From Pedobacter psychrodurus (GTDB taxonomy: Bacteria > Bacteroidota > Bacteroidia > Sphingobacteriales > Sphingobacteriaceae), in contig NZ_SJSO01000005.1 of the NCBI RefSeq assembly GCF_004331735.1, forward strand, positions 310,001 through 374,000: a stretch of 64,000 nt of DNA, written 5' to 3'. This document shows, in pieces, positions 1 to 64,000 of the stretch (position 1 is the first letter of the stretch; the number at the start of each line of letters is the position of its first letter). Below the pieces are notes generated by a model. That model saw only the letters and a list, made by a program, of their open reading frames with translations. It did not search any database and was not told the DNA's origin. The translations under genes were made by a program, and so were the position numbers.

Positions 1-1347
1 AGATGTTCTCTGGAAATCGGTATAGGATGTAGGGGCTAGGAATGTGCCATAATCTTCGACGTTTTTATCAATTAAGCCTTGAACATAATTGGTTATAATA
101 AAGATGTAACGTTTCTTTAACGAATCAAAATAACCACCAAAAAGTGCTGCACCGCCAGAAGCGCTACTTGAGAATGTTGTATAATCAGGTATGTCGGCGG
201 CTTGTTGTGCAATATCCCAACGATATAAAGAAAGTCGTTGAGCCGCATTAAAAGGGTATGCTGGGGCAGTACCACCAATCTCTACAACTAACTCTGCCTT
301 ATTAATAATTGCTTTTCCGTAAGTACTGGTAAAACTTGCCAATTGTGGGAAAGTTAGCTTAGTTTTTACGCCAGCTAAACCCTGCAAATAGGTTACATTA
401 TATTGTTGAGTTGGATCTGTTGGAGCAGGAACATCAATTTGTGTTTGCACTTGCGTACCTGTGTAATCGTGTTTAATATTCGCTGCTACTCCCGAAATTA
501 ACGTTGCGCTTCCACTAGCGTTTGAAACTAACTTTCCGACAGGGAAATTTACACTTGTAGTGTCTACGCCGCTTGATGAGTTTGTTTTTTTCCAAACCAG
601 TTGCAGGTAAGAGTCTGTTCCCGAAAAGTTAAAGAATGCAATCCCTCCAACTCCTGTAGAAGATGTTTTGTTGATCTGTGCATACAAACCTTTAAATGAC
701 TCTAAAAACTTAGCATCTGTTGCTGTTCCGGCGGTACCTAAGTTTAATATGGCGTTTTGTATAAATGCCTTGTTTAAAGGAATTCTGATTTGAGCTGGAA
801 CTGTTCTTAGTGTATCAGGTTTGCCTGTAATGATATTAAATACCTTTGGTTTGGTATTAGGGGCAATCTTACCTGTAAAGTTTCCGAGTAATGTGCTATT
901 GTGCGCCTGCTCATCAGAGCTTTTATAATTGGCAACTTTGTTGGTTAGTTGGAAAACATCAATACTATATTTAGAGTTGACGGTATCTCCGTAAAATTTG
1001 GTCAAGGTAGAAGTGGTATCTATTTTTAATACCAAAACTGCAGAATCTAATACTGGAGCAGTACCGAAATCGTAACTCATACTCACTGGGTAAACCGTTA
1101 ATGCTAGGGCAGCCTCCGTTTTTCCAAAATCAGGATCAATCATATATCCTAACGGGTAACGGTTTAATCCGTAGGTATTGGCAGCGTCTTCTTTTACAAG
1201 TTGAGACTTAACTGGAGATACCACCAGCGTTCCGGTAATGGCTGTAGCTGGATCAACATCTAAACCCACGCCGTCAGGGTTTTTGCATGATGCAAAAAGA
1301 AAAAGACCTATCAACAGGGTTAATAAGTCTTGTTTTGTAAATTTCAT
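1..1347 (-). CDS. DUF4270 family lipoprotein, 3' end beyond the left edge
   Basis: An open frame runs from an ATG at 1347 to the window edge (449 codons, no stop). The N-terminus is a lipoprotein signal with lipobox FASC, followed by KNPDGVGLD and then beta-rich sequence with recurrent 'DSAVLVLK' and 'GDTVNSKYSIDVF' style segments. This matches the Bacteroidota DUF4270 family of secreted lipoproteins of unknown function, usually 450-550 residues, so most of the protein is present. It lies 21 bases downstream of the glycogen-synthase-like gene on the same strand, which suggests co-transcription. The family assignment comes from recognised sequence style and this typical gene neighbourhood; the function is unknown. 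Confidence 0.82.
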   Translation of the reverse strand, partial: MKFTKQDLLTLLIGLFLFASCKNPDGVGLDVDPATAITGTLVVSPVKSQLVKEDAANTYGLNRYPLGYMIDPDFGKTEAALALTVYPVSMSYDFGTAPVLDSAVLVLKIDTTSTLTKFYGDTVNSKYSIDVFQLTNKVANYKSSDEQAHNSTLLGNFTGKIAPNTKPKVFNIITGKPDTLRTVPAQIRIPLNKAFIQNAILNLGTAGTATDAKFLESFKGLYAQINKTSSTGVGGIAFFNFSGTDSYLQLVWKKTNSSSGVDTTSVNFPVGKLVSNASGSATLISGVAANIKHDYTGTQVQTQIDVPAPTDPTQQYNVTYLQGLAGVKTKLTFPQLASFTSTYGKAIINKAELVVEIGGTAPAYPFNAAQRLSLYRWDIAQQAADIPDYTTFSSSASGGAALFGGYFDSLKKRYIFIITNYVQGLIDKNVEDYGTFLAPTSYTDFQRTS

Positions 1348-1368
1348 ATTTAAAATAATAATACCTAA

Positions 1369-2199
1369 TTAAGCAAGTGAAACCAATTCGTCATTCGAAA
1401 TTTCTTCATAAAAAGTATAGAAGTTTTCAAAATTCTCGGTTAAGTTAAAAGCTAATGTTGGCTTATTGGAATCTTTAACAAATTTTAACATAGCTGCATT
1501 TAGGTTTTCATCTGCTAAAACTACTGCATCTGAGTATGTTATGGCACCAATGTGCATGCTGTCGCAATCAGATGGCAAGAATGCTTTCGTATCATCTTCA
1601 GTCATATTAGCCATCACCGCTTTCTTAGAAAAATCAGCATTTAATTTCTCAGTAAAGCCATCCTCATAAATAGAATATACTACTTTAGAATTTTTAAAAG
1701 TAGGGTCGTTTTTATAAGTCGTTTTAATATAAGCAGGAACCAATGCACTCATCCAGCCATGACAGTGAACGATATCTGGTGCCCAGCCTAATTTTTTAAC
1801 AGTTTCCAATGCACCTTTACAGAAGAAAACTGTACGCTCGTCATTGTCGTCGAAGAATTTTCCGCTTGCATCTCTAAATACTTGTTTGCGTTGGAAATAT
1901 TCTTCATTGTCTAAGAAATAAACTTGCATGCGTGCAGCTGGGATGGAGGCTACTTTAATGATTAAAGGATTATCGTTGTCATCTATAATGATGTTCATTC
2001 CCGATAAGCGGATTACTTCGTGTAAGCGATTTCTTCTTTCGTTGATGTTACCAAATTTAGGCATCAAGATACGGATTTCGAATCCTTTTTCTTGCATTGC
2101 TTGTGGTAATTGGCGCGTAATTTCAGAAATTTTAGTAAGCTCGAGGAAAGGCGACATCTCGTGTGTAACAATCAGCAGCTTCGTTTTTGCCATCTCCAT
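1369..2199 (-). CDS. Glycogen/starch synthase-like protein (GT5 N-terminal domain only)
   Basis: 276 residues. The opening KLLIVTHEMSPF and the internal DIVHCHGWMSAL resemble the first Rossmann domain of GlgA-type glycogen synthases (GT5). Full-length GlgA is about 480 residues, so the second GT-B domain that completes the active site is absent. The usual ADP-glucose-binding KxGGL near the N-terminus is replaced by ELTKISEI. The start is ambiguous between the Met at 2199 and the Met two codons later. It is divergent from panC and followed by the DUF4270 gene; I recall this neighbourhood as common in Bacteroidota. A catalytic glycogen synthase role is doubtful; a structural or carbohydrate-binding role is inference. 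Confidence 0.78.
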   Translation of the reverse strand: MEMAKTKLLIVTHEMSPFLELTKISEITRQLPQAMQEKGFEIRILMPKFGNINERRNRLHEVIRLSGMNIIIDDNDNPLIIKVASIPAARMQVYFLDNEEYFQRKQVFRDASGKFFDDNDERTVFFCKGALETVKKLGWAPDIVHCHGWMSALVPAYIKTTYKNDPTFKNSKVVYSIYEDGFTEKLNADFSKKAVMANMTEDDTKAFLPSDCDSMHIGAITYSDAVVLADENLNAAMLKFVKDSNKPTLAFNLTENFENFYTFYEEISNDELVSLA

Positions 2200-2333
2200 A
2201 TTCTAAGAAAATATTAAGTTAAATAAAAGATAATGAGCTGCAAAGGTAAGCATAATAATACTATTTATCAATATAGCAAGCATTTGTTTGGTTTCGTTTA
2301 GATTAATTTACACCTTTACGGCTTTAATTTACT

Positions 2334-3188
2334 TTGTCCAAATTGGAAATATTTAAAACCAAAGCAGCACTTAAGGCTTTTTTAAAACCCTTAAAAGCAT
2401 CAGGTAAAAAAATAGCGCTTGTGCCTACCATGGGTGCTTTGCACAATGGCCATATATCGTTGATAAAATTGGCGCAACACAATGCCGATGTTATTATTTG
2501 TAGCATTTTTGTAAATCCAACACAGTTTACAGATCCTAAAGATTTAGAGAAATACCCGCGCCCAATCGAACACGATTTAGCTATGTTAGCAGATGCTGGT
2601 TGTAACGGTGTGTTTATGCCTAATGTAGAGGAAATGTATCCCGCCGGGGCCGACGAAGCTTGGCACATTGATTTGGGCAATGCCGAATTTCTATTGGAAG
2701 GCGAATTTAGAAAAGGCCACTACCAAGGGGTAACACAAATTGTAAAAAAACTGTTTGATGCCGTTGAACCCGATGTGGCCATGTTCGGACAGAAAGATTT
2801 TCAGCAGGTATTAATGATCAAGAATATGCTGGCTTATTTTAAGCTGCCCATCACCATCATTACCTGTCCGATTATCCGCGAAGAGGATGGTTTAGCCATG
2901 AGCAGCCGGAATATCCATTTATCAACCGATGACCGCAAGCATTCGCTTGTATTGAGTAAATCGCTACAGTTCGTTATTGATCATTTTAATGAATATTCAC
3001 TTGCAGAGCTGGTGGATAAGGCAAAAGCATACTATCAGGATATTGAAGGTGTGGAACTCGATTATTTTACAATTGCCAACGGCAATACCCTCGAGCCGGC
3101 AAAATCAAAAGACGAAAATAACTTAGTTGCCTTGGTTGCTGCGAAAGTAGGGTCGACCAGGCTGATTGATAATATGATTATAAAATAA
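2334..3188 (+). CDS. panC: Pantothenate synthetase
   Basis: Cytoplasmic enzyme joining pantoate and beta-alanine with ATP to make pantothenate (vitamin B5, coenzyme A precursor). 284 residues, the normal family length. Seen: the ATP-binding PTMGALHNGH near residue 32, the following FVNPTQF, GQKDFQQ near residue 150, and MSSRNIHLS near residue 190, all PanC signatures. The start is TTG at 2334; the first ATG in frame lies inside PTMGALH and would delete the N-terminus, so a TTG start is needed. Beta-alanine is supplied by panD just downstream on the same strand. The 3' spacer holds an AG-rich minisatellite. Confidence 0.96.
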   Translation: MSKLEIFKTKAALKAFLKPLKASGKKIALVPTMGALHNGHISLIKLAQHNADVIICSIFVNPTQFTDPKDLEKYPRPIEHDLAMLADAGCNGVFMPNVEEMYPAGADEAWHIDLGNAEFLLEGEFRKGHYQGVTQIVKKLFDAVEPDVAMFGQKDFQQVLMIKNMLAYFKLPITIITCPIIREEDGLAMSSRNIHLSTDDRKHSLVLSKSLQFVIDHFNEYSLAELVDKAKAYYQDIEGVELDYFTIANGNTLEPAKSKDENNLVALVAAKVGSTRLIDNMIIK

Positions 3189-3190
3189 TG

Positions 3191-3285
3191 TAAAATGGGA
3201 GAGGTAAGAGGGATGATGTAGTTATTGCCCTTTTTCCATCATCCATTTTCCATATTATATCTCTCTTACATCTTCCGTTAGTTAA
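3191..3285. repeat. AG/CT-rich minisatellite with imperfect inverted symmetry
   Basis: The first half carries purine-rich words such as GAGGTAAGAGGGATGATG, and the second half their pyrimidine-rich complements (CATCATCC, CTCTCTTACATC). It sits directly after the panC stop. Similar low-complexity post-stop tracts occur at 6385-6448 and 57141-57175 in this window. It could fold as a weak hairpin in the panC-panD transcript. Confidence 0.45.
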
Positions 3286-3301
3286 ACTCCAAACTGATTA
3301 C

Positions 3302-3309
3302 TAACTTTG
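3302..3309 (+). promoter_or_regulatory. Bacteroidota -7 box for panD
   Basis: TAACTTTG matches the TAnnTTTG -7 consensus of Bacteroidota housekeeping promoters. It ends four bases before the panD ATG, so the transcript would be leaderless or nearly so. No clear TTTG -33 element was found at the expected distance. Confidence 0.4.
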
Positions 3310-3313
3310 CCGA

Positions 3314-3664
3314 ATGGTTATCACAATATTAAAATCGAAAATACACCGTGTTAGGGTAACACAAGCCGAGTTAAACTACGTTGGCAGTATTACGATAGAT
3401 GAAGATTTGATGGATGCAGCTAACATTATCGCTAATGAAAAGGTGCAGATTGTAAATAATAATAATGGCGCACGTTTCGAAACCTATGTAATTAAAGGCG
3501 AACGTAAAACCGGAACCATTTGTTTAAATGGTGCTACAGCCCGTTTGGCACAACTAGGCGATGTTCTCATCATCATGTCATACGGTTCATTACCAATAGA
3601 AGAAGCCAAAAAATATAATCCAATATTGGTTTTTCCTGATGATAACAACCATTTGCTAAAATAA
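3314..3664 (+). CDS. panD: Aspartate 1-decarboxylase
   Basis: Pyruvoyl-dependent enzyme converting aspartate to beta-alanine for pantothenate synthesis. 116 residues, family-typical. The self-processing site is visible as Gly24-Ser25 in NYVGSITID; Ser25 becomes the pyruvoyl group. Other family landmarks are [21 protein letters not shown] and [13 protein letters not shown]. Placed 125 bases after panC and 4 bases before the next gene. A -7 promoter box ends just before the ATG, so it may be transcribed separately from panC. Confidence 0.97.
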
Positions 3665-3668
3665 CCTT

Positions 3669-4649
3669 GTGATATTCGACCTCAAAACAGCGCTAAAATA
3701 TATCATCCTGTTTTTAATCGGGATAGTGGTTTTATATTTAGCTTTTCGGGGTCAGGATTTAGAAAAGATTTGGCAGGAAATTAAAACGGCCAATTACTTT
3801 TGGGTAGTTATTTCTGCCCTTGCTGTTTTGATTGCCCATGTGTTAAGGGCTTTGCGCTGGCAGATGCTGTATCAGTCTATCCATTACAAAGTAAGTTTCT
3901 GGAATGCCTACCATGCCGTAATAATCGGTTATCTGGCTAATCTTGCATTACCCCGGTTTGGTGAAATTGGCCGATGCTCTGTTATTCATAAAACAGAAAA
4001 GGTACCGATGTTTGCCTCTATTGGCACTGTAATTACAGAACGGCTTTTTGATGTACTTGTGCTTTTTCTCACCAGCGTAGCAATGTTGATCTTCCAGTAC
4101 GATATCGTTTCCGATTTTTTGTACAATGTAATTTATCTTAACCTTGTTAAAAAATTAGGGGCCATTAATTATTTGTGGCTGGTTGGAATTGGCATTATTA
4201 TTCTTTCTCTTATTATAGTCGCGGTCTATTTTCTCCGTCAAAAATTCAGTAAAAAATTCCTGCGCATTTTTGTAAACCTCCGTCAGGGTTTTGGCTCATA
4301 CAGTAAGCTAAAGCAAAAAGGCCTGTTCTTAACTTATACCTTGGGCATTTGGCTTTTCTACTCACTATCCATGTATTTTGCCTTTTCTTCCATTCAAGCT
4401 ACCTCTGGATTGCATTTTAGTGCCGCATTTACTGCAATTGTTTTTTCTGGTTTTGCCATGGCAGCCCCCGTTCAGGGCGGTATTGGCGTTTTTCATTGGA
4501 TGGTTGCCCAGTCATTGGTGTTGTATGGCATATCTTTTAAAGATGGGCTGGCCTATTCTACTATCATTCATTCATCTCAGGTTCTGTTGATTTTAGTTTT
4601 AGGGAGTTTAAGTTTGTTCTTGATCTTGACTAAGAAAAAAGCTAAATAA
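3669..4649 (+). CDS. Flippase-like / lysylphosphatidylglycerol synthase TM-domain family protein
   Basis: 326 residues with about eight hydrophobic segments; resembles the UPF0104/LPG_synthase_TM family of integral inner-membrane proteins, some of which flip or modify lipids. Seen: RALRWQMLY after the second helix, LANLALPRFGEIGRC, GTVITERLFDVL, and the C-terminal APVQGGIGVFHWMV, all typical positions for this family. The soluble aminoacyl-transfer domain of MprF is absent, so it is not an MprF. The start is GTG at 3669, four bases after the panD stop, implying co-transcription or translational coupling. Substrate unknown. Confidence 0.85.
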   Translation: MIFDLKTALKYIILFLIGIVVLYLAFRGQDLEKIWQEIKTANYFWVVISALAVLIAHVLRALRWQMLYQSIHYKVSFWNAYHAVIIGYLANLALPRFGEIGRCSVIHKTEKVPMFASIGTVITERLFDVLVLFLTSVAMLIFQYDIVSDFLYNVIYLNLVKKLGAINYLWLVGIGIIILSLIIVAVYFLRQKFSKKFLRIFVNLRQGFGSYSKLKQKGLFLTYTLGIWLFYSLSMYFAFSSIQATSGLHFSAAFTAIVFSGFAMAAPVQGGIGVFHWMVAQSLVLYGISFKDGLAYSTIIHSSQVLLILVLGSLSLFLILTKKKAK

Positions 4650-5242
4650 TTCTTTTTTCTTTGGGAGTTTTAACGCTGTTTTTATTCCCGATTTTACATT
4701 GGGAGATGCCGCTTCCATCCTTAACGCGGGCCAAATAAGTAAATAAATCTGGAGCTGTCGCTACTGCCAGCTAAATGGTGCTGCTATCTTTGGTTAAATA
4801 AACCTGACCGACAGCGTTATCCAGATTCTTCCATCTGGATTAAGCAAAGGGCAGGGCTACCGGAACCGAATTATTGCTGCCCTTGCTTTCCAAAAAAACA
4901 ATTGCTTAACAATTAAACAGTTTTTTTGAAAAGCAGTTTAGAGGCTTTTGGGTCAATTCCAGTCCCGTCATTCGCTATAGTCCAGATGAAGGATCTGGAG
5001 CTGCCGCTGCTGCCTGGTTTAAGTGGCTAAATGGTGCTGCTATCTTTGATTAAAGGGAGGGGTTATAGGAATCGAAGTACTGCTGCTATTGCTTTCTAAA
5101 AAATAAAAAGTATCGGCGTATTTTGATCGTAGTCCTGCTTTTATATAAACCAGATGAAGCTAAAAATAAATTGCTATGCAGCCATAGTAATTTCGATCAT
5201 TAATGCTACATTTGATTTACTAACCTTTTATACATAAATGTT
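4650..5242. repeat. 593-base spacer holding decayed dispersed repeats
   Basis: No convincing gene. A roughly 50-base unit at 4749-4798 (CTGGAGCTGTCGCTACTGCC, then GCTAAATGGTGCTGCTATCT) recurs at 4995-5054. Each copy is next to a short palindrome: ATCCAGAT/ATCTGGAT at 4819-4840, CCAGAT/ATCTGG at 4982-4998. Segments ending GCTTTCCAAAAAA (about 4866-4898) and GCTTTCTAAAAAA (about 5079-5104) match a third copy near 43044-43078. This looks like remnants of one dispersed non-coding element. Confidence 0.6.
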
Positions 5243-6382
5243 ATGCATTTTGAATTAAGTGAAGAGCAATTAATGATCCAGCAGGCTGCCCGCGATTTTG
5301 CGCAGCAAGAACTAAAGCCTGGGGTAATCGAAAGAGACGAACATCAGAAATTTCCGACCGAGCAGGTAAAAAAATTAGGAGAACTTGGTTTCCTGGGGAT
5401 GATGGTGAGCGAAAAATATAATGGAAGCGGACTAGATGCCATTTCTTACGTTTTGGTAATGGAAGAGCTTTCTAAAATAGATGCCTCTGCATCTGTGGTG
5501 GTTTCGGTAAACAACTCATTGGTTTGTTATGGATTAGAGGCTTATGGTAGCGAAGCCCAAAAAGAAAAATATTTAAAGCCATTGGCAGCTGGAGAAAAAA
5601 TAGGTGCTTTTTGTTTATCAGAGCCCGAAGCTGGATCTGATGCCACCTCGCAGCGCACAACAGCCGAAGATAAAGGCGATTATTATCTGCTGAATGGTAC
5701 AAAAAACTGGATTACCAACGGAAGTACCGCATCAACCTACCTGGTTATTGCACAAACCCATCCTGAGTTAAGGCATAAAGGTATCAACGCTTTTATTGTA
5801 GAGAAAGGAATGGAAGGTTTTACCGTTGGACCAAAAGAAAATAAATTAGGCATCCGCGGATCTGATACACATTCTTTAATGTTTAACGATGTTAAAGTGC
5901 CAAAAGAAAATAGGATTGGTGAAGATGGCTTCGGTTTTAAGTTTGCCATGAAAACTTTAGAAGGCGGGAGGATCGGTATTGCGGCCCAGGCTTTAGGTAT
6001 TGCACAGGGTGCTTTTGAGTTGGCCACACAGTATGCTAAAGAGCGTAAATCATTCGGGAAACCAATTTCTGAACATCAGGCCATTGCTTTTAAGCTGGCC
6101 GATATGGCTACACAGATCGAAGCCGCCAGGTTATTGGTTTATAAGGCTGCATGGTTAAAAGATCAGGGATTACCTTACACACAGGCTGGTTCTATGGCCA
6201 AGCTGTTTGCTTCGAAAGTTGCGATGGATGTAACCATCGAAGCGGTACAGGTGCACGGTGGTTATGGTTTTGTAAAAGAATACCATGTGGAACGTTTAAT
6301 GCGCGATGCTAAAATCACCCAGATTTACGAAGGAACTTCTGAGATTCAGAAAATGGTGATTTCGAGAGAAGTGATCCGTTAG
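5243..6382 (+). CDS. Acyl-CoA dehydrogenase (short-chain/butyryl type)
   Basis: FAD-dependent enzyme that oxidises an acyl-CoA to the 2-enoyl-CoA in fatty acid or branched-chain amino acid breakdown, passing electrons to ETF. 379 residues, standard length. Seen: N-terminal helical domain, middle beta domain with FCLSEPEAGSDA and NGTKNWITNG (flavin and substrate contacts), C-terminal helical domain with ERKSFGKPISEHQAIAFKLA, QVHGGYGFVKEYHVERLMRD, and IYEGTSEIQ carrying the catalytic-base Glu. The residue pattern fits the butyryl/short-chain group, but the exact chain-length preference cannot be read. Probably monocistronic. Confidence 0.95.
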   Translation: MHFELSEEQLMIQQAARDFAQQELKPGVIERDEHQKFPTEQVKKLGELGFLGMMVSEKYNGSGLDAISYVLVMEELSKIDASASVVVSVNNSLVCYGLEAYGSEAQKEKYLKPLAAGEKIGAFCLSEPEAGSDATSQRTTAEDKGDYYLLNGTKNWITNGSTASTYLVIAQTHPELRHKGINAFIVEKGMEGFTVGPKENKLGIRGSDTHSLMFNDVKVPKENRIGEDGFGFKFAMKTLEGGRIGIAAQALGIAQGAFELATQYAKERKSFGKPISEHQAIAFKLADMATQIEAARLLVYKAAWLKDQGLPYTQAGSMAKLFASKVAMDVTIEAVQVHGGYGFVKEYHVERLMRDAKITQIYEGTSEIQKMVISREVIR

Positions 6383-6384
6383 TT

Positions 6385-6448
6385 TTTGAGCTTGGAGTTG
6401 GGAGCTTGGAGTCGTTAGTCCAAACTCTCAACTCAAAACTCCCAACTT
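6385..6448. repeat. GGAGTTGGGAG-type minisatellite forming an inverted repeat
   Basis: Purine-rich words (GAGCTTGGAGTTGGGAGC) are followed by their pyrimidine-rich complement (CTCTCAACTCAAAACTCCCA). It separates two convergent genes and could fold as a bidirectional hairpin. Related tracts occur at 57141-57175. Confidence 0.5.
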
Positions 6449-6791
6449 AATCTTTCTCTCCAACAACAGCGCTAAACACCGCTTTAATTAAGGCTACAAC
6501 TATGGCCAGGAACGCTGCTGCGATAAAGCCCGAAGTGTTAAAAGAGGTCATCATGTTATCCACTAATAAAATCATTAAAACGGTAATGATAAATGATACC
6601 AGGCCTAGCGTTAAGAAGTTAACAGGGAATGTTAATAGCCTTAAAATGAACCCGATGGTTGAATTTGCTAGTGCAACCAGTACAGCAGCAATGATAGCAG
6701 TAGTATAACTATCTACATGTACACCGGGCACTAATTTTGCTCCAATAAAAAAGGCTAATCCCATCAAAAGGATTTCGATAATAAATCTCAT
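6447..6791 (-). CDS. Phage holin superfamily-4-like small membrane protein
   Basis: 114 residues with four predicted membrane helices and the signature LTFPVNFLTLGL between helices 2 and 3, characteristic of the PF04020 family (YvlD-like). These proteins are widespread chromosomal inner-membrane proteins; despite the family name nothing here indicates a phage. The C-terminus VVGEKD is cytoplasmic or periplasmic by prediction only. The gene is divergent from the lipoprotein gene that starts 18 bases away. Function unknown. Confidence 0.88.
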   Translation of the reverse strand: MRFIIEILLMGLAFFIGAKLVPGVHVDSYTTAIIAAVLVALANSTIGFILRLLTFPVNFLTLGLVSFIITVLMILLVDNMMTSFNTSGFIAAAFLAIVVALIKAVFSAVVGEKD

Positions 6792-6798
6792 AATTGTT

Positions 6799-6806
6799 TA
6801 TTTTTG
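6799..6806 (+). promoter_or_regulatory. -7 box TATTTTTG for the downstream lipoprotein gene
   Basis: Exact TAnnTTTG match ending three bases before the ATG at 6810, predicting a leaderless message. A TTTC at 6773-6776, 22 bases upstream, is a weak -33 candidate lying inside the divergent gene. Confidence 0.4.
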
Positions 6807-6809
6807 TAA

Positions 6810-7241
6810 ATGTTTAAATGCTTTTTAAAATACCAGGCCGCAATTGCTGTTGTCCTATTTGCACTTTCATGTTCGAATGCAAACAACAGGCCAATAATTA
6901 AGTTTTCTGGGGATAGTTCATCAATAATAATTAAAAATATTGATGAGGCAAGTCTTTTAAAAGTTAAAAATGCCTATCAGGATAATGCAGACACACTTAA
7001 TTTGGTTTCTGTTTTAATAAAACCAGGCGATCTGGACAGTGTACAAGATGAGCTGGAAGTGCCTGGAAAGATCAAAATTCTTGGTGATTCATTAATTTTT
7101 AATCCTGATCAGCCCTTTCTTAAAGGTAAAGAATATCTGGTTGAGAGTTACATCGGAATAAAATTTGCAACCGTAGGCGATCTGATTATAGGAAATGGTA
7201 AGCAGAATTTAAAAGCGCAGCGACAAACACTTAAACGGTAA
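6810..7241 (+). CDS. Putative lipoprotein of unknown function
   Basis: 143 residues. N-terminal hydrophobic stretch AAIAVVLFALSC ends in a lipobox with Cys about residue 21, so a lipid-anchored envelope protein is predicted. The mature part is small and beta-rich with no recognised motif (for example LVSVLIKPGDLD and KGKEYLVESYIGIKF). The C-terminus is basic (KAQRQTLKR). It lies between the small membrane protein and the rimP promoter. I do not recognise the family. Confidence 0.7.
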   Translation: MFKCFLKYQAAIAVVLFALSCSNANNRPIIKFSGDSSSIIIKNIDEASLLKVKNAYQDNADTLNLVSVLIKPGDLDSVQDELEVPGKIKILGDSLIFNPDQPFLKGKEYLVESYIGIKFATVGDLIIGNGKQNLKAQRQTLKR

Positions 7242-7268
7242 TAATCAGCATAATAATTAGTACAGGTG

Positions 7269-7299
7269 TTTGATTTTTTCTAAAAAATTAGTACATTTG
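7269..7299 (+). promoter_or_regulatory. Consensus promoter of rimP-nusA-infB
   Basis: TTTG at 7269-7272, a 19-base spacer, and TACATTTG at 7292-7299 match the Bacteroidota -33/-7 consensus exactly. Transcription would begin at about 7305-7308, giving a 5' leader of about 55 bases that contains the hairpin at 7321-7342. Confidence 0.75.
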
Positions 7300-7320
7300 C
7301 ATCGTAATCGAAGAAAAGAG

Positions 7321-7342
7321 AAGGGGACAGTGTCCCCTTTTT
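7321..7342 (+). terminator. Terminator-like leader hairpin before rimP (possible attenuator)
   Basis: A perfect 8-bp stem AAGGGGAC/GTCCCCTT with loop AGT is followed by a run of T. It lies between the operon promoter and the rimP ATG, so full-strength termination would block the operon. Position and shape suggest attenuation, or an mRNA-protecting 5' hairpin. No competing antiterminator was identified. Confidence 0.55.
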
Positions 7343-7362
7343 CTATGAAATCAGGTTAAAAT

Positions 7363-7827
7363 ATGCAGGTAGAAAAGAGAGTTGCAGCCCTCGTTGAGGA
7401 AAAAATAGCAGATCGGCCAGAACTCTTTCTGGTTGAAGTAAAAATGTTGCCAAACAATAAACTAATTATTCATGTTGATGGCGACGAAGGCATTAGCATA
7501 CAGGATTGTGTGGCCATAAGCAGGCATGTTGGTTTTCATCTCGAAGAAGAAAACGCAATAGAACAGGCTTATAATTTAGAAGTTTCTTCGCCAGGTGTTG
7601 GCGAGCCTTTAAGATTAATCCGTCAATACAATAAAAATATTGGCCGTACGGTAAGCATTAAGCTGAAAGAAGGATTAAAAAAAGAAGGGAAACTGCTAGC
7701 AGTTACAGAAAATAATCTGCTGATTGAAGAATCAGTTAAAGAAAAAGGGAAAAAGGCGGTAACAATGCAAACAGTTGTACCGTTTAATGATATATTAGAA
7801 ACAACAGTTTTAGTAAGTTTTAAATAG
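7363..7827 (+). CDS. rimP: Ribosome maturation factor RimP
   Basis: 30S subunit assembly factor; cytoplasmic. 154 residues. The N-terminal alpha/beta domain carries ELFLVEVKMLPNNKL and ISIQDCVAISRHVGFHL, and NLEVSSPGVGEPL is the conserved RimP signature (usually LEVSSPGxxRPL). The C-terminal part is an Sm-like beta barrel. First gene of the rimP-nusA-infB operon, an arrangement conserved across bacteria. ATG at 7363 follows an A-rich leader without a Shine-Dalgarno sequence. Confidence 0.94.
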   Translation: MQVEKRVAALVEEKIADRPELFLVEVKMLPNNKLIIHVDGDEGISIQDCVAISRHVGFHLEEENAIEQAYNLEVSSPGVGEPLRLIRQYNKNIGRTVSIKLKEGLKKEGKLLAVTENNLLIEESVKEKGKKAVTMQTVVPFNDILETTVLVSFK

Positions 7828-7893
7828 TAGGATTGGCTTGTTGCATAGATAATCTGTGTAATCTTAACAATCGATTTAATCATAATTAAAAAA

Positions 7894-9138
7894 ATGAGTA
7901 CTACAACAATTAATTTGATCGACTCTTTTCAAGAGTTTAAAGATTTCAAAAATATAGATCGCCCAACGGTGATCAGTGTGCTGGAAGAAGTTTTTCGTAG
8001 CATGTTGCGTAAAAAATACGGAACAGACGAAAACTGTGATGTTATCGTGAATCCAGATAACGGGGATTTGGAGATCTGGAGAACAAGAAAAGTAATGGAA
8101 GATGGATTTTCTGAGGATGATGATTTAGAGATCGAGCTTGCTGAAGTTTCTAAATTAGACAGCACTTTAGAGGTTGGCGATGATTATATCGAACAGATTA
8201 CTTTAGAAAGCTTTGGTCGTAGAGCAATTTTAGCTGCCCGTCAAACTTTGGTGTCTAAAGTATTAGAGTTAGAGAAAGACGAAATCTTCAAAAAATATAA
8301 AGATAGAGTAGGTGAAATTGTAACAGGAGAAGTTTACCAGGTTTGGAAGAAAGAAACTTTGGTTTTAGATGATGAAGGTAACGAACTTTTAATGCCTAAA
8401 ACAGAGCAGATTCCTGCAGATTATTTCAAAAAAGGCGATTCTGTGAGAGCAGTAATCTCTAAAGTAGAAATGATCAATGCCAATCCGAAAATTATCATTT
8501 CGAGAACAGCACCAGAATTTTTGCAACGCCTGTTCGAACAGGAAGTTCCAGAAATTTTCGATGGTTTAATTACCGTTAAGAAAATTGTTCGTGAGCCAGG
8601 AGAACGTGCTAAAGTTGCTGTTGAATCTTACGATGACCGTATTGATCCGGTTGGAGCATGCGTAGGTATGAAAGGATCCCGTATCCATGGTATCGTTCGC
8701 GAGTTGAAAAACGAAAACATTGATGTGATTAACTTCACCAATAATGTTTCATTATACATTACCCGTGCTTTAAGCCCGGCAAAAATCACTTCTATTAAAT
8801 TGGATGATGAAACCAAACATGCATCGGTTTACTTAAAACCAGATCAGGTTTCATTAGCAATTGGACGTGGCGGACACAATATTAAATTGGCTGGTAAATT
8901 AACAGGCTATGAAATTGATGTGTATCGTGAGGCTGGAGAAGAAAGCGACGAGGATGTTGATTTAGAAGAATTCTCAGATGAGATTGATAGCTGGATCATT
9001 GATGAATTAAAGGCTATCGGTTGCGATACTGCTAAGAGTGTACTAGCACTTACAGTAGAAGATTTAGTAAAACGCACCGACCTTGAAGAGGAAACCATTA
9101 AAGAAGTGGTTCAAATTTTGAAGTCAGAATTTGAATAA
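7894..9138 (+). CDS. nusA: Transcription termination/antitermination factor NusA
   Basis: RNA polymerase-binding factor controlling pausing, termination and antitermination. 414 residues: N-terminal polymerase-binding domain (about 1-125), S1 domain (about 130-200, GEIVTGEVYQV), two KH domains (VGACVGMKGSRIHGIVREL and LAIGRGGHNIKLA), and an acidic C-terminal tail ending in a helical module (LTVEDLVKRTDLEEE) that resembles a single C-terminal repeat. Follows rimP by 66 bases. The length and lack of two full acidic repeats agree with Bacteroidota NusA. Confidence 0.96.
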   Translation: MSTTTINLIDSFQEFKDFKNIDRPTVISVLEEVFRSMLRKKYGTDENCDVIVNPDNGDLEIWRTRKVMEDGFSEDDDLEIELAEVSKLDSTLEVGDDYIEQITLESFGRRAILAARQTLVSKVLELEKDEIFKKYKDRVGEIVTGEVYQVWKKETLVLDDEGNELLMPKTEQIPADYFKKGDSVRAVISKVEMINANPKIIISRTAPEFLQRLFEQEVPEIFDGLITVKKIVREPGERAKVAVESYDDRIDPVGACVGMKGSRIHGIVRELKNENIDVINFTNNVSLYITRALSPAKITSIKLDDETKHASVYLKPDQVSLAIGRGGHNIKLAGKLTGYEIDVYREAGEESDEDVDLEEFSDEIDSWIIDELKAIGCDTAKSVLALTVEDLVKRTDLEEETIKEVVQILKSEFE

Positions 9139-9162
9139 GTGGTGTAATTGCCAAATAAACAC

Positions 9163-9170
9163 TACTTTTG
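9163..9170 (+). promoter_or_regulatory. Possible internal promoter -7 box ahead of infB
   Basis: TACTTTTG matches TAnnTTTG, 30 bases before the infB ATG; no TTTG at the right distance upstream. If used it would let infB be expressed apart from nusA. The infB start also has a rare Shine-Dalgarno-like AGGAG five bases before ATG. Confidence 0.35.
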
Positions 9171-9200
9171 TATTAAATAAAAAACAATAACAGGAGCTAA

Positions 9201-12200
9201 ATGTCAGACGACAAACCAATCATTTTAATTAAAGCTATTAAAGAACTTAATATAGGCATGGGTACGGCCGTTGAGTTTTTAAACAAAAAGGGATTCTCTG
9301 CCGAGAAAAGCCCTATGTTTAAACTTACGGGAGACATGTATAATGCCTTGTTGAAAGAGTATCAGGGAGATAAGATCGTAAGAGAAGAAGCCAAACAAAT
9401 AGTGATTGGTAAAATACGTCGTGACGAGCCTGAGACTGAAAAGCCAGTAGAAGCGCCGAAGAAGAATACCGATTTTGAGAAAAATGAAGAGATTTTAATT
9501 AAAAATGCTCAATCATTTACCCCTCCGGTAGAGAAACCAAAGGTTGTAGAAACACCTAAGGTAGAAACTCCAGCACCTGCGGCAGCAGCAGAGCCAGTAA
9601 AGGAAACTAAGGCAGAAGATAAGGTTGAAGAAACTGGATTGCCAGGAGTTAAAATTGTAGGAAAGATCGATTTAAACGATCTTAACTCAAAAACACGCCC
9701 AGCTAAGAAAGAAGAAACACCTGTTGCACCAGCACCAGGTGTAGAACCGCCAGTGGCTAAAACACCAGAACTTGTAAAACCAGTTGAACAACCTAAAGTG
9801 GAAGAAAAACCGGTTGAGGTTAAAAAGGAAGAAGCTCATGTTGCACCAGCACCAGTTGTAGAACCGCTAGTGGCTAAAGCACCAGAGCCTGTAAAACCAG
9901 TTGAACAACCTAAAGTGGAAGAAAAACCAGCTGAGGTAAAACCGGTAAGCAACGAGCCTGAAGTAATGAAGGCACGTACCGTTAAATTAACTGGTCCGAA
10001 TATTATTGGTAAAATTGTTTTACCAACAACACCGGATAGAAGAAACGGTCCAGTAGCATCATCTAGCGATAGTGAAGCCGCTAAACGTAAGCGTAAACGC
10101 AAAAAAACTCCGGGAGCTCCTGGCCAACCAGGCCAACACGGTGGTCAAGGCCAGCAAGGACAAAATAATCCTGCAGGGCAAGGTCAGGGCCAAGGTGGTG
10201 CACCAGGTCAACCTCGTACACCGTATCAAGGTAACAGACCAGCTAGCGGTACACCATACCAAGGTAACAGACCAGCCGGACAAGGTGGAACTCCTTATCA
10301 AGGAAATAGAAATAACAACAATAACAGACCAGGTTTCCAAAATAGAAATGCTACACCAAGCGGACCTAAAGAAGAACCTACTGAGAAAGAAATTCAAGAT
10401 CAGATCAAGGCAACACTTGCTCGTTTAAGTGGAGCAGGGAAATCTGGTAAATTTGCACAACGCGCTAAATTACGTCGTCAGAAACGTGATGATGTTGCTT
10501 ATAATGCAGAAGAGGCCGCAAACGAACTTGAATCGCAATCGAAAATATTAAAAGTAACAGAATTTGTTACGGCTAATGAATTAGCGAGTATGATGGATGT
10601 ACAGGTTACCAAAATTATTGGTACTTGTATGAGCCTTGGGATGTTCGTTTCCATTAACCAGCGTTTAGATGCTGAAACTTTAACCATTGTGGCAGATGAG
10701 TTTGGTTACGAAATTCAATTCGTAAAACCAGATGAAGATGAAGAGAACGTAATTGAAGAGGAAGATGCAGCAGAAGATTTAATCGAAAGAGCTCCGGTTG
10801 TTACGATTATGGGTCACGTCGATCACGGTAAAACGTCGTTGCTGGATTATATTCGTAAAGCAAATGTGGTTGCTGGTGAGGCGGGTGGTATTACCCAGCA
10901 CATTGGTGCTTATATGGTAACTACACCAACCGGCAAAAAAGTAACTTTCTTAGATACGCCAGGTCACGAGGCCTTTACAGCGATGCGTGCCCGTGGTGCT
11001 AAGGTTGCCGACATTGCAATTATTGTAATTGCTGCAGATGATGCAGTAATGCCTCAAACAAAAGAGGCGATTAACCACGCACAAGCGGCAGGGGTTCCAT
11101 TGGTATTTGCTTTCACAAAAATTGATAAACCAGGTGCTAATTCAGATAAAGTGCGTGAGCAATTATCAGTAATGAATATTTTGGTTGAAGATTGGGGTGG
11201 TAAGTATCAATCACAAGAAATCTCAAGCAAAAGCGGCTTAAATGTTGATTTACTTTTAGATAAAGTATTATTAGAGGCTGAATTATTGGAGCTTAAAGCT
11301 AATCCAAATAAGAGAGCTACAGGTTCAGTAATTGAATCTGCATTAGATAAAGGTCGTGGAATTGTAACTACAGTATTGGTTCAGGCTGGTACGTTAAGGG
11401 TTGGAGATCCAATCTTAGCGGGTAGTTATAGCGGACGTGTTAAAGCTTTAACTAATGAACGTGGACAAAAGGTTGAGTCGGCTGGTCCATCACAACCCGT
11501 ACAGGTTTTGGGTATGCAAGGCGCACCTACAGCAGGTGATAGATTTAATGCTTTAGAAAGTGAAACCGAAGCGCGTGATATTGCAAACAAACGTATGCAG
11601 TTACAACGTGAGCAGGGGTTACGTACACAGAAACACATTACGTTGGATGAGATCGGTCGTCGTTTGGCTATCGGTAACTTTAAAGAGCTTAACATTATCG
11701 TTAAAGGTGATGTGGATGGTTCAATTGAAGCATTAGCAGATTCATTGTTGAAACTATCAACTGAGCAGATCCAGATCAATATCATCAGTAAAGGTGTTGG
11801 TCAGATTTCAGAATCTGATGTATTGTTAGCTTCGGCTTCAGATGCGATTATTATCGGTTTCCAGGTTCGTCCGTCAACAGGTGCACGTAAACTTGCAGAA
11901 GCTGAACAGATCGATATTCGTTTATATTCTATCATCTACGATGCAATCAACGAGATTAAATCGGCAATGGAAGGTATGTTGGATCCAGAGTTTGAAGAGA
12001 AAATTGTGGCTAACGTTGAAATTCGTGAGACTTTCAAAATTACTAAAGTGGGTACCATTGCAGGTTGTATGGTATTAGATGGTAAGATTACCCGTAACAG
12101 CAAAATCCGTATTGTTAGAGATGGTGTTGTAGTGTACACCGGTGAATTGGCCTCGTTAAAACGCTTTAAAGACGATGTGAAAGAAGTGAATAAAGGTTAC

Positions 12201-12293
12201 GAGTGTGGTTTAAATATTCAGAACTTTAACAACATCGAGGTGGGCGATATCGTAGAAGCTTACGAACAAGTAGAAGTAGCGAGAAAGCTGTAA
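9201..12293 (+). CDS. infB: Translation initiation factor IF-2
   Basis: GTPase that places initiator tRNA on the 30S subunit. 1030 residues. The first ~400 are a variable linker: a Pro/Val/Glu/Lys-rich part (about 75-255) with an internal near-duplicate of about 39 residues, a basic KRKRKRKK patch, and a Gly/Gln/Asn-rich part with three PYQGNR repeats. A conserved IF2_N segment and the GTPase follow: G1 GHVDHGKT at 538-545, DTPGHE at 585-590, and G4 as TKID at 639-642 instead of the usual NKxD. C-terminal beta barrels and the fMet-tRNA-binding domain complete it. Last gene of the rimP operon; terminator follows. Confidence 0.97.
9711..9945 (+). repeat. Internal ~117-base near-duplicate in the infB linker
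   Basis: About 9711-9828 and 9829-9945 encode almost the same sequence ([11 protein letters not shown] and VAPAP are present in both), an in-frame tandem duplication of the IF-2 linker with scattered substitutions. Confidence 0.75.
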
Positions 12294-12315
12294 TAGTTTT
12301 TCAAAACATAGAATT

Positions 12316-12346
12316 AAAAGTGGCCTCAAAAAGGCCACTTTTTTTT
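12316..12346 (+). terminator. Rho-independent terminator of rimP-nusA-infB
   Basis: An 11-bp perfect stem AAAAGTGGCCT/AGGCCACTTTT with a five-base loop, followed by a long T run, 23 bases after the infB stop. Confidence 0.9.
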
Positions 12347-12364
12347 ACCCCCTCAAAATTTAAC

Positions 12365-12441
12365 CTTAAAAATATCGGATAATACTGAGTTTGTATCTTA
12401 AAAATATCGGATAATACTGAGTTTGTATCTTAAAAATATCG
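12365..12441 (+). repeat. 32-bp tandem repeat, 2.4 copies, upstream of an AAA ATPase
   Basis: Unit begins CTTAAAAATATCGGATAATA and ends CTGAGTTTGTAT; copies at 12365-12396 and 12397-12428 are identical, followed by the first 13 bases of a third at 12429-12441. It ends 25 bases before the ATPase ATG. Each unit holds a TTTG, so the number of copies may change promoter -33 spacing. Confidence 0.9.
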
Positions 12442-12466
12442 ATATTTGTACTTGATATTTATAATT

Positions 12467-13699
12467 ATGGAAAGGTCAGCGGCACTAAAATCTTTAAAAG
12501 ACCATTTGAATAAGCCCCAGCACACTATAGTAATAGGGCCAAGACAGATCGGGAAAACTACACTTGTTAAACAATTAGCAGAACAGCTAAACCTAGACAA
12601 TGAATTGGTTTATTTTTTAACTTTTGAAGATCCTGCAGTATTAGAGGCTGTAAATAATCATGCCGAAAACATATTTAATTATACCCTTTTGCCTACAGAT
12701 GTTCCAGCGGGTAAAAAGCTGTATATTATTATTGATGAAGTTCAGTATGCAAAAGACCCCAGCAATTTTTTAAAGCTTTTGTATGATAAGTATGCTCCAC
12801 AATTAAAAATTATTGCAACTGGTAGCAGCGCATTTTATATTGATAAAAGCTTTAAAGATAGTTTAGCCGGTAGAAAAAAGGTATTTGAATTTTTTCCTCT
12901 AGCTTTCGACGAATTTCTGCATTTTAAGGGTGAGGACAATTTAATTGCAGAGTGGGAACAAATGAAAAAAAGGGCTACTTATCAAGGCCTCCAGCGTAAC
13001 CGTATAAGTGCGCTGTTTGATGAATATTTGGTTTATGGTGGTTATCCGGCAGTAGTTTTAGCAGATACTGAACAAGAAAAGCAGGAAATGCTTAAAGAGC
13101 TTGTAAACAGTTACATGAAAAAGGATGCTTTAGAGGCAGGTATTAAGGAAGAACTTAAATTTTTTCATCTTGCAAGATTATTGGCCGATCAAACTGGCAA
13201 TCTGGTGAATAATCATGAGCTGGGAAATACTTTGCAGATGGCCAGCTCCACTGTAGAAAACTATATTTATTTAATGCAGAAAACTTTCATAGTACAATTG
13301 CTTTCTCCTTTTTATGGTAATGTACGGAAAGAATTAACCAAAATGCCAAAGGTTTATTTTAACGATAATGGCTTGCGTAATACACTATTAAATAACTTTT
13401 CTAAGCTGAATGATAGAGCAGACAAAGGCGAGTTGTTAGAAAATTATATATATTGTAGGTTAAGGCAGTTATATGATGCCAATGATTTACATTTTTGGCG
13501 TACTGCTGATGATAATGAAGTAGATTTTATCATAGAAAAATACTTAAACAAAGGAATAGCTTATGAGGTTAAGTATAATGATGTTCAGTTTAAACCTACC
13601 AAGTATAAGAAATTTACGGAAGCCTATACTGATTTCGATCTGAAATGTGTTTGTAAGGTAATTACAAAAGATGATTCAATAGAAGCTATTCGGTTATAG
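12467..13699 (+). CDS. ATP-binding protein, AAA_14 plus DUF4143 type
   Basis: 410 residues from the ATG at 12467 (an upstream TTG at 12446 is less likely). N-terminal AAA domain: Walker A GPRQIGKTT near residue 26, Walker B LYIIIDEVQ near 85, sensor ATGSSAF near 120. The C-terminal DUF4143 part contains FWRTADDNEVDFIIE and YEVKYND, a spacing like a PD-(D/E)xK nuclease core. This family is common in accessory DNA of bacteria and archaea and its cellular role is not settled. It stands alone after a 32-bp tandem repeat and before a REP-like element, consistent with horizontal acquisition. No signal peptide. Confidence 0.88.
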   Translation: MERSAALKSLKDHLNKPQHTIVIGPRQIGKTTLVKQLAEQLNLDNELVYFLTFEDPAVLEAVNNHAENIFNYTLLPTDVPAGKKLYIIIDEVQYAKDPSNFLKLLYDKYAPQLKIIATGSSAFYIDKSFKDSLAGRKKVFEFFPLAFDEFLHFKGEDNLIAEWEQMKKRATYQGLQRNRISALFDEYLVYGGYPAVVLADTEQEKQEMLKELVNSYMKKDALEAGIKEELKFFHLARLLADQTGNLVNNHELGNTLQMASSTVENYIYLMQKTFIVQLLSPFYGNVRKELTKMPKVYFNDNGLRNTLLNNFSKLNDRADKGELLENYIYCRLRQLYDANDLHFWRTADDNEVDFIIEKYLNKGIAYEVKYNDVQFKPTKYKKFTEAYTDFDLKCVCKVITKDDSIEAIRL

Positions 13700-13742
13700 T
13701 TTTTTCTTTGAGCATTAACCTGGAAAAAAAATAACAGAGATT

Positions 13743-13883
13743 CTGTATCATAAATATAGAATTGTCATCCTGTCCAAAGGACTCCTTCGGAGAGCTTGTC
13801 GAAGGATCGGCTTTAAATGTCTTACAAGGCGTTTCGACAGGCTCAACGTGACAAATTCGAAATGAATTACAAATATGATACAG
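13743..13883. repeat. REP-like dispersed element with nested inverted repeats
   Basis: Outer arms CTGTATCAT (13743-13751) and ATGATACAG (13875-13883); inner arms TTGTCA (13762-13767) and TGACAA (13849-13854). The core has AGCTTGTCGAAGGATC and GTTTCGACAGGCTCAACGTG, the pattern of dispersed Bacteroidota intergenic repeats as I recall them. Lies between the ATPase gene and the first XRE cassette; no ORF. Confidence 0.65.
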
Positions 13884-13884
13884 C

Positions 13885-14124
13885 CTATTTTTGTTGGAGA
13901 GAAATTATTTTGTTCTTTTTAAAAACTGATTGTATGATGATCTCGTGGATAGGTACTTCATAGAGTTCGGCGATTTTGATCAATTGCGACATCGCAAAAT
14001 CTACCTCATTATTTTCCCACTTTCGATAAGCAACCCTGCTTATTCCGATTATATCAGCAACATATTGCTGTGTGTAATTGTATTTATCCCTGTACCTTCT
14101 TAAAGTAATCCCTATATCTAACAT
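13885..14124 (-). CDS. XRE-family helix-turn-helix regulator (cassette copy A)
   Basis: 79 residues; a single Cro/C1-type HTH (ITLRRYRDKYNYTQQYVADI, then GISRVAYRKWENNEVD) with a short C-terminal tail, so a minimal DNA-binding protein. Divergent from the small lipoprotein gene at 14258; the 133-base gap probably holds both promoters. A second copy at 15466 differs at only a few residues (Ile/Leu, Phe/Leu, Ile/Thr) but ends 15 residues earlier. By analogy with divergent XRE regulators it may control the facing genes; that is inference. Confidence 0.88.
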   Translation of the reverse strand: MLDIGITLRRYRDKYNYTQQYVADIIGISRVAYRKWENNEVDFAMSQLIKIAELYEVPIHEIIIQSVFKKNKIISLQQK

Positions 14125-14257
14125 GTTGAGAAGCGCTAACGACTATGTGGTTTTATTATTTATCTATTGTATTAGTAATAAGTAAATAATGATAATAAGG
14201 AGTTATCAAAATTAATATTTTTTCTTTGTCTTTTTGTAAAAAAAACTTTAAAAGCTT
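14125..14257. promoter_or_regulatory. Divergent promoter/operator region, copy A
   Basis: Between the regulator and lipoprotein starts. Contains ATTATTTA (14155-14162) and TAAATAAT (14183-14190), an 8-bp inverted repeat with a 20-base spacer, and an AGCGCT palindrome near 14131. Nearly the whole region recurs with one base change at 15661-15786. No consensus -7 box was found. Confidence 0.45.
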
Positions 14258-14566
14258 ATGAAAAAAAATGTTAAAATTTTGCTTAGAGCTGCAGTTCTTG
14301 CCATTACAATCGGAGTCGTTGCTCAGGGGTGTAAAAAGGATGATCAAAGCAGTTTAAATCCAGAAAAGGTTTCTGAAATCAAATCTGACAAATTTCAGAA
14401 AATTTTAAATTTTATATCTATATCATGGGGAGTACAGAAGGATAAAATAGGATACGATCCAATTAAACATGAATTTAGTTTCAATGGGATTTTATTTAAC
14501 AAAGAAAAAATGGAAAGTATATACGATTCTTCTAATGAATACAAACTTAAATATGAAAAAAACTAG
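14258..14566 (+). CDS. Small lipoprotein, cassette copy A
   Basis: 102 residues. N-terminal basic and hydrophobic segment ending VAQGC, a lipobox with Cys about residue 25, followed by KKDDQ. The mature part is about 75 residues, with KFQKILNFISI, an FSFNGILF strand, and the C-terminal SNEYKLKYEK. Copy B at 15787 shares this layout and the end motif (NEYKANYEK) but is only about 30% identical by eye. The stop is four bases before the next gene, so the pair is likely one transcript. Family not recognised. Confidence 0.72.
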   Translation: MKKNVKILLRAAVLAITIGVVAQGCKKDDQSSLNPEKVSEIKSDKFQKILNFISISWGVQKDKIGYDPIKHEFSFNGILFNKEKMESIYDSSNEYKLKYEKN

Positions 14567-14570
14567 AACA

Positions 14571-15377
14571 ATGAAAAAGTCAATATTTATAATTTTTGCT
14601 TTGTTAACAATTCTTTTCGTAAACAAAGTTATAGCAGGAGTTAGTATAACTCAATTTTCTATACCAGCTTCTTCTCTCAATCCACAGGGACGGCTTACAA
14701 TTGCTTCCGGCCTTCCAACAACCTTTAATTTGAATTTCACTTTTATAAAGTCAGGAGATTTATATAATACTGTTAGAGCCGTTGTTATTTATAGAGAGTC
14801 GGGTCAAGCTGATTTGGAAATTTCAACTGCAGTATGGAAATATGACGGTGAATGGTCGAATAGCAATCTTATGTGGGTTAATACTGTTGCCTGTACACTA
14901 CCCGCAAATAAAACAGTCGGCAATATATATTTAAAGTATGAGGTTTGGCAAGGGAGCAATACAGGCGGCTCATTTAATTCTGATACTAACTACGGAATAG
15001 GGGTAGCCTCTACTGGTCCACCAACTTCTTCTTTTGAGGGCTTCCTGTTTGTTAATACTGGTACGGACCCAATATATTTGGTTTTGGACGGTAAAAGAAG
15101 ACATATACAGACGATGGACACATTTCTTGGTATTTTTGTTAGAAATGCAAATACAGTACTTTATAATCCTACCTCAAACATACCCTTAGGTTTGCCTATC
15201 GGACCTGATACTAGTATTATCTGGGATTCAATAAATGGCAAATGTTATTTTAGAGAAGGTAATATTATAAGACACATTACTAGCCCTGAAGTTGCAAGTA
15301 GATATCAATTTCAGTTGAAAAATATACAAAATATAAATGGTACAAGCGGTTATCTTATTGGTTCGCCAATGCTTTAG
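14571..15377 (+). CDS. Secreted protein of unknown function, cassette copy A
   Basis: 268 residues from the ATG at 14571, chosen because it starts a signal peptide (KKSIFIIFALLTILF, then VIAG); an upstream ATG at 14469 overlaps the lipoprotein and would bury the signal. The mature protein is rich in Ser/Thr/Asn and looks beta-structured. The C-terminal third has DGKRRHIQTMDTFLGIFV, then GNIIRHITSPEVASRYQF and a final NGTSGYLIG, matched in copy B at 16082. The repeated 'RHI' motif occurs twice per protein. Probably exported to the periplasm or surface; I do not recognise the family. Confidence 0.75.
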   Translation: MKKSIFIIFALLTILFVNKVIAGVSITQFSIPASSLNPQGRLTIASGLPTTFNLNFTFIKSGDLYNTVRAVVIYRESGQADLEISTAVWKYDGEWSNSNLMWVNTVACTLPANKTVGNIYLKYEVWQGSNTGGSFNSDTNYGIGVASTGPPTSSFEGFLFVNTGTDPIYLVLDGKRRHIQTMDTFLGIFVRNANTVLYNPTSNIPLGLPIGPDTSIIWDSINGKCYFREGNIIRHITSPEVASRYQFQLKNIQNINGTSGYLIGSPML

Positions 15378-15401
15378 TATCCGTTTTTAACGAAATAGAT
15401 T

Positions 15402-15429
15402 AGGCATCAAGTAATAATGATGCCTTTTT
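15402..15429 (+). terminator. Terminator of cassette A
   Basis: An 8-bp perfect stem AGGCATCA/TGATGCCT, 8-base loop, followed by five T. It lies 25 bases after the secreted-protein stop, closing cassette A before the convergent copy-B regulator. Confidence 0.8.
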
Positions 15430-15465
15430 ATTGAAAAGAATTATTTTGTTCTTTTTAAAATTCGA

Positions 15466-15660
15466 TTAGATGATGGTCTCGTGGATAGGTACTTCATAGA
15501 GTTCGGCGATTTTGATCAATTGCGACATAGCAAGATCTACCTCATTATTTTCCCACTTTCGATAAGCAACCCTGCTTATTCCGATTAGATCAGCAACATA
15601 TTGCTGTGTGTAATTGTATTTATCCCTGTACCTTCTTAAAGTAATCCCTATATCTAACAT
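15466..15660 (-). CDS. XRE-family regulator (cassette copy B, shorter C-terminus)
   Basis: 64 residues, nearly identical to the copy-A regulator through the HTH. A change around 15466 creates a TAA where copy A reads through, removing the 15-residue basic tail (SVFKKNKIIS in A). DNA from about 15441 to 15783 matches 13905-14248 with roughly ten differences, pointing to recent duplication or gene conversion. Divergent from the copy-B lipoprotein. The HTH is intact, so it is probably functional rather than a pseudogene. Confidence 0.82.
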   Translation of the reverse strand: MLDIGITLRRYRDKYNYTQQYVADLIGISRVAYRKWENNEVDLAMSQLIKIAELYEVPIHETII

Positions 15661-15786
15661 GTTGAGAAGCGCTAACGACTATGTGGTTTTATTATTTATC
15701 TATTGTATTAATAATAAGTAAATAATGATAATAAGGAGTTATCAAAATTAATATTTTTTCTTTGTCTTTTTGTAAAAAAAATACTT
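15661..15786. promoter_or_regulatory. Divergent promoter/operator region, copy B
   Basis: Near-identical to 14125-14257 up to a few bases before the ATG; the inverted repeat ATTATTTA/TAAATAAT is kept at 15691-15698 and 15719-15726. Conservation of this non-coding DNA, with diverged genes downstream, supports a shared operator. Confidence 0.45.
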
Positions 15787-16080
15787 ATGAAAAAAAAGAT
15801 TTGCATGCTTCTCTTAGGAAGTATTGGGCTCATATCCTTTCAAGGATGTAAGAAAGATGTTAAAACTGATGAAGCTATAGGGAAAACAGATGTAAATAAT
15901 CAATCTAAAGAAAAACTTACAAAATTCTTGGCAATTACGCTAGGAACAACAGAAGGCAAGGTGATATACGTAGACAAAGATAAAGAATTTATTATTAATG
16001 GCTGGTTCCATAAGAGCTTAGAAAGTGTACAAGGTCAATATGAAACAGCAAATGAATATAAGGCTAATTACGAAAAATAA
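15787..16080 (+). CDS. Small lipoprotein, cassette copy B
   Basis: 97 residues. Hydrophobic N-terminus ending ISFQGC, a lipobox-like site with Cys about residue 21, followed by KKDVK as in copy A. KLTKFLAITLG, EFIINGWFHK and the C-terminal ANEYKANYEK align with the copy-A lipoprotein. The stop is one base before the next ATG, so translation is probably coupled with the secreted protein. Family not recognised; a lipid-anchored partner of the secreted protein is inference from the conserved pairing. Confidence 0.72.
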   Translation: MKKKICMLLLGSIGLISFQGCKKDVKTDEAIGKTDVNNQSKEKLTKFLAITLGTTEGKVIYVDKDKEFIINGWFHKSLESVQGQYETANEYKANYEK

Positions 16081-16081
16081 T

Positions 16082-16927
16082 ATGAAAAAATATATTTTTA
16101 TTTTAGCTTTCATAGTGTTAGCTCTAAAATCAAATGCACAAATTCAGTTTGTATCATTTAACATTGATCCACAGTTTGTAGAAAACAGTGGATTAAAAGT
16201 TCCTAATATTCACTTACCTACAGGATTCAACTTTTCTTTCTCTTTTACAAGAAGTATAGCAAGCGGCGGAGGCTTTACCTCTGGTAACTGCGTGGTTTCT
16301 TTAATCTATACTGAATATCAAAGTGGGGATGGAAGTATCCAACCAGATCCATCAGAGGTTAAATTATATGAAAAAGAATTAACCTCGTCAGATTATAAAG
16401 AGGAGACTGCATTTGTTAAAGCTGACGCTATTTTTACTGGAAACAAGGTAAATGGCAAGATAGTGCTTCGTTATGTGTATACAGAATTTCCTAACCAAGT
16501 GATAACAAAGTATTCATCTACAAGGTATGGAATTAATACAAGTCCGACTCCAGATCCAACAGATACACGTATCACTAGGAACGAGGGAGATATTTTAACT
16601 TTTGCTGATGATGGCAGGATATTAATTGTGATGGATGGGAGGCTTAGACATATCCAGTCTATGGATACATATTTGGCTCTTTTTGTGAGAAGCACTGTGC
16701 CGATTAGAACTTATCTAGATGTTACAAAAAATCCAATGGGGAGTCCAATCCAACCCGGTACAAGAATTGTAGACGACCTAAGTAATGGAATGGTATATTT
16801 TAACGAAGGAAATGTTTTAAGATACATCACTAGCCCTTCAGTTGCTAGTAGATATAAATTTAATTTTAAAGGCATTCAGCATATTAATGGTACAGCAGGG
16901 TACATAATTGGCCCTCCAATTTACTAA
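16082..16927 (+). CDS. Secreted protein of unknown function, cassette copy B
   Basis: 281 residues from the ATG at 16082 with a signal peptide (KKYIFILAFIVLALKSNAQ) cleaved after NAQ. Longer N-terminal part than copy A, including an acidic stretch and a TSPTPDPTDTRI linker. The C-terminal ~105 residues parallel copy A: DGRLRHIQSMDTYLALFV, GNVLRYITSPSVASRYKF, NGTAGYIIG. Overall identity is low outside this module, so the C-terminus is the conserved functional part and the N-terminus may be specificity-determining (inference). Confidence 0.75.
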   Translation: MKKYIFILAFIVLALKSNAQIQFVSFNIDPQFVENSGLKVPNIHLPTGFNFSFSFTRSIASGGGFTSGNCVVSLIYTEYQSGDGSIQPDPSEVKLYEKELTSSDYKEETAFVKADAIFTGNKVNGKIVLRYVYTEFPNQVITKYSSTRYGINTSPTPDPTDTRITRNEGDILTFADDGRILIVMDGRLRHIQSMDTYLALFVRSTVPIRTYLDVTKNPMGSPIQPGTRIVDDLSNGMVYFNEGNVLRYITSPSVASRYKFNFKGIQHINGTAGYIIGPPIY

Positions 16928-16960
16928 ATTCTAATACTTTATATACATAAATGTTAAGAG

Positions 16961-16988
16961 AGTCGCGAAATAATTCGCGACTTTTTTT
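16961..16988 (+). terminator. Terminator of cassette B
   Basis: A 9-bp perfect stem AGTCGCGAA/TTCGCGACT with a four-base loop and seven T, ending 14 bases before the convergent DUF268 gene. Confidence 0.85.
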
Positions 16989-17001
16989 AAACTCTGACTT
17001 T

Positions 17002-17745
17002 TTAGTCTTTTGTAAACCAAAAACACCCACAGCCATAAAACTGTTTTTTAAGTAATTCGTCTGATGGATCAAGCACTAATCCGCCATCTGCTTCATCTTC
17101 GGGAATTAATGTGAATTCTTTAAGTTCCAGATCTGAAAATAAATTTAAAACCTGATCCTTTGAATAAATGCGATGCGAATTAAAACAGATTACATCTTTT
17201 GTCCCTAGAGGAACAACGAATAACAAATTGCCACCAATTGCTAATACCCGCGTCAATTCTTTTACTGCTTTAATATCCGCATCGTAATCCAGAGGGTCTC
17301 CATAACGGCCTAGGCCAACGTGCTCTACTGTGTGCATGCATGATAACGATTCAATGGAGTCTGATTCAAATGGTAAATTCATTAGGTCGCCAGATAACGA
17401 TTTTAAATTTGGTAATTCTAGTTTCGCTGGTCGATAATCATAAAATTCAACAGGTAAAATTGCTGAGAGCATAGAACAGAAATGCAGCGTAGATGAGATG
17501 TCTATATGTTTAGAAGGCTTATTGTTTATGATTATTTTGGTTGCCCAGGCAGGATGATAAACGTAGTGCCTATCAAAGCCTGTATCTGTTGTATTATCAA
17601 ATAAACATGGATAAAGATTTTCTTCATCCAAAGAAAAACGTTTTTTTGATCGTTTTTCTAGGTCAAGCAATTGTTTAAATTCGGCTTTGAATTTTATATT
17701 GTGGGAATTGTCTTTAGAAAATGCTTTTCTTATTTTTTTAATCAT
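17002..17745 (-). CDS. DUF268 family protein (methyltransferase-like)
   Basis: 247 residues. SLSCMHTVEHVGLGRYGDPL followed by AVKELTRVLAIGGNLLFVVP resembles motifs of class I SAM-dependent methyltransferases, and the spacing and YDYRPAKLELPNL fit the DUF268 family seen in polysaccharide loci. The classic glycine-rich SAM loop is not evident, so activity is uncertain. It stands at the border of the glycan cluster, convergent with cassette B. A sugar or lipid modification role is inferred from position. Confidence 0.75.
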   Translation of the reverse strand: MIKKIRKAFSKDNSHNIKFKAEFKQLLDLEKRSKKRFSLDEENLYPCLFDNTTDTGFDRHYVYHPAWATKIIINNKPSKHIDISSTLHFCSMLSAILPVEFYDYRPAKLELPNLKSLSGDLMNLPFESDSIESLSCMHTVEHVGLGRYGDPLDYDADIKAVKELTRVLAIGGNLLFVVPLGTKDVICFNSHRIYSKDQVLNLFSDLELKEFTLIPEDEADGGLVLDPSDELLKKQFYGCGCFWFTKD

Positions 17746-17983
17746 ACTAAGGCCTAATTATTCGACCGACTAAGATAACGCAATTATTTAATGAAATCTT
17801 TCAGCCTTACTTAATATTAAATGATGTAAACTTATAACGGGGGTAAAAATAATTCTTGCAGAGATCTAATACATATATTCGATATGGGTAATATTCTTTA
17901 TACATGTGTGTTAAAATTTGCTTGATTTTTTATATAAGATCATTTTTTGTAGATATTCGCAGACTGTTTAAAAATGATATTCA

Positions 17984-19075
17984 ATGGATACTGAGCCAAT
18001 AAAAGTTACAACACCTAAAACAAATAATTTTTCTTTTGTCGATTCAATCAGGTGTATATCTATGATTGGGATTGTTCTTGAGCATTGCGGGGTTGTTCCG
18101 CCAAATCACTATAGCAGGCAGTTCGAAAACATTATCGAAAGTTCTATTATACAGTCTTTTAAGTTCAGCACAATAGCTTTTTTTCTAATTGGGGGCTTTT
18201 TAATCAACCATAAGTTTGATGAATACACACCTTTTCAGTATTTAAAAAACAGATTTAAGAAAACCATTAAACCATGGTTGTTCTGGATATTTATGTTAAT
18301 TATGCTAAGTGTTTTAGACCGTTATATCGCCCATAGTAGAGGAAGTGAGATGGGCATGATAGGAAATAACTTTTTTCTATACTTTGTTGAAACCTTTACC
18401 CGTATCGTACTCATTAGCCCATATTGGTTTATCCTTAATTTTCTTATTTGTATTACTATTTTATTGCTATTTAAAAAGCATTTGTATAACCTTTGGTTTG
18501 GTTTGGTTTTGGCCCTTTTTTCGCTGTTTTATAGTGTAAATATTTATCAGGGCTGGATTGCCACAACCCATACTACAGCAATTTTTGGATTCGTATTTTA
18601 TTTATGGCTCGGCGTTTATTTTAACGAGTATTATGATAAGATAATGAATATAATTAAGGCTACATCGTGGTTTATCATCTTGCTTTTAGCATTTGTTACC
18701 TTTTGGATAGCCGTTGGAGAATCTACTTACCTTAATAGTATTGGTATAAAAGATGCATATAATACCTTACGTTTTAGTAATATCATCTATTCTTTGGTGA
18801 TGTTTGCTCTATTATTAAAAGTAGGCAGTTTAAATTGGCTCCAGCGAAATTTACGACCCAGGGAAACTACCTTCGGTATCTATCTCATCCATGTGATTAT
18901 AATTGACAGAGGACTTCCCCTAATTTTTCAGCCCTTAAAGTTAAATTTTCTTGAGCTTAACATATGGCAGAATACCGCAATACTGTTAATTAGATTTTTA
19001 GTTACCTATACGCTAAGCTTTTTCCTGGCTCGAGCTATCGGAAAAACTAAAGTGAAATGGATGGTGGGGAATTAA
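17984..19075 (+). CDS. Acyltransferase 3 family integral membrane protein
   Basis: 363 residues with about ten membrane segments. The start FVDSIRCISMIGIVLEHCG corresponds to the family's 'R..A...V...H' first helix with the essential His, and PFQYLKNRFKKTIKPWLFW is the usual following loop. Members transfer acyl groups to sugars or other surface molecules. Located in the glycan cluster, so O-acetylation of the polysaccharide is likely but not shown. Its stop overlaps the stop of the convergent glycosyltransferase (shared TTAA at 19072-19075). Confidence 0.88.
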   Translation: MDTEPIKVTTPKTNNFSFVDSIRCISMIGIVLEHCGVVPPNHYSRQFENIIESSIIQSFKFSTIAFFLIGGFLINHKFDEYTPFQYLKNRFKKTIKPWLFWIFMLIMLSVLDRYIAHSRGSEMGMIGNNFFLYFVETFTRIVLISPYWFILNFLICITILLLFKKHLYNLWFGLVLALFSLFYSVNIYQGWIATTHTTAIFGFVFYLWLGVYFNEYYDKIMNIIKATSWFIILLLAFVTFWIAVGESTYLNSIGIKDAYNTLRFSNIIYSLVMFALLLKVGSLNWLQRNLRPRETTFGIYLIHVIIIDRGLPLIFQPLKLNFLELNIWQNTAILLIRFLVTYTLSFFLARAIGKTKVKWMVGN

Positions 19076-20079
19076 CTGATCAATCCCCTAAGCGTGATTT
19101 TAAATATTTTTCGGAATTGCTTAAAATTAAAATACGCTCCACGATACAATTCCTTTTTAAAATACCAATTTAATGCTTTAACATCTGATTTTTTTAACCG
19201 CAGTATTTCGTACCATTTATTAAATAAAAACCGATTCAATTTAGCTATATCAAATCTTTTTGATTTTGCATTTGCAACTTTCATTGCAATTAATAGTTCG
19301 AGATATCCAGCAAAGTGAGCTTCATTTAAATTATTTGTTAATAATTCTTTATGTAGATTTAAGCTACTCGTGTTAAACGACATGCCTAAGTTATCTTGAA
19401 TATTTTTAAGAACTTCGAGTTCGTTTTTTCCCTGATCCTCCGATCTTTTGATCGTTATATTTTCGCCATGTATCCTATATTTAACTAAAAACGCATTAAT
19501 ATTTGCTACTTTATATTTTTCTGAAATCCGTGTAAAAAGGTCGAAATCTTCAGCTAATGCAAAATCTCTATAGCCGTTAAGCGCTTTAAAGATTTCCGTT
19601 TTAAACATGGTACTTGAATTTATGAAAGAATTGGCAAATAACATACGCATGTTTATCGAATCATCAGTTGGCACAATTATTTTTTTATCAGCCTCTATTC
19701 CATTTTCATTTATAATTGTACCATGCCCTCCGCATAATGCAACTTCTGGATGTGAAGAAAAAAAGTTTAACTGTAACTGAAACCTGTCAGGATAAGCGAT
19801 ATCATCACTATCTAAAATTGCAATGTATTCACCGTTAGCTAGTTCGAGCAATCTGTTTCTGGTAAAAGGCAGTCCTTCATTCTCATTGTTTTGTATAAAC
19901 CTGATTCTGTTATCATTAAATTTTTTAACTGCTAATGCAGTATCATCAGTTGACCCATCGTCGATAATAATAAGTTCAAAATCTTTAAAAGTTTGGTTTA
20001 AAATACTAGATATAGATTCTTCTATATAGCCAGAAGCATTATAGGCAGCTATAAATGCTGTTATTTTAGGGCTTTTCAT
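19072..20079 (-). CDS. Glycosyltransferase family 2
   Basis: 335 residues from the ATG at 20079, which overlaps the TGA of the upstream gene in an ATGA; an alternative TTG at 20103 is less likely. GT-A fold: KITAFIAAYNASGYIEESI, IIDDGSTDD, and the metal-binding ILDSDDIAYPDRF. A helical C-terminal region of about 120 residues follows. Uses a nucleotide sugar in the cytoplasm; donor and acceptor cannot be told. Translationally coupled to the GT11 gene. Confidence 0.9.
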   Translation of the reverse strand: MKSPKITAFIAAYNASGYIEESISSILNQTFKDFELIIIDDGSTDDTALAVKKFNDNRIRFIQNNENEGLPFTRNRLLELANGEYIAILDSDDIAYPDRFQLQLNFFSSHPEVALCGGHGTIINENGIEADKKIIVPTDDSINMRMLFANSFINSSTMFKTEIFKALNGYRDFALAEDFDLFTRISEKYKVANINAFLVKYRIHGENITIKRSEDQGKNELEVLKNIQDNLGMSFNTSSLNLHKELLTNNLNEAHFAGYLELLIAMKVANAKSKRFDIAKLNRFLFNKWYEILRLKKSDVKALNWYFKKELYRGAYFNFKQFRKIFKITLRGLIS

Positions 20080-20930
20080 AGTTTGATCCAGTTTTTTGGA
20101 CAAATATCAGTATCATCAACAGCAAGATTATTTACCCATTTCCCTGGGGCAATAACCACTTTATTACTATTGTTATTTAGCCATGCACCCCACCAACTAA
20201 AGCTGCTATTTGCAATAATATTATGCTTACAGTTGCTCATCAATTGCAGATCTATATAACTGTTTTTTCCCTTATTCAAATCAATGTAGGTTACATTCGC
20301 CAATTTAAGATTTTGTCTGCACCAGGCCATGTCATCAGAGAAGACGAAGAATTGAGCGTCTTTAATTTTTGAATTGATGTTCAATATCGCTTCCTCATAA
20401 TAATCTAAATTACAAATATTGCCTAATAAGGGATCTTTTAAATAATCACCCCTTCTTACATGGATCGATACACTTTGAGTATTTGTGATTTTTTGAAGGA
20501 TTGTTTCATTTTCTATGCCTACAATTTTAGGGAAAATGAAATCATGTTTTATTTGGTCTGCTATATCATGGAAATACCCCTCATTTTGCCAATAACCAAA
20601 ATAATATTTATTAGTGTCGCTTAAAAAAGAGGGGTCGAACCTAAATTCCTTTTCCTCTACCCTATAGGTCTTTTTTAAATTTAAAACCCTTTTCAGTTTT
20701 CTAAATATCCATTTGGTTTGATTGGGTCTAAATAGATTTAAAATAAATTTGCTTGGTGTTCTTACGGTTAAGTTAAAAATTCTTTCCAGTTCGTAACCAT
20801 TGTGTAGAGGATAGGCTTCGAACTCAGATAAATCTGCATAAATATAGATGCCCTTACTTTGTAGCGATCTGTAGAAAGAATATTGAAACATCTGATTGCC
20901 TAATCCGCCTATTATTTTTATAATGATCAT
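20076..20930 (-). CDS. GT11 family glycosyltransferase, alpha-1,2-fucosyltransferase-like
   Basis: 284 residues. IIGGLGNQMFQYSF at the N-terminus and SVSIHVRRGDYL near residue 150 are the GDP-fucose-binding signatures of the GT11 family; SNCKHNIIANSSFSWWGAWL is the conserved C-terminal block. Such enzymes add fucose (sometimes another residue) to surface glycans. Upstream partner of the GT2 gene with an ATGA overlap. Divergent from the GT2 at 21013 across a spacer with a perfect 10-bp inverted repeat. Confidence 0.92.
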   Translation of the reverse strand: MIIIKIIGGLGNQMFQYSFYRSLQSKGIYIYADLSEFEAYPLHNGYELERIFNLTVRTPSKFILNLFRPNQTKWIFRKLKRVLNLKKTYRVEEKEFRFDPSFLSDTNKYYFGYWQNEGYFHDIADQIKHDFIFPKIVGIENETILQKITNTQSVSIHVRRGDYLKDPLLGNICNLDYYEEAILNINSKIKDAQFFVFSDDMAWCRQNLKLANVTYIDLNKGKNSYIDLQLMSNCKHNIIANSSFSWWGAWLNNNSNKVVIAPGKWVNNLAVDDTDICPKNWIKL

Positions 20931-20960
20931 ATCTTGAGTTTAATCAATAAATTTCTACTT

Positions 20961-21006
20961 AAATCTGAGTGATCTGAAATACATACTCAGATTTAAATTA
21001 ACTTTG
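20961..21006. promoter_or_regulatory. Inverted repeat and -7 box between divergent glycosyltransferase genes
   Basis: AAATCTGAGT (20961-20970) and ACTCAGATTT (20985-20994) form a perfect 10-bp inverted repeat, directly before TAACTTTG (20999-21006), a -7 box for the gene starting at 21013. The repeat would cover the -33/spacer region, a typical operator position. Confidence 0.5.
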
Positions 21007-21012
21007 TTATAA

Positions 21013-21957
21013 ATGGAAAATCCTGTAGTTACTATCATTATACCCGCATATAATTATCAGGCGTTTTTACCTGAGACTTTAAATTCGGTATTGGCACAAA
21101 AATATCAAAATTTTGAACTTATTGTTGTAGATGATGGTTCGGCAGATAAAACAAAAGATGTTGTAGCTGAATTTTTAGCAAAAGATCCCAGAATAAAATA
21201 TTTCTATCAATCAAATGCTGGCTTATCGGCTGCAAGAAACTTAGGGATAAAGAACGCAAATGGAGAATATATCCAGTTTTTAGACGCGGATGACCTTTTG
21301 TCCGATCTAAAATTAAGCTTGCAAGTTGAGGATATGGAAAAAGATGCTCATATAGATATCTCTTATACTATGGCGTGTTATTTTGTAGACGGCAATAAAG
21401 AAAAGCTTTATAAAAGTATAAACTTAAACCAGGATGAATGGATGTCTAAGTTGGATGCTTCTGGATATGAAGTTTTAGAAATGCTGGTGAAGCAAAATAT
21501 AATGCCAGTTAATTCCGCTTTAATTAGGGCATCTTCATTGAAAAAAGTAGGCTTTTTTGATATGTTTTTGAAAAGTTTGGAAGACTGGGATTTTTGGATT
21601 TCGTGCGCATTTAAAGATTTCTATTTTTCTTTTTTGCCTGTAGAGGAGGCTTTTGCTTTAATTAGGATTCATAAAATCAGTATGAGTCAGAACAAGAAAA
21701 AGATGTCGGAGTATGAAGTAATAGTGAGGAAGAGAATTAAAAACTTAATAAAAAACTGTTCATTTATTAACTCAGGGCAAAAGAAGATGCTGGAAAAATC
21801 AAACTCGAGGCATAATAAGGTTATTTTAAGTGGATTAATTAAAGAATCAAAGCTTAGCTTAAAAGAATGTTTTAGCTTGATTAAAAACGCCGGTATATCT
21901 CAATTCCTGGCATCTTACTTAAAAGCAATGAACGATTGCAGAAAAAGTAAACCCTAA
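21013..21957 (+). CDS. Glycosyltransferase family 2
   Basis: 314 residues. VVTIIIPAYNYQAFLPETL, LIVVDDGSADKT, NAGLSAARNLGIKNANGEY and FLDADDLLSD give the standard GT-A nucleotide-sugar fold with the DxD-type motif. The C-terminal ~110 residues are basic and helical. Convergent with the DUF5672 gene, 12 bases apart, and possibly leaderless because of a -7 box ending six bases before its ATG. Substrate unknown. Confidence 0.92.
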   Translation: MENPVVTIIIPAYNYQAFLPETLNSVLAQKYQNFELIVVDDGSADKTKDVVAEFLAKDPRIKYFYQSNAGLSAARNLGIKNANGEYIQFLDADDLLSDLKLSLQVEDMEKDAHIDISYTMACYFVDGNKEKLYKSINLNQDEWMSKLDASGYEVLEMLVKQNIMPVNSALIRASSLKKVGFFDMFLKSLEDWDFWISCAFKDFYFSFLPVEEAFALIRIHKISMSQNKKKMSEYEVIVRKRIKNLIKNCSFINSGQKKMLEKSNSRHNKVILSGLIKESKLSLKECFSLIKNAGISQFLASYLKAMNDCRKSKP

Positions 21958-21969
21958 CGCGATTGTAGT

Positions 21970-22764
21970 TTAAATAGAATATCCAAAGTCTTTAAGTATA
22001 GGCCTCCATACCTCCAGGTTTTTGTTCCATGCATGGCATCCAAAAGGCAGTGTATTGTTAGTGAGTTCGAAAGCCCGATCAACAGGCACTTCAAATGCAA
22101 AATATACGGCTTCCTTATATGAAGGTATCCTTAAAATTTTTTTCTGCCTATTTACTTCTATGCTCCAAAAAACATCTTCATTAAAGTTAGCTGCCGGATT
22201 TAAAGAATATTCTTTTATTTTTTCCTGAAAGCGTTTGGTTAAATCATAAAATAACTGTGTTCTACGCAAAGATAAACCTCCATTCCCTACTTTATACTCC
22301 CGCTGAATGTCGGTTGGAGCAAGTGTGTTTTTCTCTTTAATATCGAATTTTCGATGTATGTAGCGCAAAATGCTATTTTTTATTGCTTTGATCACATCAG
22401 GATATTTATGTCTGAGCCACGGAGCTCCTACATAATCTATGTTTTTTTGACACCAAATATGTAGATCATCTTTAAAAACAAAAGCATCTAACTGATAAAT
22501 CAAGATGTATTCATAGTCTAAAAAAGCATCATAAAATTCTCCGGACAGCATTAGTCTGTTATAGCCTGCAATATCTTTAAAATACGTATCATCAAAACTG
22601 ATGAAGTTATTAAATGGATACTTGGTATTTAGATTTAAAGAATTGGGTTTTACACAAAAAATTGGATGTGATTTAGAAAGAACTTTGAAACACTGCTGTA
22701 AGGATATATCCTCTAAATAGCTTATTTCTTTATAAATAGGTACAATAACGGCAACCTTTTTCAT
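21970..22764 (-). CDS. DUF5672 family protein, probable glycosyltransferase
   Basis: 264 residues: KKVAVIVPIYKEI start, YEYILIYQLDAFVFKDDL, IDYVGAPWL, GNGGLSLRRTQLF and EDVFWS, which are hallmarks of the DUF5672 family found in surface glycan loci. The D-x-D-like LDAF and the GGLSLR segment are reminiscent of GT-A glycosyltransferases. Last gene of the minus-strand run 28000-21970, 18 bases after the GT4 gene. Specificity unknown. Confidence 0.83.
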   Translation of the reverse strand: MKKVAVIVPIYKEISYLEDISLQQCFKVLSKSHPIFCVKPNSLNLNTKYPFNNFISFDDTYFKDIAGYNRLMLSGEFYDAFLDYEYILIYQLDAFVFKDDLHIWCQKNIDYVGAPWLRHKYPDVIKAIKNSILRYIHRKFDIKEKNTLAPTDIQREYKVGNGGLSLRRTQLFYDLTKRFQEKIKEYSLNPAANFNEDVFWSIEVNRQKKILRIPSYKEAVYFAFEVPVDRAFELTNNTLPFGCHAWNKNLEVWRPILKDFGYSI

Positions 22765-22782
22765 AATATGATGAGATTTAAA

Positions 22783-23946
22783 CTACTTCAAAAATAGTTT
22801 ATCAAGATTTTTATAGCAGTGTTCCTTTTCGTAATTGATGCTAAAAGCCGCCAAGGCATTTTCTGCCTGTTTTTTATATTCCGATTCATCCGTTAATAGT
22901 TTCATGATATTATTTCCGAATTCAATGGGGTCATCACTAACCAAACAGCCATTGTCGGTCTTGTTGATCAGCCCATCGATCCCACGGGTATTACAAACTA
23001 TCGGTAAGCCATAAGACAACGCTTCCACTACTTTTATCTTGGTTCCAGTGCCCGTTAGCATAGGGCATAGTGCTACTTTAGCATTTTGGTAATAGATCGA
23101 TAAATCTTCGGCAAAGTTTACGGTAACAATATTCGGTGCCTTTATAGAAAGATGCTGGTTTATCTGTCCAATAACGCATATCTGCACGGTGGTTGGTAAT
23201 AACGGGTAAACATCCTTAAAAAACCACTTGGCAGCTTTTTGATTATGTACATTATCGCTGGCTACATATATCAGATCAAACGACTTGTCACTAGTAGCGT
23301 GAATATTTTCTGGTCTATCAAGCATCATTGGTGCTAATACAACCCTATTTTTACAAAATTGACTAAAAACGTATTGTTCTTCGACAGAAATGGCTAAAGC
23401 AATATCGAATAAAGAAATTCTTCTTATTTCTTCTTTAAAGGATTTGCCAATATTATTCTTTTTTTGAAGTTGAGCGGTTATAAAATCATGTGTATCAATT
23501 ACTTTTATCGATCTTTTTGTAAGGTGATTATGCTCTACCAGCGTAGCCCAGCTGGCATAATTGATAAAGATGTAATCGTAATCGTTGTTTTTTAGAATTT
23601 TTTTGAAAGCCCTCTTAAACCTCAAGGTCACCAATTCAGGGAATTGAAGCGGAAAGAACCAACCCTTATTCTGATAAAAGAAATTGGGCAGTTTATAAAA
23701 AAGCAGGTAATAAAGTAAGTTCTTTTTAGATGGTTTTTTTTTAATTACATAAGTATTACTGGCCAAGCCCGCTTGCTCAAATGCTTTAATATCTGCCTCG
23801 TTCCATTTTCCGGTGAAATACTCGCTTACAAAATCAATTTCAAAATTTCTCGATTTAAAATAGCTTAACATGCTTAAAGCCCTGGTTCTGTTGCCCGCAT
23901 TTTTTTTTAGCGGATTATCAGGCATAAAAAATAGTACTTTCTTCAT
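22783..23946 (-). CDS. Glycosyltransferase family 4-like (GT-B)
   Basis: 387 residues with a GT-B arrangement: the N-terminal domain starts VLFFMPDNPLKKNAGNRTRA, and the C-terminal domain has FDLIYVASDNVHNQKAAKWF, VALCPMLTGTGTKIKVVEAL and SYGLPIVCNTRGIDG, matching the donor-binding region of GT4/GT1_4. Probably transfers a sugar in the cytoplasm. Seven bases downstream of the ABC exporter gene, so co-transcribed with it. Confidence 0.9.
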   Translation of the reverse strand: MKKVLFFMPDNPLKKNAGNRTRALSMLSYFKSRNFEIDFVSEYFTGKWNEADIKAFEQAGLASNTYVIKKKPSKKNLLYYLLFYKLPNFFYQNKGWFFPLQFPELVTLRFKRAFKKILKNNDYDYIFINYASWATLVEHNHLTKRSIKVIDTHDFITAQLQKKNNIGKSFKEEIRRISLFDIALAISVEEQYVFSQFCKNRVVLAPMMLDRPENIHATSDKSFDLIYVASDNVHNQKAAKWFFKDVYPLLPTTVQICVIGQINQHLSIKAPNIVTVNFAEDLSIYYQNAKVALCPMLTGTGTKIKVVEALSYGLPIVCNTRGIDGLINKTDNGCLVSDDPIEFGNNIMKLLTDESEYKKQAENALAAFSINYEKEHCYKNLDKLFLK

Positions 23947-23953
23947 CTAGATG

Positions 23954-25789
23954 TTAGTCGTTAAAAGCCTGCATGTCGATTAAGCGCCTATATAAACCAT
24001 TTTTGTTCATTAACTCATTGTGGCTTCCGGTTTCTACTAGGCTGCCCTTATCTATCACAACAATTTTATTGGCATGTTGTATTGTACTTAAACGGTGCGC
24101 AATCACAATTGATGTGCGATTTTTCATCAGGTTATTTAAAGCATCCTGAACTAATTTTTCAGATTCTGTATCTAAGGCTGAAGTGGCCTCATCCAGCAAC
24201 ATGATTGGGGGGTTAGCCAATACAGCCCTTGCAATACAAACACGCTGTTTCTGGCCTCCAGAGAGTTTATTTCCTCGATCGCCAACAAAAGATTGATAAC
24301 CATCTTCTGTATTCTCGATAAAATCGTGCGCATTTGCAATTTTCGCTGCGGCAACAACTTCTTCCATTGTGGCATCTGGTTTGGCAAACGCAATGTTATT
24401 AAAAATGGTATCGTTAAATAGAAAAGACTCTTGATTAACGGTTCCCATTTGTGCCCTGATGCTTTCGACAGTAAGCTCCCTATAATCGTGGCCATCAATT
24501 TTAATCGTTCCTGATTTTGGATCATGGAAACGTGGAAACAGGTCCATTAATGTGCTTTTTCCACCCCCGGATGGTCCGACAAGTGCTACTGTTTGCCCTT
24601 TTTCAATGTCGAAGGTTATCGAGTTAAGAATTTGTTTTTCCCCATAACTGAATGATATATTTTGAAGGCTGATTGTACTGTTAAAATCATCGAGAACTTT
24701 CGAATCTGGTTCATTAACCAACAACGGTTTAGTGTCTATTAGGTCTAAAACCCGCTCGCCTGCTGCAATTCCAGAATGGATTCCACTAAATGAATCTGTT
24801 AATGCTTTTGCAGGACGCATTACCTGGGAAAAAATAGCGATGTAAGCAATAAAATCTGATGCGGTTAAGGCGTTTTTATCATTATGTAATATTAATGATC
24901 CACCATACCAAACGATAATAGAAATCATTAAGACACCTAAAAATTCAGAAACTGGTGAGCCGAGTTGTTGGCGTCTAACCATTTTGCGTGTTAAGTTGGA
25001 ATAGTATATATTTTCCTGGTTAAATTTGTTTTTAATTCGTTCTGTTGCATTAAAGGCCTTTATGATTTTAATCCCGCTTAATGCCTCATCTAAAAAGCCA
25101 ATCATTTTTGCAAAAGATTCATGCGATTCTTTTGCCTGCTGTTTTAACCTTTTTACAATTTTACTGATAATAAATGCAGAAATTGGGATTACCAGTAACG
25201 AGAATAAGGTAAGCTTTGCTGAAATATTAAATAAAAGAATAACATATACAATTAGTGTTACAGGTTCTTTAAAAACAACCTGTAATGTATTGGTAACCGT
25301 GAATTGAACCACCTGTACATCAGATGCTACTTTAGAAATAATATCGCCTTTTCTCTCATTGTTAAAATATCCTACATGAAGATTCATCACATTGTTAAAT
25401 ACCCGCTTTCTAAAGTTTAGCAACGTATGGACTCTCAAATCTTCCATGTAACGCTGAGAAAAATACCTGAACAAATTGGAAAGCAATACAGAGATAACAA
25501 TGATAATACAGATGTACATCAGCGTACTTTCTATAGTGTTAACCTTTATTGAATAGTTAACAAAATCCCTTAACTTGCCCAATAAGCTAAATGAGGAGGC
25601 TGCTTTATCTGTTAAGCTTGGCGTTTGGCAAGCTTGCTTGTTTGCATTTAAAAGTGTTTCGAACAGCGGCGATAACAAAGCCAAGTTAAAGGTTCCGAAT
25701 AGAATAGAAAGTAAGGTTGCAATAACATAAGGTATGGCAAACTTTTCAATAGGCTTGGCAAATGATAATAAACGAAAATAAGTTTTCAT
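23954..25789 (-). CDS. MsbA-like ABC exporter (membrane plus ATPase domains)
   Basis: 611 residues from the ATG at 25789 (an upstream TTG is rejected because it precedes the natural MKTYFRLL start). Six membrane helices (about 15-340) then the ATPase: Walker A GPSGGGKST, Q-loop GTVNQESFLF, signature LSGGQKQR, Walker B IMLLDEATSALD, H-loop AHRLST. Such half-transporters export lipids or lipid-linked glycans. Placement among glycosyltransferases suggests it flips a lipid-linked sugar or lipid A precursor, but drug or lipid efflux is also possible. Confidence 0.92.
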   Translation of the reverse strand: MKTYFRLLSFAKPIEKFAIPYVIATLLSILFGTFNLALLSPLFETLLNANKQACQTPSLTDKAASSFSLLGKLRDFVNYSIKVNTIESTLMYICIIIVISVLLSNLFRYFSQRYMEDLRVHTLLNFRKRVFNNVMNLHVGYFNNERKGDIISKVASDVQVVQFTVTNTLQVVFKEPVTLIVYVILLFNISAKLTLFSLLVIPISAFIISKIVKRLKQQAKESHESFAKMIGFLDEALSGIKIIKAFNATERIKNKFNQENIYYSNLTRKMVRRQQLGSPVSEFLGVLMISIIVWYGGSLILHNDKNALTASDFIAYIAIFSQVMRPAKALTDSFSGIHSGIAAGERVLDLIDTKPLLVNEPDSKVLDDFNSTISLQNISFSYGEKQILNSITFDIEKGQTVALVGPSGGGKSTLMDLFPRFHDPKSGTIKIDGHDYRELTVESIRAQMGTVNQESFLFNDTIFNNIAFAKPDATMEEVVAAAKIANAHDFIENTEDGYQSFVGDRGNKLSGGQKQRVCIARAVLANPPIMLLDEATSALDTESEKLVQDALNNLMKNRTSIVIAHRLSTIQHANKIVVIDKGSLVETGSHNELMNKNGLYRRLIDMQAFND

Positions 25790-26004
25790 TAAGTATTGTA
25801 TATATAACAGAACCCAGGAAGTACCCAGTAGGAAAAAAATATAATAAGATCCGAGCAAATGTACGGTTTTTCATACATATGAATAAGATGGAGAAACCCA
25901 ACAAAATTAAAATTACAATTCTTGGGTTATGGAATGGATTGAGATGCTGTTTTACGGAATGTTTCGAGTCAACCGTTGGGCTATAGAATATAGGTTAAGA
26001 ACTG

Positions 26005-27060
26005 TTATTCCAAACATTCCTGATATAAATTCAGATACTGGTTGGCTGCAATTTCCCACGAAAATTTTTCTGCTTGGGCAATTGCTTCTTTAGCACGATT
26101 ATTTTGGACGAAATCACTTATTCCTTTTTTAAATACTTCCTGCATGTGTTCCGGTTCAAAATTATCGAAGTAATAAGCCACGTCGCCGCCAACCTCTGGG
26201 AGTGAGGTGAATTTGGAGAGGAAAACAGGTTTTCCAAAGTGCATGGCTTCTATTACAGGAAGACCAAAACCTTCAGCAACTGAAGGGAATAAAAAAGCAT
26301 CGCAATTTTTGTAATACCAGGCTTTATCTTCATCAGAGATTGGCCCTGTAATATGTACCCTATCTAAACAGTCATATTTTTCGGCTTCTTCTAAAATCCT
26401 TTGTTTATGAGGCGTTTCCTTGCCCGAAATAACAAGATGAAAGTCATTCCCTTTTAATAAAGCCGGAAGCAAATGAAATCCTTTCTGAACCGATAATAAG
26501 CCTATTGTAAATAAGAAAGGTTTTGGTGGAACGAAACTGGGGTTATGTTTTTCATCTGATATCAGCTTATCGGCTCCGTTATAAATTACGCTAACTTTTT
26601 CTTTTGCCTCAGGAAAATAGTGGACTACATCATTTGCTACAAATTGAGATATGCACACAATTTTATCGCACTGTGATACAAGCTTGCCAAGTTTTTTTAG
26701 ATAAACCTGAATTCTGTGTGGCTTACTAAATTTTAAATGAACCTTGTTCATGTCATGAACAGTCATTATTTTCTTTGCATTTACTTTTTTTGGCCGTAAT
26801 CTGCAGGTCTGATCAGAGAGATGAACAACTTCGAAATCGTTTTTTTTCTTAAAAAATAACCGATCTAATCTCGAGAGATAAATGATATCAACCAAGCCGT
26901 TAAAAAGATATTTTGTCTGTTTGAAAAGATAAAATTTTAATTCAAACTTTCCTTTGTTTTCCTGGATTAATGCGTCGCCTAATCCTTTTCCAAACGAAAA
27001 ATAGCCGCAATTGGCATCTTTCATCGAATCAAAAGTTACTAAGACCTTAGGCTTTTCCAT
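26005..27060 (-). CDS. Glycosyltransferase family 4
   Basis: 351 residues, GT-B fold. KIMTVHDMNKV and KIVCISQFVANDVVHYFP in the N-terminal domain, PFLFTIGLLSVQKGFHLL linking to the C-terminal domain, then FLFPSVAEGFGLPVIEAMHF, the E-x7-E donor-binding motif of GT4. Single gene between two spacers of 64 and 215 bases on the minus strand. Donor sugar unknown. Confidence 0.94.
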   Translation of the reverse strand: MEKPKVLVTFDSMKDANCGYFSFGKGLGDALIQENKGKFELKFYLFKQTKYLFNGLVDIIYLSRLDRLFFKKKNDFEVVHLSDQTCRLRPKKVNAKKIMTVHDMNKVHLKFSKPHRIQVYLKKLGKLVSQCDKIVCISQFVANDVVHYFPEAKEKVSVIYNGADKLISDEKHNPSFVPPKPFLFTIGLLSVQKGFHLLPALLKGNDFHLVISGKETPHKQRILEEAEKYDCLDRVHITGPISDEDKAWYYKNCDAFLFPSVAEGFGLPVIEAMHFGKPVFLSKFTSLPEVGGDVAYYFDNFEPEHMQEVFKKGISDFVQNNRAKEAIAQAEKFSWEIAANQYLNLYQECLE

Positions 27061-27124
27061 TAATTAAATAGTGTATTTAGAAGAAAAAAAAATTATGCAA
27101 ATATAGACAGATTTAAATTGTAGA

Positions 27125-28000
27125 CTACTTTACAATTTTATAATTCCGGTATTCAAATAAGCGCATGCCTGTTAAATCTTCAATTTTTTGCAAAACGCTC
27201 CTTCGGAAATTCATTTTTGGAGTTTCCTTGGTTAAATCTTTATCAAATTTCCAGTTTGCGGCCTCAATTCTTTCCTGCATCACTTTTGGATGGGTGCCTT
27301 TAAAATGAACCAAACGATCGGCATTGTGCATGTCATAGGTTTCTTGAACGGGATAATTCTCTTCAATCCATTCTTCTGTTTGATAAAACTGATTAAAATT
27401 CCGCACTTTACCTTGTAATCCTTTTGGTGGTTTAACCCAGCCGTAATGATAAATGTAGGCGTCGATCAATTTAACTTTAAGTTTTCTGTCGTTAATTCTG
27501 AAGCCTTGCGCATCGCGGTAAGATTTTACTCCAGGTAGATTTTTTATAACCCGAACTTCTCTTCTATACCAGCGTCTGGATTCAGCTAAATAGTCATAAG
27601 AGGCATAAAAATGTTTGTATTTTAAAAGCAGGGCTTCAACGTTGCTGTTGTTAAGCTCCAGCTCCATTTCTTTTTTTATTAAAGGAAGATAATCTTCATG
27701 TATAGCCTCGTCACCTTGAATGTAGATCATCCAATCGGTATCTTTACTTATTTCTGCTAAGGCCTTATTGGTTTCATCGGCAAAAACACGACCACCTTCT
27801 CTTATACTGTCATCCCAAACGGTATCAATGGTACTGATTTTAGGGTCGATGCTTTTAACCATTTCAGAAGTTTCGTCTGAAGAGTTTCCCAGTGACACTA
27901 TAAAATCATCGCATAAAGGTAGTACAGAAAGTATCGCTTCTTTGGCAGGGTAATCGTTAACAATGGCATTTCTTAAAAAGGTAAAACCGGTAACTTTCAT
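27125..28000 (-). CDS. GT2-like glycosyltransferase (glycan cluster)
   Basis: 291 residues. VTGFTFLRNAIVNDYPAKEA, CDDFIVSLGNSSDETSEMV and WMIYIQGDEAIHEDYLPL fit the GT2-like superfamily in which the metal motif is changed to QGDE. The second half has aromatic and basic residues (ESRRWYRREVRVI). First gene of the minus-strand glycan run and divergent from meaB. Activity is likely but the substrate is unknown. Confidence 0.82.
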   Translation of the reverse strand: MKVTGFTFLRNAIVNDYPAKEAILSVLPLCDDFIVSLGNSSDETSEMVKSIDPKISTIDTVWDDSIREGGRVFADETNKALAEISKDTDWMIYIQGDEAIHEDYLPLIKKEMELELNNSNVEALLLKYKHFYASYDYLAESRRWYRREVRVIKNLPGVKSYRDAQGFRINDRKLKVKLIDAYIYHYGWVKPPKGLQGKVRNFNQFYQTEEWIEENYPVQETYDMHNADRLVHFKGTHPKVMQERIEAANWKFDKDLTKETPKMNFRRSVLQKIEDLTGMRLFEYRNYKIVK

Positions 28001-28058
28001 TATAGGGACGCTTTGTAGCTAATAATTTTTGTTTATTTGTACAAAGATAGTTTTATTG

Positions 28059-28958
28059 ATGAATACGCATCTATCCATTTTAAGCGAAGTAAAGGCAGGG
28101 AATTACAAGGTTTTGGCAAGAACATTAACCCTTGTCGAAAATAACATTACACCGGCTGATTCGATTTTAAGAGATTTGGATAGTCGGGTTAATGTTCCGG
28201 TTTTAGGCATTACTGGCCCCCCTGGTGCAGGTAAAAGTACCTTAGTAAATGCGATAGCCAGTCATTTTGTAGTGAAAGGAATGCGCATTGCTATATTGGC
28301 AATAGATCCTACCTCCCCATTTAATTTTGGTTCTTTATTGGGTGATCGTATTCGTATGGCTGGTCAGTTTAATAATCCAAATGTTTTTATCCGTTCGTTG
28401 GCTACCCGTGGTGCTTTGGGTGGTATTTCGGCAAAAACTATCGAAATGGTTGATGTTTTAAAAGCAGCTAATTTTGATCTGATTATTGTAGAAACTGTTG
28501 GTGTTGGGCAATCGGAAGTAGAAATTGCGGGACTGGCTGACAAAACTGTTGTTGTTTTGGTTCCCGAATCTGGAGATGAGGTACAGAATATCAAATCTGG
28601 TTTGATGGAGATTGCCGATTGCTTTGTGATAAACAAGGCTGATAGAGATGGTGCAGCTATTTTTGCCAATAATTTAAAGAAAATTATTCATCAGGGCACG
28701 AAGACTATTCCAATATTAAAAACAGTGGCCGATAAAAATACGGGTATTGATGAATTATGTGCTTGGATAATCAAGCCGCTTACTTCTGATCATAACCGAA
28801 GGGCTTTTTTGTTTGCAGAGAAAGCCTGGAGACTCATTCAGCATGAGAAAATGAGGATTGTTGATAAAAAAAGGCTGCTAGAAAAAGTTCAGGCAGCCTT
28901 GAAAGAAGATGATTTTAATATTTATCGCTTCGCAGATGAATTCATCAGTAATAGTTAA
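28059..28958 (+). CDS. meaB: Methylmalonyl-CoA mutase-associated GTPase MeaB (ArgK family)
   Basis: 299 residues from the ATG at 28059; the longer frame begins with a TTG at 28029 and adds a poorly conserved tail. G3E-type P-loop GTPase that guards adenosylcobalamin loading of methylmalonyl-CoA mutase. Seen: Walker A GPPGAGKST, the switch region FNFGSLLGDRIRM, RSLATRGALGGIS, VETVGVGQSEVEI (Mg/GTP), and NKAD. Mutase genes are not in the window, so the partner lies elsewhere. Convergent with the pepP-like gene. Confidence 0.93.
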   Translation: MNTHLSILSEVKAGNYKVLARTLTLVENNITPADSILRDLDSRVNVPVLGITGPPGAGKSTLVNAIASHFVVKGMRIAILAIDPTSPFNFGSLLGDRIRMAGQFNNPNVFIRSLATRGALGGISAKTIEMVDVLKAANFDLIIVETVGVGQSEVEIAGLADKTVVVLVPESGDEVQNIKSGLMEIADCFVINKADRDGAAIFANNLKKIIHQGTKTIPILKTVADKNTGIDELCAWIIKPLTSDHNRRAFLFAEKAWRLIQHEKMRIVDKKRLLEKVQAALKEDDFNIYRFADEFISNS

Positions 28959-29008
28959 CCTGTAAAATGTTGAAACCCGTTAACTGAAAACGGCCAAATT
29001 AAATTGGA

Positions 29009-30298
29009 CTAACTGTTCATGATATCCTCAATTTCTTCAGCTTCTAATGGAATATCGGCCATTAAATCTATATTTCCGCTTGCGGTGATCAGAATATTAT
29101 TTTCTAAACGGATGCCTAAGCCTTCCTCTGGAATATAAATACCTGGTTCAACTGTAAGGATGTTCCCGTTAGCAAATGGAGTATATCTTCCTGCAAAGTC
29201 ATGTACATCAATACCCAAGTGATGCGAATTGCCGTGCATGAAATATTTTTTATAAGCTGGCCACGCTGCGGTTTGGTTCTTCACGTCTGATGTAGAAATA
29301 AGTCCAAGATTAACCAGCTGTTCGGTCATAATTTCGCCAACTTGTTCGTGATAGGTATTCCATACGGTTCCTTCGCCAATTAATTTGATCGACTCTTTCA
29401 TTACGTGCAATACTGCATTGTATACATCCTTTTGTCTTGGAGTGAACCGACCGTTAACCGGGATGGAGCGGCTCATATCTGCGTTGTAATTGGCATATTC
29501 GGCGCCAAAATCGAAAAGTATTACGTCTCCGTCTTTACATACTTGGTTATTATCGTTGTAGTGTAGGATGTTTGCATTATGGCCGGAAGCAATAATAGGA
29601 GTATAGGCATGGCCTGTTGCGCCTTGGCGGATAAATTCGTGTATAATCTCCGCTTCAATTTCATATTCTTTAACACCTGGCTTGGTGAATTTTAATACCC
29701 GAATAAATGCATCCCGGGTTATTGCTGACGCCTTTTTAGTTAATTCGATTTCAATATCTGATTTAACTGCACGTAAATTTCGCATAATGGGTGCTGAACG
29801 TTCATAATGATGCAATGGATATTTAACCCTCATTTTCTCAATGAAGCGGATATCCCGATAAGGAACTTCGTGGGCGTACCTATCATTTTCATTAGTGTTT
29901 AAATAAATATGTTCAGCATAATTAACAATGCTATGCAATATGTTGTCAAAATCGTCTAACCAGTAGATAGCTTGAATACCCGATGCCGCTTTAGCTTGCT
30001 CCTTAGTATATTTATATCCTTCCCAGACTTTAATGTAATCGTTAGTCTGTCTTAAAAACAGGACTTCTCTGTACAACGGATTAGGACAATCAGGAAATAA
30101 TAATAATATTGTTTGTTCTTGATCAATTCCCGATAAATAAAATAAATCAGGATTTTGCTTAAAAACAAAGGCCTGGTCGCCACTTCTGGGAAATTCATCA
30201 CTTGAATTGAATATGGCTAATGAGTTGTTTTTTAGGTGTTTAGTGAAATTATTTCTATTTAAAACAAATAATGACTGATTGATGGTAGGATATTTCAT
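29009..30298 (-). CDS. pepP: Aminopeptidase P / Xaa-Pro aminopeptidase
   Basis: 429 residues, the two-domain M24B layout. N-terminal AMP_N domain (about 1-160) followed by the pita-bread metallopeptidase domain with metal ligands visible as DFGAEYANYNADMSRS (two Asp), HGNSHHLGIDVHD (His), LTVEPGIYI (Glu) and IRLENNILI (Glu). Removes N-terminal residues preceding proline in the cytoplasm. No signal peptide. Monocistronic. Confidence 0.95.
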   Translation of the reverse strand: MKYPTINQSLFVLNRNNFTKHLKNNSLAIFNSSDEFPRSGDQAFVFKQNPDLFYLSGIDQEQTILLLFPDCPNPLYREVLFLRQTNDYIKVWEGYKYTKEQAKAASGIQAIYWLDDFDNILHSIVNYAEHIYLNTNENDRYAHEVPYRDIRFIEKMRVKYPLHHYERSAPIMRNLRAVKSDIEIELTKKASAITRDAFIRVLKFTKPGVKEYEIEAEIIHEFIRQGATGHAYTPIIASGHNANILHYNDNNQVCKDGDVILFDFGAEYANYNADMSRSIPVNGRFTPRQKDVYNAVLHVMKESIKLIGEGTVWNTYHEQVGEIMTEQLVNLGLISTSDVKNQTAAWPAYKKYFMHGNSHHLGIDVHDFAGRYTPFANGNILTVEPGIYIPEEGLGIRLENNILITASGNIDLMADIPLEAEEIEDIMNS

Positions 30299-30383
30299 GA
30301 AAATGGTATTTTTATATGGGTAATGGCCAAATGTAATAAAATGATTAATTACTGTGAAGTTTGGAACGGAGTTTGTATAAAAG

Positions 30384-30413
30384 TTTGAAAATTTAAAATT
30401 TTGTTTAATTTTG
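30384..30413 (+). promoter_or_regulatory. Consensus promoter of the OmpA-family gene
   Basis: TTTG at 30384-30387, an 18-base spacer and TAATTTTG at 30406-30413 match the Bacteroidota -33/-7 consensus. The predicted transcript has a 5' leader of about 50 bases. Strong promoter and codon bias agree with a major envelope protein. Confidence 0.7.
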
Positions 30414-30469
30414 CGATTACTAAAAAATTAATCAATTAAATTGTTTAACCCTTAAAAAAGAAAAAGATT

Positions 30470-31816
30470 ATGAATTATTCTACTTTAAAGAAAAGTGTTG
30501 CACTTTCTTTAGTGGCATTAACAGGAGTTGCTTCTCTTGCTGTCGCTCAAGATGCACCTGCAACAACTTCTGCTACCAAGGTATTTGGTGGTAGAGGACA
30601 GTACAGAACTTGGTCTATCGGTGTACATGGTGGTGTTTTAATGCCAGTTGTTGCTATCGGTGGTACTAACGATTTTAACAAATGGGATGCTAACTTAGGT
30701 TACGGTTTAAACATCCGTAAACAATTAGGTCACTCATTCGGTTTAGAATTAAACGGAACTCGTGGTAAACTTTCAGGTACTAACGAAGGTATTACTAACC
30801 CTGCAGTTAGAGAATTTGAAACTGAATTACAATATGCTGTAGATTTACGTGGTGTTGTTAATTTAGGTTCTATCGATTTCTTACGTCGTGAGAACTCTGT
30901 AGGTTTCTTCTTAACAGCTGGTGCTGGTTATATGGCTTATGCACCAAAAATCATTACTGGTGCTGGTCAAACTATCGACTGGAAAGGTAAAGCTGTAGGT
31001 CCTGCTGATGACAAACATGATGCTAAAGACTACGTAAAAGGTTTCTATATTCCAGTTGGTGCTGGTGTTAAATTCAAAGTTTCAGAGCGTGTTAACTTTA
31101 ACTTAGGTTACACTATGAACTTTGTTGATGCTGATAACTTAGACGGAGTTTATGCAAAAGGTCAAACTAAAGATAAATTCTCTTACGGTTATGCTGGTTT
31201 AGAGTTCTCTTTAGGTTCTTCTGCTAAACCAAGTTTAGAGTGGACTAACCCATTAGCTACTATGTATGATGAGTTAAAAGATCCAACTTTACGTCAAGAA
31301 GTTGAAGCATTGAAAAACCGTGTTTCTGCTGTTGAAAAATCTGTTGAAGATTTGAAAAAAGATACTGACGGTGACGGTGTTGCTGATCAATTCGATAAAT
31401 GCCCAGGAACTCCTGCTGGTACTGCTGTTGATGGTTCAGGTTGTCCTCTTCCAAAAGTAGCTCCAGTTGATTCTGTTGCTTCGAATGTAACTGGTTTCGA
31501 GAAAATCGCTTTTGATTTCAACTCTTCAGTATTAAAAACTGAGTCTTATCCTACTTTAGATAAATTATCTTCAGTGTTACGTGAAAACGGTGGTAAAGTA
31601 ACTGTAAACGGTTACGCTTCAAGCGAAGGTACTGCTGCATATAACTTGAAATTATCTAAAGACAGAGCTAATTCTGTTAAAACTTACTTAGTAAACTCTG
31701 GCGTTAACGCTAGTCAAGTTGCTACTAAAGGTAATGGTGAAGCTAATCCAATTGCTTCTAACGATACTGAAGAAGGTCGTATCCAAAACCGTCGTGTTGA
31801 AACTGCTAGAAACTAG
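30470..31816 (+). CDS. OmpA-family outer membrane protein with TSP3 linker
   Basis: 448 residues. Signal peptide ending SLAVAQ, an eight-stranded beta-barrel-like N-terminal domain (about 40-260), a short coiled segment (LRQEVEALKNRVSAVEKSVE), a calcium-binding thrombospondin-type-3 repeat DTDGDGVADQFDKCPGT, and a C-terminal peptidoglycan-binding OmpA domain (IAFDFNSSVLK, GYASSEGTAAYN, IQNRRVE). Very strong bias for codons such as GGT, CGT and AAA/AAC marks a highly expressed gene. It links the outer membrane to the wall; porin activity is possible. Strong promoter and terminator flank it. Confidence 0.95.
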   Translation: MNYSTLKKSVALSLVALTGVASLAVAQDAPATTSATKVFGGRGQYRTWSIGVHGGVLMPVVAIGGTNDFNKWDANLGYGLNIRKQLGHSFGLELNGTRGKLSGTNEGITNPAVREFETELQYAVDLRGVVNLGSIDFLRRENSVGFFLTAGAGYMAYAPKIITGAGQTIDWKGKAVGPADDKHDAKDYVKGFYIPVGAGVKFKVSERVNFNLGYTMNFVDADNLDGVYAKGQTKDKFSYGYAGLEFSLGSSAKPSLEWTNPLATMYDELKDPTLRQEVEALKNRVSAVEKSVEDLKKDTDGDGVADQFDKCPGTPAGTAVDGSGCPLPKVAPVDSVASNVTGFEKIAFDFNSSVLKTESYPTLDKLSSVLRENGGKVTVNGYASSEGTAAYNLKLSKDRANSVKTYLVNSGVNASQVATKGNGEANPIASNDTEEGRIQNRRVETARN

Positions 31817-31834
31817 TATTTCAATATAAGATTT

Positions 31835-31867
31835 AAAAAAGTCCCGATGAAAATCGGGACTTTTTTT
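31835..31867 (+). terminator. Terminator of the OmpA-family gene
   Basis: Perfect stem AGTCCCGAT/ATCGGGACT (extended by A/T pairs), GAAA tetraloop, seven T. Shortly after the stop at 31816. Confidence 0.92.
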
Positions 31868-31874
31868 ATGCCTT

Positions 31875-32057
31875 TTAATTTTCTGTGTTAAGCTTTTTAG
31901 CTAAGTTTGTATTATGTACTTCTTTAGAAAAAAGGATCCCAGCAGGCCAAATAATATCAATCTGAGAATTATGCATTTTATAAATGCATTGGCCATCTTG
32001 ATTTTTCTTGCAGGTATCATCTACAAGCTTATCCAGTGGCTTGCTAAATAACCCCAA
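31875..32057 (-). CDS. Possible small protein (60 residues)
   Basis: An open frame on the minus strand with a TTG start at 32057 and protein-like composition (KLVDDTCKKNQDGQCIYKM, then IDIIWPAGILFSKEV, two Cys). It fills the gap between the OmpA terminator and divergent ridA and has no homologue I recognise. The absence of an ATG start and the short length keep confidence low. Confidence 0.32.
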   Translation of the reverse strand: MGLFSKPLDKLVDDTCKKNQDGQCIYKMHNSQIDIIWPAGILFSKEVHNTNLAKKLNTEN

Positions 32058-32062
32058 ATTGT

Positions 32063-32443
32063 ATGAAACAAATTATTAAAACCACTAATGCTCCAGATCC
32101 AATTGGACCATATAGCCAAGCTGTACAAGCTGGAAACTTTTTATTCGTATCGGGCCAGGTAGCCATTAACCCCGAAAATGGGGAATTAAATATTGGTAAT
32201 ATTGAAGAAGAGACACATCAGGTGATGCGTAACCTTAAGGCCGTTTTGCTTGAGGCAGGTTTAACTTTCGATAACGTAGTAAAGTCTACTATCTTCTTAA
32301 GCGATATGGGCACTTTTGCTCAGGTAAACGAAGTTTATGGACAATACTTTACTGCTGATTTTCCCGCTCGTGAAACGGTTCAGGTTTCGGTATTGCCTAA
32401 AAATGTTAATGTAGAGATTTCTGTAATTGCCATTGCAGGCTAA
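32063..32443 (+). CDS. ridA: RidA family enamine/imine deaminase
   Basis: 126 residues, the compact YjgF/YER057c/UK114 fold. N-terminal APDPIGPYSQAVQAGNFLFV, SGQVAINPENGEL, and the C-terminal FPARETVQVSVLPKNVNVEISVIA with Arg contacting the substrate carboxylate and Glu near the end. Detoxifies reactive 2-aminoacrylate-type enamines produced by PLP enzymes. Followed by the EamA gene after two bases; probably co-transcribed with it and recG. Confidence 0.95.
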   Translation: MKQIIKTTNAPDPIGPYSQAVQAGNFLFVSGQVAINPENGELNIGNIEEETHQVMRNLKAVLLEAGLTFDNVVKSTIFLSDMGTFAQVNEVYGQYFTADFPARETVQVSVLPKNVNVEISVIAIAG

Positions 32444-32445
32444 TT

Positions 32446-33348
32446 TTGGCAGACAGTAAAAGCAAATATTTTATAGCTGGCATTGTTCCTTACATTATCT
32501 GGGGAACAATGTCTATACCTTTACGTAATATAAAAGGTTTTCCGCCACACGAAATTTTATACTACAGAATATTTGTTTCCATTATCGTAGTTTGGGCAAC
32601 CATTCTTTTATTCAGAAGAGCAGCATTAAAGAATGATTTAAATTTCTTAAAATCATTAAGCACACGCAAGAAAACAAGACTATTGCTGCTTACCGTAGTA
32701 TCGTCATTTCTAATTACGGGAAACTGGTTCACCTATATTTACGCAGTAAATAGCGTGAGTTTAAAGGCCGCAGCTTTTGCTTATATGGTTTGCCCGCTGT
32801 TAACTGCACTCTGTGGTTTTATCATCTTAAAAGAACAGTTAACGAAGGGTAAAATTGTTGCGCTTATAATTGCATTTATTAGCATCATTCTATTGGCAAC
32901 GGGTTCATTAATCGAAGTAATGTGGGCCGTTATCATCGCCTCTTTTTATGCCATATATGTTATTGTTCTAAAAGTAATTAAAGATGTAGATAAATTTAAC
33001 TTTTTGGGCATTCAGTTGATTTTATCTGGGCTAATGATGTTGCCGCTGTATTTTCTCAATGCGGCGCCTTTTCCAACCGAAACCTTCTTTTGGTCGCATA
33101 TATTTTTGATTGCAATTGTATTTACCATTATTCCACTCTTCTTAAATTCTTATGCGCTGTTGGGCATGCCTTCATCAGCCTTGGGTATTTTGATCTATCT
33201 CAATCCTATAGTTGCTTTTACCGTTGCATTTTTTTACTTTAAGGAGGAAATAGATCTGCATCAACTTTTCGCCTATTTGCTTTTGCTGCTATCGATCGTT
33301 ATTTTTAATGCGCAGTTGTTAAAGAATGTTGTTTACAAAAAACATTAA
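32446..33348 (+). CDS. EamA/RarD-type drug-metabolite transporter
   Basis: 300 residues with about ten membrane segments and two EamA halves. IAGIVPYIIWGTMSIPL and YYRIFVSIIVVW resemble RarD, whose members are inner-membrane permeases of unknown substrate. The start is a TTG at 32446, two bases after the ridA stop. The second half has GMPSSALGILIYLNPIVAF, the usual family end. Likely one transcript ridA-eamA-recG. Confidence 0.87.
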   Translation: MADSKSKYFIAGIVPYIIWGTMSIPLRNIKGFPPHEILYYRIFVSIIVVWATILLFRRAALKNDLNFLKSLSTRKKTRLLLLTVVSSFLITGNWFTYIYAVNSVSLKAAAFAYMVCPLLTALCGFIILKEQLTKGKIVALIIAFISIILLATGSLIEVMWAVIIASFYAIYVIVLKVIKDVDKFNFLGIQLILSGLMMLPLYFLNAAPFPTETFFWSHIFLIAIVFTIIPLFLNSYALLGMPSSALGILIYLNPIVAFTVAFFYFKEEIDLHQLFAYLLLLLSIVIFNAQLLKNVVYKKH

Positions 33349-33354
33349 AATATT

Positions 33355-35460
33355 TTGTTTAATTCGGTATTAGATACACCTGTTGAGTTTTTGAAAGGCG
33401 TTGGACCAAGTCGTGCTGATGTTTTGAAAAAGGATCTCGGCCTGTTCACTTATCTGGATATGCTGGCGCACTATCCGTTTAGGTATATCGACCGTACAAA
33501 ATATTTCAAGATTAACCAGATCAATCCTGATTCTCAGTATGTCCAGATTATCGGGCGTGTAATCAGTAAAAAAGTAATCGGCGATAAAAGAGCAAAGCGC
33601 ATTATCGCTGTTTTTAAAGATGAAACCGGAATCATGGAATTGGTTTGGTTCCAGAGCTTAAAATGGGTTGACGATAATATTACTGTAGGTACAGCTTATG
33701 TAGCTTTTGGGAAACCAACCATCTTTAACGGCACATTTAGTATTTCGCATCCGGAAATGGAACTGTACCAGCGCAAGCAGGCGGGAAGAGGGAATTTAAC
33801 CCTGCAGCCGGTTTATAACTCAACAGAAAAGCTTAAAAAATTTAATCTCGATTCAAAGGGACTACAGCGTTTAATCGCAGGTTTGTTAGATCAGATTATC
33901 CCCCAGGTTCCCGAAAATTTACCACAATACATCATTGATAAGTATCAGCTGCCCGATAAAAGATTGGCCTTACTGAATATTCATTTTCCTAAAAATCAGA
34001 AGGATTTAAGCGCTGCTGAAAGACGCCTTAAATTTGAAGAATTATTCTTCATCCAGTTACAGCTTTTACACAATAAGCACTTACGCCAGTTAAAATTTAA
34101 AGGCGTAACTTTTGAAAAGGTTGGCGAAAAAGTGAACCGCTTTTATAATGAGTTTTTGCCCTTCGAGTTAACCAATGCCCAAAAACGGGTAGTTAAGGAA
34201 ATTAGAATCGATACCCAACGTGGTGTTCAAATGAACCGGCTCGTTCAAGGGGACGTAGGAAGCGGTAAAACTGCCGTTGCATTGATGAGTATGCTTTTGG
34301 CAAATGATAACGGCTACCAAGCTTGTATGATGGCTCCGACCGAGATTTTGGCCCGCCAGCACTATGCTTCTATCACAGAACTTGTGACCGACGACCTGGT
34401 GCGTGTTGCCATTCTTACTGGAAATACCAAAAAGAAGGAGCGTACTGTTTTGCACGAGCAATTGGAGAATGGAGAAATCGATATTCTGATTGGAACACAT
34501 GCATTGATTGAAGATAAGGTTCAGTTTAAAAATTTAGGACTGGTTGTGATCGATGAACAGCACCGTTTTGGTGTGGAGCAACGCGCTAAGCTTTGGCGGA
34601 AAAATATCATTCCACCACATATTCTAGTAATGACTGCTACGCCTATTCCGCGTACTTTGGCAATGACTTTATATGGTGATCTGGATGTTTCTATCATTGA
34701 TGAACTACCTGCGGGCAGAAAACCCATAGAAACCAAACACCTGTTTGAAGGTCAGCGCCTCAGGATGTTCGGTTTTATGAAGCAGGAAATTGCCAAAGGC
34801 AGGCAGGTTTATATTGTTTATCCTTTAATTAAGGAAAGCGAAAAATTAGATCTTTTACATCTCGAAGCTGGAATTGAGCAGCTAAGTTATCAGTTTCCAA
34901 GACCCGATTACCAAATGAGTATTGTGCATGGACAAATGCCCAATGCCGATAAGCAGTTCGAAATGCAGCAGTTTATTGATGGTAAAAGCCAGATTATGGT
35001 AGCTACCACAGTAATAGAGGTGGGTGTAAATGTGCCCAATGCTTCTGTAATGGTAATTGAAAATGCCGAACGGTTTGGTCTGTCACAACTGCACCAGTTG
35101 CGCGGTAGGGTAGGCCGTGGTGCAGAGCAGTCTTTCTGTATATTAATGAGTGGTAATAAACTGAGTAAGGAAGGCAAGATTCGTTTGGAAACAATGGTAA
35201 GAACAAACAACGGCTTCGAAATATCAGAAATAGATTTACAGCTCCGTGGCCCTGGCGATATTACCGGTACACAACAAAGCGGTGTTTTAGATCTGAAGCT
35301 TGCCGACCTGGCCAAAGACCAGATTATTTTGTCTGAAGCACGTAATACGGTTATCGCACTTTTTGAAGACGATCCGCAGCTGGTTAAGCCCGAAAATGCC
35401 ATCTTAAAAGCTTACCTGCAAAAATTAGAAAGAGGCATTTCTTTCGACAAAATAAGCTAA
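33355..35460 (+). CDS. recG: ATP-dependent DNA helicase RecG
   Basis: 701 residues, normal length. Superfamily 2 helicase that remodels stalled replication forks and Holliday junctions. N-terminal wedge domain with an OB fold (about 60-160), then motif I GDVGSGKTA, Ia MMAPTEILARQHY, motif II IDEQHRFGVEQR (the RecG-typical DEQH), motif III MTATPIPRT, and C-terminal motifs TTVIEVGVNVPNAS and QLHQLRGRVGRG. Start is TTG at 33355, six bases after the EamA stop, the only in-frame start near the conserved LDTPVEFLKGVGPSRAD. Confidence 0.97.
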   Translation: MFNSVLDTPVEFLKGVGPSRADVLKKDLGLFTYLDMLAHYPFRYIDRTKYFKINQINPDSQYVQIIGRVISKKVIGDKRAKRIIAVFKDETGIMELVWFQSLKWVDDNITVGTAYVAFGKPTIFNGTFSISHPEMELYQRKQAGRGNLTLQPVYNSTEKLKKFNLDSKGLQRLIAGLLDQIIPQVPENLPQYIIDKYQLPDKRLALLNIHFPKNQKDLSAAERRLKFEELFFIQLQLLHNKHLRQLKFKGVTFEKVGEKVNRFYNEFLPFELTNAQKRVVKEIRIDTQRGVQMNRLVQGDVGSGKTAVALMSMLLANDNGYQACMMAPTEILARQHYASITELVTDDLVRVAILTGNTKKKERTVLHEQLENGEIDILIGTHALIEDKVQFKNLGLVVIDEQHRFGVEQRAKLWRKNIIPPHILVMTATPIPRTLAMTLYGDLDVSIIDELPAGRKPIETKHLFEGQRLRMFGFMKQEIAKGRQVYIVYPLIKESEKLDLLHLEAGIEQLSYQFPRPDYQMSIVHGQMPNADKQFEMQQFIDGKSQIMVATTVIEVGVNVPNASVMVIENAERFGLSQLHQLRGRVGRGAEQSFCILMSGNKLSKEGKIRLETMVRTNNGFEISEIDLQLRGPGDITGTQQSGVLDLKLADLAKDQIILSEARNTVIALFEDDPQLVKPENAILKAYLQKLERGISFDKIS

Positions 35461-35931
35461 TCTTATATTCAGCTTAATTTCTTTCCAATCATTTAATTTC
35501 CTTCTTCTCATATTTTGCAATAATATTTAGCGCTGTATTATTAATACTACTTTGCGTAGTTGTGTAATTGTTTTTTTACGAGTCAGCCCCTTATAATTAT
35601 TATTTTACCCCCTTCTTTAAATCCCTAATATTCCTATCTTGCGTGTAACCAAATATGAAATTTAGAGTCTGCAAGTCCAACACTGAGGATTTCCATCACA
35701 GTGATTTTTATTCCTTAAATATGGTTTTAAGCATATTATGAGGGATTTCATATGGTTAATAATGATTTAATGATATAATCGGCAGGAACCTTAATTTTTT
35801 GATGTTAATGTCGTGTAAAAGATTATGTCGATAAGTCATATTTAAATGATTTTTTTAAAGACAGTTAATTATTACTTATGTGTACTGAATTATAATACAA
35901 ATATTATCTAACCAAAATAAATTGAAAAACT
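35461..35931. other. 471-base spacer before the SusC gene
   Basis: AT-rich spacer with no credible ORF, hairpin terminator or repeat. It probably holds the recG 3' end and the SusC/SusD promoter, but I found no exact TTTG/TAnnTTTG pair. No anti-sigma or ECF sigma gene precedes the SusC gene. Confidence 0.4.
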
Positions 35932-38900
35932 ATGAAAAAAAATCTATTGAGGACTTTTGCCAGAAGTAGCATGTTTCTTGTTTGCAGTGGTTGTCTCGTT
36001 TTTTCTCCACTTGCCAGCATGTCTGCCAAAGCATCATTGCACGAAAAAGAACCTTTTGATTTTTACAGACCTCCACTTCAGGATATCATTGTGAAAGGAC
36101 AGGTTGCCGATGGTAATGGCCCCATCCCCGGTGTAAGTGTTAAGTTAAAGGGAGGGGCGGCAACTACAGTAACAGATGGTTCGGGTAAATTTAGCATCAA
36201 GGTGCCTGAGAATGCTACTTTAGTATTCACCTATATAGGCTATGTAGATCAAGAAATCCAGGTGAAGAACCAAACCAGTATTAATGTCCGTTTAGTAGAA
36301 AACAATCAAAACTTATCAGAAGTGGTGGTAGTAGGTTACGGAACGCAAAAGAAAGCTGTTGTATCTGGTGCAGTTGCTGCGGTTAAAGGGTCGGAGTTGG
36401 CCAAGTCTTCTTCTGTGAACTTAACCAATTCGTTAGCCGGACGTTTACCCGGTGTAACTGCATTGCAAGGAAGTGGCGAGCCTGGTTACGATGGTTCTAC
36501 CATCCGGATCAGGGGTATAAATTCACTCGGAAATAACAATGCATTAATCGTAATCGATGGAATTCCTAATCGTGCTGGTGGAATTGAAAGGTTAAACCCT
36601 AACGATATCGAAAGCGTATCGGTTTTAAAAGATGCTTCTGCTGCCATTTACGGTTCGCAAGCGGCGAACGGGGTAATTTTAGTCACCACCAAATTAGGTA
36701 AATCAGGCAAACCACAGTTTTCATACGATTTTAGCTATGGTTTGCAGCAACCTACACGAATACCAAAAATGTCCAATTCAACTCAATATGCCGAGATCTT
36801 AAATGAACTGAATATTTTTGGCTCCGATCTTAATCCTAATGAGTGGTCGGCGGCGTGGAACAATTTTAAAACAACAGGTTCTTATCTATCCACTGGGGGT
36901 AAAACGATTAATGCAGCTTATAAACCAGACGAAATCCGAAAATTTGGCGATGGTTCTGATCCTTTAAGGTATCCTAATACCGATTGGTTTAAAACCGTTT
37001 TTCAAACTTGGTCGCCTCAGCAAAGACATAATGTACAGATCAATGGTGGAAGTGAAAATGTGAAATACCTGGTCTCTCTTGGCTACCTCGATCAAGATGC
37101 ATACTATAAAAATTCTGCCACAGGTTATCAGCAGTACGACATGCGTTTAAACCTGGAAGCAAAAGTGAGTAAATACATTACAACAACACTAGGTGTAACG
37201 GCTAGAGAGGAAAATCGTAATTTCCCTACAGTTGGTGCAGGTGATATTTTTAGGTTTTTGATGAGAGGGCGGCCTAATGAAATAGCCATATGGCCTAATG
37301 GTTTGCCAGGTAGGGATATTGAATATGGTTATAATCCGGTAGTTTCTACTACAGATTTAACTGGATATAATAAAGATATTAGAGATTACTTTCAAACCAC
37401 AGGTAAGGTTGAGATTAAAATCCCAGGGGTAGACGGATTAAAAGTAACCGGAACTGCAGCTATAGATAAATATTCTGGAAGACAGAAAAACTGGCAACTA
37501 CCATGGACCCTTTATGATTGGGACAAGAAAACTTTTGAAGCGGACGGAGTAACCCCTGTACTTTCGGGTACTGTACGCTCTCAATACACCGACCCACGGC
37601 TTAGGGAAACAGCTGGCGGGCAATTGGCGGTAAATTTAACGGGTATGATCAATTATGATAAAAAGATTGGCGATCATACCATTGGTTTAATGGCCGGTGT
37701 AACCCGTGAAAAAATTACCAACGATGGCTTTACTGCGTTCAGGAGGTATTTCCTGTCGTCGGCAATTGAGCAATTACTGGCAGGTGATGAGAAGGAACAA
37801 TCTTTAGGGAATAATCCTGGCGACCCGAACAATTTATTCAACCGTGCCCGATTAAGTTATTTCGGGCGTGCGGGCTATAATTATAAAGAAAAATACCTGG
37901 CCGAATTTCTTTGGCGGGTAGACGGTTCTTATATTTTTCCAACAGCCAGGCGTTTTGGTTTCTTCCCTGGCGTATCGGTAGGATGGCGCTTATCTGAAGA
38001 GCCCTTTTTTAAAGACAATGTTAGGTTCGTAGATAATCTAAAATTGAGGGCTTCTTGGGGACAAATGGGAGCTGAAGCCTACTTTGGAGATGCCTTGCAG
38101 GAGTACCAGTACCTCAGTTTGATGAACTTCGGCAGTTATGTTTTTAATGATTTAATTACCAAATCATTAACTGAAGGCAAGGTGCCTAATCTAGATTTCG
38201 GATGGGAAGTTGCTAACAATACCAATATTGGTTTAGATGCATCTTTTTTGAAAAATAAACTATCTCTTGAGTTCGATTATTTCTACAATAAACGTACAAA
38301 TATCCTGATCAGCAGGGGCAGTTCTGTTCCAGAAAGTTCGGGGATTACTGACCGTTTACCGCCTGTTAACTTGGGTAAGGTAAATAACGAAGGTTTTGAA
38401 TTTAAATTAAGTTATAACGACCACGTGGGTGATTGGAATTATGGAATAAGTGTGAACGGTGGTTATGCCAAAAACAAAATCATATTTTGGGATGAAACAC
38501 CGGGTGCCCCAGAGTGGCAGCGTTCTACAGGTAGGGTGACTAGCTCGTGGTTGGTGTACGATTATGACGGTGTGTTTAAAAATCAGGCAGAGGTTAATGC
38601 CAATACGCTTAATTATAGCGCACTTACCGGTAACCTTCGTCCTGGCGACATGAAATTTAAAGATATTAATGGTGATGGTAAAATTAACGCGGATGACAAA
38701 ATTCGTTTAGATAAAAACGGTACACCAACCTTTACCGGAGGGCTAAACTTGAATTTACAATATAAAGGATTCGACCTTTCTGTACTTATTCAGGGCGCCA
38801 CAGGAGGGATGCAAATTGTTGGGATAACTGAATCTGGAGATATCGGCAATTTCTTGGAATGGTCTTACCAGAACCGTTGGAGTATTGACAATCCAAGTTC

Positions 38901-39204
38901 AGTAAATCCGCGCTTATCTAACAGAGGCGCTACCTATTATACCGATGGTAATAATGCATTAAATAATACCTATTGGTTGCGGAGCAATAATTACATCAGA
39001 CTAAAAAATGTTGAATTGGGCTATACATTGCCAACTACATGGGTTGAAAAAATCGGATTAAACAGTGTAAGGGTGTATGCAAATGGGCTCAACCTGGCAA
39101 CACTTGATAAAATCAAGATATGGGATCCTGAATCTACCAATACAAGTGGTCAATACTATCCTCAGGCAAGGGTAATTAATATGGGTATTAAAGCCGTTTT
39201 TTAA
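35932..39204 (+). CDS. SusC/RagA-family TonB-dependent outer membrane transporter
   Basis: 1090 residues. Signal peptide region, a carboxypeptidase-regulatory-like domain (about 50-125; VKGQVADGNGPIPGVSV), the SusC box NLSEVVVVGYGTQKK, plug domain (about 130-250; RIRGINSLGNNNALIVIDG, ASAAIYGSQAANGVILVTTK) and a large beta barrel ending in an aromatic-rich last strand (ARVINMGIKAVF). No N-terminal STN domain, so no direct anti-sigma signalling. Works with the SusD lipoprotein downstream to import an oligosaccharide or peptide. No glycoside hydrolase nearby shows the substrate. Confidence 0.96.
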   Translation: MKKNLLRTFARSSMFLVCSGCLVFSPLASMSAKASLHEKEPFDFYRPPLQDIIVKGQVADGNGPIPGVSVKLKGGAATTVTDGSGKFSIKVPENATLVFTYIGYVDQEIQVKNQTSINVRLVENNQNLSEVVVVGYGTQKKAVVSGAVAAVKGSELAKSSSVNLTNSLAGRLPGVTALQGSGEPGYDGSTIRIRGINSLGNNNALIVIDGIPNRAGGIERLNPNDIESVSVLKDASAAIYGSQAANGVILVTTKLGKSGKPQFSYDFSYGLQQPTRIPKMSNSTQYAEILNELNIFGSDLNPNEWSAAWNNFKTTGSYLSTGGKTINAAYKPDEIRKFGDGSDPLRYPNTDWFKTVFQTWSPQQRHNVQINGGSENVKYLVSLGYLDQDAYYKNSATGYQQYDMRLNLEAKVSKYITTTLGVTAREENRNFPTVGAGDIFRFLMRGRPNEIAIWPNGLPGRDIEYGYNPVVSTTDLTGYNKDIRDYFQTTGKVEIKIPGVDGLKVTGTAAIDKYSGRQKNWQLPWTLYDWDKKTFEADGVTPVLSGTVRSQYTDPRLRETAGGQLAVNLTGMINYDKKIGDHTIGLMAGVTREKITNDGFTAFRRYFLSSAIEQLLAGDEKEQSLGNNPGDPNNLFNRARLSYFGRAGYNYKEKYLAEFLWRVDGSYIFPTARRFGFFPGVSVGWRLSEEPFFKDNVRFVDNLKLRASWGQMGAEAYFGDALQEYQYLSLMNFGSYVFNDLITKSLTEGKVPNLDFGWEVANNTNIGLDASFLKNKLSLEFDYFYNKRTNILISRGSSVPESSGITDRLPPVNLGKVNNEGFEFKLSYNDHVGDWNYGISVNGGYAKNKIIFWDETPGAPEWQRSTGRVTSSWLVYDYDGVFKNQAEVNANTLNYSALTGNLRPGDMKFKDINGDGKINADDKIRLDKNGTPTFTGGLNLNLQYKGFDLSVLIQGATGGMQIVGITESGDIGNFLEWSYQNRWSIDNPSSVNPRLSNRGATYYTDGNNALNNTYWLRSNNYIRLKNVELGYTLPTTWVEKIGLNSVRVYANGLNLATLDKIKIWDPESTNTSGQYYPQARVINMGIKAVF

Positions 39205-39313
39205 TAATGTATAGCTGTTTATCAATTACAACGAAACCATCATAATTTTCGTAATATATAGTGAATATATAAATTATGGTAGCTTCATCGCAGTTGAAAA
39301 TAAATTTAAAAGG

Positions 39314-41197
39314 ATGAAAAATATGAAAGCAACAAACAAAAATATAAATCTGTATATATTGGTTTTTATAACTTTTCTTGCAGCCTCTTGTAAGAAAGAT
39401 TTTATGGATGTAAATCCACCCGATAAAATATCTTCTGAGCTGGTTTGGAAAGATCCTGCACTTGCACAGGCCTTCGTAAACGATATCTACAATGGATTGG
39501 GGAATGGCGGTTTTTCTGAGCAAATGCTTGCTTCTGTTTCGGATGAAGCAATGTTTACACACCCTACAAGAGGAATCGATTTAATCAATAATGCAACCAT
39601 TAACCCATCTACATTGGGTTGGGTGGATGATACCTGGGCCTATAAGCAGATGTATAATCGCATCAGGGCCTGCAATACCACTGTTGAAAGGATTGTTGGT
39701 GGCGATAATGCACTTTCTAGTCAGTCCTTAAAGGATCAATTACTAGGCGAAGCTTATTTTTTACGTGCTTATTTTTATCAGCAGCTGTTGCGTTATTATG
39801 GAGCTGTACCTATTATAACCAAAACATATGCTTTAACTGATGATTTTAAAATAAAACGCAACACTTACGAAGAGTGTGTAAATTTTATTATTAAAGACTG
39901 CGATGAAGCCAATAAGCTGTTAACAGGTAAAACACTCGATAAAGGCCGTACTACTGCACTTGCTGCTTTGGCTCTAAAATCTAGAGTGCTGATTTATGCA
40001 GCAAGTGATTTGCATGATCGGGCGAAGCTCAATGCGAAAATTACTGGAATAGCTGCTCAAAAATTAGATTTCCTGAGCTATGCGAGTGGAAACCAGGCCG
40101 ACCGTTATAAGTTAGCCCAAACTGCGGCTAAAGCCGTTGTGGATTTGGGTACTGGTTATAAATTAAATCTTTCTGCTCCCGCTACGCTAGCAGATGGACA
40201 ATTAAATTATAAGAGCATAGCAATGGGTGGAGCCAGTAAAGCGCCTGGTGTAGATGCTACTGCGGCTTCAGAATTAATTTTTGCCCGCTACTTTATCATC
40301 CAAAGCAATATCAAACATGCACAGCAAAATGGCCCGAACGGTTACCACAACTGGGCAGGCAATACGCCGATAGGTTTATTGGTCGATGATTACGAAATGA
40401 TAAATGGGACAAAGTTTAGTTGGAATGATCCGCTACAGAAGGCAAACCCTTATATAAATAGAGACCCACGGTTTTACGCTACAGTTTTATACGATGGTGC
40501 TGGTTGGAAACCACGCGATAAAGCATCAGGTAATGTTGATCCTGCCAGTCAAATCCAAACTGGGGTATACGATTTAATGGATAACACTACAAGAATCGAT
40601 TTCAAAGGTTTGGATACCAGAGCAAGTTCTATCGAAAACTGGAATGGCAGCTGGACAGGTTATTACTACCATAAATTTATTGATCCAGATCCAACTATTG
40701 TTGATGCCTCTATGTCGCAAAATGTGCCTTGGCCTTTCTTTAGATATACGGAAGCTGTATTCAATTACATTGAGGCAAGTATTGAGCTTGGCGAATTGAG
40801 TAATGCTACAAACTGGTTAAATAAAATCCGTTTTAGAGCAGGTATGCCCGCTGTTACAGCAACAGACCAGGCCGGACTTAGAGAGGTTTACCGCCATGAG
40901 CGCCGTATAGAAATGGCTTATGAGGAACAACGTTATCATGATACGCGCAGGTGGTTAATTGCTGGTGAAACACTGGGCAGAAAGGTTACCTACATTAAGG
41001 TTACCGGTAAATTTAAGCCAGGTAAAACCATGTCTGCTCCTTACCATTACGATCCTACCGTATACGATTATACCTATAGTCCGGTTGTAGAAAATGCACA
41101 GGAAAACAGAAGTTGGGACAATAAACTTTACTTCAGGCCATTTAGCCGCGATGAAGTAAACAAGAATAATTTGCTAGAGCAAAACCCAGGTTACTAA
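39314..41197 (+). CDS. SusD/RagB-family surface lipoprotein
   Basis: 627 residues. Lipoprotein signal with lipobox AASC (FLAASCKKDFMDVNPPDK), then the SusD TPR-like helical fold: RIRACNTTVERI, LLGEAYFLRAYFYQQLLRYY, TALAALALKSRVLIYAAS, and the C-terminal EAVFNYIEASIEL and VYRHERRIEMAYEEQRYHD blocks. Caps the SusC transporter and captures substrate at the cell surface. The ATG at 39314 follows AAAAGG; an alternative Met lies three codons on. Terminator at 41211-41249. Confidence 0.95.
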   Translation: MKNMKATNKNINLYILVFITFLAASCKKDFMDVNPPDKISSELVWKDPALAQAFVNDIYNGLGNGGFSEQMLASVSDEAMFTHPTRGIDLINNATINPSTLGWVDDTWAYKQMYNRIRACNTTVERIVGGDNALSSQSLKDQLLGEAYFLRAYFYQQLLRYYGAVPIITKTYALTDDFKIKRNTYEECVNFIIKDCDEANKLLTGKTLDKGRTTALAALALKSRVLIYAASDLHDRAKLNAKITGIAAQKLDFLSYASGNQADRYKLAQTAAKAVVDLGTGYKLNLSAPATLADGQLNYKSIAMGGASKAPGVDATAASELIFARYFIIQSNIKHAQQNGPNGYHNWAGNTPIGLLVDDYEMINGTKFSWNDPLQKANPYINRDPRFYATVLYDGAGWKPRDKASGNVDPASQIQTGVYDLMDNTTRIDFKGLDTRASSIENWNGSWTGYYYHKFIDPDPTIVDASMSQNVPWPFFRYTEAVFNYIEASIELGELSNATNWLNKIRFRAGMPAVTATDQAGLREVYRHERRIEMAYEEQRYHDTRRWLIAGETLGRKVTYIKVTGKFKPGKTMSAPYHYDPTVYDYTYSPVVENAQENRSWDNKLYFRPFSRDEVNKNNLLEQNPGY

Positions 41198-41210
41198 ATT
41201 ACGCATAATA

Positions 41211-41249
41211 GCCCGATGGATATGTACAATCATATTCATCGGGTTTTTT
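41211..41249 (+). terminator. Terminator of the SusC/SusD operon
   Basis: A 13-bp stem CCCGATGGATATG/CATATTCATCGGG (one G-U pair) with a six-base loop, followed by six T. Starts 14 bases after the SusD stop. Confidence 0.85.
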
Positions 41250-41351
41250 ATGCAATAACATTTAGAATCTCTGAACTCATATTTTTACTTTTTAATAGAA
41301 AAACAAACAATCTTAAGCCTTTGTCCATTCCTCCATTTAATTTTCAAAGCT

Positions 41352-41359
41352 TAGTTTTG
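41352..41359 (+). promoter_or_regulatory. -7 box TAGTTTTG for the MFS gene
   Basis: Exact TAnnTTTG match 17 bases before the GTG start at 41377; no TTTG at the optimal distance upstream. Supports a separate promoter after the SusCD terminator. Confidence 0.4.
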
Positions 41360-41376
41360 CATATAATTTTTTTTCT

Positions 41377-42699
41377 GTGGCAGATTCAGACCCCAATTCG
41401 GTTATTACAAAACCAGATCCTTACGCCGCATTGCGCTTTAGGGAGTTTCGCTCTTACCTAGGCATGCGTTTTTTCTTCACCTTTGCCTATCAAATGCAGG
41501 CAGTAGTGCTTGGGATTTATATTTATCATGTAACCAAGGATCCATTGGCTTTAGGATTTGTAGGCTTGTGCGAGGCTATTCCTGCAATAGGAATTGCATT
41601 GTACGGAGGTTATGTCGCAGATAAGAGCGAAAAAAGAGGCTTATTGCTCAAAATATTTGGAGGTGTATTTCTTTGTACCCTTATTATGCTGCTGGTAACA
41701 TTGCCGCAGTTTAACTTTCGGCAGATCGATATCATTTTTACCCTGTTTAATTTTAAGGTTAACCTAATCGCCTTAATTATGTATGTACTCGTATTTGGAA
41801 TGGGTATATCAAGAGGGTTTTTCGGACCAGCTACATTCTCTTTAATGGCTCAGATTTTGCCGAAAAACCTTTACCCAAATGCAAGTACCTGGAGCAGTTC
41901 GAGCTGGCAGATGGCTTCTATTTTAGGGCCGGCAATAGGAGGAATGACTTACGGTTTCTTCGGTATTACTATAACATATATCGTGATTATTTCTTTTGTA
42001 TTTATAGCCCTCATTTGTATTTTCTTTTTAAAAGTTCACCCACCACAGTTTGTGCCCAAAGAAAATATTAAAGAAAGTTTGCTGAAAGGAATAAAATTTG
42101 TATTTAAAACCAAAATGATGGTTTGGGCAATGAGTCTAGATTTGTTCTCGGTGTTTTTTGGCGGCGCAGTAGCCATATTACCTGTGTTTGCCAATGATAT
42201 ATTAAAAGTTGGACCTGAGGGTTTAGGCTTTATGCGAGCAGCTGTTTCTGCAGGATCTGTTTTTACCATGCTTGCGATGACACGTTTTTCTCCGATGAAC
42301 AAGCCTTGGCGAAATTTATTGATCGCCGTAACTGGTTTTGGCCTAAGCATCATCTGCTGGAGTTTATCTAAAAATTTCTACTTAACACTTTTCTTCCTCT
42401 TTTTGGAAGGCTCTTTTGATAGTGTAAGTGTAATTATCAGATCAACCATTATGCAATTGCTAACACCAGATGAAATGCGTGGACGTGTATCGGCTGTAAA
42501 CAGTATGTTTATTGGATCGTCAAATGAAATTGGCGCTTTTGAATCGGGTCTTACCGCAAAGTTAATGCGTACCATCCCATCGGTAGTTTTTGGAGGAAGT
42601 ATGACATTGGCCATTGCTGGCATTACCTGGTTTAAAACAAGATCTTTAACCAAGTTGAGTTTGCAGGATATTAATGAGCAGACTACTAAAGCGGCTTAG
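41377..42699 (+). CDS. MFS transporter (MFS_3/EntS-like)
   Basis: 440 residues with about twelve membrane segments. Opening RFREFRSYLGMRFFFTFAYQ, DPLALGFVGLCEAIPAIGI and GGYVADKSEKRGLL (the conserved loop 2-3 motif of MFS) and the C-terminal LLTPDEMRGRVSAVNSMFIG fit the MFS_3 group of drug and siderophore exporters. Start is GTG at 41377. Sits after the SusCD terminator with its own -7 box. Substrate unknown; a link to the SusCD nutrient is only positional. Confidence 0.9.
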   Translation: MADSDPNSVITKPDPYAALRFREFRSYLGMRFFFTFAYQMQAVVLGIYIYHVTKDPLALGFVGLCEAIPAIGIALYGGYVADKSEKRGLLLKIFGGVFLCTLIMLLVTLPQFNFRQIDIIFTLFNFKVNLIALIMYVLVFGMGISRGFFGPATFSLMAQILPKNLYPNASTWSSSSWQMASILGPAIGGMTYGFFGITITYIVIISFVFIALICIFFLKVHPPQFVPKENIKESLLKGIKFVFKTKMMVWAMSLDLFSVFFGGAVAILPVFANDILKVGPEGLGFMRAAVSAGSVFTMLAMTRFSPMNKPWRNLLIAVTGFGLSIICWSLSKNFYLTLFFLFLEGSFDSVSVIIRSTIMQLLTPDEMRGRVSAVNSMFIGSSNEIGAFESGLTAKLMRTIPSVVFGGSMTLAIAGITWFKTRSLTKLSLQDINEQTTKAA

Positions 42700-43193
42700 T
42701 TAATAAAAGAGTTGTCAACTTTAATAGCCAGTTTGTAAGAAAGTTGATAACTCTGAAATTCATATTTTATTACTGATAAACACGCTATTGCAAATAATTT
42801 GGGCATGCCCCAAGCTGCGCAAGGGTCGGGCTATTCGTTACAATCTTTTTTGAAGAAAAATCAAAAAAGGATTTCCACTGCTATCCCTCATGCTTAACTT
42901 TTATTGTGCCTTTGTTTCTTAGTGGTTAAAAACATTGGTTCGCGCATGTGATTTGACACCTAAACCCGATGGCACGGATGCCGATTACGCATCATTATTT
43001 TTATAAACAAGTATCGGCAGGAGGAACAGCGGGGCGGAACGAAACCGAAGAACTACTGGCACTGCTTTCCAAAAAAAATACATAAAACTAAAAGCATTTT
43101 AGTTTTAATGGGAAGAAAGAGAAATGGTTCGTGAGGACACGAACCATGGCGATGAAATAAAGTTAGGATGACGATATCCATTGAATTCAATCA
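42700..43193. other. 494-base spacer with two dispersed repeat types
   Basis: No gene seen. Contains the imperfect palindromic element at 42802-42895 and a segment at about 42951-43078 that resembles the decayed repeats in 4650-5242. Confidence 0.55.
42802..42895. repeat. Imperfect palindromic dispersed element
   Basis: Begins GGGCATGCCCC, continues GTCGGGCTATTCGTTACAAT, has a central hairpin CTTTTTTGA/TCAAAAAAG, and ends GGATTTCCACTGCTATCCCT. The two halves are imperfect reverse complements of about 25 bases. The layout matches dispersed palindromic repeats I recall from Flavobacteria and Sphingobacteria; no transposase is nearby. Confidence 0.65.
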
Positions 43194-43409
43194 TCAAAAC
43201 TTCTTATTCTTACCCCAGATTAGATAAATAATGGAACCTAAAAAAGGAGCAAGAAGGATAATGATAAACCAAAGTACTTTTACCGAGAAACCGATGCTGT
43301 TGTTTCTCGATATATGATACAATGCGGCTAATATTAAGGCTAGCCATAATACAGCTGCTATAATAATGATAATTGCGATCTGGTTGCTTTCTACTTGTGC
43401 TAGTAACAT
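43194..43409 (-). CDS. PLDc_N-domain small membrane protein
   Basis: 71 residues: two hydrophobic helices separated by a polar hairpin (AALYHISRNNSIGFSVKVLW) and the end LAPFLGSIIYLIWGKNKK, which matches the phospholipase D-nuclease N-terminal (PLDc_N) small-protein family. These stand-alone modules are common membrane proteins of unknown role. 18 bases downstream of the ABC exporter gene on the same strand. Confidence 0.85.
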   Translation of the reverse strand: MLLAQVESNQIAIIIIIAAVLWLALILAALYHISRNNSIGFSVKVLWFIIILLAPFLGSIIYLIWGKNKKF

Positions 43410-43427
43410 AATTAAAAATATTGTTCC

Positions 43428-45179
43428 TTAAGCTTCAACAACTCTTTCGCCAATTTGTTGGCGCCACATGGCTTGGTATAAGCCGTTTTGTGCAATTAAT
43501 TCTTCATGTCTTCCTTCTTCAATGATGTTGCCTTTCTCCAGAACATAAATTTTATCAGCGTGTTTTATGGTCGATAAACGGTGTGCAATCAAAATGGTAA
43601 TGTGATCGGTTAAATCTGAAACCGAACGGATGGTTTTGGTTATTTCTTCCTCTGTAATCGAATCTAGCGACGATGTCGCTTCATCAAAAACCAAAATATC
43701 TGGCTGACGGAGCAATGCTCTTGCAATTGATAATCGTTGTTTCTCGCCACCAGAAACCTTAACCCCACCTTCGCCAATTAACGAATCTAAGCCTTTATCG
43801 GCACGGGCCAAAAGCGTTTGACAGGCTGCCTGGTTTAAAACCTTATAACATTCTTCATCAGTTGCATTAGGGTTAACAAACAACAGGTTTTCTCTTATTG
43901 TACCCGAGAATAACTGTGTGTCTTGCGTTACGAAACCGATTTTCTCGCGTAAGGCATCAAGATCGATATCGTTACTTGGAATACCATTGTATAAAATCTC
44001 ACCATCTTTTGCAGGATATAAACCCACCAATAGTTTCACCAGTGTGCTTTTTCCAGAACCCGAGGGACCAACAAAAGCAATGGTTTGCCCGTGATGGGTT
44101 TTAAACGAAATATTATCTAAAGCATTTCTATTGGCTGTTAGGTGTTTGAAACCCACATTGCTAAAGGTTAAATCCTTAATTTTTGCTATAGAAGTTGGAT
44201 TCTCAGGTTTTTTGTCAATCGGTGTACTTAAAATCTTTTTAAAGTTACCTAACGAAACTTCTGCTTCACGCCAGGTTAAAATTACATTGCCAAGCTCTTG
44301 TAGTGGTCCGAAAAGGAAGAATGAGTAAAAAAGGAATGAGAAATACTGTCCGGCAGTAATTGAATTATCGAAAATAAGCAACAGTAAAACTAACACCATT
44401 GTGCTGCGCACCAGGTTTACTGTAGTGCCCTGAACGAAACTCATACTGCGCACATATTTCACTTTTTTAAGTTCTAAGCCCAGAATTTTGTAAGTGGTTT
44501 TGTTCAATCTTTCAATTTCCTGATCGGCCAGACCTAAACTCTTAACCAGTTCGATGTTTCTTAACGATTCGGTTGTAGAGCCAGCCAAAGCAGTAGTTTC
44601 GCCAACGATAGAGCGTTGGATGGTTTTGATTTTGCGACTTAAAAACCAGCTTACGAAACTGATGATCGGAATAGCCGAAAAATAAACTAAGGTAACTTTG
44701 TAGCTTACCGAAACCGAATACACGATAACGAAGATCATTCCGATTAAACTTACAAAAAGGATGCTGATAAAGGCGGTGATAAATTTCTCCGAATCTAAAC
44801 GTACTTTTTGTAAAATACCCAGGGTTTCTCCGCTACGTTGATCTTCGAAAACCTGATAAGGCAATTTTAAAGAATGTTGTAAACCATCTGCATACATTTT
44901 TGCACCAACTTTTTGAACAATCACACTGGTGAAATAATCCTGAAAGTTTTTAGCGATACGCGAAACCATGGCTGCCCCAATAGCCAAGCCGATTAAACCC
45001 AGCGAACCCCAAAGGTATTGGGCATAGGTAAGCGTATCTTTTTTATTGATAAAGCGGTCTAAAATGCGACCGGTGATGTATGGATCTAAAAGTGAAAAAC
45101 CAATATTTATACCTGCCAGCAAAAGCGCCAAAGCCACAATCCACTTGTGGTGTTTCAGGTAGTTAAGTAATAATCCCAT
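43428..45179 (-). CDS. ABC exporter, fused membrane and ATPase domains
   Basis: 583 residues. Six membrane helices (about 15-310), ABC_membrane motif YFTSVIVQKVGAKMYADGL, then the ATPase: Walker A GPSGSGKST, Q-loop FVTQDTQLF, signature VSGGEKQR, Walker B ILVFDEATSSLD, H-loop AHRLST. Resembles multidrug/lipid exporters of the MsbA/LmrA type. Not in an obvious pathway operon; followed by the PLDc_N gene. Confidence 0.93.
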   Translation of the reverse strand: MGLLLNYLKHHKWIVALALLLAGINIGFSLLDPYITGRILDRFINKKDTLTYAQYLWGSLGLIGLAIGAAMVSRIAKNFQDYFTSVIVQKVGAKMYADGLQHSLKLPYQVFEDQRSGETLGILQKVRLDSEKFITAFISILFVSLIGMIFVIVYSVSVSYKVTLVYFSAIPIISFVSWFLSRKIKTIQRSIVGETTALAGSTTESLRNIELVKSLGLADQEIERLNKTTYKILGLELKKVKYVRSMSFVQGTTVNLVRSTMVLVLLLLIFDNSITAGQYFSFLFYSFFLFGPLQELGNVILTWREAEVSLGNFKKILSTPIDKKPENPTSIAKIKDLTFSNVGFKHLTANRNALDNISFKTHHGQTIAFVGPSGSGKSTLVKLLVGLYPAKDGEILYNGIPSNDIDLDALREKIGFVTQDTQLFSGTIRENLLFVNPNATDEECYKVLNQAACQTLLARADKGLDSLIGEGGVKVSGGEKQRLSIARALLRQPDILVFDEATSSLDSITEEEITKTIRSVSDLTDHITILIAHRLSTIKHADKIYVLEKGNIIEEGRHEELIAQNGLYQAMWRQQIGERVVEA

Positions 45180-45207
45180 TAAGTTTTGTTGTTTATTAAT
45201 GCAAACA

Positions 45208-45248
45208 TAAAAAAAGGGAACGGATTAAAATCCATTCCCCTTTTTTAT
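45208..45248 (-). terminator. Terminator after the Oar-like receptor gene
   Basis: On the minus strand, GGGAATGGAT pairs with ATCCGTTCCC (one G-U pair) around a four-base loop, then a long T run. Lies between the receptor stop (45281) and the ABC gene start (45179). Confidence 0.8.
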
Positions 45249-45280
45249 GACTTTAAGCTAAGAAAATAGCTAAACCTTGT

Positions 45281-48200
45281 TTAAAATCCGTAACGTAAAC
45301 CAATCTGTATCTGCCAAGGATTACCCGATGGCGTAACAATGCCGGCATTGTTTACATTGTAGTTGAACTTTTGATTTGTGGCATCGAAAGCTGGATTTTG
45401 TAAGGCATATAAGGCTTGCGAACCCAATGTCTCATTTACACCCCATGTTTTCTTAATCATATTGCCAACATTAAATGCATCAAGAGAAAGTTCAAATGCA
45501 TGTATTTTGTTCAATCTTAATTTTTTGGTGATCCTCACATCAACAATACCATAAAAGCCATTAATACCGCCATTTCGTTGTGCAATCTGACCTGAATATT
45601 TGTTGATATAATCTTTCAAACTTTGACTGGCAAGTGGATTATCCAAAATAGCCTGTAAACCGTTGCGAACGTTTGTTGCAACACTCGGGTTGTTTCTGTC
45701 GAAAATGAAAGCCAGATCATTTGTACCAACAAAATCGCCATTGATATTTGCGCCCGATAATAAGCTGTAACGTGTACCACCTATACCTGAATAACGGATA
45801 CCGATGTTAAAGCCGTAAAGGCTAGGGGATGTACCATAAAAAACAACCTTATTTCTAAACTGATTGTCAGAATAGGTCATATTGCTTAAGTTACGTGGAT
45901 CGTCTTTAACTGGTAAAGATAAGGTAGAGGTATTGGCTACGTTTCCGTTAAAAGAGGTATTGTCTTTTGTATCGTTATAAGTATAACTCACCGTAATCTC
46001 GCCATCCTTAAAATACTGCCATGTTGCATCGGCTACTACGGCAAACTGGTTTACCTTACCGTTGCTATTCATTTCTAACACACGGCCTACTTTGTTGCTT
46101 ATACGGCCCTGTTGCCAGTCTGCTGCACCATTAGATGCGGGAATACTTGCTGCAGGTACATAAACACCGCGGTTATCCTCGTTGGCTAATCTAAAATAAG
46201 GATTGGCAACCATATTCCTGTCAACATAAACATAGTTGTTTCTTCCCAAAGTTGCGAAACCAGCAATTCCAACACGTAATGTAGGCGTGAAAAAGTGGCT
46301 ATACGATAAATTCGACTTGTATACTACAGGTACTTTTGCGTTTTCTGCATAGGTATTGATCGTAGCAATTTGATATTGGCTTAAAGTGGGTGTAGTAGAC
46401 GGATCGTTTCTGTAGCTGGTTAAATAAGCAGATGGTACGCCTAAACGTGTATCAACTGTCCCAAAATGTTTACCATCAAAAGTTAAGTTATTAATGGTAA
46501 CATAATTATTAATGTCTGATGCAAAGATACCAGCGCCAAAACGAATGAAATCTGTTCTTTGTTCATTAACATCCCAGGTAAATTGTACACGAGGCTGGAT
46601 TACGAATGACTTTAATTTGTTATCGGTACGAACACCAACTTCATCCAACACCAATTGGTTCAAAGGAGAAGAAGGATAATGTGCGTAATCTAAACGGATG
46701 CCTGCGGTAAGGTCTAAACCTTGTGCTAGTCTAGTTTGCATCTGTGCATAAATACCTGCATTGATAATATTCGATTGAACACTTGGATCGGCCATTAGCG
46801 GCACCTCTCTGAAGTAGCGATAAGCTGTTCCGTTTTCGTAATTATCAAAGTTAGGTACTTTGGTAATAACTACCGGTGTTACACCAGGCGCACTGGTAAT
46901 TACATCTTTTGTTCCGGCTTGAACGTGGAAACGGCCATTCACCTCACTACCATACAATGATTTGGCGTGTGTGTACATAAAATCGATCCCGAAAGTATAT
47001 TTAATCTTGTCGGTATTATAATAAAGGTTATCTACAAACTGTAATACATTATTGGTAAAGCCTTCTTGTGCAAAGCGGTGACCACCCATTTCGATATTGG
47101 TTGCTCTATTTGTACCGTTTATTACCGAGGTTACACCCTCAACAATTACACGTGGGATATTCGATGCCGGTAACTGATCGCCAGGAGAACTTTTTTGGTA
47201 GGTATATAAATGTTGTACTTTTAACTCGTTTGTTAATTTTGAGCTTATTGAGGTACGTAAGGTAGCTAATAGACTGTTGTCGACATTTTTGTCGTTACCA
47301 GTCGATTCGTATAGGTTAATTGCAGTATTGTCTTCCAGTCCGAGTTTGTTACGGTCATTAGTATAATTATCCCTGATGGTTAATAGGTTTTTCTCATCAA
47401 TCTGCCAGTCTAAACGTAGAAAGCCTGCATCCGAACCTCTTTTTTTAGGGAAAGAACCAAATTGCGGAGAGTTTGCCACGCCATATTTTGAGCGCGCCAC
47501 ACCTACAAAATAATCTAAAGTAGATTGGTTAATGTTGTAACGTAGTTCATCAGCCGAAGATTGAACATCAGCAATGAGTAACGGACGGGCATCTTTTTGA
47601 TGATCCCATACTACAAAGAAGTGTAATTTGTCTTTAATAATTGGACCACCCAGCGAGAATCCATATTGATAAGTTGAAAAATCGATATCGCGTTTATTTC
47701 CTCTGATATCGTAACCGCTAGATAACCAGTCGGCACGACCATAACCAAAAGCACTACCGCTGAAGGTATTGGTTCCTTGTTTGGTTACTGCACTTACGGT
47801 ACCTCCGCCACTGCGACCGTTGATCACATCGTACTGGTTCGTAACTACCTTAAACTCGCGTACCGCTTCGATCGAGATAGAATAGGGTGCACCACTGCGA
47901 CTTGTAGTTGAGCCAGCTGAAGTAGGATTTTTGGCATTCATACCATCAATGGTGTAATTGGTTGATGAACCTAACTGACCAGATATATTTCCACCCCTGC
48001 TCAATGGAGATAAATCCATTAAGGTGGTAAAATTACGTCCGTTAACAGGGAGTTGAGTAATTGCCCTGGCCGAAATAGCTGTTGCAGCACCAATGTTTTC
48101 GATCTTGTTTTTTAAACCAGATGCTACTACCTGCACAGCTTCTAAATTTTGTGAAGCTTCCTGCATATTAATGGCAACTTTTATAGCATCGCCTTGGTTT

Positions 48201-48493
48201 AGCATATAGCCGGTTCTATTTTGCTCTCCATAGCCTACATAAACGGCTTTTACCGTGTAAGGGCCACCTAAAGGAAGCTCCTTAAAGGTATACTCACCCT
48301 GAGAATTTGTTGAAGTTTTGGTGGTAAAACCAGTAGAACTGTTTCTGATCTGCACCGAAACTCCAGGTATGGGTTTCTTTTGTTCATCCGTTATAATGCC
48401 GGAGATTGATGCCTGGGTTGTTTGTGCAAATGCCCGGTTCTGGACAAAGCATAACAACAGCAACACTGCAATAAGTAAATTTTTCATCATCAT
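45281..48493 (-). CDS. TonB-dependent receptor, Oar-like
   Basis: 1070 residues. Signal peptide (KNLLIAVLLLLCFVQNRAFA), a carboxypeptidase-regulatory-like domain (ISGIITDEQKKPIPGVSVQI), a plug (GRNFTTLMDLSPLSRGG, NYTIDGMNAKNPTSAG, VISAVTK-like VSAVTKQGTNTFSG) and a long beta barrel ending in WQIQIGLRYGF. This resembles Oar-type outer membrane receptors rather than the SusC group; no SusD partner. Ligand unknown. Three consecutive Met codons start it; the ATG at 48493 is used. Divergent from the lipoprotein at 48826. Confidence 0.94.
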   Translation of the reverse strand: MMMKNLLIAVLLLLCFVQNRAFAQTTQASISGIITDEQKKPIPGVSVQIRNSSTGFTTKTSTNSQGEYTFKELPLGGPYTVKAVYVGYGEQNRTGYMLNQGDAIKVAINMQEASQNLEAVQVVASGLKNKIENIGAATAISARAITQLPVNGRNFTTLMDLSPLSRGGNISGQLGSSTNYTIDGMNAKNPTSAGSTTSRSGAPYSISIEAVREFKVVTNQYDVINGRSGGGTVSAVTKQGTNTFSGSAFGYGRADWLSSGYDIRGNKRDIDFSTYQYGFSLGGPIIKDKLHFFVVWDHQKDARPLLIADVQSSADELRYNINQSTLDYFVGVARSKYGVANSPQFGSFPKKRGSDAGFLRLDWQIDEKNLLTIRDNYTNDRNKLGLEDNTAINLYESTGNDKNVDNSLLATLRTSISSKLTNELKVQHLYTYQKSSPGDQLPASNIPRVIVEGVTSVINGTNRATNIEMGGHRFAQEGFTNNVLQFVDNLYYNTDKIKYTFGIDFMYTHAKSLYGSEVNGRFHVQAGTKDVITSAPGVTPVVITKVPNFDNYENGTAYRYFREVPLMADPSVQSNIINAGIYAQMQTRLAQGLDLTAGIRLDYAHYPSSPLNQLVLDEVGVRTDNKLKSFVIQPRVQFTWDVNEQRTDFIRFGAGIFASDINNYVTINNLTFDGKHFGTVDTRLGVPSAYLTSYRNDPSTTPTLSQYQIATINTYAENAKVPVVYKSNLSYSHFFTPTLRVGIAGFATLGRNNYVYVDRNMVANPYFRLANEDNRGVYVPAASIPASNGAADWQQGRISNKVGRVLEMNSNGKVNQFAVVADATWQYFKDGEITVSYTYNDTKDNTSFNGNVANTSTLSLPVKDDPRNLSNMTYSDNQFRNKVVFYGTSPSLYGFNIGIRYSGIGGTRYSLLSGANINGDFVGTNDLAFIFDRNNPSVATNVRNGLQAILDNPLASQSLKDYINKYSGQIAQRNGGINGFYGIVDVRITKKLRLNKIHAFELSLDAFNVGNMIKKTWGVNETLGSQALYALQNPAFDATNQKFNYNVNNAGIVTPSGNPWQIQIGLRYGF

Positions 48494-48825
48494 TTGTTTT
48501 TTTAGCGGTTATGAAGCTTGCGGAGCGTATTATCTTTTGCTGCTCAAGCATGTTTCATCATGATTAGTTTTCTGATTTTTTATGATGGCAAAGATGTTAA
48601 TGTAGTGTTAAGTTGAATTAGATTTTATATTATGAAATGGTTTACAAATTTGGTCAATGTTAAGAAATAGCATCAGCGGTATTTGGATAGTTTGTCTGTG
48701 TGTTTTTCCAGATTTTATAGTTGTCTCTTGGTGTACTAAATTTGTGTATAAGTTTTACATTAAAGTAATTTTAATATTACGTATGCTTAATTTTAAATCT
48801 GTCTTTTTATGAAAAAAAATCAGAT
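48494..48825. promoter_or_regulatory. 332-base divergent spacer with a -7 box for the lipoprotein gene
   Basis: TAAATTTG at 48737-48744 is an exact -7 match, with TTTA 19 bases upstream as a weak -33, giving a leader of about 75 bases for the gene at 48826. No clear promoter was found for the receptor on the minus strand. No ORF or repeat. Confidence 0.4.
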
Positions 48826-50268
48826 ATGAAAAAAATTAGCACTCTATTAGTCCTATTGGTACTAATTGTCTCATCTTGTAAGAAAGAGCCGCAGATTTCA
48901 AAGGAAACAGAGCTGTTTTCGAGATCTAATTCCAAGTTAACCAGTTCACGTCCATTAAATCCCGGTGATCCAAATTTAGATGCAACCTGGGACTGGACCC
49001 AGCACAGTTGGACTGCTTATTTTAACAATGCCAATGGGTCTGTTGGTAGTGTTACTACTTTGAATCCTTTTATTGATGGCGCTCAAAAAGTTTATGGCAA
49101 TGTTGATGTTTCAAAAGCAGATATGTATCCTGCCAATGGGTGGATGCTGGTATCGCGCGATTTTGGAACGCCAACAGAAGCCAATGCCTATCCGTTTTTA
49201 TTACTTTATAATAAACATAGGGGCATTTTGAGGGTATGTGTATTGAGGACTTACGATGTTCAATCATCTTATCAACAAATCACACTTGGTTACGCTACAA
49301 ATACAACGTATCCAAAATTCTTTTTATACAGTAGTACAAAGCCTCCTTATGCATGGACTGTTGAATATCCGGCTAATCCGGTTAACACTCAAAGCAGCGA
49401 CTACAAGCAAACTGCAGTTACTTTTGCAGGAGTGCAACAATGGATGATTGCAGATTTTGATGTCAATGGATATAGTGCAACTTTTGATGAAAATACCTCA
49501 TTCAATATTAGTGTTTCTGAAGTAACACAATCTGATGTTGTTTTAAATGGAAATATACAATTAGATGGTACTGCTCAACCACAAGCAGCTGGTAGCCCTA
49601 GCGCATTAGGTATAATTAAAAATGCAGAAAGCTTTTATGCTAAAACTGCAGAAGGTGTTGCAAAGGTTTTAAAAATACCTGAGACAGATGCTGCTGGTAG
49701 GATTGCAGGTGGTGGCACGCTATTTTTAAAGAGTATATTGGGATTAATAACAGGTTTTTCGGGAGGGGAATCGGCAGTGCCCTATAATATTAAACTGAAA
49801 GGAACAATCAACCAAACCGGATCGATTAAGTTAACATCGCCAAAAACATCTTTTAGTGTGTATTTAAAACCATTAACAGGTAGTGTAGCCTACCGTGCTG
49901 TACAAAATATTCCTTGGGGAGTTTTTTATCTGGAAACTTCAAATGCGGTTGTTGAGGATGTTACTCATTACACTTGGGTAACGGATGAATATGGTTATCC
50001 AGGAGAGGTTTATGATGGCTTTAGTAGGTCAGTAAAATTCAATCCAAATTTCTTTGCTAATTCGCTAGTGATTAACCCGGCGATTGCTAATGATGTAGCA
50101 AGTGTAGAAGCATGGGGTGCCAATACAGGGGTTGACTTTGTTCCAGTATCGGTATTTGACCAAACTGAAAGGTGGATATGGGCTGCTAAAAATGAATATC
50201 CATTACAACTTGGAGTAAAAATTACATTTAATAATGGAAATATTGTTTATAAGCTTTTTTCATTTTAA
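48826..50268 (+). CDS. Large lipoprotein of unknown function
   Basis: 480 residues. Lipobox VSSC after a hydrophobic N-terminus, then KKEPQIS. The mature protein is aromatic- and Asn-rich (DATWDWTQHSWTAYF, WTVEYPANPVN) with alternating strand-like patterns, a central Ala/Gly-rich helical stretch (LGIIKNAESFYAKTAEGVAK) and a C-terminal beta region. I recognise no domain. Likely surface or periplasmic. Divergent from the receptor and followed by a terminator, so single-gene. Confidence 0.75.
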   Translation: MKKISTLLVLLVLIVSSCKKEPQISKETELFSRSNSKLTSSRPLNPGDPNLDATWDWTQHSWTAYFNNANGSVGSVTTLNPFIDGAQKVYGNVDVSKADMYPANGWMLVSRDFGTPTEANAYPFLLLYNKHRGILRVCVLRTYDVQSSYQQITLGYATNTTYPKFFLYSSTKPPYAWTVEYPANPVNTQSSDYKQTAVTFAGVQQWMIADFDVNGYSATFDENTSFNISVSEVTQSDVVLNGNIQLDGTAQPQAAGSPSALGIIKNAESFYAKTAEGVAKVLKIPETDAAGRIAGGGTLFLKSILGLITGFSGGESAVPYNIKLKGTINQTGSIKLTSPKTSFSVYLKPLTGSVAYRAVQNIPWGVFYLETSNAVVEDVTHYTWVTDEYGYPGEVYDGFSRSVKFNPNFFANSLVINPAIANDVASVEAWGANTGVDFVPVSVFDQTERWIWAAKNEYPLQLGVKITFNNGNIVYKLFSF

Positions 50269-50333
50269 TTCTGACAACGTTAGTTATAAAATGGATTCAC
50301 CTCTTATTTTATAATTCTCCAGTTACCCTAAAC

Positions 50334-50365
50334 AAACGGCCAATAAATTAATATTGGCCGTTTTT
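50334..50365 (+). terminator. Terminator after the lipoprotein gene
   Basis: Twelve-bp perfect stem AAACGGCCAATA/TATTGGCCGTTT, loop AATTAA, then T run. It could also act in the opposite direction for the convergent amidohydrolase gene. Confidence 0.85.
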
Positions 50366-50418
50366 ATGATTTAGAATTTTAACAGTTAACCGCTTTAACA
50401 ATTAACCAGTTAACCTTT

Positions 50419-51729
50419 TTATTTCTTCTCAGCAGTATATTTATCACTGAACTTTTTATCCAACTGTTTGTGTAAATTATCCAGGTTAATGTCTCTCCCC
50501 TGAATAAAAGCCTGCTCCACTTTGTTGGTGCGCATATCCAAAGCATCACCAGCTGAAATAAAGAAAGTAGCATCTTTACCAGTCTCGATACTGCCGGTAG
50601 TTTTATCAACGCCCATAGCTTTAGCCGCATTTAAGGTAATGGTTGATAATGCTTTCTCTTTATCTAAACCCCAGGCGGTAACGGTGCCTGCCATAAAAGG
50701 CAGGTTGCGCTGTTGCCAGTAACCATCAATGCTCAATACCACATTTAAACCAGCGTTGGCCAATATTGCGGCATTTTTGTAAGGCATATTTACATCATCA
50801 TCATTGTTGTTCGGTAAAGCATGTGGCTGTTTCACCACCAAGGTAATATTGTTTTCTTTTAAGAAATCGATAATCAGATAGGCCTCATCTGCTCCAGTAA
50901 TTACCGGAGTGATGCCAAATTTCTTAGCGAAATTAACTGCTGCAACAATATCCTTCTGACTTTCGGCTGCGATGAACAACTTTTCGTTACCAGCGAATAC
51001 TTTTTTCATCGCTTCGAAACGGGTATTAATTACTTCTGGTTTGCCCATTTCTGAATAAGCTTTGGCCTCGGCAAAGAAAGAGGTTAGCTGTGCAATGGCC
51101 GCCTGTGTTCTTTCGGCTAAGCTTTCCGGCGATTGCTGTGGGCGACCAAAACCACCGAAGCCACCCCTGAAACGTGGTGTAACCGGCCAGGTCATGTGCA
51201 TGGCATCGTCGGTTTTAAGGGCTGCATCTTCCCAATTCCAGGCGTCAAGCTGAACAACGGATGAACTGCCAGAAACCGTACCACCTTGCGGCGTAGGCTG
51301 CGCCATTAATACTCCATTACTGCGTAATGTTGCCGGAACTTTCGAATCGGTATTGTAAGCCACGATTGAACGGATGTGTGAATTAAAATCACCGATTTCC
51401 TGAAAATCTAAAGTGGCTTTAACCGCTTCAATTTCTGTTAAACCTAAATTGGTTGTTGCGGCAATAAAGCCCGGGTAAATGTGTTTACCTGTAGCTACAA
51501 TGCGCATTACATCATCTTGTGGTACCTGCCCGTTGGTGGTAACCGAAATAATTTTTCCATTGCCAAAAAGGATAGTGCCATTTTCGATCACGGTACCATT
51601 ACCAACATGTACAGTTGCGCCTGTAATGGCGATGGTTTTGCTTTGCTTTTTAGCTGGCGAAATGTTTGCCTGCGCAAAACACATCAGGCTTGTTGCCGAT
51701 AAAGCCAGACTGAATAAATATGTTTTCAT
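50419..51729 (-). CDS. Secreted amidohydrolase-family protein lacking the HxH site
   Basis: 436 residues from the ATG at 51729, which begins a signal peptide (MKTYLFSLALSATSLMCFAQ); a Met at 51756 would precede it with nine extra residues. Composite amidohydrolase/imidazolonepropionase-like fold with GATVHVGNGTVIENGTILF and the C-terminal GSIETGKDATFFISAGDAL. At the usual DxHxH position the sequence is GFIAATTNLGL, without the metal-binding histidines. Follows the 1006-residue amidohydrolase gene by 79 bases on the same strand; the two may work together. Activity uncertain. Confidence 0.82.
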   Translation of the reverse strand: MKTYLFSLALSATSLMCFAQANISPAKKQSKTIAITGATVHVGNGTVIENGTILFGNGKIISVTTNGQVPQDDVMRIVATGKHIYPGFIAATTNLGLTEIEAVKATLDFQEIGDFNSHIRSIVAYNTDSKVPATLRSNGVLMAQPTPQGGTVSGSSSVVQLDAWNWEDAALKTDDAMHMTWPVTPRFRGGFGGFGRPQQSPESLAERTQAAIAQLTSFFAEAKAYSEMGKPEVINTRFEAMKKVFAGNEKLFIAAESQKDIVAAVNFAKKFGITPVITGADEAYLIIDFLKENNITLVVKQPHALPNNNDDDVNMPYKNAAILANAGLNVVLSIDGYWQQRNLPFMAGTVTAWGLDKEKALSTITLNAAKAMGVDKTTGSIETGKDATFFISAGDALDMRTNKVEQAFIQGRDINLDNLHKQLDKKFSDKYTAEKK

Positions 51730-51808
51730 AGCGTTTTTATTTTTTTTCAAATGCATTCAAGCTATCGTGAGCCTGTAAATCATTGTAATTGGATGGCTCA
51801 CGATGGTT

Positions 51809-54800
51809 TTAGTGTGCATGTTCCTTCTCGGTTAATTCTGCTGAATAGTTTTCTAAAGTTTCGCAATTGTACAGGCGTGGTGCATCGCCAGCTGGGCGTT
51901 GTGTACGGCTACCTTTACTTTTACTCTCTAACATTTTTTGGATCAGACGTGCTTTTTCTGCCTGCTGCGTTTTAATTACCTGTGCATCTTTTTCGATATC
52001 CCAGTATGCAATACCATCTACAAAAGTTTTCTCTGCCCTGGCATAAATAGAAAGTGGATTAGCTGTCCAGATCACCACGTCGGCATCTTTACCTGCTTTT
52101 AAACTGCCCACTTTATCATCAATGTGTAGCATTTTTGCAGGGTTTAGCGTTACAAACTTCAAGGCATCTTCTTCAGGAACGTTACCATATAACACTGATT
52201 TCCCCGCTTCCTGGTTTAAGTGACGTGCCATTTCTGCATCATCAGAGTTGAAAGCAGTTGTTACACCAACATTATGCATGATTTTTCCGTTATAAGGAAT
52301 CGCCTCGGCAACTTCGTTTTTATAAGCCCACCAATCGGAGAAGGTTGAACCAGCAATGCCATGCGCTTTCATTTTGTCGGCCACTTTGTAACCTTCTAAA
52401 ATGTGCGTAAAGGTGTTAATCTTGAATCCTAAGCTATCAGCTACATGAATTAGCATATTAATTTCACTCTGCACATAAGAGTGGCAGGTAATGAAACGTT
52501 TGTTGTTTAAAATCTCAACAATGGCATCTAATTCTAAATCTTTACGTACACTGTTACCTTTTACTGATAAAGCTTTTTCGTACTCTTTTGCACGTGTAAA
52601 TTCATCCACAAAGGTTTGTTCAACACCCATACGTGTAACCGGGAAACGGGCACCTGTACCGAAATTACTTTGTTTCACGTTTTCGCCCAGCGCAAATTTA
52701 ATGAAGCCGTCAGCGCCTGCAAATTTTAGTTCCTCTGGCGATTTGCCCCAGCGCAGTTTAATCAATTGCGACTGACCCCCGATTGGGTTGGCCGACCCGT
52801 GCAGGATTTGTGAAGTGGTTACACCACCGGCCAACTGGCGGTAAATATTTACATCTTCTGAGTTGATGATATCGGCAACACGTACTTCAGCAGAAACCGA
52901 TTGTGCACCTTCGTTAATACCGCCTGCACCTGCAATGTGCGAGTGCTCATCAATAATACCAGCGGTTACATGTTTACCAGTAGCATCGACCACTTTTGCG
53001 CCGCTTGCCGAAAGGTTTTTGCCAACCGCTTTAATTTTTCCGTTTTCTAAAAGTACATCGGCGTTTTGGAGGATTCCATCTTTTTCATTCGTCCAAACGG
53101 TACCGTTTTTAATTAAAACCGTTTCTTGTTTAGGGAGTTCAGTGCTTCCAAAGGCAGAGAAAGGGTAAATTACCGGGCCCATGGCCAATGTAGCTTTTGG
53201 TTCTTCCTTTTTAGGCGTTTCTTTAGCTGCTTCTTTATACGTTGCTGTAAACTTTCCTGTAGTACCATCAGCTAATGCCGATTCGCCTTTTAGGGTAATC
53301 GGATTTGCCGAAGTAATGTAGCCGCTTAAACGGACATCACCTTTAGGATTTTTCTTTAAATTAAAATTGATGCTTACCCAATCGCCATTTCTGGTAAAGG
53401 TTGCTGTGGTTTTTACGCTATCTATACCAATTCTTTCAATCGCTGCTGTCGATCCGCCGCCTGTGCCCGTAATTTTTAGGATCAAAGCACCAATACCATC
53501 TACATTTAAGTTATAAGTGCCACGTACATCGCTCACATCCATTTTATTTACAATGAAACGTTTACCCTGTACCCAGTTTTCGAAAATGATGTTTCCGTTC
53601 TTGAACAGGTTATCTGACGAGATTAAAAAGTTGGCTACTTTTCCTTTTTCTAAAGATCCTACTTTATCGCCAATGCCCAAAAGTGAGGCAGGGATTTCGG
53701 TAACCGATTGTAAAGCTTGTTTTTCGGTTAAGCCATTTTCTATCGCTGTGCGGATGTTTGCCCAAAAATCACGGCTGTTTTCTAAGCCAAATGCAGTTAG
53801 GGCAAATTTGATTCCTGCTTTTTCTAAACTTGCGGGGTTGGTTGGTGCCAGTTCCCAGCCTTTCATTTGCGATAAACTTACGTTTCTGGCTTCTGCAGGA
53901 TCTTCAACATCATAAGCTTTAGGAAAAGTTAAGGGGATAATCAAACTTGCACCTGTAGCCTTAACCTCATTTATGCGCTGGTATTCATCGCCAGTAGATT
54001 TAATGATGTATTTCTTGCCAAATTCTTTTCCGATTTTATCCGCACGGAGGATATTTTGCCATCCATCTACTTCAAATAGCTGTGGCATGGTCTGTTGCTT
54101 GCCAAATTCATCGAGCGAGATGTTGTATTCGTCTTTTTGTTTGCTGTACCATTGTGCATCGTAATAGGTTTGGCGCAATAAAGCAATCGAACCCATTAAC
54201 GAAGTAGGGTAATCGTTTGATGAAGTTCCTTTGTTAAACGAATAATTTGCTGCGGTTTGGTCCTTTAAAAATACACTGTTATCTGCGCCTTCGTTTAAGG
54301 TTACAGCGGCAGAAACACCACGCGCTATACCATCGCGGTTAATTACGTTTACGCTACCAAAGCCTACCTTACGCAGTTCATCCGCTTTTTTGCTGTCGGT
54401 AGAAAAAATACTTTTTACATAAGTTTCTGGCCTGATTGATTCATTCCAGCCATAAGCACCTTTTTTTGTCGATACAAAAATAGATTGACGCTGAGCTCCG
54501 AAACCACGCTGTTGTACGGGTGCTTCGCTAAGGCCATAACTGGTAAAGGCATCAATTAAGGATGGATAAACAAATTTTCCTTTAAGATCGATTACAACAT
54601 AGCCTTTAGGTACGGCTAAACCAGTTCCAACACCTTGTATGATTTGTCCTTTGATTAAAAACGTGGCATTTGTAAGGGTTTGGTTGGCATTAACTACTAT
54701 AGTTGCATTAGTAAAAGCAAACATTCCTGGCCTGGTATCAAAAGAACCGTTAACAGGAAAGGAGGTTTGCTGTGCAAACAGAAATGTAGTAGAAAATACC

Positions 54801-54829
54801 AGCCCAATGGCGAGTAAAATTTTCTTCAT
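51809..54829 (-). CDS. Secreted tandem amidohydrolase-family protein
   Basis: 1006 residues, signal peptide (KKILLAIGLVFSTTFLFAQ). Two amidohydrolase-like halves: the first (about 30-430) has GKFVYPSLIDAFTSYGLSEA and lacks HxH; a beta-rich linker (about 440-560); the second (about 580-1000) has GIIDEHSHIAGAGG with His629 and His631, AGGVTTSQILHGSANPIGG, later His (FTHILEGYKVA) and SDDAEMARHL, so the second half looks metal-competent. Exported dipeptidase or imidazolonepropionase-like hydrolase; substrate unknown. Upstream of the shorter amidohydrolase gene. Confidence 0.88.
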   Translation of the reverse strand: MKKILLAIGLVFSTTFLFAQQTSFPVNGSFDTRPGMFAFTNATIVVNANQTLTNATFLIKGQIIQGVGTGLAVPKGYVVIDLKGKFVYPSLIDAFTSYGLSEAPVQQRGFGAQRQSIFVSTKKGAYGWNESIRPETYVKSIFSTDSKKADELRKVGFGSVNVINRDGIARGVSAAVTLNEGADNSVFLKDQTAANYSFNKGTSSNDYPTSLMGSIALLRQTYYDAQWYSKQKDEYNISLDEFGKQQTMPQLFEVDGWQNILRADKIGKEFGKKYIIKSTGDEYQRINEVKATGASLIIPLTFPKAYDVEDPAEARNVSLSQMKGWELAPTNPASLEKAGIKFALTAFGLENSRDFWANIRTAIENGLTEKQALQSVTEIPASLLGIGDKVGSLEKGKVANFLISSDNLFKNGNIIFENWVQGKRFIVNKMDVSDVRGTYNLNVDGIGALILKITGTGGGSTAAIERIGIDSVKTTATFTRNGDWVSINFNLKKNPKGDVRLSGYITSANPITLKGESALADGTTGKFTATYKEAAKETPKKEEPKATLAMGPVIYPFSAFGSTELPKQETVLIKNGTVWTNEKDGILQNADVLLENGKIKAVGKNLSASGAKVVDATGKHVTAGIIDEHSHIAGAGGINEGAQSVSAEVRVADIINSEDVNIYRQLAGGVTTSQILHGSANPIGGQSQLIKLRWGKSPEELKFAGADGFIKFALGENVKQSNFGTGARFPVTRMGVEQTFVDEFTRAKEYEKALSVKGNSVRKDLELDAIVEILNNKRFITCHSYVQSEINMLIHVADSLGFKINTFTHILEGYKVADKMKAHGIAGSTFSDWWAYKNEVAEAIPYNGKIMHNVGVTTAFNSDDAEMARHLNQEAGKSVLYGNVPEEDALKFVTLNPAKMLHIDDKVGSLKAGKDADVVIWTANPLSIYARAEKTFVDGIAYWDIEKDAQVIKTQQAEKARLIQKMLESKSKGSRTQRPAGDAPRLYNCETLENYSAELTEKEHAH

Positions 54830-54913
54830 AATAAGTTTAGTGTTTTTTTTGTTTAAAACTAATATAAATAAGCGTTCAATCTGCTGAATATCCTATTTTT
54901 TACAATTAATGTC

Positions 54914-54921
54914 TATTTTTG
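54914..54921 (+). promoter_or_regulatory. -7 box TATTTTTG before the small membrane protein gene
   Basis: Exact TAnnTTTG match 20 bases before the ATG at 54942; no good -33 element. Confidence 0.4.
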
Positions 54922-54941
54922 ACTAAACATATTTAATAAAA

Positions 54942-55385
54942 ATGTACAACATCTTAAAATCTGCGCACTCTGGATGGCGCTACATCGTATTAATTCTATT
55001 GGTTATTGCTGTAATCAATGCTTTGTCGGGCTGGTTTGGTAATAAAACTTACACAGAAGGTAACCGCAAGCTGAATGTATTTACACTGATCAGTGCACAC
55101 ATTCAATTGTTGATCGGCCTGGTATTGTATTTTTTGAGCCCCTTAACAAAATTGCCAATGGGCGATGCTATTGGTCGGTACTTTAAGGCCGAGCATACCG
55201 CTATGATGATTATTGCCATCATTTTGATTACGGTAGGTAACGCCAAATCGAAAAAGGTAACAGAAGCTGTAGCAAAACACCGCACCATTGCCGTTTTCTT
55301 TGGATTAGCATTGATCCTGATCATTGTTGCTATTTTGTTGATGACGAAAAGCGTTCCCGGAAGAACATTTTTTGGGGTGTCTTAA
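54942..55385 (+). CDS. Cytochrome b-like small membrane protein
   Basis: 147 residues, four membrane helices, with His at conserved-looking membrane-edge positions (SAHSGWRYI, LISAHIQLL, KAEHTAMMI, AKHRTIAV). Homologues in Bacteroidota are often labelled 'cytochrome B', but no heme-binding evidence is visible beyond these histidines. Monocistronic, followed by minisatellite sequence and the trp leader. Function unknown. Confidence 0.75.
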   Translation: MYNILKSAHSGWRYIVLILLVIAVINALSGWFGNKTYTEGNRKLNVFTLISAHIQLLIGLVLYFLSPLTKLPMGDAIGRYFKAEHTAMMIIAIILITVGNAKSKKVTEAVAKHRTIAVFFGLALILIIVAILLMTKSVPGRTFFGVS

Positions 55386-55439
55386 AGGCAGAGAGCTGGG
55401 CGTATGGAGAAAAGCGTGTGAAATCAATATTAATCTTGT

Positions 55440-55483
55440 GCTGCAATCGACTTCGGACTACCGACTCCGAACTTCCGACTAAA
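55440..55483. repeat. GACT/TCGGA minisatellite
   Basis: Short repeated words GACTTCGGACTACCGACTCC then GAACTTCCGACT, a low-complexity tract after the small membrane protein gene, just upstream of the trp promoter. Of the same post-stop minisatellite type as 6385-6448. Confidence 0.5.
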
Positions 55484-55499
55484 TTTATTTTCATAATTA

Positions 55500-55530
55500 T
55501 TTCCATTTTTCAAAATTCTTTATATTTTTG
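55500..55530 (+). promoter_or_regulatory. trp operon promoter
   Basis: TTTC at 55500-55503 (one mismatch to TTTG), 19-base spacer, TATTTTTG at 55523-55530. Transcription should start about 55536, essentially at the leader-peptide ATG (55537), so the leader is leaderless or nearly so. Confidence 0.6.
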
Positions 55531-55536
55531 TTGCTC

Positions 55537-55614
55537 ATGATCAACAATATACATACATGGCTTTGGCAAAGTAATTCGAACGAATTGCGCTGGCTGCGTA
55601 TGAACAAAATATAG
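55537..55614 (+). CDS. trpL: trp operon leader peptide
   Basis: A 25-residue ORF: starts MINNIHTWLWQSNSN, ends RMNKI-stop, with Trp at positions 8, 10 and 19. Three Trp in 25 residues is far above expectation, and it lies between a -7 box and a strong terminator ahead of trpE. This is the layout of a ribosome-mediated transcription attenuator: scarce charged tRNA-Trp stalls the ribosome at codons 8/10. Too short for a normal ORF search. Not confirmed experimentally here. Confidence 0.85.
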   Translation: MINNIHTWLWQSNSNELRWLRMNKI

Positions 55615-55657
55615 TTTATCAACCTAAACCTTATTAAAGAACCATTAAAGCCCGGCG
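55588..55657 (+). promoter_or_regulatory. Candidate antiterminator pairing
   Basis: CGCTGGCT at 55588-55595 (over the third Trp codon) can pair with the left arm of the terminator (AGCCCGGCG, 55649-55657) apart from one bulge and one G-U pair, excluding the terminator. A ribosome stalled at codons 8 or 10 would leave it free. Confidence 0.55.
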
Positions 55658-55680
55658 TAGAACCACACGCCGGGCTTTTT
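55647..55680 (+). terminator. trp attenuator terminator
   Basis: A 12-bp perfect, GC-rich stem AAAGCCCGGCGT/ACGCCGGGCTTT with an eight-base loop and T run, 32 bases after the leader stop and 62 bases before trpE. Confidence 0.92.
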
Positions 55681-55742
55681 ATTGTTAAAAAATACGAAAA
55701 TGCAAACCTTAAGCCTTATAGCTTACACCATTTACCTTTATC

Positions 55743-57140
55743 ATGTATAAAATTAATACCACTTACAAAAAAATGCTTGCCGATACCACAACACCAGTAA
55801 GCATTTATTTACGCTTACGTGATGTGTATCCCAACAGTATCCTGTTAGAAAGTTCTGATTACCATAGCAGAGAAAACTCGATGAGTTTTGTTTGTGCCGA
55901 TCCTGTAGCTGGAATTATTTTAAAGGGCTCGCGATTGGAGACTTATTTCCCCGATGGGGCTGTAGAGATTACCGAAAGTAAAAACCTGATTGAAGAAATT
56001 ACCGATTTTAAAGATAAATTCAGAGAAACAGAATTACCAGAGATCAAATTTATTTCGAGCGGTTTGTTTGGCTATTTTACCTGGAATGCAGTACAACATT
56101 TTGAAGATATAAAGTTTACTTCTGAAACACCGGAGGGTGAAGAGATTCCAGAAATGCAGTACCACCTGTATCGTTATATTATCGCCATCGATCACTTCAA
56201 AAATGAAATTACCCTTTTCAAAAATACTTTCGAAGGAGAAGAAGAGGGTGGGCTTGAAAAAATGGAATACCTGATCCAGAATAAAAATTACCCTGAATAT
56301 AAATTTCAACTGCGTGGAGAGGAAAGTTCGAACCTAACCGATCAGGGTTTTATGGATTTGGTAGAGAAACTGCAAAAACATATTTACCGTGGAGATGTTT
56401 TTCAGATTGTGCCTTCAAGAGCTTTTAAGCAAGCATTTTCTGGCGATGAATTTAATGTTTACCGTTGCTTGCGTTCGATAAATCCATCACCATACCTGTT
56501 TTATTTTGATTATGGGAACTTTAAATTGTTCGGTTCTTCACCAGAGGCGCAGATTACGATCAAAAACAATTCGGCCAACATTTTTCCAATCGCAGGAACA
56601 TTTAAACGCAGCGGAAACGACATTGAAGACGCTGAACAGGCCCGTAAATTAGAACAGGATCCTAAAGAGAGTGCAGAACATGTAATGCTGGTAGATTTAG
56701 CCAGAAACGATTTAAGCAGGCACTGTAACCGCGTTGAGGTAAAATCTTTTAAAGAAGTTCAGTACTATTCGCATCTGATTCACTTGGTGAGTAAAGTGAG
56801 CGGTCATTTGCAGGAAAACGTAAGTGCTTTTAAAGTAGTTGCCGATACCTACCCGGCAGGTACCCTAAGTGGAGCACCAAAATACAAGGCCATGCAGCTG
56901 ATAGATGAAAACGAAAAATTGGGCAGGAATTTCTATGCTGGTGCAATTGGTTTTATGGGTTTCAACGAAGATTTTAACCATGCCATTATGATCAGGACAT
57001 TTATGAGCAAGAATAACGAACTGCATTACCGTGCAGGTGCAGGCATTGTGGCCGATTCTGTCCCTGAAACCGAAATGCAGGAAGTGAATAATAAAATTGC
57101 AGCGTTGCGTAAAGCAGTGCAAATGGCAGAGGGAATATAG
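55743..57140 (+). CDS. trpE: Anthranilate synthase component I
   Basis: Chorismate to anthranilate, the first step of tryptophan synthesis. 465 residues. Feedback-site LLES at 34-37, then chorismate-binding-domain blocks: DVFQIVPSRAFKQAF, LFGSSPEAQI, PIAGTFKRSG, ESAEHVMLVDLARNDLSRHC, TYPAGTLSGAPK, AGAIGFMGF and YRAGAGIVADSVPETE. LLES argues for TrpE rather than PabB. Controlled by the upstream attenuator; followed by trpG after 52 bases. Confidence 0.97.
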   Translation: MYKINTTYKKMLADTTTPVSIYLRLRDVYPNSILLESSDYHSRENSMSFVCADPVAGIILKGSRLETYFPDGAVEITESKNLIEEITDFKDKFRETELPEIKFISSGLFGYFTWNAVQHFEDIKFTSETPEGEEIPEMQYHLYRYIIAIDHFKNEITLFKNTFEGEEEGGLEKMEYLIQNKNYPEYKFQLRGEESSNLTDQGFMDLVEKLQKHIYRGDVFQIVPSRAFKQAFSGDEFNVYRCLRSINPSPYLFYFDYGNFKLFGSSPEAQITIKNNSANIFPIAGTFKRSGNDIEDAEQARKLEQDPKESAEHVMLVDLARNDLSRHCNRVEVKSFKEVQYYSHLIHLVSKVSGHLQENVSAFKVVADTYPAGTLSGAPKYKAMQLIDENEKLGRNFYAGAIGFMGFNEDFNHAIMIRTFMSKNNELHYRAGAGIVADSVPETEMQEVNNKIAALRKAVQMAEGI

Positions 57141-57175
57141 TTGGGAGTGAAGAGTTTTTAGTTTGGAGTAAAATC
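57141..57175. repeat. GGAGT-type minisatellite after trpE
   Basis: TTGGGAGTGAAGAG then TTTAGTTTGGAGT; the same word family as 6385-6448, immediately after the trpE stop. Confidence 0.4.
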
Positions 57176-57192
57176 CATTAGCAAGAAATAAA

Positions 57193-57783
57193 ATGGAAAA
57201 TATAGATAAAAAAGCCGTCTTAGTAATTGATAACTATGATAGCTTTACCTACAACCTAGTGCATTTAATTAACGAGGTAGGTTATGAGGCCGAAGTTTGG
57301 AGAAACGATAAATTCGATCTGGCGGATGTAGAAAAGTACGATAAAATTTTGCTTTCTCCGGGGCCAGGTATTCCTGAAGAGGCTGGGTTGTTATTGGATG
57401 TAATTAGAACGTATGCGCCAACAAAGAGTATTTTTGGGGTATGTTTAGGGCAGCAGGCCATTGCCGAAGTTTTTGGCGGTACTTTACTGAACCTTGGAAG
57501 ACCCATGCATGGGATTGCTACGCCAGTAACGGTTGTAGATGGTGATGAACCTTTGTTCTGGGAGTGTCCACAAACTATAAATGTTGGTCGCTACCACAGT
57601 TGGGTAGTGAGTAAAGATAATTTTCCCTCATGTTTAAAAATTACGGCCAGAGATCATAAGAACGAAATCATGGCGTTAAGACATGAAACATTAGATGTTC
57701 GTGGGGTACAGTTTCATCCTGAAAGTGTGCTAACGGAGTATGGCAAGCAGATGATGGAGAATTGGTTGACGTCGACCCCCTAG
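57193..57783 (+). CDS. trpG: Anthranilate synthase component II (glutamine amidotransferase)
   Basis: 196 residues, class I amidotransferase supplying ammonia to TrpE. Oxyanion and active-site motifs: LSPGPGIPEEAG, catalytic Cys84 in GVCLGQQ, and His175/Glu177 in GVQFHPESVL. RYHSWVV and MHGIATPV are typical of TrpG/PabA; it may also serve PabB. The last codons (TSTP and stop) fall in a CCCCCTAGCCTCCTGAAGGG repeat. Confidence 0.96.
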   Translation: MENIDKKAVLVIDNYDSFTYNLVHLINEVGYEAEVWRNDKFDLADVEKYDKILLSPGPGIPEEAGLLLDVIRTYAPTKSIFGVCLGQQAIAEVFGGTLLNLGRPMHGIATPVTVVDGDEPLFWECPQTINVGRYHSWVVSKDNFPSCLKITARDHKNEIMALRHETLDVRGVQFHPESVLTEYGKQMMENWLTSTP

Positions 57784-57908
57784 CCTCCTGAAGGGGGAAT
57801 TAAAGGCTAGTTGGAAATAGCCAGTTTGAAAAATTAAACTAAAATTAATCTATGCAAAATAATATGAACGATGGAAAGTCAAAGTCCCCTTCAGGGGATT
57901 TAGGGGTG
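57776..57908. repeat. Two copies of a Bacteroidota palindromic repeat in trp coding ends
   Basis: CCCCCTAGCCTCC/TGAAGGGGGAA at about 57775-57800 includes the trpG stop; AAAGTCCCCTTCAGGGGATT then TAGGGGTG at 57881-57908 is in frame inside trpC and encodes SPSGDLG. Both are variants of a CCCC/GGGG palindromic dispersed repeat. Confidence 0.7.
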
Positions 57909-58688
57909 AACATTTTAGATAAAATCGTATTACGTAAAAAGGAAGAAATTGCAGCTGCTAAAGCTTTGGTTTCTATTCAGGATTTAGAAAAATCGGTGCA
58001 TTTTGATAGAACACCTTATTCTTTTAAAGAGTTTTTATTGGCAGAAGACCGTACCGGGATAATTGCAGAGTTTAAGCGCCGTTCGCCATCTAAAGGTTTG
58101 ATTAATGGTGTTGCCGATGTTGCTGATGTAACGCAGGCGTATAATGCAGCAGGTGCATCTGCACTTTCGGTTTTAACTGATGTAGATTTTTTTGGTGGTA
58201 AAACCGACGATATTCTAGCGGCAAGGGCTGCAAACAATATTCCGATCTTAAGAAAAGATTTTATGATCGATGAGTATCAGATCCTGGAAGCAAAAGCCTG
58301 GGGTGCTGATATCATTCTGTTGATTGCCTCAATATTAACACCTCAGCAGATTAACGATTTCGGAAAGTTTGCGAAAGATTTGGGGTTAAATGTGCTGTTA
58401 GAAGTGCATAACCTGGAAGAACTGGAGCGAAGCATCTGTCCGAATCTGGATGCCATTGGTGTAAACAACAGAAACCTGTCCGATTTTACGGTAGATATCC
58501 AAACCTCGTTTGATTTGGTGAATAAAATCCCAAATGAATTTCTGAAAATCTCAGAAAGTGCGATCAGTAATCCTCAGACCATTGCAGCATTAAAAGCCGC
58601 AGGTTTTAACGGTTTTTTGATTGGCGAGAATTTTATGAAAACGGATAACCCAGGTGTTGCCATAAAGGAATTTGTAGCGCAGATATAG
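57852..58688 (+). CDS. trpC: Indole-3-glycerol-phosphate synthase
   Basis: 278 residues, TIM barrel converting CdRP to indoleglycerol phosphate. Seen: IIAEFKRRSPSKG, ALSVLTDVDFFGG, ILRKDFMIDEYQILEAKAWG, VNNRNLSDFTVD and SESAISNPQTI. The N-terminal extension contains the in-frame repeat-encoded KSPSGDLGVN before the conserved ILDKIVLRKKEEI. A start at 57852 is annotated; the native start may have been near 57909. trpD and trpF are not next to it. Confidence 0.96.
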   Translation: MQNNMNDGKSKSPSGDLGVNILDKIVLRKKEEIAAAKALVSIQDLEKSVHFDRTPYSFKEFLLAEDRTGIIAEFKRRSPSKGLINGVADVADVTQAYNAAGASALSVLTDVDFFGGKTDDILAARAANNIPILRKDFMIDEYQILEAKAWGADIILLIASILTPQQINDFGKFAKDLGLNVLLEVHNLEELERSICPNLDAIGVNNRNLSDFTVDIQTSFDLVNKIPNEFLKISESAISNPQTIAALKAAGFNGFLIGENFMKTDNPGVAIKEFVAQI

Positions 58689-58696
58689 TTCTATTT

Positions 58697-58729
58697 AAAC
58701 CTCGCAGGTTTTTAAAACCTGCGAGGTTT
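58697..58729. repeat. Perfect 16-bp palindromic element (AACCTCGCAGG type)
   Basis: AAACCTCGCAGGTTTT and AAAACCTGCGAGGTTT, perfect complements with a one-base centre, between trpC and hflX. Second copy at 60000-60032. Could fold as a bidirectional terminator-like hairpin. Confidence 0.85.
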
Positions 58730-58760
58730 GAACAAAAGATTTACACGTTTGCAAATTTCG

Positions 58761-58768
58761 TATATTTG
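58761..58768 (+). promoter_or_regulatory. -7 box TATATTTG before hflX
   Basis: Exact TAnnTTTG match ten bases before the hflX ATG at 58779, separating hflX from trp transcription. TTTA 17 bases upstream is a weak -33. Confidence 0.45.
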
Positions 58769-58778
58769 CCTTAATTAC

Positions 58779-59969
58779 ATGGGAAAACAAAAAACATACG
58801 ATACTGCCGTTGTGCAGGAGCGGGCAATTTTAGTTGGGGTAGTTACTCCAGGCGAAAAAGAAGCCCAAACAAAAGAATATTTAGATGAGTTGGCCTTTTT
58901 GGTAGATACAGCTGGAGGGAAGGTAGAAAAGGTTTTTACACAGAAGATGCTTAAACCAGAGCGTGCTACTTTTGTGGGTACGGGAAAACTGGAAGAGATT
59001 AAAGCTTATGTAAAATCGGAAGAAATTGATGTGGTGGTTTTCGACGATGAATTATCGCCATCGCAACTACGCAATATCGATCGTGAGCTTGGCGTTAAGG
59101 TTTTAGATAGAAGCAATCTGATCCTGGATATTTTTGCTAACAGGGCCCAAACTGCACAGGCAAAAACACAGGTAGAACTGGCACAATTGCAATATGTTTT
59201 ACCACGCCTAACCGGTATGTGGACCCACTTAGAGCGCCAGAAAGGTGGTATCGGGATGCGTGGTCCAGGTGAAACACAGATTGAAAGTGATAGACGTATT
59301 ATTTTAAACAAAATCTCTTTGCTAAAAGAGCGTTTAAGAAATATAGATCGGCAGAACGAAACGCAGCGTAAAAACCGTGGCCAGTTGATTCGGGTAGCTT
59401 TGGTTGGCTATACCAACGTTGGTAAATCTACCATCATGAATATGCTGTCAAAATCGGAAGTATTTGCAGAAAATAAATTGTTTGCAACTTTAGATACGAC
59501 CGTGCGTAAGGTGGTGATTGAAAATTTACCTTTTCTGCTTTCTGATACTGTTGGATTTATCCGCAAACTACCTCACCATTTGGTAGAATGTTTTAAATCT
59601 ACTCTTGATGAAGTACGCGAAGCTGATTTACTGATTCATGTGGTTGATGTTTCGCACCCTAACTTCGAAGATCAGATTAATACGGTTAACGAAACGTTGA
59701 AAGATATCGGAGCCATTGATAAGGACATGATTTTAGTTTTTAATAAAATTGATGCTTATGTTTCGCCAGAAGTGGATGATGAAGAGGATGACGGCAAGCT
59801 TACTTTAGAAGACTTTAAGAAAAGCTGGATGAGCCACGATAAGGTACCGGTTTTGTTTATATCGGCTACCGAGAAAGAGAACTTAGAAGAGTTTAAAACA
59901 TTGTTGTACGATAAGGTTAAAGCTGCACATGTGGCGAGATACCCGTATGATAGTAATTTGTTATATTAG
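58779..59969 (+). CDS. hflX: GTPase HflX
   Basis: 396 residues from the ATG at 58779; the frame is open back to a TTG at 58728 inside the palindromic repeat, which is rejected. Ribosome-associated GTPase that splits stalled ribosomes. N-terminal HflX domain (ATFVGTGKLEEI, VVFDDELSPSQLRN, LDRSNLILDIFANRA), then RGPGETQIESDRR, G1 GYTNVGKST, TLDTTVR, DTVGFIRKLPHHL, NKID. Own -7 box upstream. Confidence 0.96.
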   Translation: MGKQKTYDTAVVQERAILVGVVTPGEKEAQTKEYLDELAFLVDTAGGKVEKVFTQKMLKPERATFVGTGKLEEIKAYVKSEEIDVVVFDDELSPSQLRNIDRELGVKVLDRSNLILDIFANRAQTAQAKTQVELAQLQYVLPRLTGMWTHLERQKGGIGMRGPGETQIESDRRIILNKISLLKERLRNIDRQNETQRKNRGQLIRVALVGYTNVGKSTIMNMLSKSEVFAENKLFATLDTTVRKVVIENLPFLLSDTVGFIRKLPHHLVECFKSTLDEVREADLLIHVVDVSHPNFEDQINTVNETLKDIGAIDKDMILVFNKIDAYVSPEVDDEEDDGKLTLEDFKKSWMSHDKVPVLFISATEKENLEEFKTLLYDKVKAAHVARYPYDSNLLY

Positions 59970-59999
59970 ATTAAATTCCGTCATTGCGAGGTGCGATAT

Positions 60000-60032
60000 A
60001 AACCTTGCAGGTTTTTAAAACCTGTAAGGTTT
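60000..60032. repeat. Second palindromic element (AACCTTGCAGG variant)
   Basis: AAACCTTGCAGGTTTT/AAAACCTGTAAGGTTT, the same element as 58697-58729 with a G-U in the stem, preceded by CGTCATTGCGAGG, another dispersed-repeat word. Between hflX and rbfA. Confidence 0.8.
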
Positions 60033-60069
60033 GATGATAAAAGTAGCAATGTCGACAGATAAATACATT

Positions 60070-60447
60070 ATGGAAAGTAAACGTCAGCAGAAATTTGCAG
60101 GAGTATTACAAGAGGAGTTAGCACAGGTTTTTCAGCGGGAAGGTGCTGCGTTTTTGCCTAATACATTGGTAACCATTACCCGTGTTCGGGTTTCGCCAGA
60201 TTTGGCAGTGGCTAAAGTTTACCTGAGCTTTTTTAATACCAATAATACCACGCTTTCTATCAACACGGTTAACGCACATTCAGGCGAGATCAGGTATAAA
60301 TTGGGAAGCAGGATCCGCCATCAGGTTAGGGTTGTGCCAGAACTTACTTTCTTTGTTGATGATACCAACGAATATGTAGAACGTATGGATCACCTTTTCG
60401 ATAAGATTGCCAAAGAGCCCAGACAAAAAGAAGAAGACAGCGAATAA
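60070..60447 (+). CDS. rbfA: Ribosome-binding factor A
   Basis: 125 residues from the ATG at 60070 (MESKRQQKFAG); an in-frame ATG at 60049 is possible, and an upstream TTG lies in the palindromic repeat. Assembly factor for the 30S 5' domain. Conserved: VLQEELAQVFQRE, PNTLVTITRVRVSPDLAVAKVYLSF, LGSRIRHQVRVVPELTFFVDD. Here it precedes a hemolysin-III gene rather than sitting next to infB, 48 kb away. Confidence 0.92.
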   Translation: MESKRQQKFAGVLQEELAQVFQREGAAFLPNTLVTITRVRVSPDLAVAKVYLSFFNTNNTTLSINTVNAHSGEIRYKLGSRIRHQVRVVPELTFFVDDTNEYVERMDHLFDKIAKEPRQKEEDSE

Positions 60448-60452
60448 TCCTT

Positions 60453-61082
60453 GTGAGGAAGCTAAGGGAACCTGTTAATTTCTTCACCCATTTTATACCG
60501 GCATTAATTGCAATTCCAGCAGGCTATATATTGCTTCAGAAATGCAATACCCCAATTGAATATACCGCTGCATGGATTTATAGCATTGGCACGTTTATTC
60601 TTTTTGGTGTAAGTGCCATGTACCACGGTTATCCGGCTACCGAATATGGCGTACGCTTTTGGCAAAAATTTGATCATTGCTGCATTTATTTAATGATAAC
60701 AGGCTCTTACTCGCCAACGGCTTTATTGGTTTTTGATGGCTGGTTAAGGTGGAGCTTATTTGCCATTGTATGGATCATTGCCATAGTTGGCTGTCTGCTT
60801 AAAATTTTTAACCGCTTAAAAAGCACCACTATTTCTTTGTCTATATATATTTTAATGGGCTGTTTAATTGTGCCATTATTACAGAAAATGCTAGGTACAT
60901 TGCCCATGGGTGCAATTTTCTGGTTACTGTTTGGTGGCATTTTTTACATCGCCGGAACTTATTATTATGCAAAGGATAAACAGCTATTTAGGTGGATGCA
61001 CAGTCACGAACTTTGGCACCTGTTTGTAATCGGAGGAGCCTTATCTCACTATATTTATAACTTCGTTTATATTTTTAAATAG
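60453..61082 (+). CDS. Hemolysin III family (PAQR/TrhA) membrane protein
   Basis: 209 residues, seven membrane helices, GTG start five bases after rbfA. PVNFFTHFIPALIAIPAG, SAMYHG, FDHCCIYLMITGSYSP and HSHELWHLFVIGGALSHY carry the conserved His/Asp/Ser residues of the PAQR/hemolysin III fold. Members are linked to membrane lipid homeostasis; hemolysis is not expected. Co-transcribed with rbfA and the M23 gene. Confidence 0.9.
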   Translation: MRKLREPVNFFTHFIPALIAIPAGYILLQKCNTPIEYTAAWIYSIGTFILFGVSAMYHGYPATEYGVRFWQKFDHCCIYLMITGSYSPTALLVFDGWLRWSLFAIVWIIAIVGCLLKIFNRLKSTTISLSIYILMGCLIVPLLQKMLGTLPMGAIFWLLFGGIFYIAGTYYYAKDKQLFRWMHSHELWHLFVIGGALSHYIYNFVYIFK

Positions 61083-61089
61083 ATTATAA

Positions 61090-61776
61090 ATGCAAACTTT
61101 TGAGCAGATTATTCAAACCAATGCTTCACTAATCCATAAGGTGGTTAATTTTGATGTAAAACATGATCAGCTTTTACCTTTAGATTTTACGGCAACCAAT
61201 ACCGAGCTAAGTGATGAGATTCTGGATAATACCGATTTATTCTCGGATTGGGTAAATAAAAAACTTGTCGAAAATAATGCCCGTTATGGAATTGGAGGTT
61301 ATGATGAACACCGTACTATATATTCGAGAAGTGCTCATTTTGATGCAGGCGAAGAGCCCCGAAGGTTACATTTAGGTGTAGATATTTGGGGCCCAGTTGG
61401 AACACCGGTCTACAATTTTTATGATGCCACTGTTCAAACTTTTGCCAACAACAACAACTTTGGCGATTACGGCGCAACAATCATTTTGGCTTATGAAATA
61501 GGTGGTTTTAAATTTAATGCCTTATACGGGCATTTAAGTTTGGCTTCGTTAAATGGCCTTGAAGAAGGTAAATTTATTCCTGCTGGGGCTAAAATCGCAA
61601 CGCTAGGAGCAAAAGAAGAGAACGGTTACTGGCCGCCACACCTTCATTTCCAATTGATCAGAAATATGGAAGGATTAAAAGGCGATTACCCCGGGGTTTG
61701 CAGGTTTAGTGAGCGAGAAAAATATCTGACAAACTGCCCCGATCCGAATTTAATTTTGAAGGCTACGTTTTCTTAG
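61090..61776 (+). CDS. M23 family metallopeptidase-like protein without signal peptide
   Basis: 228 residues. The C-terminal half has RLHLGVDIWGPVGTPVYN (HxxxD zinc motif), LYGHLSL and PPHLHFQLI (HxH), so the LytM/M23 site is complete. No signal peptide or membrane helix is visible (MQTFEQIIQTNASLIHKV start). Seven bases after the hemolysin-III gene. Cell-wall hydrolysis would need export by an unseen route; otherwise a cytoplasmic role. Confidence 0.88.
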   Translation: MQTFEQIIQTNASLIHKVVNFDVKHDQLLPLDFTATNTELSDEILDNTDLFSDWVNKKLVENNARYGIGGYDEHRTIYSRSAHFDAGEEPRRLHLGVDIWGPVGTPVYNFYDATVQTFANNNNFGDYGATIILAYEIGGFKFNALYGHLSLASLNGLEEGKFIPAGAKIATLGAKEENGYWPPHLHFQLIRNMEGLKGDYPGVCRFSEREKYLTNCPDPNLILKATFS

Positions 61777-61780
61777 TTCT

Positions 61781-61989
61781 AACCACTGAGGGCACAGAGA
61801 AAAGGCACAAAGCTTACGCCGAGGTTTTTATTTGGTTAGCCACGGAAACACAGATTAACACGGAATACTTTCTGCAATTTCTGTGCTCTGGCAAAAAAAA
61901 AGCTCTTTCTCCTCTGTGAGAAGCTCCATGATCTCTGTGGTAAAATATTATTGTTTACGGAGAAAAACTTTGTGTTCTTTGCGGTTAAA
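61781..61989. repeat. AACCAC...GGTT dispersed repeat with GCACAGAG/CTCTGTG words
   Basis: Starts AACCACTGAGGGCACAGAG, ends CTTTGTGTTCTTTGCGGTT, with internal CTGTGCTCTG and CTCTGTGAGAAG. The ends are imperfect inverted repeats; it fills the 238-base spacer. Of a dispersed type I recall from Bacteroidota genomes. Confidence 0.6.
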
Positions 61990-62014
61990 CCTGAATAAAC
62001 CGTAAATTAGTATA

Positions 62015-62668
62015 ATGAAAAACCTGCTCACCCTTTCTTTGCTTTTCTCCTGTTCATTGGCTATAGCCCAGGTTCAGTTTAAATCAGGTAAAAGTGGTTT
62101 TACAAATTTTTTAAGGGAGAACACCATTTATCCGCAGTTCTCTAAAGATAATTGTATTCAAGGAACGGTAAATGTGAGCTTTAAGCTTGATGCACAAGGG
62201 AAGGTTTATTTTTCGAAAGTGAGTAAAGGAATATTGTCTGATCTCGATGAAGAAGCCCTGCGACTGGTGCGTTTAAGCAGCGGTAAATGGCAAGTTCTGG
62301 CAGGTTACGATACAACTGTTTCGATAGTTGCGCCGGTTAATTTTAAACTTTCGGGCTATAATTGCGAAGGAAAATCAAGTGAAGCCATTCAAGAAGCTAT
62401 CCGTACTTATTTGGCTGAGGAAGGTTTGACCAACTCTGTCATTAATTTTTATAAAAACATCGACCAGGCAAAACCCGGACAAGAAGTTCAGATTATTGCC
62501 ACTAAAAACCAGTTAGGTATTGATGATGAATATTTGGACGACAGGATAAAAATGGCCCTAAAGAAAATAAAACAAGGCGATAAACAAGGTGCGTGTGAGG
62601 ATTTTTTATTTGTTAAATATATGGGGAGTAAAAAGGCTGATGATTATTTAGCAAAGTATTGTAAGTAG
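62015..62668 (+). CDS. Secreted TonB C-terminal-like domain protein
   Basis: 217 residues. Signal peptide (KNLLTLSLLFSCSLAIAQ), then a TonB_C-like fold: FLRENTIYPQFSKDNCIQGT, VNVSFKLDAQGKVYFSKVSK, LDEEALRLVRLSSGKW. The C-terminal part has YLDDRIKMALKKIKQGDKQGACEDFLF, a TPR/Sel1-like helical repeat. No membrane anchor beyond the signal peptide. Role in envelope unknown. Confidence 0.8.
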   Translation: MKNLLTLSLLFSCSLAIAQVQFKSGKSGFTNFLRENTIYPQFSKDNCIQGTVNVSFKLDAQGKVYFSKVSKGILSDLDEEALRLVRLSSGKWQVLAGYDTTVSIVAPVNFKLSGYNCEGKSSEAIQEAIRTYLAEEGLTNSVINFYKNIDQAKPGQEVQIIATKNQLGIDDEYLDDRIKMALKKIKQGDKQGACEDFLFVKYMGSKKADDYLAKYCK

Positions 62669-62680
62669 TAGCCAGGTCTT

Positions 62681-63115
62681 TTACTGTAAACACATCCGTG
62701 TAGAAAGAGTCGTTAATGTTGCCACTTTTTTACCGTTACAGGTTGCCGGAGCCCATTTAAAGGATTTTATAATCTTTAACATTTGCTCTCCTATTTTACC
62801 AACTTCATCTCTTACTACCCTTTCTCGGGAAATGCGACCATCCGCATCAACTAAAAAAGATATAGTGAATTGGGTTGATGCGCTATTGGGAATAGTCTCT
62901 AATGTAACGTTAGAAAGTGCTTTGTAAAGCTTTGCCCGCCCACCTTGGTTTGTTGCCGGTTCATCAAATGAAGTGTAGATCATTTTACCTGTTATGAGAT
63001 CTTTTTTCTGTGTGCAATCTGTATGTGAAGGATTGTTATTCATTACAGCGTGATCAATAGAATTATTGTTAAAAGCAGTTAATAAAAAGGCAAATAACAA
63101 CGTTAATTTAAGCAT
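62681..63115 (-). CDS. Secreted TonB C-terminal-like small protein
   Basis: 144 residues with a signal peptide-like N-terminus (KLTLLFAFLLTAFNN). ISFLVDADGRISRERVVRDEVGKIGEQMLKII followed by KSFKWAPATCNGKKVAT matches the TonB_C-type pattern. Two Cys near the C-terminus could form a disulfide. Convergent with the preceding TonB_C protein. Function unknown. Confidence 0.75.
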   Translation of the reverse strand: MLKLTLLFAFLLTAFNNNSIDHAVMNNNPSHTDCTQKKDLITGKMIYTSFDEPATNQGGRAKLYKALSNVTLETIPNSASTQFTISFLVDADGRISRERVVRDEVGKIGEQMLKIIKSFKWAPATCNGKKVATLTTLSTRMCLQ

Positions 63116-63197
63116 TTAATGGATGTTGTTTCGGAAACAAAGTAATTGATCAGCTTTTGCTAAGTGAAGATAATGAAATTGATTAATTTAGCCAACA

Positions 63198-63587
63198 ATG
63201 AAAAACACGGTTAGATCTTTCGCTTTATTGGATATTATTAGCATTGCATTATTGGCTAAACAGTTTTGGCAGATTTTAACACACCTGAACGAAATTCCCG
63301 ATCAGATACTTTCGCAGGCCAAGGTTGTTTTATTGTTGCCCTTATTTGTGTCTCTTTTTGTATCGGCAACGGGTTTAATTTTATTTAAGAAATTCGGCTT
63401 TATTACTTATTACATTCAGTTTCCATTCCGTTTGGTGGTATGGATATTTTCCATCGGCTTTATTACTTATTTACCAGAAGTGTTAAACCTGGGCGAACGG
63501 TGGTTTGATATTTTGTTCCGCATCTGTTTTATCGCCGAATTTTTCAGATTATATTTTACCATTAAAATTCACCGCTCATCCTTCTGA
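63198..63587 (+). CDS. Small integral membrane protein of unknown function
   Basis: 129 residues with about four hydrophobic helices (LLDIISIALLAKQFWQIL, VVLLLPLFVSLFVSATGLIL, LVVWIFSIGFITYL, FDILFRICFIAEFF). No motif recognised. Its stop lies inside the convergent lipid-kinase gene (12-base overlap). Confidence 0.72.
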   Translation: MKNTVRSFALLDIISIALLAKQFWQILTHLNEIPDQILSQAKVVLLLPLFVSLFVSATGLILFKKFGFITYYIQFPFRLVVWIFSIGFITYLPEVLNLGERWFDILFRICFIAEFFRLYFTIKIHRSSF

Positions 63588-64000
63588 TACATTAGGTAAA
63601 ACCACCGTTATGGCAGCAGGAAGAATTTTTGCTTCAACGGTATTCACGCTGCCAATGTATTCTCCATCAACCTGGAAATGTGCTTTATGTTTCGACGAAA
63701 TTTTGACTTCAGCAGTTTGGAACACCTCTATTTTTTTTGGGTTGAAGGGCAGTTTGGTGATCCATATTTTTAATATTTCAAGATAGGAGTAATCTTTTAC
63801 CAAAACCACTTCGAAAAGATCGTCGTCTAATTTTCCATCAGGGTTTATTTTTAATCCGGAGCCGTACATGGTTGCATTGGCAATGGCTACCATCGCCGCT
63901 TTTGAAGTAATGGTTTTGTCCTTAAGTTTCAGCTGTACTTCCATTCTGCTATGGTTCCATAAAGCATGCCAGGTGGCTTTTGCATAACCCCACATACCGC
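63576..64000 (-). CDS. Diacylglycerol/lipid kinase family protein, C-terminal part
   Basis: Open to the right edge, so the N-terminal catalytic domain is outside. What is visible (about 141 residues) is the C-terminal beta-sandwich of DagK/YegS-type kinases: MVAIANATMYGSGLKINPD, GKLDDDLFEVVLVKDYS, and HFQVDGEYIG. Such enzymes phosphorylate diacylglycerol or related lipids. Symbol not given because the defining part is missing. Confidence 0.85.
   Translation of the reverse strand, partial: GMWGYAKATWHALWNHSRMEVQLKLKDKTITSKAAMVAIANATMYGSGLKINPDGKLDDDLFEVVLVKDYSYLEILKIWITKLPFNPKKIEVFQTAEVKISSKHKAHFQVDGEYIGSVNTVEAKILPAAITVVLPNVSEG

Follow-up and report, generated by a model that had tools for sequence, protein, structure and literature searches.

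Attenuators of the E. coli type combine paired Trp codons, a protector, an antiterminator and a terminator ahead of trpE. The same arrangement, with its likeness to the enterobacterial trpL (RF00513), is found before trpE in the DNA analyzed here, a stretch of 64,000 nucleotides from Pedobacter psychrodurus (contig NZ_SJSO01000005.1), hereafter the window; positions are those of the window and lie on the + strand unless stated otherwise. Unlike enterobacterial trpL, the leader in the window is predicted to have no 5' UTR carrying a ribosome-binding site; moreover, its score of 16.6 bits with the RF00513 Trp_leader model does not reach the threshold of 41.

In Bacteroidota a leader RNA located 5' of trp genes is represented by RF01692 (Bacteroid-trp, 'Bacteroidete tryptophan peptide leader RNA'), which is listed in Weinberg 2010 (PMC2864571). 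The leader in the window has the position expected for this family, upstream of trp biosynthesis genes in a member of the Bacteroidota, and in class members the model matches the same trpE leaders as our comparison. The main difference is that the RNA of the window's family goes unrecognized by the model (threshold 49 bits), which gave no match in the window at the gathering threshold or at E <=10, and matched 0 of 20 other stretches of that family. Among class stretches it matched 14 of 40 (12/20 and 2/20), and with strict filters it was over the cut-off in 5 of 149 class genomes. The spacer between promoter box and ATG measured 16-18 nt in nine of the 14 matched leaders and 4-5 nt in the other five, so short-spaced leaders exist inside RF01692 too. 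Attenuation by Trp leaders is therefore not new to the Bacteroidota, being represented by RF01692, and the window's family is a part missed by the model; what is new is a predicted leaderless variant, which in the phylum as a whole alternates with leaders of longer spacing.

Leaderless attenuators have been described in other lineages. The trpL of Sinorhizobium meliloti (rnTrpL) is a Trp attenuator RNA beginning at the leader-peptide ATG, although it encodes a 14-aa peptide and belongs to a separate, alphaproteobacterial lineage (PMC7298713). Leaderless short ORFs have also been reported as amino-acid attenuators in Streptomyces lividans (PMC8079986) and, in the form of polycysteine sORFs, in mycobacteria (reviewed in PMC9031893); these organisms are Actinobacteria, and the leaderless cases reported there concern Leu, Thr, Met and Cys. 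Within the phylum, 'strong clues' of leader-peptide attenuation at amino-acid operons have been reported for Flavobacterium psychrophilum, whereas the main text of that report does not name trp or tryptophan and apparently ties its leaderless mRNAs to no leader peptide (PMC9723704). Our searches of the open-licence PMC literature returned no report of leaderless leader peptides in Bacteroidota. Thus the combination of attenuation with a leaderless mRNA, which the initial annotation of this DNA had called unusual, appears new for Bacteroidota according to these searches, but Sinorhizobium, Streptomyces and mycobacteria provide earlier examples of leaderless attenuators.

The genes downstream of the leader are trpE (anthranilate synthase component I, 55743-57140), trpG (glutamine amidotransferase, 57193-57783) and trpC (indole-3-glycerol phosphate synthase, 57852-58688). 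The best NCBIfam family for the first is trpE_most (TIGR00564, E 7.4e-124), with 414.2 bits, below the curated cut-off of 517.7; trpG (TIGR00566, 184.5 bits) and trpC (NF001377, 294.7 bits) score above their cut-offs. In its best segment the TrpE of the window is a 100% match to that of Pedobacter strains L003, L004 and L079. The trpD gene is absent from the trpEGC cluster and was found elsewhere in the genome (296.3 bits, above cut-off), with a trpF-like ORF on its 3' side, whose best score of 159 bits does not attain the cut-off of 215, and then trpB. An HflX GTPase gene (hflX, 58728-59969) lies close 3' of trpC in the same direction, and a match to the Flavo-1 RNA (RF01705, 70.5 bits) is present at 42820-42898 on the - strand.

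Reading of the sequence and a script agreed on a leader ORF of 25 codons (MINNIHTWLWQSNSNELRWLRMNKI, 55537-55614), with its ATG at 55537-55539, its TAG stop at 55612-55614 and Trp at codons 8 (55558-55560), 10 (55564-55566) and 19 (55591-55593), exactly as initially annotated. W8 and W10 (TGG CTT TGG, 55558-55566), which we consider the regulatory codons, are invariant in a 26-row Pedobacter alignment (A1). The GC-rich terminator of 12 bp claimed to precede trpE was likewise confirmed: its arms (55647-55658 and 55667-55678) form 12 pairs, 8 of them G-C, around an 8-nt loop at -22.4 kcal/mol, then comes TTTTTATTGTT, and the whole element with its T-rich tail spans 55647-55686. As for the claimed -33/-7 promoter, the -7 part stood, with a TAnnTTTG box (TATTTTTG, 55523-55530) six nt 5' of the ATG, but the -33 element (TTTCC, 55500-55504) is weak in the window; the corresponding site is TTTTG in some relatives, e.g. 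L007, L009 and L010. AC-rich stretches between the leader stop and the terminator (55614-55666), as well as the terminator loop (AGAACCAC), are near-invariant among 26 Pedobacter leaders. We consider it very likely that the 25-codon leader and the terminator before trpEGC constitute a ribosome-mediated Trp attenuator, with an mRNA likely starting 0-2 nt before the AUG.

Relatives were compared, as the initial annotation had proposed, using 218 trpE upstream regions: 80 from named relatives (the best 80 of at least 586), 56 further ones from the family (29 + 7 loci, plus 20 picked among the matches listed, which cover part of 284 matching genomes), 62 from the class (the class matches listed, two of which, L137 and L150, carry that label while belonging to the same phylum only) and 20 from elsewhere in the phylum (chosen so that each family contributed one to three). 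Named and further family regions overlap, and deduplication applies only to the counts called distinct below. A leader was defined as a short ORF with two Trp codons within three positions. Such Trp-cluster leaders precede trpE in 210 of the 218 regions (78/80 named, 55/56 family, 60/62 class and 17/20 phylum); counting ATG starts only, the values were 75/77, 54/56, 60/62 and 17/20, against means of 1.0, 0.8, 1.6 and 0.8 (1-4%) in shuffled sequences. The Trp cluster is kept while the peptide differs, appearing as WLW, WQW, WW or WWW, and in the window's family the first Trp is codon 8-13 of a chosen ORF of 15-27 codons. In two regions of one family (f16; L201 and L218) a spread TWAWFWF motif takes the place of WWW, mixing Trp and Phe codons. 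A terminator-like hairpin with a U tract accompanies 207 of the 210 leaders, in 203 of them at -10 kcal/mol or below.

Counterexamples of the kind that the initial annotation would take as refuting its reading are rare, with 8 of 218 regions having no Trp-cluster leader and 3 of the other 210 no terminator. Among the eight, the upstream DNA of L073 comprises just 8 nt, and L096 was wrongly cut, its contig ending early; L010, seemingly from the same genome, has a leader. In L068 there are two Trp codons far apart and a terminator-like tail. The DNA before trpE in L176 reads as the end of trpB, and in this genome, that of a class member, a Trp leader matching RF01692 (G532:C3:788912-789049) was observed ~1.3 kb 5' of trpE, before the apparent trpB. 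The remaining regions without a leader are L150, L203, L208 and L215. This conservation bears on the reading in which the terminator just ends an upstream transcript and the leader ORF arose by chance: an ORF in the same direction (54942-55385) does stop 262 bases before the terminator, but such an arrangement is refuted by the presence of leader and terminator together in 207 of the 218 regions, and we regard it as exceedingly improbable.

RNA folding gave a protector (1:2), an antiterminator (2:3) and a terminator (3:4). Region 1 (55552-55577) is the 5' half of the protector helix, its partner being 55582-55602; region 2 (TTGCGCTGGCT, 55585-55595), obtained in masked folds, is the 5' arm of the antiterminator and contains codon W19; region 3 (55649-55660), seen in both fold and alignment, is the antiterminator 3' arm and overlaps the 5' arm of the terminator. 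For masked folding the RNA was taken as made to the end of region 3, with its 5' part hidden as by a stalled ribosome, the ribosome footprint having its generally known size. The antiterminator formed if the RNA was free from 55571 (stall at W8) or 55577 (stall at W10), at -18.6 and -17.1 kcal/mol respectively, and did not form in masked folds with the RNA free from 55604 (stall at W19) or 55626 (stop). Counting against the model, the terminator was the lowest-energy structure of the complete RNA under every mask; antitermination therefore requires that region 2 find its partner earlier. Here, as in other attenuators, the outcome would depend on the order of synthesis.

Following this model, RNA polymerase would initiate at 55535-55537, and a ribosome would load directly on, or near, the 5'-terminal AUG, with neither a Shine-Dalgarno sequence nor an A-rich upstream context. 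Scarcity of charged Trp-tRNA would stall the ribosome at W8/W10 (55558-55566), leaving region 2 free to pair with region 3 before the second arm of the terminator exists; the terminator would thus be blocked and trpEGC transcribed. With plentiful Trp the ribosome would reach the stop codon and hide region 2, allowing the 12-bp terminator to form, and termination would also be expected in an untranslated leader, through pairing of region 1 with region 2. W19, lying within region 2, would have no positive role.

Pairing was further assessed in the 26-row Pedobacter alignment. The antiterminator had 99.3% of cells paired, with one pair showing changes on both sides, and the terminator 100%, with two such pairs, whereas sliding the partners as a control gave 35-45% and 16-57% of cells paired, respectively. 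Shuffles matched the number of pairs with both-side changes in 169 of 500 cases for 2:3 and 32 of 500 for 3:4; changed-cell counts of both helices were matched by 0 of 500. For the protector, 99.0% of cells were paired and no covariation was detected in this alignment. L022, L024 and L071 carry a linked change in regions 2 (to A), 3 (to T) and 4 (to A), which in region 2 gives a synonymous Ala codon and leaves the peptide unchanged; this three-strand substitution supports, at the level of sequence, both the 2:3 and 3:4 pairings, although it may represent a single event, these being related species. On the other side, L028 and L051 have one broken antiterminator pair each. The antiterminator duplex was better than 95 or more of 100 mononucleotide shuffles in 39 of 65 leaders of the named group and in 27 of 29 of the further family group; beyond the family, this level was attained by no more than 18 of 57 leaders in the class and 6 of 17 in the phylum, some of whose antiterminators look, individually, convincing by eye.

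The locus presents a Trp-cluster ORF, an intrinsic terminator and a predicted alternative antiterminator freed by stalling. The proposal that this Bacteroidota operon is attenuated in the enterobacterial manner is well supported by comparison of relatives, through the conserved leader peptide (210/218), the terminator (207/210) and, within the family, the antiterminator pairing; we consider it almost certain that the device is a real and conserved Trp attenuator. Since the structural elements alone could serve different sensors, a Trp-sensing RNA or protein (a T-box, a riboswitch or an RNA-binding protein) might control the terminator, with the short ORF left untranslated, and the strong conservation of the AC-rich stretches between leader stop and terminator would agree with such a sensor. 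Nevertheless, neither a T-box nor any other Rfam family was detected at threshold at this site, T-box was not among the 17 weak matches (E <=10), and Trp codons are kept in frame after the ATG throughout the phylum while the flanking residues change, making control of this kind very unlikely.

Although all three annotated Trp codons are present, the third is not conserved. Seven of the 106 distinct leaders in the family have W19, or 7 among the 41 that show the WLW motif; another seven carry a later Trp, at different places and in a different sequence. The window's clade is without two bases that are present in other Pedobacter leaders, for which reason TTGCGCTGGCTGCGTA is read as LRWLR and not as CAGCV-stop; in region 2, conservation holds for the DNA but not for the frame in which it is read. 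A regulatory role of Trp-19 was considered and rejected, given its place inside region 2, where a stalled ribosome would mask the antiterminator, and its rarity among the distinct leaders. Because a stall at W19 would favor termination, this codon does not act as a sensing codon in the attenuation model; judging from these alignments, it is an incidental feature and no conserved part of the device.

Regarding the start of the mRNA, the TAnnTTTG (sigma-A) box of F. psychrophilum lies at -12 to -5 (PMC9723704), and probable promoters of F. johnsoniae have 4 or 5 nt from box to start (PMC6847099). On the basis of the F. johnsoniae spacing, transcription is predicted to start at 55535-55537, that is, at 55535-55536 by spacing or at the A of the ATG; with the six-nt spacer of the window, the 5' UTR is predicted to measure 1-2 nt or to be absent. 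Among distinct leaders, a box 3-8 nt 5' of an in-frame ATG, which by the published spacing predicts a 5' UTR of 0-4 nt, was found in 86 of the 104 from the family (shuffled mean 1.15), 20 of the 60 from the class (1.0) and 2 of the 17 from the phylum (0.1). In the family, without deduplication, 14 of 133 leaders have no exact TAnnTTTG before the in-frame ATG and six have it at 9-19 nt. The leaderless mRNA proposed initially is thus upheld as a prediction from spacing; that the attenuator mRNA is leaderless seems to us very probable.

The attenuator could instead be real but leadered, its transcripts starting farther upstream and the TAnnTTTG six bases from the ATG not being the relevant promoter. 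The majority of Bacteroidota mRNAs carry leaders, and those below 10 nt are uncommon in the species studied, which counts against a leaderless start: the reported shares are ~3.7% below 10 nt for B. thetaiotaomicron, 5.5% of leaderless mRNAs for F. psychrophilum (PMC9723704) and, for F. johnsoniae (PMC6847099), no more than 13% with a leader of up to 10 nt. Many class leaders, moreover, have spacers of 16-20 nt; spacings in the class are two-peaked, with 20 of 60 distinct leaders at 4-8 nt and 23 at 16-20 nt, the others being 3 at 10 nt, 3 farther away and 11 without a box. Family f4 contains both short- and long-spaced forms, and its genus g29, by inference probably Flavobacterium, is long in 16 of 17. 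However, among 37 window ORFs of at least 200 aa used as controls, the box occurs no more than 150 nt away in 16, including single cases at 6 nt and 10 nt, so that a spacing of 8 nt or less, common in the family, is seen in 1 of 37. Base composition differs as well: spacers of up to 8 nt contain 18% A in their last 6 bases (93 distinct leaders) against 67% in the last 10 bases of 12-21 nt spacers (27 distinct leaders). The A-rich long spacers fit the finding for F. johnsoniae that adenines upstream promote initiation (PMC6847099), and the spacer in the window does not have this A-rich context. A leadered attenuator consequently appears unlikely, and we retain a leaderless start as the preferred reading.

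Other leaders of the same genome also bear on this point, as those of trpD and ilvD have spacers of 12 and 15 nt, which favors a leadered form and indicates that the leaderless form is no general habit of the leaders of this genome. The second Trp leader, MIIKNLNNNWWWHNEIR, lies ahead of trpD (G000:C3:4662-4713, - strand; L311); it has its own terminator (-13.8 kcal/mol), a possible antiterminator and a box with one mismatch (AATATTTG) 12 nt 5' of the ATG, for a predicted UTR of 7-8 nt, itself a short one. A WWW leader occupies the trpD position in 6 of 6 genomes inspected, although it is not longer-spaced everywhere, since the box of L315 (CATATTTG) is just 5 nt from the ATG. The leader MNINTNIISNLIIVISQKRGGNRCV ahead of ilvD (L270), likely an Ile/Val/Leu attenuator, shows a GC-rich terminator (-16.7 kcal/mol) and a box (TATGTTTG) 15 nt 5' of its ATG. 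A His-rich leader, MNLTLNHHLHLHHRR, was observed at hisG (L258) and recurs with small changes in 10 of 11 hisG loci scanned (13 fetched); it has only a weak hairpin and U tract, so its mechanism may differ. In another family, a short ORF with a run of Phe codons (MNLNKTYYFFFYFFAALLGHRRGSLM), possibly a Phe leader, precedes a prephenate dehydratase gene (L310, G600).

In the genome of the window, no exact TAnnTTTG at 3-9 nt from an ATG together with a terminator was found near hisG, ilvD, homoserine dehydrogenase, prephenate dehydratase or trpB, and a scan for codon patterns gave no leader before pheA or before the second gene for homoserine dehydrogenase; for the fused aspartokinase-homoserine dehydrogenase, the leader scan covered stretches that end short of the gene start. 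A search of this genome for the TTTG-ATG-TGG pattern was not discriminating (230 and 191 matches versus 223 and 158 in the reversed control).

On balance, we favor with some confidence the view that Bacteroidota have a class of leaderless Trp attenuators, in which the peptide would be read from the mRNA 5' end, the first ribosome, in a phylum that does not use Shine-Dalgarno initiation, loading as the AUG emerges and thus being coupled to RNA polymerase from the outset. Switches between 3-8 nt, A-poor forms and leadered, A-rich forms of 16-20 nt would have occurred repeatedly in the phylum, and a single Pedobacter genome would combine a leaderless trpEGC leader with a 12-nt trpD leader. The existing Rfam model covers only part of the Trp attenuators of the phylum. 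Leaders so short make up some 4-13% of mapped Bacteroidota mRNAs, varying with species and definition; among organisms that lack Shine-Dalgarno sequences, the trpE leader would provide a conserved natural example of predicted leaderless initiation that is easy to assay and is placed within a regulatory device in which timing is critical. As start spacings differ between attenuators of one genome, whether the mode of starting affects transcription-translation coupling could be tested directly.
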